Virus record (IMG/VR): IMGVR_UViG_3300031521_000321
Span: 1 to 26,000 of that record
DNA: 26,000 bases
Direction: 5' to 3' (one strand)
Source: a virus
The translations under genes and the position numbers were made by a program. Under the pieces are notes generated by a model. That model did no database searches. It worked only from the letters and a program-made list of their open reading frames with translations, and was not told the DNA's origin. Positions 1 through 26,000 of this stretch are shown one piece after another. How positions within the stretch are numbered: position 1 is the stretch's first letter; every line of letters starts with the position of its first letter.

Positions 1-1
1 A

Positions 2-175
2 GAATTGGCAAAAAGAATAGGTTTAAGCACGAGTCATGTTAATAGAATGGAAAGGAAAGTAAAAGGTTATAGAGCATCTTATAGCACAATAAAGCTTTTG
101 GCTGAAGAATTGGAAACTTGCCCGATAAAAGTTTTTATATTTTTTTCAGATATTGATTGTAGTTTTTTTAAATAA
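2..175 (+). CDS. XRE-type regulator, C-terminal part (truncated by window edge)
   Basis: An open frame enters from the left edge and stops with TAA at 173-175, giving 57 residues. It begins ELAKRIGLSTSHVNRMERK, which has the spacing of a helix-turn-helix (LAKRIGLS, turn, SHVNRMER) as in Cro/CI-type XRE proteins, followed by a helix IKLLAEELE and a short hydrophobic tail ending SFFK. The start and most of the first helix lie outside the window, so full length is unknown. It lies 86 bases ahead of a second XRE gene on the same strand, suggesting a regulator pair of a phage or plasmid immunity region. Which promoter it controls cannot be seen. The frame is short, so a chance ORF is not fully excluded, but the helix-turn-helix pattern supports it. 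Confidence 0.6.
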   Translation, partial: ELAKRIGLSTSHVNRMERKVKGYRASYSTIKLLAEELETCPIKVFIFFSDIDCSFFK

Positions 176-201
176 ATAACGTTTTTAACTACAAAAACAG
201 G

Positions 202-230
202 TTGAATAATTACATATAGTATGTTATATT
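202..230 (+). promoter_or_regulatory. Sigma-A-type promoter for the 262-594 regulator
   Basis: TTGAAT (202-207) and TATATT (225-230) are separated by 17 bases, close to the consensus. They sit 31 bases upstream of the regulator start, whose ribosome binding site AGGGGCGG lies at 249-256. Recognised by pattern only. Confidence 0.65.
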
Positions 231-261
231 GTTAATAATGAATAAATAAGGGGCGGTAAAA

Positions 262-594
262 ATGAAAAGATTAAAATATATGAGAAAACAATATAAAATG
301 TCAAGGGATGAATTAGCACTTAAACTTGGTGTTAGTTACTCAACTGTTGCAGCTTTTGAACAATGTGTTCGTGATCCAAGTGTAGAAACTTTGATTAAAT
401 TAGCTAATATGTTTGAATGCTCCATAGATTACTTAGTAGGGAATGACTATCAGTTTAAAGATGTTATTAGCACAAAGGAAGTTAAAAAAGAAAATAGCAT
501 TGAGGATACAATCGAGAGTTTCGTTAAGGATTTAAAGAAACAGATTAGAGAAGAAGTTAAAAAAGAAGTGAGTTTACAAGTAAAAGGTAAATAA
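262..594 (+). CDS. XRE-family transcriptional regulator (repressor-like)
   Basis: This 110-residue protein starts with a compact HTH_3 (Cro/CI-like) domain over about residues 5-60: MSRDELALKLGVSYSTVAAF is the helix-turn-helix, followed by DPSVETLIKLANMFECSIDYLVG, the typical end of the domain. The remainder (about 65-110) is charged and probably helical, rich in Lys and Glu, without the peptidase or dimerisation domain of full-length LexA/CI repressors. It likely binds operator DNA as a dimer and represses phage or plasmid genes. An Asp-Tyr-Leu-Val-Gly ending is common in SinR/ImmR-like proteins. It has its own promoter and a terminator directly behind, so it is a single-gene unit. Start chosen because of the strong ribosome binding site six bases upstream. 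Family assignment is firm; the regulated target is not known. Confidence 0.88.
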   Translation: MKRLKYMRKQYKMSRDELALKLGVSYSTVAAFEQCVRDPSVETLIKLANMFECSIDYLVGNDYQFKDVISTKEVKKENSIEDTIESFVKDLKKQIREEVKKEVSLQVKGK

Positions 595-601
595 TAATTT
601 C

Positions 602-632
602 TAGCACTGCAATTATGTGGTGCTATTTTTTT
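602..632 (+). terminator. Rho-independent terminator after the XRE gene
   Basis: TAGCAC (602-607) pairs with GTGCTA (620-625) and is followed by seven T residues. It ends the transcript of the upstream regulator. Confidence 0.7.
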
Positions 633-635
633 GTT

Positions 636-673
636 TGTGGATAACTTTCAAAAATTATGTTTACTTATCCACA
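636..673. other. Inverted pair of DnaA boxes, candidate replication origin
   Basis: TGTGGATAA (636-644) and TTATCCACA (665-673) are both perfect copies of the 9-bp DnaA box and face each other with 20 bases between them. An A-rich stretch follows (about 696-720) and could be an unwinding element. Plasmids and phage-plasmids often place DnaA boxes at their origin. No replication initiator gene is in the window, so origin function is inferred. The stretch from 633 to 1735 contains no credible protein gene. Confidence 0.5.
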
Positions 674-688
674 ATTTTAAGTTAAAAT
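660..688 (+). promoter_or_regulatory. Candidate promoter of a small RNA
   Basis: TTTACT (660-665) and TAAAAT (683-688) are 17 bases apart. The same TTTACT -35 element occurs in the promoters proposed at 10807-10812 and 24275-24280 (minus strand). The -35 overlaps the second DnaA box by one base. The predicted start is near 695. Confidence 0.4.
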
Positions 689-694
689 GTAACC

Positions 695-894
695 ATAGTA
701 AAAAATAAAAAAAATAAAAGTCCTTTCTACACCGATTAAGAATCCCCATTCTTAAAAGGCTAGGAACTTAAATGGTACTGAAATACCAAGAAAGTAACGA
801 AAGAACTTATTTCTAGGCTTATTATAACAAATAGTAGGCTCCGTGTAAATAAGAATTTAGTAACTTTATTGGTATAACCAGTAAAGTTTTTTTT
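695..894 (+). ncRNA. Candidate ~200-nt structured small RNA
   Basis: Between a candidate promoter and a strong terminator lies a stretch with no convincing ORF but several local helices: TTAAGAAT (736-743) with ATTCTTAA (748-755) around a CCCC loop; CTAGGAA (760-766) with TTTCTAG (810-816, one G-U pair) enclosing TGGTA (773-777) with TACCA (784-788); and TACAC (728-732) with GTGTA (843-847), which would bracket them. I do not recognise a known family. It could be a replication-control or regulatory RNA of the replicon, or a leader cut short by its terminator. It is next to the DnaA boxes, which favours a role in replication control, but that is inference. Confidence 0.42.
863..894 (+). terminator. 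Strong intrinsic terminator
   Basis: ACTTTATTGGT (863-873) pairs over 11 bp (one G-U) with ACCAGTAAAGT (877-887) around a 3-base loop, followed by a run of eight T residues (887-894). It reads on the plus strand and closes the candidate small RNA. Confidence 0.85.
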
Positions 895-921
895 GTTTTG
901 TAAATTACTTTTTGGGGAAAT

Positions 922-949
922 AAAAAGAAGGCTACTGCAAATAGCCTTC
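922..949 (-). terminator. Intrinsic terminator facing the plus-strand one
   Basis: GAAGGCTA (927-934) and TAGCCTTC (942-949) form a perfect 8-bp stem; on the minus strand it is followed by TTTTT (922-926). It would stop a minus-strand transcript coming from the 950-1100 region, where no good gene is seen. Together with 863-894 it makes a convergent pair. Confidence 0.65.
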
Positions 950-988
950 AAATTCAAAAAACTTAATATAAAATTATCGTTCTTATAT

Positions 989-1058
989 ACTTCCATTAAA
1001 AAATGGTTTTCTTAACTTCACAAATTAAGTTTATCATAGTTTTTTAAAAAATGGAAGT
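989..1058. repeat. Inverted repeat ahead of the large RNA
   Basis: ACTTCCATT (989-997) and AATGGAAGT (1050-1058) are perfect inverted copies 52 bases apart. The left copy also forms a small hairpin of its own (CCATT with AATGG, 993-1006). Between them lies a weak promoter candidate for the plus strand (TTCTTA 1009-1014, TATCAT 1032-1037, 17-base spacing). Role unknown; it may be a regulatory site or part of a longer RNA fold. Confidence 0.4.
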
Positions 1059-1064
1059 GCATAG

Positions 1065-1710
1065 GTTTAGTTTCTTGCTAAATTTTTTAAGCGAATGAGG
1101 ATTTCCCTTGGTGGAATGACAGTACAAATATACGTTTAAATATGAGAAGAATATACAATTGTTTAAAGGGATGATAATTTTATTTTAGGTATTTGCAGTT
1201 CGTGCATCAACTAAGGTGTATAGTAGGACGAGCCATACAACTACTTAAAATAAGAAGAAAGATCATTCCCTTATGATCGTTGCAAAGTAGATTGAAATAC
1301 ATCTAAAGGGGCAGTAATTATTCATGGGATAACCATGTCTAAAACTCATTTCACTACTTACGAGGGTTACTGTGGTGATGTCAGCCATGAATTGGACAGG
1401 GATAACAGGATAAATGGAACTTCTGACCTTGATTAACTATCAAGGGGCATTTAAACCATCAAAAGGCGAGGGCAGAATGTAGCTTATATATGGGTTTATT
1501 ATGAATAAGTAGTGTATTAATGGGGGCATATGAAGACTCAAAGGCTTATATTATAATTCGGTCTAGTATTAAGTATGCTTTTTGTGTGCTTGATGCTAGG
1601 CTGAATTATATCCAAAAACAATCAGATCTAAAGGCTTATATGGTTTATTATATGATCTAGTGGTTAAAATATACTATAGGTATATACATTAAAATTAAGC
1701 AAAAAGAACC
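1065..1710 (+). ncRNA. Candidate large ornate non-coding RNA (ROOL/GOLLD-like in character)
   Basis: About 640 nt without a credible ORF but dense in helices. The two ends pair: TTGCTAAATTTT (1075-1086) with AAAATTAAGCAA (1691-1702), 11 of 12 pairs. Inside are TTTGCA/TGCAAA (1192-1197 with 1281-1286), GATCAT/ATGATC (1261-1266, 1273-1278), GCAGTAA/TTACTGT (1311-1317, 1367-1373) enclosing CATGG/CCATG (1323-1327, 1333-1337), TTCTG/CAGAA (1421-1425, 1473-1477) enclosing CCTTGAT/ATCAAGG (1427-1433, 1439-1445), and a 27-bp helix 1552-1578 with 1584-1610 that has seven G-U pairs and no mismatch. G-U pairs become A-C clashes on the other strand, so the RNA reads from the plus strand. The motif GCTTATAT recurs at 1482, 1543 and 1633. 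Size and phage-plasmid setting recall ROOL and GOLLD RNAs; I cannot confirm class membership without a covariance model. Exact ends are estimates. Confidence 0.6.
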
Positions 1711-1727
1711 TAAAATAAATTAGGTTC
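1701..1727 (-). terminator. Terminator of the partition/RHH operon
   Basis: GAACCTAA (1706-1713) pairs with TTAGGTTC (1720-1727); on the minus strand the stem is followed by TTTTTGC. It lies just behind the stop of the 1736-1954 gene. On the plus strand it lacks a T run, so it is not an obvious end for the large RNA. Confidence 0.75.
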
Positions 1728-1735
1728 CTCAAATA

Positions 1736-1954
1736 TCAAGATTCTTTTATAAAATCATTAAGGTACTTATTCAAAGCTAGCCAACGAATAAAATTTGAAG
1801 TGTCTCTTCCTTGGGTTTTTGCTAACTGTTCTATCATATATTTTTCATCTTCCGTAACTCTAATCTGAATTGTTTTACTTCTATAAGAATCATATTGCTT
1901 GTCCGTTTTTTGTCCTAAAAATCTTTTTATAATTTCTTTTATATCCTCAAACAT
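1736..1954 (-). CDS. Small ribbon-helix-helix DNA-binding protein
   Basis: 72 residues. The core from about residue 28 to 68 (KTIQIRVTEDEKYMIEQLA, then GRDTSNFIRWLALNKYL) fits the ribbon-helix-helix pattern: a beta-strand of alternating residues (IQIRV), a helix beginning TEDEKYMI, then a second helix starting at the Ser-Asn-Phe-Ile turn. Such proteins act as dimers on palindromic operators, in plasmids as copy-number, partition or MobC-like relaxosome factors. It is the last gene of the minus-strand group that begins with parA; a terminator follows. A 20-bp palindrome at 2020-2039, 65 bases upstream, is a likely operator. The ATG is preceded by GGGGGAG at a rather long 12-base spacing, but an in-frame stop just upstream leaves no other start. 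Whether it is MobC-like or an orphan regulator cannot be told; no relaxase is in view. Confidence 0.75.
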   Translation of the reverse strand: MFEDIKEIIKRFLGQKTDKQYDSYRSKTIQIRVTEDEKYMIEQLAKTQGRDTSNFIRWLALNKYLNDFIKES

Positions 1955-2019
1955 ATTTTACAACCACTCCCCCACTTCTCTTTAAAAATAAATAACCTCC
2001 AAAAGAGAATAGATACAAG

Positions 2020-2039
2020 TACAGTGTACGTACATTGTA
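2020..2039. promoter_or_regulatory. 20-bp near-perfect palindrome, candidate RHH operator
   Basis: TACAGTGTACGTACATTGTA is symmetric about 2029/2030 apart from one base pair per arm; a further half-site TACAAGTAC begins at 2014. It lies between the 52-aa gene and the 72-aa RHH gene. An outer inverted repeat, GAATAGA (2007-2013) and TCTATTC (2047-2053), encloses it, so an RNA hairpin is also possible. Operator function is inferred from symmetry and neighbours. Confidence 0.5.
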
Positions 2040-2048
2040 GCACTCTTT

Positions 2049-2207
2049 CTATTCATCTTTGGTATTAAGTGTTGGCAATGGTGACAAACCCCTTAAAATG
2101 TCTTTTATGTGTGCTGCTGCATTAGAATATTTATTAAGTTCACTATATAATACAACATCGTCTATTTTCTTTTCATTGAACTCAAGTACAATTCGTAGTC
2201 TACTCAA
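2049..2207 (-). CDS. Small RHH-like plasmid protein (52 aa, TTG start)
   Basis: The longer open frame starts at 2303, but the credible start is TTG at 2205-2207, eight bases behind AGGAG (2216-2220); an N-terminal extension would run through a region holding a terminator and read as unlikely membrane sequence. The 52-residue product begins MSRLRIVLEFNEKKIDDVVL and continues YSELNKYSNAAAHIKDILRG. A basic beta-strand (RLRIVLEF) followed by two helices, the second beginning near AAAHIKDIL, suggests a minimal ribbon-helix-helix fold as seen in small plasmid-encoded proteins next to partition genes. It is separated from the upstream parB-like gene by a terminator (2271-2299), so it may have its own promoter. 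Exact function is unknown; a DNA-binding role in replication or partition control is inferred. Confidence 0.62.
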   Translation of the reverse strand: MSRLRIVLEFNEKKIDDVVLYSELNKYSNAAAHIKDILRGLSPLPTLNTKDE

Positions 2208-2270
2208 TACATTGTCTCCTTTTTTATTACTATGGTTTATATGTATGCAAAAGGAATATATTATATAACT

Positions 2271-2299
2271 AAAAAATACCCCATAATTAATATGAGGTA
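2271..2299 (-). terminator. Terminator behind the parB-like gene
   Basis: TACCCCAT (2277-2284) with ATGAGGTA (2292-2299) gives an 8-bp stem (one G-U on the minus strand), followed on that strand by TTTTTT (2271-2276). It ends just after the stop codon at 2306-2308. Confidence 0.7.
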
Positions 2300-2305
2300 A
2301 CAATT

Positions 2306-2599
2306 TTAATCTTCAAATTCTATGTTTTCTAAGCAATGATCTATCATTAAGTTTATCAATTCATTCCTAGAGTAATTTGTTTTCTTACAGATCTTATCCA
2401 AATCCTTTTTCTTTGTGTTAGTAGTGTAAAATGGAAATGATGTCTTTCCCTCTTTATCTTCCTGTTTTTTACCTATCTTAAATTTTTTAATATCAGTTTC
2501 TTTAATTGAAGTTTCGGCTTCAGCTTTAATATTAGGTTCTGATATTAGAGTTACATTTTCATTTTTAATATTATTTTTTATTTTATCTTTTAAATTCAT
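2306..2599 (-). CDS. ParB-type centromere-binding protein (RHH, ParA partner)
   Basis: 97 residues with two parts: a charged, disordered N-terminal arm (about 1-50, rich in Lys, Glu and Asn) and a C-terminal segment TSFPFYTTNTKKKDLDKICK followed by NYSRNELINLMIDHCLENI, which fits a ribbon-helix-helix fold. This arm-plus-RHH plan is that of small ParB analogues such as ParG or omega, in which the arm stimulates the ParA ATPase and the RHH dimer binds centromere repeats. It follows parA by 53 bases on the same strand, which strongly supports this role. Candidate binding repeats lie directly upstream (2621-2654) and upstream of parA (3503-3536). A GGGGG ribosome site sits unusually far (13 bases) from the ATG. 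Function is inferred from fold and context; the sequence is not closely recognised. Confidence 0.7.
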   Translation of the reverse strand: MNLKDKIKNNIKNENVTLISEPNIKAEAETSIKETDIKKFKIGKKQEDKEGKTSFPFYTTNTKKKDLDKICKKTNYSRNELINLMIDHCLENIEFED

Positions 2600-2620
2600 A
2601 TTGTATTTTAATACCCCCTG

Positions 2621-2654
2621 TTAGTATTTAATATTAATACTAGATACTAATATT
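2621..2654. repeat. 13-bp-period repeat cluster between parA and parB-like gene
   Basis: Three related octamers start exactly 13 bases apart: TTAGTATT (2621), TTAATACT (2634) and CTAATATT (2647). Read on the minus strand they match the A(G/A)TATTAA repeats upstream of parA. The first two also form the imperfect palindrome AGTATTTAATATTAATACT (2623-2641). Likely operator or centromere sites for the RHH protein. Confidence 0.5.
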
Positions 2655-3405
2655 ATTTTAATTTTGATAATATTTCATAGTATAGGTTTTCGTATGGCTC
2701 CGCATATTTACTGTTATATTCCTGTATTGTCTTATTATCTGCCACCGCTTCTTTATATTTGATACTATTATAAACAATGCTAGTAAATAAATCTTCTTCA
2801 AATTGTTCTGAAACTACCTCACTTATTTGCTTAGAAAAAGAAGTCTTTCTGTCAAAATTATTTCTTAAAACACCTAGTAATTTAATATTATTATTTAGTC
2901 CATTTTCTTTGATGTTATTTACAAGATTTGAAACCAAATTTAAACCTTGTAATGCAGACGTACTGTTATCTATAACCTCTATATAATGGCTGCTCATAGA
3001 TAAAGCATTAGTTGTGCATATACCTAAAAAAGGCGAATTATCAATTATAATCAAATCAAAATAATTATTAAAATTAGAGAATTTATTTTTTAAAATAGTT
3101 TCTCTAGTCATTTTATTATGTAATTCACTTTCTAAAATTGCGGATTCGATTGTATTTGGAATTATGCTTATAAAGTCATTGTATTTAACTATGCAATCCT
3201 CAACTTTTATCTTTGAATTTGAATATAAATCATACAACGTGTACTTGTGGTCCACATCTAAAATTTGTGACAAATTAGATTGTGAATCATTGTCTATAAG
3301 AAGTACTTTGTGGCCAAACTTTGCGAATTGCCCCGCTATGTTTAATGTAGATGTTGTTTTGCCTACTCCACCTTTGACATTTATTATAGATATTATATTA
3401 GACAT
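2653..3405 (-). CDS. parA: ParA/Soj-family partition ATPase
   Basis: 250 residues, usual length for a small (type Ib) ParA without an N-terminal regulatory domain. The deviant Walker A motif KGGVGKTT is at residues 11-18, with the signature Lys11; Walker A' region IDNDSQSNLS is at 37-46 (Ser replaces the common Pro); Walker B FDLIIID is at 116-122. It would bind ATP, dimerise, coat the nucleoid non-specifically and, with a ParB-type partner bound to parS repeats, distribute plasmid copies at division. Its partner is very probably the RHH protein directly downstream. It has a good promoter (3446-3474) and repeat clusters at both ends. ParA next to phage lysis genes, where an integrase is expected, indicates that the prophage is carried as a plasmid. 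Homologues also act in chromosome segregation, but the short form and RHH partner fit a plasmid. Confidence 0.92.
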   Translation of the reverse strand: MSNIISIINVKGGVGKTTSTLNIAGQFAKFGHKVLLIDNDSQSNLSQILDVDHKYTLYDLYSNSKIKVEDCIVKYNDFISIIPNTIESAILESELHNKMTRETILKNKFSNFNNYFDLIIIDNSPFLGICTTNALSMSSHYIEVIDNSTSALQGLNLVSNLVNNIKENGLNNNIKLLGVLRNNFDRKTSFSKQISEVVSEQFEEDLFTSIVYNSIKYKEAVADNKTIQEYNSKYAEPYENLYYEILSKLK

Positions 3406-3445
3406 AAATATTAAATCCCCCTTTTATACATTGCTATTTTATACA

Positions 3446-3474
3446 AATATAACATATTAATTTATAATTGTAAA
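3446..3474 (-). promoter_or_regulatory. parA promoter
   Basis: On the minus strand TTTACA (3469-3474) and TATATT (3446-3451) are 17 bases apart, 40 bases ahead of the parA start. The repeat cluster 3503-3536 lies about 30 bases further upstream, which fits a centromere placed before the operon. Confidence 0.65.
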
Positions 3475-3502
3475 TGTGAAATCAATATGAAATGCAAATA
3501 CA

Positions 3503-3536
3503 AGTATTAATATATAGTATTAACACTTAATATTAA
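3503..3536. repeat. 13-bp-period repeats upstream of parA, candidate parS/parC
   Basis: AGTATTAA (3503-3510), AGTATTAA (3516-3523) and AATATTAA (3529-3536) start exactly 13 bases apart. The same octamer family with the same period occurs at 2621-2654. Evenly phased short repeats beside a parA-RHH pair are the usual form of a centromere in this partition type. Both flanks are AT-rich, so some chance similarity must be allowed. Confidence 0.55.
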
Positions 3537-3546
3537 TTTTATTCAA

Positions 3547-3575
3547 TAAAAAACACCTCTTAATTCAAGAAGTGT
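3547..3575 (-). terminator. Terminator behind the small membrane protein gene
   Basis: ACACCTCTT (3553-3561) and AAGAAGTGT (3567-3575) pair fully on the minus strand (one G-U), followed there by TTTTTT (3547-3552). Confidence 0.7.
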
Positions 3576-3584
3576 CTTTAGATA

Positions 3585-3794
3585 CTATTTGTTTTTCTTT
3601 TCTTCATCATATTTTTTAGCTAAATACATACTTCCTTTTGCATCTGTGATCCCACTTGCTATTCCGCCCCAAATTGCAAACCATATTGCACTAAAAACTA
3701 TGCCTAAAAAAACACTAAATATATTAGCACCAAATGTGCTCAAAGCAAAAATCCAAATAACGATAAAACCACCAATAAATATACCTAACTTCAT
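3585..3794 (-). CDS. Small membrane protein of unknown function
   Basis: The start is ATG at 3792-3794, six bases behind GGGGGG, which gives 69 residues; the longer frame to 3851 has no ribosome site. Residues 1-25 (MKLGIFIGGFIVIWIFALST) and about 28-48 (FSVFLGIVFSAIWFAIWGGI) are two hydrophobic, Gly- and Trp-containing segments that should span the membrane as a hairpin. The tail, KGSMYLAKKYDEEKKNK, is strongly basic and charged and probably cytoplasmic. It stands alone between the lysis/fibre operon and parA with its own terminator. I do not recognise a family. Superinfection exclusion, a small toxin or a phage accessory membrane protein are all possible; nothing in the sequence decides. 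Confidence 0.65.
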   Translation of the reverse strand: MKLGIFIGGFIVIWIFALSTFGANIFSVFLGIVFSAIWFAIWGGIASGITDAKGSMYLAKKYDEEKKNK

Positions 3795-3893
3795 AAGATC
3801 CCCCCCTAAATATTTATACCTTAATTGTATATTATTTTCATGTTTTGTCAATAAAATCTATTTTTGTGATAAAACAAATATATTTTCAGGCAA

Positions 3894-3921
3894 CAAAAAA
3901 AGCACCCCATCCAAGTAGTAC
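3894..3921 (-). terminator. Weak second terminator-like hairpin
   Basis: GCAC (3902-3905) with GTAC (3918-3921) plus flanking A/T pairs makes a short stem, followed on the minus strand by eight T residues (3894-3901). It could back up the 4028-4056 terminator. The 3852-4128 stretch otherwise shows nothing but AT-rich DNA. Confidence 0.35.
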
Positions 3922-4027
3922 TTTCCTCTGATTAATATTTAATTATACATATCAATTCAATAATCCTTTGAACTGTAATTATATTATATCATATTAAAAT
4001 AGTTTGTAAATTATATTTTTACACAAC

Positions 4028-4056
4028 AAAAAAAGCATGAGATTTTACTCCCATGC
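4028..4056 (-). terminator. Terminator of the lysis/tail-fibre operon
   Basis: GCATGAGA (4035-4042) pairs with TCCCATGC (4049-4056) over 8 bp, and on the minus strand TTTTTTT (4028-4034) follows. It lies about 75 bases behind the tail fibre stop. Confidence 0.8.
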
Positions 4057-4128
4057 CTTTAATACTCTTGCTATTTAGTTTTATTATTATTTTGAAATAC
4101 TTTTTTATATTAAATTGTAAATATATAT

Positions 4129-5124
4129 TTATGGCTTTAATCCTATTGCTTGCCAATCTACACTTTCTCCAGTGGAACCACCTCCATCAAAAGCCTTCGT
4201 TAATGCAATAGACGATACTGTCCTTGTTCCTGTTTGAGTAACTCTAAATCCAGACGATGCAGCCCCACTACCCATCATAGCCACAAAAGAATATGTCGTG
4301 TCTTTAAACGGAACTGGGAAAGTTATAGTTGGTGAACTTGAACCACTACCGCCACGCCCCCATTGTATACGTATAGTTCCAATGTCTATATATTTAGAAG
4401 AACTCACATCTGTAATTGGGACAACTGTCACCCATGAACCTTTTTCTTTTCTCCATAGAATTTGGGTTATTGTAGTTGCTCCAACTAATACTATAGCGCT
4501 AGCACTAGTATAAGATTGAAACTTACTCCATGTTGTACCATCATAATAACAAATATCATTTAATGAGCAACCATTAGGCAACCCATTACTTGGAACTACA
4601 ACAAATATATAATATCCAGTAATAGTTGGTTTAGTTGATGCTGCTGTCATTACAGAAGTTATTGTAGGATTAGTTATAGTCCTTTTTTGACAAGTAACTG
4701 AATAGCTTGCGCCTTGTGAATTTATTAGGTATGTAGCTTGTCCACCATCTACTATCGCATTAGTTAATGTTGTTCCTCCAATATAAGTAACCCCACTTGA
4801 TACTCCGCCATTTGCATTTGTTACTATGCAATATTTATTTACATATGTTGTTCCTACTACACTAATAAGAGTTATTAATGAACTCCACTCGTCACAATAA
4901 AACACATCTGTGCTAGATACCCATTTAGCGGTTGCTTTTGTTGCATCTACGCAAGAATAAGTTGTGCCACTAAATATCCACGTGCTACCAATACTATACC
5001 CTTTGCTTAAATCATCTATTGATGTTGGCGCTTTTGTTGCAGTAAGATTATTTTTTATTCCTGTGCTTGATCCCATGTTATCTGTTGCTTTTTTTGATAA
5101 TATCCATGCTTCTTCGCCTTTCAT
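4129..5124 (-). CDS. Phage tail fibre / receptor-binding protein
   Basis: 331 residues, rich in Ser, Thr, Gly and Val, typical of trimeric beta-structured fibres. The N-terminal third has short repeats of fibre linker type (ATKAPTSIDDLSKGYSIGS, then STWIFSGTTYSCVDATKATA). The C-terminal ~85 residues carry IRIQWGRGGSG, then TITFPVPFKDTTYSF and finally VDWQAIGLKP, matching the receptor-binding tip of gp53-like fibre C-termini (the Ile-Gln-Trp-Gly start and Trp-x-Ala-Ile-Gly end are characteristic). It probably contacts the host surface. It is the last gene of the lysis operon, behind the endolysin, a less usual place for a fibre gene, so it may be a later gain. The start has GGAG seven bases upstream. 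Fibre identity is fairly sure; its receptor cannot be inferred. Confidence 0.78.
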   Translation of the reverse strand: MKGEEAWILSKKATDNMGSSTGIKNNLTATKAPTSIDDLSKGYSIGSTWIFSGTTYSCVDATKATAKWVSSTDVFYCDEWSSLITLISVVGTTYVNKYCIVTNANGGVSSGVTYIGGTTLTNAIVDGGQATYLINSQGASYSVTCQKRTITNPTITSVMTAASTKPTITGYYIFVVVPSNGLPNGCSLNDICYYDGTTWSKFQSYTSASAIVLVGATTITQILWRKEKGSWVTVVPITDVSSSKYIDIGTIRIQWGRGGSGSSSPTITFPVPFKDTTYSFVAMMGSGAASSGFRVTQTGTRTVSSIALTKAFDGGGSTGESVDWQAIGLKP

Positions 5125-5139
5125 TTAATCACTCCTTTT

Positions 5140-5340
5140 TTATTGTGGTAACCAATCTTTATGTTCTTCATCAAATTTATAATATTTACTTGTTGCGGTT
5201 ATTCCATCGGGTTCGTCAATTAGAATTACACTAGAACCGTTTTTAATTTCTATTCCTGTTTTAGGTAGGTTAGGAACATCTTTAGAAAGGCAATTCCCAC
5301 TATAAGAACCATTTAAATCTTTTTCATTCCATGAAATCAT
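5140..5340 (-). CDS. Small phage protein before the tail fibre gene
   Basis: 66 residues from the ATG at 5338-5340, eight bases behind GGAG; upstream in-frame GTG (5349) and ATG (5346) lie too close to that site. The product starts MISWNEKDLNGSYSGNCLSK and ends HKDWLPQ, with a central IEIKNGSSVILIDEPDGI that should form a beta-hairpin. It is soluble and acidic, without a signal peptide or membrane segment. I recognise no family; small proteins of this kind often precede fibre genes and act as fibre parts or assembly helpers. Its leader (AAAAAAAGGAGTGAT) is nearly the same as that of the downstream fibre gene (AAAAAAGGAGTGAT), suggesting duplication of the translation start. It lies just behind a long mRNA hairpin. 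Confidence 0.6.
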   Translation of the reverse strand: MISWNEKDLNGSYSGNCLSKDVPNLPKTGIEIKNGSSVILIDEPDGITATSKYYKFDEEHKDWLPQ

Positions 5341-5359
5341 TTTCATCACTCCTTTTTTT

Positions 5360-5401
5360 ATTAAAATTAAGAGTACACAAAAGCATACCCTTAATTTTAA
5401 T
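5360..5401 (-). other. 19-bp mRNA hairpin between endolysin and downstream genes
   Basis: ATTAAAATTAAGAGTACAC (5360-5378) and the inverted arm 5383-5401 pair completely over 19 bp when read on the minus strand, with three G-U pairs and a 4-base loop. The plus-strand reading would have mismatches, so it is an RNA signal of the minus transcript. It is followed by A residues and a ribosome site, not by a T run, so it is not a normal terminator. It overlaps the endolysin stop codon. mRNA processing or stability control is possible. Confidence 0.6.
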
Positions 5402-6197
5402 GAGTTGAATCATATACTCCATTATTAAAAATGTTTGCTTCTGCAATTCTTCTTTTATCAAGTCCTGGCCAAACTACTGCAACCTTATTTTTAATTACTT
5501 TATTCCATTTACGGAAATCTGTTGTTATAATGTCCGATTCTATTCCGCCACTTATAATATATCTATAAAGCGATGATCCAAGTAATCCGTTTAAAGAATC
5601 TCCTACGCCTATATTGTAAGCACAACTAACTATTGCATCAAATTGGTTTTGATCTAACTTGATGCCTTTACTGTCTAAGTCAGCCTTTATAGGTTTTGCA
5701 TATTTGTTATTAATAGCAACTTTTAGTTCTTCGCTTGCTTCTTCTTCTGTTATTGTGTCACCCCAATTAGCTATTTCATCACCAGTTGCTCCATAGCCTT
5801 GTGTAATTACTCCAGTACCATCATCATATTTGTTAGGATAGAATTTCTCATAGTCTTTAACAAATACAATACAATTTTCTGAGACTAAACTGCTTTTCCA
5901 AACTCCATTTTCATCTACCTCATAGCCATCGGGAGTATTACAGCTAACATAAAGCGAACCATCTGCAGCAAAACAATAATTTTTATTATCTATAGCTTGC
6001 CATCCAGTTAACATTCTTCCATTATCATCTAAGTAATACCATTTACTATTTGTGTCTTGAAGCCATTGTGATTGATACATAGTTCCTGTTGAATCTAAAT
6101 AATACCAATAACCTACGATTTTTACCCAACCAGTAATTAGGGAACCATCACTATTCAATAACTGCCATATTGTTTTTTGTTTCCATATACTCATCAT
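5397..6197 (-). CDS. Endolysin: N-terminal wall-binding repeats, C-terminal GH24 lysozyme
   Basis: 266 residues. Residues about 20-100 hold choline/glucan-binding-type repeats (GWVKIVGYWYYLDSTGTM, then WYYLDDNGRMLTGW, then NYCFAADGSLY). Residues about 108-260 are a T4-type (GH24) lysozyme: Glu117, Asp126 and Thr132 have exactly the 0/+9/+15 spacing of the T4 Glu11-Asp20-Thr26 triad, within KDYEKFYPNKYDDGTGVITQ, followed by GYG. It cleaves the peptidoglycan glycan chain to release virions. No signal peptide is visible, so it depends on the holin genes upstream. The domain order (binding module first) is the reverse of many endolysins such as Cpl-1. Two ATG codons in tandem (6197, 6194) follow an AAGGGGG site; either could serve. 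Identity is firm. Confidence 0.93.
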   Translation of the reverse strand: MMSIWKQKTIWQLLNSDGSLITGWVKIVGYWYYLDSTGTMYQSQWLQDTNSKWYYLDDNGRMLTGWQAIDNKNYCFAADGSLYVSCNTPDGYEVDENGVWKSSLVSENCIVFVKDYEKFYPNKYDDGTGVITQGYGATGDEIANWGDTITEEEASEELKVAINNKYAKPIKADLDSKGIKLDQNQFDAIVSCAYNIGVGDSLNGLLGSSLYRYIISGGIESDIITTDFRKWNKVIKNKVAVVWPGLDKRRIAEANIFNNGVYDSTH

Positions 6198-6206
6198 TGT
6201 ACCCCC

Positions 6207-6701
6207 TTATACTGTTGGTGCTGAAGCTGATATTGCATTAACTACATTGCCATCTGATACAACATTCTCAGGGTTAACTACTTCTATTTTTGCACTCGCA
6301 TTTAAGTTAATTTCTTGTACACTTGCATCAATAGAATTATCTTTTATGGCTAGAGCTCCGCTTGTGGACATTCCTGTTTTATCAATTGTAATCCCTTGGC
6401 TATTCTCTGTAACCTCATTATTAACTGAAATTGTTGAAGCTTCTGCCTTAGTTTCCTCTTGCTTATTTATAGCTTGTACAGTTGCATTTGAAATAACTTG
6501 ATCGCTTATTCCAGGAGTTGAAGTATCTGAAATAACTCCTAGCAAAATTCCTATTGTTATAAACCCATTGATTATTGAATCAATGTTTTCGGGTATATAT
6601 TTACCAAAACCTAAACTTTTAACCAACAATACTATTGCACTCCCCAAAGCTATTAAAAAAGCTTTGTTCCTAAACCTTGCATTTAAATCCATTTGAAACA
6701 T
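6207..6701 (-). CDS. Phage holin, phi-LC3 family, with extended tail
   Basis: Start chosen at 6699-6701 because AAAGGAAG lies seven bases upstream; the longer frame would place this site inside the gene. Of 164 residues, the first ~75 match phi-LC3 holins: MDLNARFRNKAFLIALGSAI (an amphipathic start then first membrane segment), a linker, IINGFITIGILLGVI (second segment) and the family ending SDTSTPGISDQ. The other ~90 residues are polar, Ser/Thr/Asn/Val-rich and presumably outside the core pore; usual family members are 70-130 residues, so this tail is long. The holin forms membrane lesions that let the endolysin reach the wall. It lies directly before the endolysin gene in the same operon. 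Family assignment is confident; the tail's role is unknown. Confidence 0.85.
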   Translation of the reverse strand: MFQMDLNARFRNKAFLIALGSAIVLLVKSLGFGKYIPENIDSIINGFITIGILLGVISDTSTPGISDQVISNATVQAINKQEETKAEASTISVNNEVTENSQGITIDKTGMSTSGALAIKDNSIDASVQEINLNASAKIEVVNPENVVSDGNVVNAISASAPTV

Positions 6702-6725
6702 AATATTACTTCCTTTCATATTTAT

Positions 6726-7169
6726 TTATTTTTGTTCAAATTCATTAATTCTTTTATGTGCTGATTTGTCACTTTCATCAAGCCTAGCTACCTTTTCAAC
6801 TAATGAGTTAATTTTTTCAGTTAGAGTTTTTTCAAGTGTATTTATTTTTTCATCTTGTGCTTTCACATCACTTTTAGTATCTTTAATTTCAGACTTTATT
6901 TCGTCAATACCTCGTTTTATATATTCTAACTGCATTTCTAATTTAGCCTGTGCGGTTGGATTAGCTTGCCCTTCTTTAATATCATTTTTCAAGATTTCAA
7001 TTTCATTTTTAAGAAATTTAATTTCTTCTTTTGATATTACTTGCTGTGTTGCTTCTTCCTTAATTTCTTTTGTATTTTCCCTTTTAACTGTAAATGTATA
7101 AGTAAAATAGGCTATTGCTAACCCAAATATAGTAAATATCAAACTTACATTAGCTATATTTAATTCCAT
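6726..7169 (-). CDS. Membrane-anchored coiled-coil protein of the lysis cassette (XhlA/BhlA-like role)
   Basis: Start at 7167-7169, six bases behind AGAGGTGG, giving 147 residues. Residues about 5-26 (IANVSLIFTIFGLAIAYFTY) form one membrane segment; from about 40 to the end the sequence is a strongly charged heptad-rich coiled coil (EEIKFLKNEIEILKND, then KINTLEKTLTEKINSLVEKV). A single N-terminal anchor with a long coiled coil beside a holin and an endolysin suggests a haemolysin/holin-accessory protein such as XhlA or BhlA, though those are shorter. It may regulate holin timing or act as a spanin-like support. Its start codon lies inside a small upstream ORF (7160-7216), hinting at coupled translation. 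Not recognised to family level. Confidence 0.7.
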   Translation of the reverse strand: MELNIANVSLIFTIFGLAIAYFTYTFTVKRENTKEIKEEATQQVISKEEIKFLKNEIEILKNDIKEGQANPTAQAKLEMQLEYIKRGIDEIKSEIKDTKSDVKAQDEKINTLEKTLTEKINSLVEKVARLDESDKSAHKRINEFEQK

Positions 7170-7216
7170 ACCGTACCACCTCTGCAATTACAATATGTAT
7201 GTGTTTTTATTTTCAT
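7160..7216 (-). CDS. 18-codon leader ORF overlapping the first lysis gene
   Basis: ATG at 7214-7216 is preceded by AGGAGGTGAGTGAT, the best ribosome site of the region. The frame encodes MKIKTHTYCNCRGGTVWN and stops at 7160-7162, ten bases past the start of the 6726-7169 gene in another frame. Ribosomes ending here would be placed at the next start, so it may couple or time translation of the lysis genes. The Cys-Asn-Cys-Arg-Gly-Gly core resembles nothing I know. A chance ORF is possible, but the ribosome site is hard to explain otherwise. Confidence 0.45.
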   Translation of the reverse strand: MKIKTHTYCNCRGGTVWN

Positions 7217-7237
7217 ATCACTCACCTCCTAAGGTTA

Positions 7238-7266
7238 ATTATAATTTATATTGAGTTTAATTACAA
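7238..7266 (-). promoter_or_regulatory. Promoter of the lysis operon
   Basis: On the minus strand TTGTAA (7261-7266) and a perfect TATAAT (7238-7243) are 17 bases apart. The predicted start falls close to the AGGAGG of the leader ORF, so the mRNA leader would be very short. The terminator at 7320-7359 ends the structural transcript just upstream, making the lysis genes a separate unit. Confidence 0.65.
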
Positions 7267-7319
7267 TTAGTAATTATAAAACTACAAGGTGTAATTGCTA
7301 GATATAATTATTAAGAATC

Positions 7320-7359
7320 AAAAAAGAGATAGCCTTTTATATTAAGCTATCTCTTTTTT
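7320..7359. terminator. Bidirectional terminator between structural and lysis operons
   Basis: GAGATAGC (7326-7333) and GCTATCTC (7346-7353) form a perfect stem extended by A/T runs to 14 bp, with T runs on either strand. On the minus strand it lies behind the XkdX-type gene. Confidence 0.85.
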
Positions 7360-7389
7360 ATTATTTGATTTCTACGTACTTTTTTCCTA

Positions 7390-7542
7390 TTATGCAGAAA
7401 CTTTTATAAAATCTTCTCCTGTGATTTCCTTGAATTGCTCTACTGTAATATCTCCAAATTTATTCGCATCTGTTATAACTGCTTGTCTTATAAAATTTGC
7501 ATCTACTACTTTTAAATCAAAACACATTTTCCAAAATTCCAT
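7390..7542 (-). CDS. XkdX-family small phage protein
   Basis: A 50-residue product, MEFWKMCFDLKVVDANFIRQ and on through DITVEQFKEITGEDF to KVSA. The start MEFWK, the middle 'F-I-R-Q-A-V-…-D' and the end ITxEQFKEITGEDF fit the XkdX family, found behind tail fibre genes of PBSX-like and many Firmicute siphophages. Its ATG overlaps the stop of the upstream gene (TAATG), a sign of coupled translation, and a terminator follows. Function in the family is not settled; a tail or fibre-associated role is assumed from position. No membrane segment or signal peptide. Confidence 0.85.
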   Translation of the reverse strand: MEFWKMCFDLKVVDANFIRQAVITDANKFGDITVEQFKEITGEDFIKVSA

Positions 7543-7856
7543 TACACATTACCACCTTTCAAATTCATTACTTCTACTTTTAAACTAGCTATATTTTGCA
7601 AAGCATTTGTAATAATTAAATCTTTTTTCATATTATCTATTTTAATATTTGCCAGTTCTTTTGCTAAAGTTTCTTCTGGTATTGGTTGCTCTATGTCAAA
7701 AGTTTGTCCTTCTTCTAGAACAAATTGACTAAAATCACTAATTCCATTTGCCACAAAAATTTCATTTCCATTTAAGTCTATTACACGAATGCTTGTTTCA
7801 CTTTTGAATATTTTATCACCTTCATATACATTAGTATTAAAAATCATTTTTTTCAT
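7542..7856 (-). CDS. Small phage tail-region protein
   Basis: 104 residues. The first half looks beta-rich (MIFNTNVYEGDKIFKSETSI, then VIDLNGNEIFVANGI); the second half is helical (EETLAKELANIKIDN, then LIITNALQNIASLKVEVMNL), with a possible short coiled coil. Genes in this place between a large fibre and XkdX commonly encode small proteins tied to fibre assembly. The ATG overlaps the fibre stop codon and its own stop overlaps the XkdX start, so the three are translated in close coupling. No known family is recognised; a fibre chaperone is a possibility and no more. Confidence 0.7.
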   Translation of the reverse strand: MKKMIFNTNVYEGDKIFKSETSIRVIDLNGNEIFVANGISDFSQFVLEEGQTFDIEQPIPEETLAKELANIKIDNMKKDLIITNALQNIASLKVEVMNLKGGNV

Positions 7857-9325
7857 TATAAAATCGAACCCCCTAAATCCGTTATAGTAGCAGTTGTTCC
7901 ACTTGGTTGTGTACTATTTTTAATTATTTTCGAACCACTAGAAGCATATAATGCATTTGCGTTTGAAGTTCCACTGTTAGTATTACTAAGTATTGTACTA
8001 TTTTCCATTCCAACAATACCGCAGTAGCGGTTTGAAATAATTGAATTACTTAACATTACGTAGGTGGTTGCAACAACTAGTACTCCATAACTTGCACCAG
8101 AACTAGCAATACAACTAATATTTGATATATTTATTTCTCCACATAGATTTATACTAAAGCCGTGTATTCCAGTTGCTGTTGCTTGTATGTTGCTAATATT
8201 TATAAATATTGTACATTGAAGCAATCTTAAATTATTAATAAGCGTTAAATCTTTTCCAGCACCGCTTAAAGTCACTGTCCCCTTCCCATTTAAACCTTTT
8301 ATAATAACTTCTTCACTAAAAGTTCCTGAGCCAACATTAATTGTAACATTATGGTTAATAACTTGTGGTAACATATTAACTGCTTTTTGAACAGTTCTAA
8401 AAGGCTTTCCAATTGTGCCATCACCTGTTGTGTCACTACCTGTTGTTGTTACATAATAAATAACATCTGCTGTTGTAGATAATACTGCATTTGCTGAACC
8501 GCTTGAAAAGAAACACTTTGCTGATATTTCGTCAAAATGAGCAGTTATAACATCTCCACTATTAAAATTAGCATTTACTGGTGTATAAGTTTTTGTTCCT
8601 ATTTTAAATGTACTACCACTTACCCATGCATTAGTAGTTTTAAACCTAATTGTGTAAAAATTTGGTAAAGTAGTTGGAGCATTAGATAAGGTTAACGTGA
8701 ATATATTACTAGCATAAGCACAAGCGCCATTATATAACGCCACATCTGACAATTGTGCATTAAGCCAGTCGGTAGAAATTAGTATTTTTCTCTTATCTAT
8801 TATATTTGCACTGGTAATACTTGTAGCATTAGCAGTAACATTTATTTGTGCTAAAAGTTGTCCTCCTACTGGTGTAGTTGGTGCTACTGGTGTTGCAGAT
8901 GCAGTTCCTTGTAGATATTGAATAATTCCTGTTGAATCTACATAAACAATATCAATTCTTGCATTTGTAGTATCTGCGGCGGTTATTGATAAACTTGTAT
9001 TAGCATTTGCTATTTGTCTTGCTCCAGTGCTAGTTCTTAACGGGCACACAGTAACTTGAACTGTCATATTTGGTACTATTTGTGTCGAAACAACTCCGCC
9101 ACTTATAATTCCATACCCTCCAGTATCGAGTATATCTTGTACCATTTCATTGATTGATTCTTTTGTTTTTGGTGCTTTTGTTGCTAAATTTGCTGAACCT
9201 AGCATATCGTTTTTTACATCTGCATAGCTTTCTTTTCTTACATTCTCACCATCAGCAAATATAAAATTACTTGTATCACTTAATGTCGAACTTGGAACAT
9301 CCCCTAATTTTACATCTATTGCCAT
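7856..9325 (-). CDS. Tail fibre/spike with parallel beta-helix domain
   Basis: 489 residues. The N-terminal ~190 residues resemble baseplate-attached fibre heads (MAIDVKLGDVPSSTLSDTSN, SANLATKAPKTKESINEMV, and a beta-rich part ending IIDKRKILIST). Around residues 295-320 comes YYVTTTGSDTTGDGTIGKPF followed by RTVQKAVNMLP, the usual opening of right-handed parallel beta-helix (pectate-lyase-like, DUF1565) domains, after which repeated short strands (INVGSGTF, ISNIQATATGIHGFSI, ISNISCIASSGASYGVLV) continue to about 470. Such spikes bind or degrade host surface glycans. No catalytic residues can be named. The gene has AGGAGG ten bases upstream and follows the BppU-type gene closely, so the product likely hangs on the baseplate. 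Confidence 0.83.
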   Translation of the reverse strand: MAIDVKLGDVPSSTLSDTSNFIFADGENVRKESYADVKNDMLGSANLATKAPKTKESINEMVQDILDTGGYGIISGGVVSTQIVPNMTVQVTVCPLRTSTGARQIANANTSLSITAADTTNARIDIVYVDSTGIIQYLQGTASATPVAPTTPVGGQLLAQINVTANATSITSANIIDKRKILISTDWLNAQLSDVALYNGACAYASNIFTLTLSNAPTTLPNFYTIRFKTTNAWVSGSTFKIGTKTYTPVNANFNSGDVITAHFDEISAKCFFSSGSANAVLSTTADVIYYVTTTGSDTTGDGTIGKPFRTVQKAVNMLPQVINHNVTINVGSGTFSEEVIIKGLNGKGTVTLSGAGKDLTLINNLRLLQCTIFINISNIQATATGIHGFSINLCGEINISNISCIASSGASYGVLVVATTYVMLSNSIISNRYCGIVGMENSTILSNTNSGTSNANALYASSGSKIIKNSTQPSGTTATITDLGGSIL

Positions 9326-9339
9326 TATAAAATTCCTCC

Positions 9340-10176
9340 TTACATTGTTAAATAGTTTCCGTTTTCGTCTGTGAAACGGTTTGAACTTTCATCTGTTAAT
9401 ATTGAATCTGCTATCATTTTTTCTAGCAAATTAAACATACTTTGTATATAATTCCAATCTAGGTTTTGAAGTTGTGCTATCGTGGCATTTCCATTCAATA
9501 TATCTATCAATAAATTGTTATGCACTGTAGTTCCTGTTACAATATTACCTTTCAAATTAGAATCTAACTGATTCCCTGTTGAAATATCACCTTCAAGTCT
9601 AATTGCAACCTCTGTTCCATTTGCTGCGTCTGTTTCTAGTCTATCAACAAGTTCATCGCTTGTATTATTTAATGCAGTTAAATCAGCCTTGTTTTGAATT
9701 GCTAATGTATTTTGAATAGCTAAATTATCCGCATTTGCATTATAATTATTTATTAAATTTACAATTTGTTGCAATGTTTCAATTTGGTCTGCTGATTTAA
9801 TAACAATATTACTGCTTGGGTTTGGTTTAACTTCAAATGTGAAAATATTGGTTATATCAGACGTTACAACCCCTTGCGAGTTTGTACTAATTATTTCAAT
9901 TATTCCTTCAATATCTCCTACTGAAAGTGTAGCTTGTACATCAAATTCAACATCGAAATTATTTCCTGTTATGCTATTTATTATTTTTTCTACTGCGTAT
10001 CCATCGGGTTTAGCTAATACTATGTGCATAGATTCCCCCGCTAAATTTTTACTTTGTGAATCCTCAAAAATACTTATATTAAATTTTAAAGTATCTCCTT
10101 TACGGACGTTTTCATATTTTAAAACAGTATCGTTGTTTATTGTGTCTATGCTTAGACTTAGTGGTTTTACTGCCAT
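9340..10176 (-). CDS. Baseplate upper protein (BppU family N-terminal domain)
   Basis: 278 residues. The N-terminal ~120 residues match the BppU domain of siphophage baseplates: KYENVRKGDTLKFNISIFED, NLAGESMHIVLAKPDGY, an FDVEFDVQATLSVGDIEGII strand set and FTFEVKPNPSS at the end. Then a helical, Asn/Asp/Leu-rich stalk (about 125-250: SADQIETLQQIVNLINNYN, repeats of the LEGDISTGNQLDSNLKGNIV type) and a short tip LTDESSNRFTDENGNYLTM, which is a common C-terminal motif in Clostridium and Lactococcus baseplate proteins. It should link the Dit/Tal hub to the fibres encoded just downstream. The start has GAGGTGATAAA upstream. Confidence 0.87.
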   Translation of the reverse strand: MAVKPLSLSIDTINNDTVLKYENVRKGDTLKFNISIFEDSQSKNLAGESMHIVLAKPDGYAVEKIINSITGNNFDVEFDVQATLSVGDIEGIIEIISTNSQGVVTSDITNIFTFEVKPNPSSNIVIKSADQIETLQQIVNLINNYNANADNLAIQNTLAIQNKADLTALNNTSDELVDRLETDAANGTEVAIRLEGDISTGNQLDSNLKGNIVTGTTVHNNLLIDILNGNATIAQLQNLDWNYIQSMFNLLEKMIADSILTDESSNRFTDENGNYLTM

Positions 10177-10219
10177 TTTATCACCTCATTTCTGATACAT
10201 AATAATGTGTGGTTACTAT

Positions 10220-10267
10220 TTGTAGCTATTTATATTATAAACTATCTGTATGTGTAATTGTAGTTAT
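10220..10267. promoter_or_regulatory. Regulatory gap before the BppU gene, with repeated motif and -10 box
   Basis: TTGTAGCTAT (10220-10229) and TTGTAGTTAT (10258-10267) are near-copies on the plus strand; a third is at 24287-24296 upstream of the structural operon, and ACTACAA at 7281-7287 is the start of an inverted copy before the lysis promoter. A perfect minus-strand TATAAT lies at 10234-10239 without a good -35. Because a terminator lies upstream (10291-10325), a promoter or antitermination is needed here. Confidence 0.4.
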
Positions 10268-10290
10268 TTTTATAATTATTTTATAGCAAC

Positions 10291-10325
10291 AAAAAAGAAC
10301 TTATGTTATATTCATAAGTTCTTTT
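10291..10325. terminator. Bidirectional terminator behind the secreted wall-binding gene
   Basis: AAGAACTTATG (10295-10305) and CATAAGTTCTT (10313-10323) pair perfectly around a 7-base loop, extended by A/T pairs, with T runs on both strands. It separates the moron gene from BppU. Confidence 0.85.
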
Positions 10326-10331
10326 ATTTTT

Positions 10332-10745
10332 TTATTTAACCCATGTACCGTTGGAATTAATATTGTAACCATCTATTGTTGTGTCATGTGCCATTACTCC
10401 ATCTGAGTTTAGATAATACCAATTAGAACCTTCTTGTATCCACCCTATTTCCATATTGCTATTAGAGTTTTTAAAATGATACCAATTGCCATTAATTAGT
10501 TTCCAACCTTTTACTAAAATTCCGCTCGAATCTACATAAAATTTCGAATCTTTTTGTATTATAAATTTATCTTTTGATAAATACCCATTTTCAAAATAAT
10601 AAGTTTGTTGAGTGTCTTTATCAAACCATAACCCTGTATGTTGCATTTCTTTTATACTCCCTAAATCCTCTTTGGTAAATGCGTTTACTCCCATAGAACT
10701 TAAAGCAATAACCCCAATTAAACATAAAGTTAATAACTTTCTCAT
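10332..10745 (-). CDS. Secreted choline/glucan-binding-repeat protein, moron candidate
   Basis: 137 residues from the ATG at 10743-10745 (AAAGGAAG eight bases upstream; a GTG at 10754 also opens the frame). It begins with a classical signal peptide MRKLLTLCLIGVIALSSMGV, cleavage probably after NA-F. The mature part is four to five cell-wall-binding repeats: TYYFENGYLS, KFYVDSSGILVKGW, NWYHFKNSNSNMEIGW and NWYYLNSDGVMA, the same repeat type as in the endolysin. No catalytic domain follows, so it should bind wall teichoic acid or polysaccharide outside the cell. It has its own promoter and a two-way terminator and interrupts the Tal-BppU order of the tail operon, the usual build of a moron. Likely expressed in lysogens; possible roles are receptor masking, superinfection exclusion or adhesion. 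Confidence 0.85.
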   Translation of the reverse strand: MRKLLTLCLIGVIALSSMGVNAFTKEDLGSIKEMQHTGLWFDKDTQQTYYFENGYLSKDKFIIQKDSKFYVDSSGILVKGWKLINGNWYHFKNSNSNMEIGWIQEGSNWYYLNSDGVMAHDTTIDGYNINSNGTWVK

Positions 10746-10784
10746 ATATTGCACTTCCTTTCAAAATATTACTCTTTTAATTTT

Positions 10785-10812
10785 ATTATATCTTTATTCC
10801 CGCAAAAGTAAA
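10785..10812 (-). promoter_or_regulatory. Promoter of the secreted wall-binding gene
   Basis: TTTACT (10807-10812, read on the minus strand) and a perfect TATAAT (10785-10790) are 16 bases apart, 39 bases ahead of the ATG. It lies in the gap between Tal and the moron gene. Confidence 0.6.
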
Positions 10813-10819
10813 CACGAAT

Positions 10820-12577
10820 TTATATCAAACCTTTTTCGCTCAATATAGTTTCGACATAATTTTTTAAACCATACCCTCCGCTATCATTATGATAAATATA
10901 AAAGTCTTTTTCATCTATAGTTAATCTATTTGTTTTTATTTCTCGAAAATATACTTCCTCCATACCCATAAGTGTGTTGTAAAAAGAACTGCCTTTTACA
11001 AGTGCAGAGCTACCTAAACTTAAATCTTGCATTCCTATAGCACTATTTAAATTAACTCTAAAAACTATAGTTCCGCTGCTATCTCTAACTGTAAAAGCAC
11101 CGTTTCCAACACTTAATCCATCACCATTAAGTGTTACCGTGTGATTAGTTCCATCATTAACCGCAGCCATTATTTCGTTATAATGCATTGTTAAATATGC
11201 CCCAAACTCCTCTTTTTTAACACTTAATGAAATTTCTTCGTCTTGTATTTCTAATGCCGCCTTTGTATTTTTAGATAAATCAGCTACACTTAATTCAATA
11301 GAATCGTCTTTAGCTTCCATTATTACAATATGACTATTTATATCCGATGTTGCTTTTTTAACCTTATTAATTTTAACTTTATTATCATTATGTTTGTCAT
11401 TCAATTCAACTGTTTTAGTTACTGCATTTGTTACAGTTTCAACGAAAGTTGGCTTTCTTCTTTCTCCTATTTCAGTTTCTTCTATTTTCATTTTTAAAAC
11501 ATTAAATACTATTTTAATAACTCTTCCTGTTGTTTCTACTTTAGCACGTGGATATTTAACAGTAACATTATTACCTATCTCGCACTTTTCTAACTCTGCA
11601 TAGTTTTTACACTCTTCTGTATTTGCTAATTGAATAAAATTAATAGTATTATTAGCTTTTAATTTATCAATACCATTATCAAAAGCTTTTTGAGCTCTTT
11701 CTCTTAGTTGTGCATAAACAATTTGTATAGCTTCATCCGTATTGTTTACAAGTGTTACATCATCACATACAATCAATTTGAAATAGTTTCCTAAAGTTGC
11801 AGCGTTTGGACTATATATAATCTCTTGGTTAGGTAGATACAATCCATCACTTGATCTCATTGTTAATGCGGTAGCAAAACTTTCAGAATCCATATCGTCA
11901 ATTTCTTCTTCAAGTTCTTCAAGGTTTTTACCACTCGAAATTATAAAACTATGATCTGTTCCTCTTTCATCTACTATGTTAATCTCTTTATTGTTAAATA
12001 TTAGTTCTCCACCATATGCCTTTTTTACTGACTTTTCATCACCTATTAACCCCGCTAATGGGTTCTTAGCATCTATATCAAGATAGTTTATAACATTACC
12101 TGTGTCCTCTTCTAAACCTAAATTAATGCTAGTGTTTGTATTGGTATCTAAATTGCCTACATAATACCCTTGCTGTTCCACACAACTAGCTAATATTTGT
12201 GCTATAGCTCGTTTTCTTGTATTGCCCGCTAACACTCTGCAACCCGCAATCCAATTTTTCATGAGGTCAGCACGTGCTATAGCTTGTGCATAAATTGTAA
12301 CTCTTTTAGTTTTAGTATTTTTTATTCTTTTTCTAATTCTAAATAATTGTTTTTCTCTTATGTCTGTTTGGCTGATAGGGCATTGTATTATGTTACCTTT
12401 AACTAAGTACTGGCTTAACTCTTTTGAGTCATACAATGGATATTCTAAGTTTAAATCAAGTATACCTTCCAAATCTTCTGTAACCTTTGCTACTGTACAT
12501 TCAGATAGAACCCACTCGTTATGGTCAAAATTAGCTTCTGTGCTTCTAAATAATTTAATTAATTTATCTATATCCAT
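10820..12577 (-). CDS. Tal: tail-associated tip protein (prophage endopeptidase/tail family)
   Basis: 585 residues from the ATG at 12575-12577, seven bases behind GGAGGG; this ATG overlaps the Dit stop (TAATG). The first ~380 residues fit the Prophage_tail/gp27-like hub: an early LSECTVAKVTEDLEGILDLN, LVKGNIIQCPISQT with REKQLFRIRKRIKNTKTKRV, IYAQAIARADLMKNW, and the hub strands AYGGELIFNNKEINIVDERG. The C-terminal part (about 380-585) has helical linkers and a beta section (VTLNGDGLSVGNGAFTVRDS, then IDEKDFYIYHNDSG) that likely forms the tip shaft. It closes the tail tube below Dit and contacts the baseplate proteins. No clear peptidase or lysozyme motif can be pointed out, so enzymatic activity is not claimed. 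Confidence 0.88.
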   Translation of the reverse strand: MDIDKLIKLFRSTEANFDHNEWVLSECTVAKVTEDLEGILDLNLEYPLYDSKELSQYLVKGNIIQCPISQTDIREKQLFRIRKRIKNTKTKRVTIYAQAIARADLMKNWIAGCRVLAGNTRKRAIAQILASCVEQQGYYVGNLDTNTNTSINLGLEEDTGNVINYLDIDAKNPLAGLIGDEKSVKKAYGGELIFNNKEINIVDERGTDHSFIISSGKNLEELEEEIDDMDSESFATALTMRSSDGLYLPNQEIIYSPNAATLGNYFKLIVCDDVTLVNNTDEAIQIVYAQLRERAQKAFDNGIDKLKANNTINFIQLANTEECKNYAELEKCEIGNNVTVKYPRAKVETTGRVIKIVFNVLKMKIEETEIGERRKPTFVETVTNAVTKTVELNDKHNDNKVKINKVKKATSDINSHIVIMEAKDDSIELSVADLSKNTKAALEIQDEEISLSVKKEEFGAYLTMHYNEIMAAVNDGTNHTVTLNGDGLSVGNGAFTVRDSSGTIVFRVNLNSAIGMQDLSLGSSALVKGSSFYNTLMGMEEVYFREIKTNRLTIDEKDFYIYHNDSGGYGLKNYVETILSEKGLI

Positions 12578-13257
12578 TACAACGCCCTCCAATGTGGAAC
12601 TATATCTAACCTTGTAACTCCAGTTCCAGTCCAACTTATATTATTTTCTCCAGGATCTAAATAAGGAAAAAGGCCTGACATATAATTTCCTTTCCCATTT
12701 AATACTAATTCTATATCACTATCTATAGTTATACTTCCACCTATTTCACTTATATTAAAAGTACGACCGTTTATAGTAACTGTGCACGCCCCTGTACCGC
12801 AAATAGTTATTAAAGGCAAGCTTTTATATGTACACTTATTATGTTTTAGTGTAGTAGCTGTGGTGAGTGCTTTTATATTATTTCCATCTAATAGATAACC
12901 GAAAGGTTGGCATCTAAATTGGATAGAAAAACTATACAATTGATTTTCTATAACCTGGTTCAGTGGAACCGCATTGTTTATTCTTGCTTTATAATATCTG
13001 TCATCTATATTTCCAAATATAACCTCGCCATTACCTTTTAGCCATTGTAATATTCTTTGTGTATCTGCACCTCTAAAGTCACACTCAACTTGTTTAGTAT
13101 CTGTGGTATATCCATCAGTTTCCGTTAATGTCCCATCTCTGCCCTCAACTTCTTTTTCTTCAACTCTTTCTGTACTCAATTGGATAGGGGGAATTGATAT
13201 TATTTTCACTTCCATATCTTCAGCTTTTTTATTGTTCCATATTAATGTTCTTTTCAA
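12577..13257 (-). CDS. Dit: distal tail protein
   Basis: 226 residues, from a TTG start at 13255-13257 eight bases behind AGGAG; an in-frame GTG at 13266 is too close to that site. The N-terminal half shows the family's belt: IISIPPIQLSTERVEEKEVE, GRDGTLTETDGYTTDTKQVE and a WLKGNGEVIFGNIDDRYYKA segment; the C-terminal half carries the galectin-like strands (TVTINGRTFNISEIGGSITI, then ELVLNGKGNYMSG, then NNISWTGTGVTRLDI). Dit forms the hexameric ring that joins the tail tube to Tal and baseplate. Position between tape measure and Tal is standard for siphophages. The stop overlaps the next start, indicating coupled translation. Confidence 0.92.
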   Translation of the reverse strand: MKRTLIWNNKKAEDMEVKIISIPPIQLSTERVEEKEVEGRDGTLTETDGYTTDTKQVECDFRGADTQRILQWLKGNGEVIFGNIDDRYYKARINNAVPLNQVIENQLYSFSIQFRCQPFGYLLDGNNIKALTTATTLKHNKCTYKSLPLITICGTGACTVTINGRTFNISEIGGSITIDSDIELVLNGKGNYMSGLFPYLDPGENNISWTGTGVTRLDIVPHWRAL

Positions 13258-13269
13258 TAATATCACTCC

Positions 13270-16200
13270 TTAATATAGTTTTTTTTGTTGTTGGTATGAT
13301 CCTAATTCTCTTGATATATCTCCAACATCTGTTTTTGTATCGTAATTGTGGAAGTTTTCAACATTGAATTTAATTGCATTATCATTATAAGTTTTAGAAT
13401 TGTTGGCTGAATTATATACATTGCTTAATACTTGTGCTTGCATTTGTGCTTGTACTTGTGCCATGCTTGCCCTCATTAAAGATACTTGTTTTGCTACTTC
13501 TTCACTTGTTAACTGTTTAATAGCTGCCATGCTTTGCATATGATTATTGATTGAAGCGCCTTTACTTACATATGCAACACTTCCACTATTTGCAGTTTCA
13601 AAATTTTCTTCATCTACTTTATATAATCCCGATGTTGGGTTGTAATTAGTTCCTGTTGCGTATCCACTTAGTAGGTTCCCTTTTTCATCATAGTAAGCAG
13701 CGCTTGAACTTTTTGTATTAGTTCCTGTAGCTCCTCTTGTTCCAATCATTTCATTTACAGCATCTTGTACGGATTGTTTGCTGCTATTTAAGCCAGTTAA
13801 TAGGCTGTCCGCTAATGTTTGCCCCGCATCTTGCCACCCTGGAGCGTATGAATTAAGCAAAGTAACTAATTCATTATTACTAGAAGTTAACATTGTATAT
13901 CTTGTTTGTGCATTTAAAGAGTCAGTTTCTAATAATTTAGCGTAATATTCATCTGTTGTTTTTAATTCCTTTTCTTTAGATGCTTTTTGTTCCTCATATT
14001 CTTTTTGTAGATTATCTTTTTTTGCTGTTGCTCTTTCTTCTAAAAGTGTTTTTTCTTCTTCTAGTTTTGCTTTTTCATCCTCAATATTCCATGTGTCTTC
14101 TTGCTTATTCATAGTTTTTTGAGCATCTTTAATTTGTAAAGATAGTGCATCTTTGTCGGCTTGGCTTCTAGTATTGTCCCTTTTAGTTGATAACATATTT
14201 ATATTATTACTTGATTCAGTTCGTGTATCACTTCGACTTGTATCTGTACTTTGTTGTTCTAAATCTGCAATTTGTTTATCTATATCACTTGTATTACTTT
14301 TTAAATTAGCTTCTATATCAGTAACCTTTTTGTTATATGCTGTTTCCATTGCTGTTAATTGTGCGTTTATAATTTTTTCAGCATTTGTTTTTTCTTCTTC
14401 TAATTTTGCCTTAATTGCTGTTGTTGTTGCTTCTGCTAATTTTACAAGTTTATCTTTCTTTGCTTCTGCAAGCTTTACTTGTTGATCTGCATTATCTTTA
14501 CAGACTTCAATTTCCTTTGTCGCTGCATCTTTATAATAATTAACTTCCTTTTCGATGGAATCTTTTTGTTTTTCTAATATATGTTGTTGCTTTTCAATTG
14601 AGTTTTTTTCTGCTTCCGTATTTTTCTTAACAGTTTTGTCTGTAACTCCATCAACGGAATCACTAACATCTTGGCTTTTATCTTTTAGTGCATCAATTTG
14701 ACTTGTAACGTCATCTAATCTAGCTTTAGAATCTGAGTACCACTTATTATCTTCAATTTTCATGCTACTTGCTTTAGTTTTTGCAGTATCAGCATTTGCT
14801 ATTTCTGTTTGTAATCCTCCAAATGTTCCGCTAGTACTATTCATTTTATTAACTAAGTTAGTTGCTAGTTTTTCATTTAATTTAATTGTTTCTTTGCCGT
14901 TATTAACCATTTGGCCAGTATTGTTAGCTACTTGAGATAATTTGCTAGATTGTTGTGTCATTGCATTTATTAAAGAGTTTATAATTGGTGATATAGTATT
15001 CCCAATTTGACTTGATATTTCTTGATTCATTTGGCTAACACTTGTCATATGATTTGTTATTTTTGAGCCACTACCAAGCATTGCTATTTCTTCTGAACCG
15101 CTTGAAATTTCCCAACCGCCATGGTCTATTTCATTTACATATGAGAGTCCTTCATCTCCCCCGTTTGTACCCGTATAATTATTGCTTGTTAGATCGCTTG
15201 CATTTACTTTTCCAACTCCCGATATTGCCAAGCTTGCTAGGGTTTCGCCACCTTCTCCGATTCCAAAATTAATAGTTACTGTTTTTTTTGGTGGTATCGA
15301 TTCTATTTTTCTAATAACATCATCCATGTTTTTAATAGTTCCATCGGCATTGGTTTCAATTTCAATTGGTGTATCATTAAGGGTATATATGCCTTTGACT
15401 GTTCCATCTTCTGCGGTAGTAACGTTCCCTAACGAATCCACTATTTTCCCCGCTGAATTTGATATATTCCCTTCTGCATCTATATGCGCACCACTAACAG
15501 TATCTAAAGCGGTTTTTACTTCTGTAGAAAGCTTATCATGTTCATCAGCTAGATTTTTTGCATCTTGCCCCATTTTATCGGTAGCACCGCCAACCATTTC
15601 AACCGCAACCCCATATTCGGTAGTGGTTTTAGATATTGCTCCTACTATATTGCCACTTGCCTTATCAATGGACACTGTTACTTCATCCATTTTCCCAGTT
15701 GTTGTATTAACTAAATTATATGTACCGCTTTGGGTTATTTCATCCATACCTTTATACATAGATTTTAAATAATTAAGTCTACCTTGTGCGGTCTTATCTG
15801 CTTTTGTTAATTCTTCACCGCTGTATTGGTCTATGAGTGACATGGCTTCGGGGTTCTTTTCTCCAAGTATTTTTAAGTATTCTTTATATTCATCATTTTT
15901 AAGTTTTACTTTATCATCACGCAACTTAGTAAACTTTTCTATTTCTGCTTTAACTTCCTCATTAGTTGTACCATCTTCATTTGTTATTTTTGTTTTTAGT
16001 AAATCTAATTGAGTATCATAACTGGCTTTTATCTTAATATTCTCTTCATCTAGTATTGCTCTTTTATCTTTTAAAAGTTTGCTTGCATCTTCTGCGCTTG
16101 TATTTTCTACCCTTGCCCCAAACTCATTTTTAGAATAAGATTTTTCTTCTGTTGTCCCACCGATTGCATTTAATTCAATTTCTTTTATTTTCTCTGTTTT

Positions 16201-18645
16201 ATCTTGAACTTGTTTTATCTCTGCATAGTTTAAATAGCCTTTTTCTTCTAATGCTTTTTTCTTGATGGCAAGTATTTCATCTTTTAATGTGTTTTCTGCT
16301 ACAATTTGATTGTCAAAACCTTTAGCCATATCATCTAAAATTGATTGTTCTTTTGTATCTATTTCATTGTCATCACCAACGAATAAATCGCTTAAAGCTT
16401 TTTGCCCCTCTGCTTTTTTGGAGTTAATAGCGGCTATCGAATCATTAACCATACTTTCAATTTTACTTGTAAACTCTTTACTTTCAGCATCATCTATTTT
16501 CCCTAAATTAATTTTACCTAAAAATAATTGAAATTCATTCAATGTTTTTGTAGATGCTTCAACTTTAGTTTTAAAATTATCTGAAACATTATTCCCAAAA
16601 TCTTTATATTCTACGCCCAAATCTTGTAATTGCTTTTTAGATTTAAAAGTAGAACCATTCATTGTATTTACTGCTTTTTCCCAACTACTCATATTGTCTG
16701 TTGTTCTTGTTAATTTATCATCTAACATATCATGTGCTGTTGCTTCTTCTGCTATTAATCCAACTAATGCGCCTAATACAATTGCTACTGGTGCTGCTAC
16801 TGTTATAATTCCGCCTAATGCTGCTGCAAATCCTCCTGTTGCTGCTGTTGCTTCTACTGCTCCAACCCCTAGTGCAGTAGAAGCCGCTGCTGCCGGTGCT
16901 AAAAATGTAGCCAGTTTACTTGCTCCAGTTATTAATCCACCTACGCCACTAGTTAATCCGCCTAGTAATTTTAATACAGGCCCTCCGGCTGCTGCTACTA
17001 ATAATAGTTTTGCGTAAAATTCTTGCTGTTCGGGTGTTAAATCTGCAAACTTATTAGCTAAGTCTTGAACGTAGTCAGCTAATTCAGTTATCATTGGTGC
17101 GAAATCTTCTTCTACCTTAATTGCTGCTGTTTCTAAACTTCCCGTCATTTGTTCTATTGCAGATTTTGCGTTGTCTTGCATAGTTTTAGCCATGTCTTTT
17201 GCTGCACCGTCTGAATTTTTATAGCTATTTGTTAAATCATCCAACCCGCTTGATCCACTTTTAATTAATGTTAAAATACCACTCATAGCTTCTTGTCCAA
17301 ATAATGTCGCTATAGTATTTTCTCTTTGTTCTGTTGTCATTTTTGCAGTTGACTTATCTAAGTCAGTTATTAATGTACTTAGTGATTTCATTTTGTTATC
17401 AGCGCCATAAGCTTTGAATCCCATTGCCGCCATTGCTTCGGCCGCTTCTTTAGATGGTTTTACAAGACTAGAAAACATACTTCTTAATGTAGTTCCACTA
17501 GAACTTCCCTTGATTCCGCTATTAGCCATTTCTCCAATAGCTGCTGTTACTGATTCAAGCGACCATCCGGCTTCTTGTGCTACTGGTGCTATATACTTCA
17601 TTGCTTCGCCAGTATCTCTTACCGCTGCATTAGTTGCACCCGCATTTTTTGCCAGTACGTCTGCTACGTGTCCCGCTTGATCTGCAGCTAATCCAAATCC
17701 TCTTAATGTACTAGCTGCAATATCAGAACTACTTGCTAAATCTTCGCCACTTGAAGCTGCTAAATCTAACATTCCTGGCATTGCTACCATAATTTCGCTT
17801 ACGGAGAATCCCGCTGAAGCTAATCCTTCCATTCCGGATGCTGCTTCTTTTGCACTAAAGGCTGTATCGCTACCTAGCTGAATTGCTTGCCCTTTTAATT
17901 TATTAAAGTCTTCTCCAGTTGCCCCACTAATTGCTTTAACTCTCGACATTGCACTATCGAAATACATGCCAACTTTAGCTGCCGCAATCCCAACACCAAC
18001 TAATGGAAGTGTAACATGGCTAGTTAAAGTACTACCTATACTTGATATTTTATCTCCAACTTTAATAATTCCATCACCTATAGTAATACTTCCCATGCTT
18101 TTTCTTACTATTGTGCCTGTTTCTTCTGCTTTCTTTTCTATTTTATCCATTGATTTAGTTGCTGATTCACTTGCGGTCTTAAATTCTCCGTCTAGATCGG
18201 CCATAGCATCTTTGGACTTGCTCATATCAAATTTTGAATTTAAACTCGATAGCTTTGTGCCTAATGTACCTAATTTAGTTTCTAAATTTGTTATTGTTTT
18301 TTCTGTGCCTTCCATTTGCTCTTGTATTTTATTCTTAGCTTTTACATTTGTAGCACTTTCAAAAGCTGTCTTTAATCTCTCTAGTTTAACCTTTTGAGCA
18401 TCTATTTTAGTATTAGTTGTTTCCATAGACTTAGATATATTATCCATTTGGGTTTTTACCTTAGTGAAATCAACTCCTGTTACTGCTTTTCCCATATTTT
18501 TAATAGATGTTTCAGCTTTATCCATAGTCTTAGTTATGTTTTGTCCTAAGTCTTTTTCTACTGTACTTCCTACTTTTTTTAGGTCTTTTTCTATACCGGT
18601 TGTATCTAATCCGGTTTCCAAGATTACTTTCCCATCATTAGCCAT
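13270..18645 (-). CDS. Tail tape measure protein
   Basis: 1791 residues, the largest gene of the window and the usual size marker of a long-tailed siphophage (at about 1.5 angstrom per residue, roughly 270 nm). The N-terminus (1-190) is coiled-coil (VEKDLGQNITKTMDKAETSI, repeats of KMET/KL/LKT type). Residues about 225-510 are the TP901 tape-measure core: FDSAMSRVKAISGATGEDFN, FSAKEAASGMEGLASAGFS, AMKYIAPVAQEAGWSLESV, TIATLFGQEAMSGIL. A hydrophobic Ala/Gly-rich stretch follows at about 545-640. A long coiled-coil section lies near 1270-1560. Two related C-terminal blocks, SGSEEIAMLGSGSKITNHM (about 1175) and ANSGSVAYVSKGASINNHM (about 1680), look duplicated. No M23 or lysozyme domain is visible. 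It sets tail length and probably aids DNA entry. Confidence 0.95.
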   Translation of the reverse strand: MANDGKVILETGLDTTGIEKDLKKVGSTVEKDLGQNITKTMDKAETSIKNMGKAVTGVDFTKVKTQMDNISKSMETTNTKIDAQKVKLERLKTAFESATNVKAKNKIQEQMEGTEKTITNLETKLGTLGTKLSSLNSKFDMSKSKDAMADLDGEFKTASESATKSMDKIEKKAEETGTIVRKSMGSITIGDGIIKVGDKISSIGSTLTSHVTLPLVGVGIAAAKVGMYFDSAMSRVKAISGATGEDFNKLKGQAIQLGSDTAFSAKEAASGMEGLASAGFSVSEIMVAMPGMLDLAASSGEDLASSSDIAASTLRGFGLAADQAGHVADVLAKNAGATNAAVRDTGEAMKYIAPVAQEAGWSLESVTAAIGEMANSGIKGSSSGTTLRSMFSSLVKPSKEAAEAMAAMGFKAYGADNKMKSLSTLITDLDKSTAKMTTEQRENTIATLFGQEAMSGILTLIKSGSSGLDDLTNSYKNSDGAAKDMAKTMQDNAKSAIEQMTGSLETAAIKVEEDFAPMITELADYVQDLANKFADLTPEQQEFYAKLLLVAAAGGPVLKLLGGLTSGVGGLITGASKLATFLAPAAAASTALGVGAVEATAATGGFAAALGGIITVAAPVAIVLGALVGLIAEEATAHDMLDDKLTRTTDNMSSWEKAVNTMNGSTFKSKKQLQDLGVEYKDFGNNVSDNFKTKVEASTKTLNEFQLFLGKINLGKIDDAESKEFTSKIESMVNDSIAAINSKKAEGQKALSDLFVGDDNEIDTKEQSILDDMAKGFDNQIVAENTLKDEILAIKKKALEEKGYLNYAEIKQVQDKTEKIKEIELNAIGGTTEEKSYSKNEFGARVENTSAEDASKLLKDKRAILDEENIKIKASYDTQLDLLKTKITNEDGTTNEEVKAEIEKFTKLRDDKVKLKNDEYKEYLKILGEKNPEAMSLIDQYSGEELTKADKTAQGRLNYLKSMYKGMDEITQSGTYNLVNTTTGKMDEVTVSIDKASGNIVGAISKTTTEYGVAVEMVGGATDKMGQDAKNLADEHDKLSTEVKTALDTVSGAHIDAEGNISNSAGKIVDSLGNVTTAEDGTVKGIYTLNDTPIEIETNADGTIKNMDDVIRKIESIPPKKTVTINFGIGEGGETLASLAISGVGKVNASDLTSNNYTGTNGGDEGLSYVNEIDHGGWEISSGSEEIAMLGSGSKITNHMTSVSQMNQEISSQIGNTISPIINSLINAMTQQSSKLSQVANNTGQMVNNGKETIKLNEKLATNLVNKMNSTSGTFGGLQTEIANADTAKTKASSMKIEDNKWYSDSKARLDDVTSQIDALKDKSQDVSDSVDGVTDKTVKKNTEAEKNSIEKQQHILEKQKDSIEKEVNYYKDAATKEIEVCKDNADQQVKLAEAKKDKLVKLAEATTTAIKAKLEEEKTNAEKIINAQLTAMETAYNKKVTDIEANLKSNTSDIDKQIADLEQQSTDTSRSDTRTESSNNINMLSTKRDNTRSQADKDALSLQIKDAQKTMNKQEDTWNIEDEKAKLEEEKTLLEERATAKKDNLQKEYEEQKASKEKELKTTDEYYAKLLETDSLNAQTRYTMLTSSNNELVTLLNSYAPGWQDAGQTLADSLLTGLNSSKQSVQDAVNEMIGTRGATGTNTKSSSAAYYDEKGNLLSGYATGTNYNPTSGLYKVDEENFETANSGSVAYVSKGASINNHMQSMAAIKQLTSEEVAKQVSLMRASMAQVQAQMQAQVLSNVYNSANNSKTYNDNAIKFNVENFHNYDTKTDVGDISRELGSYQQQKKLY

Positions 18646-18672
18646 TTAATACTCACCTACCTTTATAATAAA

Positions 18673-18700
18673 AGCACCTATCTATTAATAAATAAGTGCT
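18673..18700 (-). other. Hairpin with T-rich tail between Gp15 and tape measure genes
   Basis: AGCACCTATCTAT (18673-18685) and ATAAATAAGTGCT (18688-18700) form a 13-bp stem with a 2-base gap as loop (two G-U pairs on the minus strand), followed there by TTTTATTATAAAGG. It begins at the Gp15 stop codon. It looks like a leaky terminator or mRNA stability element that would lower tape measure expression. Confidence 0.5.
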
Positions 18701-19298
18701 AAATCATTCCTGTTAAATCTCCACCATTCATTAACGCTAAATCTAATTCGTCAATTTCTTCTTCATCCTCATTATGTGGAATCTCATATGCTTTCTTTAA
18801 TTTTTTGTAATATTCTCTTTGCTCTACTGGTAATTTATTTATATCTGTTGCTCTTATACTTATTTTATTTTTCATGTTACTGTCTTTACTTAGTCCATTA
18901 AACATGGCACTAAATTTCCACCAATGTAAATAGTCTATTTCTTGCAAATCTATTCCATACTGGTCTAAGAAATCACTGTAAATATCATCCGCATCATGTT
19001 CATAAGAACATATTTCATCATGTATTCTTTCTGTTTCTTCATTAGCTTTTTTTAATTCTTTGCCACATCTATAAAACCACATTAATTTTTCTATAGCTTC
19101 ACTTGAATTACTTTCGCTTATCAAACCATCACATTTATAAAATAAATTTATTGCTTTTATGCTTAGTTCTTCTCCTATTAATGTTTTATCTTTTAACATT
19201 TGCTCAAACATTATGGAAGTACGGAAATCGCTATCAATAGCAATCTCCACACCTTCTATAGTTAATGTTGTGGGCAATTTATTAAGAAGTATATTCAA
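18699..19298 (-). CDS. Phage Gp15-family protein (tail assembly chaperone position)
   Basis: 199 residues, with a TTG start at 19296-19298 eight bases behind GGGG; no ATG lies near. The sequence (TTLTIEGVEIAIDSDFRTSI, ALSIKAINLFYKCDG-like helix, then EKLMWFYRCGKELKKANEET, YEHDADDIYSDFLDQYGIDL and LHWWKFSAMFNGLSKDS) fits the Gp15 family of A118-like Listeria and Clostridium phages, notably the DIDYLHWWKF core. It sits between major tail protein and tape measure, where lambda-like phages have the gpG/gpGT chaperones, so a role in loading tail protein onto the tape measure is likely. The separate small first chaperone seen in many phages is not present. No slippery frameshift site was found. Confidence 0.88.
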   Translation of the reverse strand: MNILLNKLPTTLTIEGVEIAIDSDFRTSIMFEQMLKDKTLIGEELSIKAINLFYKCDGLISESNSSEAIEKLMWFYRCGKELKKANEETERIHDEICSYEHDADDIYSDFLDQYGIDLQEIDYLHWWKFSAMFNGLSKDSNMKNKISIRATDINKLPVEQREYYKKLKKAYEIPHNEDEEEIDELDLALMNGGDLTGMI

Positions 19299-19316
19299 TT
19301 AAATTACCCCTTTCAA

Positions 19317-20099
19317 TTAAACTTTAGATGTTACTGTTGCAACTCCAAATTTCTTAGCTAAGAATGAAGAATTAACTTCTACTATTCCAATTTTATCGCC
19401 AGTTGTTGCTAGAATTTCACTTGAACCATTCCATAGTGTATATGTGCTCGATAAATCAGTATCAAGTAAAGGTGCGGTAACTACTGTAGCAGTTTTATAC
19501 ATATAAATATTGCCACTAGTTAATGTTGATGCAACTGTTATTGTAGTTTTACCACTTGTTGCACCCGCTGCAGATGTTACTGTCAATACTCCTAATGATT
19601 CAGTATATTCACCTTCTGTAAATTCTTTTGCTACTGTGTCCCAATAACCGAAAATAGGATTTCCTACTGTGTTTAGGTTTCCAGTTGAAACTATTGTTTC
19701 ACCACCCGCACCCGCTGCTCCGCTAACTTCTATACATACTCTAAATTTTCTTGCTTTAAAGAATTGAGTTGAACCAACAAAACATGGATCATACATATCT
19801 ACTTTAATAAAATCTGTTTCGGCATCATCGCCTATAGCATGGTTTCTTCCAATATCATATAAATACTTTGAAGCAACTTCATCTTTAATAAAGTCACAAT
19901 CATAAGGGAATACAGTTTCATAGCCTTTAACAGAACTTGTTGCGGTAGTATCTCCTATGTAAGTTTTCTTATCTATTTGTGCGCCTGGGTTTTCATTCAG
20001 TGTGTTAAATCCTTTGTTCATATATTTATAAGTTGGTGTAGCTTCTTTTGGAGTTACATTTATAAAATCTGCTATTTTACTTCTTGAAATTTTATCCAT
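19317..20099 (-). CDS. Major tail (tube) protein
   Basis: 260 residues. The N-terminus (MDKISRSKIADFINVTPKEA, then TYKYMNKGFNTLNENPGAQI, KKTYIGDTTATSSVKGYETV) is the start of the tail tube family of A118/phiCD-type siphophages; YIGDxTATSSVKGYExxFPYDCDF is a strong family mark. Residues 150-215 (VTSAAGATSGKTTITVAST and neighbours) form a Ser/Thr/Gly-rich beta insertion that may face outward as a decoration loop. The product polymerises as hexameric rings around the tape measure. It is the second gene before the tape measure, the usual place. The start ATG lies behind GGAAGAGAG at a long spacing. Confidence 0.9.
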   Translation of the reverse strand: MDKISRSKIADFINVTPKEATPTYKYMNKGFNTLNENPGAQIDKKTYIGDTTATSSVKGYETVFPYDCDFIKDEVASKYLYDIGRNHAIGDDAETDFIKVDMYDPCFVGSTQFFKARKFRVCIEVSGAAGAGGETIVSTGNLNTVGNPIFGYWDTVAKEFTEGEYTESLGVLTVTSAAGATSGKTTITVASTLTSGNIYMYKTATVVTAPLLDTDLSSTYTLWNGSSEILATTGDKIGIVEVNSSFLAKKFGVATVTSKV

Positions 20100-20124
20100 T
20101 AATTAATCACTCTCTTCCATTTAA

Positions 20125-20565
20125 TTATTTTTCTTGATAATATGTTAGTTTACATTGAATGTTATATCTTGCACTTTGTCCATCTTCTGCATTAGACATT
20201 AACCCGCCATGTGAAAGTGCTTCAACCTTTTCGGCTTCTTGTCCTTCTTCCATAATAGGTACATTCTTTAACTGTGCTTGGGTTTCTAACCACTTCATAA
20301 ATTCGTCATAAAACGCATTGTTAGCAAGGTTTATATCAGCATCAATGTTATACGGTTGGACACTTGAAAAGTTAAATAAGTATTGCCTATCTGTAGAATC
20401 TCCAATGTATGTTTTTACAATAGGTTCACAAGGCACTTCGCTAATATTATAAGTAACTGTTTCCTCTGCAGAGTAATCAACTCTTACATGGATATAATCA
20501 TCAACATCGGATGCAACAAGCAAAGGACAAGTCAATATAAAATCTCTTATTGAATTTAGTATCAT
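20125..20565 (-). CDS. Tail terminator / minor structural protein
   Basis: 146 residues (MILNSIRDFILTCPLLVASD, VRVDYSAEETVTYNISEVPC, IVKTYIGDSTDRQYLFNFSS, FYDEFMKWLETQAQLKNVP and a C-terminal YNIQCKLTYYQEK). The helix - strands - helix - strand order and the position between the neck proteins and the major tail protein match the tail terminator group, in which A118-like members are annotated as minor capsid protein (often misnamed 'chloramphenicol resistance protein'). It should cap the tail and join it to the neck. GGAGG lies nine bases before the ATG, which overlaps the stop of the upstream gene. Confidence 0.78.
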   Translation of the reverse strand: MILNSIRDFILTCPLLVASDVDDYIHVRVDYSAEETVTYNISEVPCEPIVKTYIGDSTDRQYLFNFSSVQPYNIDADINLANNAFYDEFMKWLETQAQLKNVPIMEEGQEAEKVEALSHGGLMSNAEDGQSARYNIQCKLTYYQEK

Positions 20566-20942
20566 TACCCTTTACCTCCTACAAAGTTGTTTACTGCTTT
20601 GATTACATCTTGCTTTCTATCAATCATCATTCTTGTAGTCCAGTGTGCACCTCTTAAGGAACCATTATATTTAAGTGCTTTTGCTATAGCCTTTCTTGGG
20701 TTACCCGCCATAACTCTTCCATACCATTGATATTGTGCATATGGTGAATCATATGTTATTGAGTTAGGCTCTATGGTTACATTGGCTTTTAAAATTCCAT
20801 TGTCAAAAGGTGTATAAGGATCACTTAGCCTATGAATTTCAGTTGCTAAGAATAAATCTGCCTTACCACCCTTTTCCATATTCCTTGCAGCTAATATTTG
20901 ATTAACTGATTTAATATTTAGATTAACTTTAACGTTACTCAT
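20565..20942 (-). CDS. Neck / minor capsid protein (HK97 gp10 or Minor_capsid_2 type)
   Basis: 125 residues. Key segments are NQILAARNMEKGGKADLFLA, EIHRLSDPYTPFDNGILKAN, ITYDSPYAQYQWYGRVMAG and LRGAHWTTRMMIDRKQDVI; the SDPYTPFxxGxLK plus 'Y-A-x-x-Q-Y-W/Y-G' pattern is shared by the minor capsid 2 / HK97 gp10-like neck proteins. It should sit in the neck between connector and tail. Start and stop overlap the neighbouring genes by single codons (TAATG-type), so it is part of the tightly coupled connector series. Confidence 0.85.
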   Translation of the reverse strand: MSNVKVNLNIKSVNQILAARNMEKGGKADLFLATEIHRLSDPYTPFDNGILKANVTIEPNSITYDSPYAQYQWYGRVMAGNPRKAIAKALKYNGSLRGAHWTTRMMIDRKQDVIKAVNNFVGGKG

Positions 20943-21382
20943 TACTTACCGCCTAACTGATAGTGTCTCATTGCCATACTGCCATTATCATTTATAATTA
21001 CCGACATTATAGTAGCTACATTATCTAATTTAGTGAGGTTTGTAATAGGATTAGTTAAGCTCCAATCATAAGTGCATTCACCTTTTACAATAAAATCTGT
21101 ACTCATATCAGAAAAGGTAAAATACTTATCTTTATCAACTTCACTTAATTTAATCCATGCTTTAGGTTCTAAATATATCTTACCCTCAAAATTAGAAGTG
21201 AAAGGAATCCATATATTTATTACATCAGCACTATTGATTGTGCCTTTTCCTGTTTCGGTATTACTTATGGCTTGTACCTTTGAACCTTGCCAGTTAGCAC
21301 CTTTAATAATAGTTTTCTTATAGTAAGATTTATCGCCTATGGAATACTTGTTGTATAGAGTTACATTGCAATTAGGTTTCAT
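20942..21382 (-). CDS. Head-tail stopper / minor capsid protein 1-like
   Basis: 146 residues from the ATG at 21380-21382, seven bases behind GGGGG; an in-frame GTG at 21388 is also open but too near that site. The product is beta-rich (NCNVTLYNKYSIGDKSYYKK, IIKGANWQGSKVQAISNTE, INIWIPFTSNFEGKIYLEPK and FIVKGECTYDWS). Putative minor capsid proteins of A118-type phages with the same order (connector, this, gp10-like, terminator) act as the head closure/stopper. Assigned mainly by order and the 'W-x-G-S/K-V' and 'DFIVKGE' features; the family name is uncertain. Confidence 0.72.
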   Translation of the reverse strand: MKPNCNVTLYNKYSIGDKSYYKKTIIKGANWQGSKVQAISNTETGKGTINSADVINIWIPFTSNFEGKIYLEPKAWIKLSEVDKDKYFTFSDMSTDFIVKGECTYDWSLTNPITNLTKLDNVATIMSVIINDNGSMAMRHYQLGGK

Positions 21383-21384
21383 AA

Positions 21385-21729
21385 TCACACCCCCCTATAC
21401 AATAATTCTTGTGGTAAATACATCTTAGCAACCTTTAATAATTCGCTACTTAATGTTGAGTTTGCATTTACCACATAAGTTGTACTCATATTCCCTACTG
21501 ACTCACTTGCTATAATTCCACCTTTGTTATCTATCTCTTTTGATTTATCCATTAATGTACATATTGTTATCTGTACATCATCTGTTATTAAGGTTATATC
21601 TTCTTTGAATCTATTAAATGTGATGTAGTCAATAAACACTCTTGCTTCTCGTTCACGCCTAATAAACTCATTGTCGGGAATGTCACTCCCTCCATATGTA
21701 TTTTTATAATATTCTAAAGTTGTGTACAT
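21385..21729 (-). CDS. Head-tail connector (gp6/gp15-like adaptor)
   Basis: 114 residues: MYTTLEYYKNTYGGSDIPDN, EFIRREREARVFIDYITFNR, VQITICTLMDKSKEIDN and SSELLKVAKMYLPQELLYRG. The first half is an all-helical connector pattern (a start like 'Y-T-T-x-E-Y-Y-x-x-x-Y-G-G', then a long basic helix with R/E and the Asp-Tyr pair), matching the gp6/gp15-like adaptors that bind below the portal. The Tyr-Leu-Pro-Gln-Glu-Leu-Leu-Tyr-Arg-Gly-Val ending is common in Clostridium and Listeria phage connectors. It is the first of four compact neck genes; the portal itself is not in the window. Confidence 0.85.
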   Translation of the reverse strand: MYTTLEYYKNTYGGSDIPDNEFIRREREARVFIDYITFNRFKEDITLITDDVQITICTLMDKSKEIDNKGGIIASESVGNMSTTYVVNANSTLSSELLKVAKMYLPQELLYRGV

Positions 21730-21741
21730 TCCCGATCACTC

Positions 21742-22041
21742 CTATTTCTTTGGTTTATTAAATTCAGCTATTTGGGCATTTAAAGCTTCATTTTGTGCTT
21801 TTAATTCTGTATTCTCAATTTCTAATGCTTCTACTCGATCTAGTTTATCTTTAGAATCTGCATACTTAGCTAATTCAGCTTTCAACGTGTCATTCTCTTC
21901 TTTTATTTCTTTTAAAGTTGTAGCTTGTCCAACCTCTACAACTTTTCCGTCTTCATCTATACGACTATAACCTTTAGCAAGCATTTCGCTTAATTGTTCA
22001 TCTTGTATGGTTAACTGTCTATTTCCTTTTACTACTACCAA
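21742..22041 (-). CDS. Coiled-coil protein following the capsid gene
   Basis: 99 residues with TTG start at 22039-22041, eight bases behind GGAGG. It starts VVVKGNRQLTIQDEQLSEML, then AKGYSRIDEDGKVVEVGQAT, and from about residue 45 on is a continuous charged coiled coil (LKEIKEENDTLKAELAKYAD, ALEIENTELKAQNEALNAQI). The first part, with 'L-x-I-x-D-E-Q-L-S-E-M-L-A-K-G-Y', is often seen in small proteins encoded between major capsid and connector in Listeria and Clostridium phages, some of them capsid-decorating head fibre parts. Head decoration or assembly role is inferred from place; no enzyme motif. Confidence 0.72.
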   Translation of the reverse strand: MVVVKGNRQLTIQDEQLSEMLAKGYSRIDEDGKVVEVGQATTLKEIKEENDTLKAELAKYADSKDKLDRVEALEIENTELKAQNEALNAQIAEFNKPKK

Positions 22042-22053
22042 TTAAAAAACCTC

Positions 22054-22947
22054 CTAATTTGTTATAAACTTTATTGCATTGATCTTTTTATTGAGGATAA
22101 ATACATCTTCATAAGATTCCTCAAAATAAATGTATTTACCTTCAGTTGTTCCACTTGGTTCATCCAATGTGACAAACTCATAGTTTACTGGTGTCATTAC
22201 TGCTAGTGGGTGAATTAATAACATTTGTATTTGCTTTGCACCCACACCTATAACCCAACCAGTTGTAAAGTTATAAAGTGTTTTCATAAGATCGCTTGGT
22301 ACTGATACAATTTCTACTTCATCTAATCTATTGACAGCCCTGTTAATAACTCCACTATTACCACTATCAGCAGTAATTGTTCTAGTTACTTGCGAAGCAT
22401 TTTTAAGCAATGTTTTTACTGCCGGAACAACATATAATATTCTTCCTTGAACTGGAACTCTTGCTTCATCCATTTCTTGCATCTTCTTATCAAAATAAGT
22501 TAATACATTTGCTTCTGTTAATGTTGCTACTTCTGCTACTCCACCCGCTGCTACTGTATCAGCATATATTTTAGATACACAATAAGCATCCATCTCGGGG
22601 AATTTTTGTTCATCATTGTAAACTTGTGTAATATTACCGATTGAAGTAACAAAGTTTGTTTTATCTATATCATCCGGATGAACTAATGTACTCCATTTTC
22701 TTTGATTTGCTAATACTTTAGTTTCCCATGCATTGTCATAATTTCTAGCTGCAGTTGCTATTGTATCTTTATTGGAATCAACTCTTCCTGTTGTCGATAT
22801 GCTTGGGATCTTAATTGTATTTGCCCCTGTGATCTTGTATTTTGTATTGTTTGGACTTGCATATAATGCTCCAAAGTTTAATACATAAGGGTAATTTTGT
22901 GATAATTCTTTTGAGTAGTCTACTGCATAGTTTAATGGTGCTGCCAT
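22054..22947 (-). CDS. Major capsid protein (HK97-fold)
   Basis: 297 residues. The N-terminus MAAPLNYAVDYSKELSQNYP and VLNFGALYASPNNTKYKITG, the N-arm/E-loop region (IKIPSISTTGRVDSNKDTIA, NAWETKVLANQRKWSTLVHP) and the P-domain ending (WVIGVGAKQIQMLLIHPLAV, then YEDVFILNKKINAIKFIT) fit the A118/phiCD-type HK97-fold capsid proteins. No N-terminal delta-domain is present, in agreement with the separate scaffold gene just upstream. The product assembles as pentamers and hexamers in the icosahedral head. Start has GGAAG/GGAA nearby. Identity is firm by pattern and position. Confidence 0.92.
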   Translation of the reverse strand: MAAPLNYAVDYSKELSQNYPYVLNFGALYASPNNTKYKITGANTIKIPSISTTGRVDSNKDTIATAARNYDNAWETKVLANQRKWSTLVHPDDIDKTNFVTSIGNITQVYNDEQKFPEMDAYCVSKIYADTVAAGGVAEVATLTEANVLTYFDKKMQEMDEARVPVQGRILYVVPAVKTLLKNASQVTRTITADSGNSGVINRAVNRLDEVEIVSVPSDLMKTLYNFTTGWVIGVGAKQIQMLLIHPLAVMTPVNYEFVTLDEPSGTTEGKYIYFEESYEDVFILNKKINAIKFITN

Positions 22948-22976
22948 TTTTTAATTCCTTCTTCCATCATTTATTT

Positions 22977-23612
22977 TTATTCTTTTGGCAATGGTCTAAC
23001 TGTATTAAAGTTAAATCCAAATTTACTTCCGCTTTCCTGTTTAACTTGCCCGCCAGTTGATGCTACTAATGTAGGAAGTGTAGTTTCTTCTACTGGTGCT
23101 GCATCTGTTACAAACATTCCAGGGTTTTGTTCTCCTATTTCTTTTATATAATCTTCAAAACCTAGAATCTTTTCACCCTCTAAAGGTAAATTCTTTGTTT
23201 TTAGTTCATTCATAAAAGCTTTTTTAGTAAGTTCATTTGGAAATTTTAATTGTCCTGTTGCTTCACTTAGCTTAAATTCATAAGCTTGTTGCTTTAATGT
23301 ATTTTCATTTGCTTCTCTTTCTGTTTTTGCATTTGCTTCAAGATCAGAATACTTTGTTTCCCATTCCTTGATTGCTTTGTCCTTTGCTGCAACATCCATT
23401 CCCTCAAAATTTTTGATTTGAACGTTCGCTTGGTCTAATGTTTCCTTTGTTGTTTTGAGTTCAGTTTTTAAATTCTCTATTTCCTGTGTCTTATCTGTTT
23501 TAGCTTTTGTGGCTTCTACATCTTTACCATTTTCAGCCATGATACTATCGATTTGTTCTTTAGTTAACGATTGATCTCCGATTTTTAATTCCTCTAAAAA
23601 TTTTCTATTCAT
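22977..23612 (-). CDS. Capsid scaffold protein (phage GP20 family)
   Basis: 211 residues from the ATG at 23610-23612, behind AGGAGG; a longer frame to 23633 has the ribosome site inside it. The plan is typical of Phage_GP20 minor structural/scaffold proteins: start MNRKFLEELKIGDQSLTKEQ, IDSIMAENGKDVE, a long coiled coil (EIENLKTELKTTKETLDQAN), WETKYSDLEANAKTEREANE, the family's 'KLSEATGQLKFPNELTKKAF' segment and a disordered C-terminus ending GFNFNTVRPLPKE. It guides capsid assembly and leaves before DNA packaging. Directly upstream of the capsid gene as expected. Confidence 0.9.
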   Translation of the reverse strand: MNRKFLEELKIGDQSLTKEQIDSIMAENGKDVEATKAKTDKTQEIENLKTELKTTKETLDQANVQIKNFEGMDVAAKDKAIKEWETKYSDLEANAKTEREANENTLKQQAYEFKLSEATGQLKFPNELTKKAFMNELKTKNLPLEGEKILGFEDYIKEIGEQNPGMFVTDAAPVEETTLPTLVASTGGQVKQESGSKFGFNFNTVRPLPKE

Positions 23613-23784
23613 AATATTTATTCCTCCTAACAATTACGCTTTTTACGTGTGTTGCATCACTATTGTGCCTGTTTACGTCTTTCGTCTGACATTCCTATAT
23701 ATGTATTAAGCTTTATAGTAAGGTACTCTTCCCCTCACCTCTAAAGGTACTTATTCCCTCATAGATTTATAAAACTTAATTGTG
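23613..23784 (-). other. Gene-free gap inside the head operon
   Basis: 172 bases without a credible gene between the 137-aa gene and scaffold, unusually long for this otherwise packed operon. GTACCTT occurs twice on the minus strand (near 23750 and 23728), ACCT/AGGT forms a small hairpin near 23740, and a ten-codon frame MSDERRKQAQ is present without a ribosome site. It could be the scar of a lost gene or an RNA element; I recognise none. Confidence 0.4.
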
Positions 23785-24198
23785 TTATGCTTGTTTCTTT
23801 TCTTCGACTTCATAGCTTACAAAATTATCTAAGCTAATTACTGCTAGCTCTTTGTTGTGTCTTCCATTTTCTTGTTTTCCTTCAATAAAGAATAATCCCT
23901 TGTCTTCATCAGCGTAACAAATAATATTATCAGCATTTTCAAATGTGATTTCTTCTAGTCCTAAGCTTGTTTCATACTTGACTACAACTTTTTTATTTTT
24001 TGTTGGTTGCATCTTTTTAACTTCTGCATCTATATCTATAGCCATGTCTTTTAAATCCATAGTCAATATTACTTGTGGTATTTCTCCACCTTTTAAAGAT
24101 ATATTTGCTTCTAGTACGCCGCTTATAGGTTTGTTATCTATAAAAATAGCGCTAGTACTTTTCCCGGTTTTAATTATTTTTACTTTTTGTAATTCCAT
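23785..24198 (-). CDS. Phage structural-region protein of unknown function
   Basis: 137 residues, ending just before the gap above; start ATG follows GGGGTGAGGGTTA. The product is predicted beta-rich: VKIIKTGKSTSAIFIDNKPI, GVLEANISLKGGEIPQVILT, DLKDMAIDIDAEVKKMQPTK, LGLEEITFENADNIICYADE and a final NFVSYEVEEKKQA. The 'I-K-T-G-K-x-T-x-x-x-x-D-x-x-x-(I/L)-S-G-V' opening and 'GGEIPxVxLxMDLxD(M/V)xID' are features I associate with small hypothetical proteins next to phage scaffold or portal genes, without known function. It is the first gene behind the promoter at 24252-24280. A capsid-accessory role is possible but unproven. Confidence 0.7.
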   Translation of the reverse strand: MELQKVKIIKTGKSTSAIFIDNKPISGVLEANISLKGGEIPQVILTMDLKDMAIDIDAEVKKMQPTKNKKVVVKYETSLGLEEITFENADNIICYADEDKGLFFIEGKQENGRHNKELAVISLDNFVSYEVEEKKQA

Positions 24199-24222
24199 TA
24201 ACCCTCACCCCTTTTCTATAAC

Positions 24223-24267
24223 TATAAGTTATATTATTATCTCTAATTACAATTATAAGTTATATTA
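24223..24267. repeat. 14-bp direct repeat at the structural operon promoter
   Basis: TATAAGTTATATTA occurs at 24223-24236 and 24254-24267, 31 bases apart (about three helical turns). The second copy overlaps the -10 box of the structural promoter, so a regulator bound here would control late transcription. Confidence 0.5.
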
Positions 24268-24280
24268 AAAGTAAAGTAAA
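24252..24280 (-). promoter_or_regulatory. Promoter of the structural operon
   Basis: On the minus strand TTTACT (24275-24280) and TATAAT (24252-24257) are 17 bases apart, 54 bases ahead of the first gene. A copy of the TTGTAGTTAT motif lies just beyond at 24287-24296. Whether upstream head genes (terminase, portal) share another promoter cannot be seen. Confidence 0.55.
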
Positions 24281-24335
24281 TAGTATTTGTAGTTATAGTT
24301 AGTGTGAGTAATTGTTTTAAGGCATAAGAAAAGGG

Positions 24336-24382
24336 GCTGTTGCAAAACTAACGTAGTTAGTTTTGTGGCAGCTCATTTTTTT
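24336..24382 (+). terminator. IS end hairpin that blocks read-in
   Basis: The arm 24336-24352 pairs over 17 bp with 24356-24372 (three G-U pairs on the plus strand) around a GTA loop, followed by a run of seven T residues (24376-24382). It terminates transcription entering the element from outside, keeping transposase expression low. Confidence 0.75.
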
Positions 24383-24393
24383 ATAAAAAAATA

Positions 24394-24425
24394 AAAAATG
24401 TGAATTCAAAAGAATTCACATTTTT
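24394..24425. terminator. Second, two-way hairpin inside the IS end
   Basis: AAAAATGTGAATTC (24394-24407) and GAATTCACATTTTT (24412-24425) are a perfect 14-bp inverted repeat with an AAAA loop; each strand ends in a T run. A promoter (TTCAAA 24405-24410, TATAAT 24428-24433, 17-base spacing) overlaps it. Confidence 0.7.
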
Positions 24426-24439
24426 AGTATAATTAAATC

Positions 24440-26000
24440 ATGTTAAAAACCAAATTATACAATAAAAATTATAATCAATTTAATGATAATTATCAACTTA
24501 TATTACCATTAAATTTAGAAAACTTAATACCAGAAGATGATTCAGTCCGCTTGCTAAGCCATATATTGGAGGGATTAAATTATACAAAGTTGTATCAGGC
24601 GTACTCTTCCGTTGGAAGAAAACCGGCAGTGGAACCAAAAATCATGTTCAAAATAGTATCGTATGCTTATTCTCAAAATGTTTATTCTAGTAGAAAAATA
24701 GAGAAAGCATGCAAAAGAGATATAAATTTCAAGTGGCTACTTCAAGGCTATAAAGCACCTGATCATGCTACCATTAGTAGATTCCGTAAAGAATATCTTT
24801 CAAATGAAGTAATTGAAGATTTATTTTATCAACAAGTTAAATATCTAGCAGCTCAAAAGGAAATATTATTTGAAAATGTATTTATTGATGGTACTAAAAT
24901 CGAAGCGAATGCCAATCGTTATACTTTTGTTTGGAAGAAATCCATTTATAAAAATGAGGAAAAAATGTTTGATAAGATTCTTACTCTTGCTGAAAATATC
25001 AATCTTGAAGAATCGAGAGACTTTATTGTTAAAAAAGAAACATTGATATATGATATTGATAAAATTCTCGAATGGCTTTTATATGAAAAAGACAAAAGAA
25101 ACATAGAGTTTGTTCACGGTATTGGTAAAAGAAAAACTGCAATTCAGAAATGGATAGAGCAACTATTTGAATATAAAGAAAGACAAGAAAAATATAATTT
25201 CAGTAAAAACATATTATCAAAAAGAAATAGTTATTCTAAAACTGATACAGATGCAACTTTTATGCGTATGAAAGATGACCATATGAGAAATGGTCAATTG
25301 AAACCTGCATATAATGCACAAATCGCAGTTGAAAGTGAATACGTAACCGGGGTCGGAATATTTGATGATAGAAATGATATAGCAACATTAATACCTATGC
25401 TTAATAATATGCAAGAAAAAATTGGGTATAAATATCTTAATGTAATTGCAGATTCTGGTTACGAAAGTGAGGAGAACTATTTATTTTTAGAATCTAATAA
25501 TCAAACTCCGTATATAAAACCACAAACTTATGAAAAGTGGAAAAAAAGAAGTTTTAAAAATGATATTAGTAAACGTGAAAACATGAAATATGATGCAGAA
25601 TCAGATTTATATATTTGCCATAATGGTAGAAAGTTGATTCCCACCTCTATTATTAATAGAAAATCCGCCAGTGGATACAAATCAGAGGCTACTATCTATG
25701 AGTGTGAAAGCTGTGATAACTGTGCTCAAAAATCAAAGTGTACGAAAGCAAAAGGAAATAGAAAGATGCAAGTTTCAAAAACTTTTGTGGAAAAGCGTGA
25801 AATATCTTATAGAAATATCACAACTGAATTTGGAACTAAATTAAGAATGAACAGATCTATTCAGGTCGAAGGAGCATTTGGAGTTCTAAAAAGTGATTAT
25901 GAATTCAATAGATTTTTAACACGTGGAAAAAATAGTGTTAAAACTGAATTTATTTTGCTTTGTTTTGGCTACAACATTAACAAATTGCATTTAAAAATAC
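24440..26000 (+). CDS. IS1182-family DDE transposase (C-terminus beyond window)
   Basis: 520 residues are visible and the frame is open to the last base. The N-terminus has the DUF772-type domain (about 15-125: RLLSHILEGLNYTKLYQAYS, GRKPAVEPKIMFKIVSYAYS, GYKAPDHATISRFRKEYL). The DDE catalytic triad is Asp150 in ENVFIDGTKIEANANRYTF, Asp338 in LNVIADSGYESEENY and Glu477 in SIQVEGAFGVLK. Four Cys (422, 425, 428, 434: CESCDNC, then KSKC) form the zinc-like knuckle typical of the family. Full members are a little over 500 residues, so little is missing. The predicted transcript starts very near the ATG and no ribosome site is seen, so the mRNA may be leaderless, a way to keep expression low. No frameshift or internal stop: the gene appears active. 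Confidence 0.93.
   Translation, partial: MLKTKLYNKNYNQFNDNYQLILPLNLENLIPEDDSVRLLSHILEGLNYTKLYQAYSSVGRKPAVEPKIMFKIVSYAYSQNVYSSRKIEKACKRDINFKWLLQGYKAPDHATISRFRKEYLSNEVIEDLFYQQVKYLAAQKEILFENVFIDGTKIEANANRYTFVWKKSIYKNEEKMFDKILTLAENINLEESRDFIVKKETLIYDIDKILEWLLYEKDKRNIEFVHGIGKRKTAIQKWIEQLFEYKERQEKYNFSKNILSKRNSYSKTDTDATFMRMKDDHMRNGQLKPAYNAQIAVESEYVTGVGIFDDRNDIATLIPMLNNMQEKIGYKYLNVIADSGYESEENYLFLESNNQTPYIKPQTYEKWKKRSFKNDISKRENMKYDAESDLYICHNGRKLIPTSIINRKSASGYKSEATIYECESCDNCAQKSKCTKAKGNRKMQVSKTFVEKREISYRNITTEFGTKLRMNRSIQVEGAFGVLKSDYEFNRFLTRGKNSVKTEFILLCFGYNINKLHLKI

Follow-up and report, generated by a model that had tools for sequence, protein, structure and literature searches.

What, if anything, is encoded between positions 1065 and 1710 of this viral DNA, where no gene is apparent and where a preliminary description made by eye had proposed an ornate non-coding RNA of about 640 nt, carried by a phage-plasmid and belonging either to the ROOL or GOLLD classes or to a new one? 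The window, by which we mean the whole 26-kb stretch that was analysed, contains phage head, tail and lysis genes. Its major head protein is 66% like that of Clostridioides phage phiC2; this protein, Dit, a tape-measure-size ORF and a choline-binding-repeat lysozyme together indicate a clostridial phage. A plasmid-like state is indicated by a ParA partition ATPase and two perfect DnaA boxes. The phage-plasmid assignment holds on these grounds, although no replication protein was recognized in the ORFs scanned in this 26-kb piece. The placement of the candidate in non-coding DNA beside partition genes and DnaA boxes was confirmed, and the features surrounding it are as follows.

262-594, plus strand: HTH gene, upstream of the gene-free stretch
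636-644 and 665-673: a pair of perfect DnaA boxes in inverted orientation, separated by 20 bp; no other perfect box occurs in the window
984-1063, directly upstream of the candidate: inverted repeat ACTTCCATT..AATGGAAGT
1065-1710, plus strand: candidate large structured RNA, proposed from the lack of an ORF, the fold z-score and the G/C composition, with putative boundaries taken from the end helix
1736-1954, minus strand: ribbon-helix-helix (NikA-like/Arc-like) protein of 72 aa, by profile match
2049-2204, minus strand: conserved small protein of 51 aa, from an internal start in ORF 2049-2303, common to the related loci L002 and L003
2306-2599, minus strand: protein of 97 aa, a member of the minus-strand operon
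2653-3405, minus strand: ParA partition ATPase (Pfam AAA_31, 6e-39; phrog_164, 1e-48)

The ribbon-helix-helix, 51-aa and 97-aa proteins and ParA form a minus-strand operon downstream of the gap. The pair of DnaA boxes (636-673) is a possible origin of replication, and one of the boxes lies inside a plus-strand promoter-like match at 660-688. The inverted repeat at 984-1063, accompanied by a direct repeat, TTAAAAAATGG, may be an operator or promoter zone for the HTH or the ribbon-helix-helix protein. Further away, a GP20-b RNA leader (RF03003, 38.8 bits) is found on the minus strand at 23635-23691, between phage structural genes, and the related GP20-a is present in two related loci (L063 and L008). 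The window ends in an IS1182-like DDE transposase gene (DUF772 and DDE_Tnp_1_6; 24440-25999, plus strand), which runs opposite to the phage genes.

The stretch does not code for protein. ORFs of at least 50 aa are absent from both strands of 1065-1710, as the claim of no credible ORF had it, and the 727 nt from 1012 to 1738, which lack any frame of at least 60 codons, form a gap longer than any other in the window and than any in 1.22 Mb of related phage loci. A period-3 signal is absent from 1065-1710 (1.3-1.6, versus 3.6-21 in the real genes of the window), and its open fragments, the longest included, have no credible protein-family match; a hidden gene is thus ruled out by ORF scan, periodicity test and protein-family search. 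The plus strand of the region is nevertheless coding-like in base composition, with G at 0.20 and C at 0.125, compared with 0.12 for each in the flanking non-coding DNA at 896-1064. A change-point in composition was considered as proof of the boundaries and discarded, being within the range of shuffled sequences and not significant.

Whether this non-coding DNA specifies a structured RNA was judged from folding energies, expressed as z-scores against shuffled sequences. The candidate has structure beyond chance on one strand, mainly through two arms, and the elements concerned are listed here.

1075-1086, plus strand: 5' strand of the putative end helix, TTGCTAAATTTT, pairing with 1691-1702 at 11 of 12 positions
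1166-1272, plus strand: arm 1, a long interrupted hairpin of 107 nt with about 38 bp in the minimum free energy fold, by fold z-score
1540-1551, plus strand: first copy of the direct repeat AAAGGCTTATAT, immediately adjacent to arm 2
1552-1610, plus strand: arm 2, an uninterrupted 27-bp hairpin with a UUUUU loop, by pairing, fold z-score and comparison with other hairpins
1630-1641, plus strand: direct repeat AAAGGCTTATAT, copy 2, by repeat search
1691-1702, plus strand: 3' strand of the putative end helix, AAAATTAAGCAA, pairing with 1075-1086 at 11 of 12 positions

Over its whole length, the candidate reaches a z-score of -4.2 on the plus strand (matched by 0 of 200 shuffles) and of -0.8 on the minus strand, coding windows from the same phage lying between +0.35 and -1.7. 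Removal of the hairpin at 1548-1614 leaves an unremarkable -1.35, and what lies beyond the two arms folds no better than chance. The pairing of the ends is present exactly as described, 11 bases of 12, a level also reached by 2.5% of shuffled end segments, so closure of the molecule by this helix is best regarded as plausible. The 'at least eight nested helices' drawn by eye fared less well: most of them do not exceed chance, and taken together they were rejected on their number, with 57 long possible helices in the candidate against 54 +/- 7 in shuffles.

The two arms differ in how strongly they favour one strand. Arm 1 folds better than chance on both (z -5.1 on the plus strand, -3.5 on the minus strand), whereas arm 2 does so on the plus strand only (-7.5, versus about -0.25). 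No other uninterrupted local hairpin in the window is as long as arm 2, and across both strands of 2.45 Mb of related phage DNA such hairpins reach no more than 21 bp, against 27 in arm 2. The pairs of arm 2 on the plus strand comprise 20 Watson-Crick and seven G-U pairs, with no A-C combination; all seven non-Watson-Crick positions are G-U on the plus strand, and each would read A-C on the minus strand. If the changes were blind to strand, such a bias would be expected about once in 128 cases, which argues for an RNA transcribed from the plus strand. The pattern is the one expected under selection on a plus-strand RNA, and it is not expected of a DNA palindrome or of an element in decay. The case for a structured plus-strand RNA is carried by the two arms and by the all-G-U pattern of the long hairpin.

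Membership of a known class was addressed with covariance models, by running cmscan over 600-2000 with permissive filters, E<=10 and 4227 families. No Rfam family matched at its gathering score or as a credible hit at E<=10: only sub-threshold noise was returned, none of it from the large RNA classes, and ROOL, GOLLD, OLE, 6S, tmRNA and group I and group II introns were all without a match in 600-2000. The proposed assignment to ROOL or GOLLD was therefore not upheld. As a positive control, which covered the ROOL model alone, the Rfam ROOL model (RF03087) was applied to the ROOL of Lactobacillus salivarius megaplasmid pMP118 and scored 130.4 bits (E=3.7e-28).

L148, 2764-3306, minus strand: pMP118 ROOL, a proven large RNA, by ROOL model match

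This control also served to calibrate the folding test. Folded as a single sequence, the pMP118 ROOL gives a z-score of -1.4, with helices at chance level and no significant signal, so that the weak fold of the candidate outside its two arms says little against it; on this test, the candidate outscores a genuine ornate RNA. The two have much in common, including a size of 520-660 nt (pMP118, PMC5643018; the 659-nt env-120, PMC12286853), a non-coding location in a plasmid or phage of Bacillota with few carriers, and an RNA strand skewed towards G over C and A over U. The differences extend beyond the missing match to the ROOL model. The strongest possible helix of the pMP118 ROOL has 13 pairs, compared with the uninterrupted 27 bp of arm 2; the pMP118 ROOL is followed by a hairpin and a T run, a tail that the candidate lacks on its plus strand; and phage ROOLs are often, though not necessarily, close to tRNA islands, while ARAGORN detected no tRNA or tmRNA in the 26-kb window. 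GOLLD (RF01998) resembles the candidate in being large, phage-borne and expected to be structured, and differs in the absence of a match at E<=10, in that no tRNA is nearby and in length, many GOLLD RNAs exceeding 800 nt (PMC12286853). OLE RNA, at about 600 nt and from Bacillota, is similar in size and host group, but it too gave no match at E<=10, and the candidate sits in a phage-plasmid context.

No homologue was recovered. Distant blastn searches of phages and plasmids, with the whole stretch and with 1360-1482, found none, nor did the full records of 49 capsid-related phages, in which ROOL was also absent, or a covariance model of arm 1 run against 51 sources and 44 records. Every match from the RNA pattern scans of IMG/VR and GTDB was attributable to chance or to coding sequence (TPR repeats, phage genes), and weak blastn matches in two loci (L123 and L115) were dismissed because shuffled queries equalled or beat them. 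As the pMP118 ROOL was itself reported to be unique to its species by blastn (PMC5643018), invisibility to this program is not unusual for such an RNA. The closest relatives of the neighbouring module, L002 and L003, align with it at 72-74% from 2251 down to 1740, where the alignment stops; they lack the candidate element, which is thus dispensable. Long non-coding gaps in five further loci (L043, L022, L063, L070 and L068) were rejected as positional homologues, since they contain tRNAs or are repeat-rich or unrelated. One of them, the gene-free stretch 2110-2575 of L043 (fold z -2.4 on the plus strand and -0.8 on the minus strand, no Rfam match), is a possible further non-coding RNA, dissimilar to the candidate.

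It is on transcription that the RNA reading is weakest. Two terminators on the plus strand, at 602-625 and 862-888, insulate the candidate from the upstream HTH gene, which means that it would need a promoter of its own in about 890-1065. A scan of the plus strand of 890-1065 gave weak promoter matches only, none of them good, and no plus-strand terminator with a T run was found after 1702. The nearest hairpin belongs to the opposite strand.

1706-1727, minus strand: terminator-like hairpin of the ribbon-helix-helix gene, with TTTTT after it on the minus strand and no T run after it on the plus strand

The best promoter-like match inside the region is likewise on the minus strand (1632-1605, TTTAGA-16-TATAAT, 10/12), where there is also a terminator at 949-927. 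Promoter-like matches are common in this AT-rich DNA, with 17 found against 10.7 expected.

A second structured locus lies upstream, at 690-893, with a fold z-score of -3.2 on both strands. Its plus strand may specify an RNA of about 200 nt with the terminator at 862-888 as its 3' end, and its minus strand an opposing RNA of about 110 nt (about 814-705) with two hairpins, a closing stem formed by AAGUUCUUUC and GAAAGGACUU, and a U run. The promoter-like match of the latter (849-821, minus strand; TTTACA-17-TATAAT with a TG) is the best of the stretch scanned. Plasmids of the pIP501 type carry antisense and attenuator RNA pairs. This locus resembles such a copy-number pair and includes a sense-strand terminator, but there is no rep gene after it; the 640-nt candidate is not itself an antisense pair.

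How, then, is the stretch at 1065-1710 best explained? The reading that we favour, with about even confidence, is a structured RNA of about 640 nt, encoded on the plus strand as an orphan, free-standing unit beside the partition locus and possibly ROOL-like in its action. Of the explanations that do without a present RNA function, decayed DNA, left over from a mobile element or from a gene that was captured at the boundary of a module, is unlikely while retaining a real chance. The homology of the relatives ends at 1740, the edge of the candidate; the ends form a near-terminal inverted repeat of 11/12; the direct repeat AAAGGCTTATAT flanks arm 2; and the plus strand is coding-like in composition. 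Yet there is neither a period-3 signal nor a protein-family trace, and if a palindrome were decaying, A-C combinations should arise in it as often as G-U ones, along with transversions; neither A-C combinations nor transversions occur in the 27 pairs. The same hairpin weighs on a role as a DNA element, improbable in our estimate, in which the stretch would belong to a replication origin or centromere (parS) and its hairpins would act as cruciforms or be bound by proteins: DNA gains nothing from G-U pairing, and arm 2 would contain seven mismatches. ParA, the ribbon-helix-helix protein, two perfect DnaA boxes and the inverted repeat at 984-1063 do adjoin, but the boxes are 400 bp off and outside the candidate, and an iteron-like or parS-like repeat array was not found in 600-2000.

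A functional transcript of the minus strand, an antisense RNA or a long 3'-UTR RNA running from the promoter-like match at 1632-1605 to the terminator at 949-927, would account for the signals on that strand and for the folding of arm 1 there (z -3.5). We regard it as distinctly unlikely, since arm 2 collapses on the minus strand (seven A-C mismatches, z -0.25), the strand as a whole is at chance (z -0.8) and promoter-like matches are as frequent as noted above. Highly improbable is a far-diverged ROOL, GOLLD or other described large RNA missed by the Rfam models; the size range, the phage or plasmid setting and the G-rich strand would fit, and blastn failed to detect ROOL itself beyond the species that carries it (PMC5643018), but no Rfam family rose above noise in 600-2000 while the ROOL control gave E=3.7e-28, no tRNA is near and none of the 49 related phage records contains ROOL. 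Put forward tentatively, and less likely than not, is a class of its own: a large ornate RNA of phage-plasmids, separate from ROOL and GOLLD, with two long rigid arms and self-closed ends, which would assemble or act in plasmid maintenance.

For the favoured orphan RNA, a course of action can be proposed by analogy. In a clostridial phage-plasmid, an RNA of about 640 nt would be produced from the plus strand of the accessory (partition or plasmid) region. A short helix would join the ends of the molecule, and the arms at 1166-1272 and 1552-1610 would both be rigid. The molecule would be a stable structured RNA, perhaps a self-assembling scaffold as proposed for ROOL, and may aid the element in the plasmid state or the lytic one, for instance through support of its copy number. 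The analogy draws on the deletion of the plasmid-borne ROOL in L. salivarius, which lowered the megaplasmid/chromosome ratio from 1.61 to 1.16 (PMC5643018), and on the assembly of ROOL and GOLLD into RNA-only nanocages (PMC12286853).

The calibration carries a meaning of its own. Single-sequence folding misses a real ornate RNA, the pMP118 ROOL, which is a warning on the screening of large RNAs by folding energy and makes it unsafe to dismiss a locus on the grounds that it has no fold signal and no homologue. The giant RNAs of the ROOL and GOLLD type found in phages and plasmids form RNA-only cages. If the reading proposed here is true, the locus would provide a small system for testing a role in plasmid copy number, and an unrelated RNA of similar size and niche, adjoining partition genes and DnaA boxes, would be a sign that RNAs of this kind arose in mobile elements more than once.
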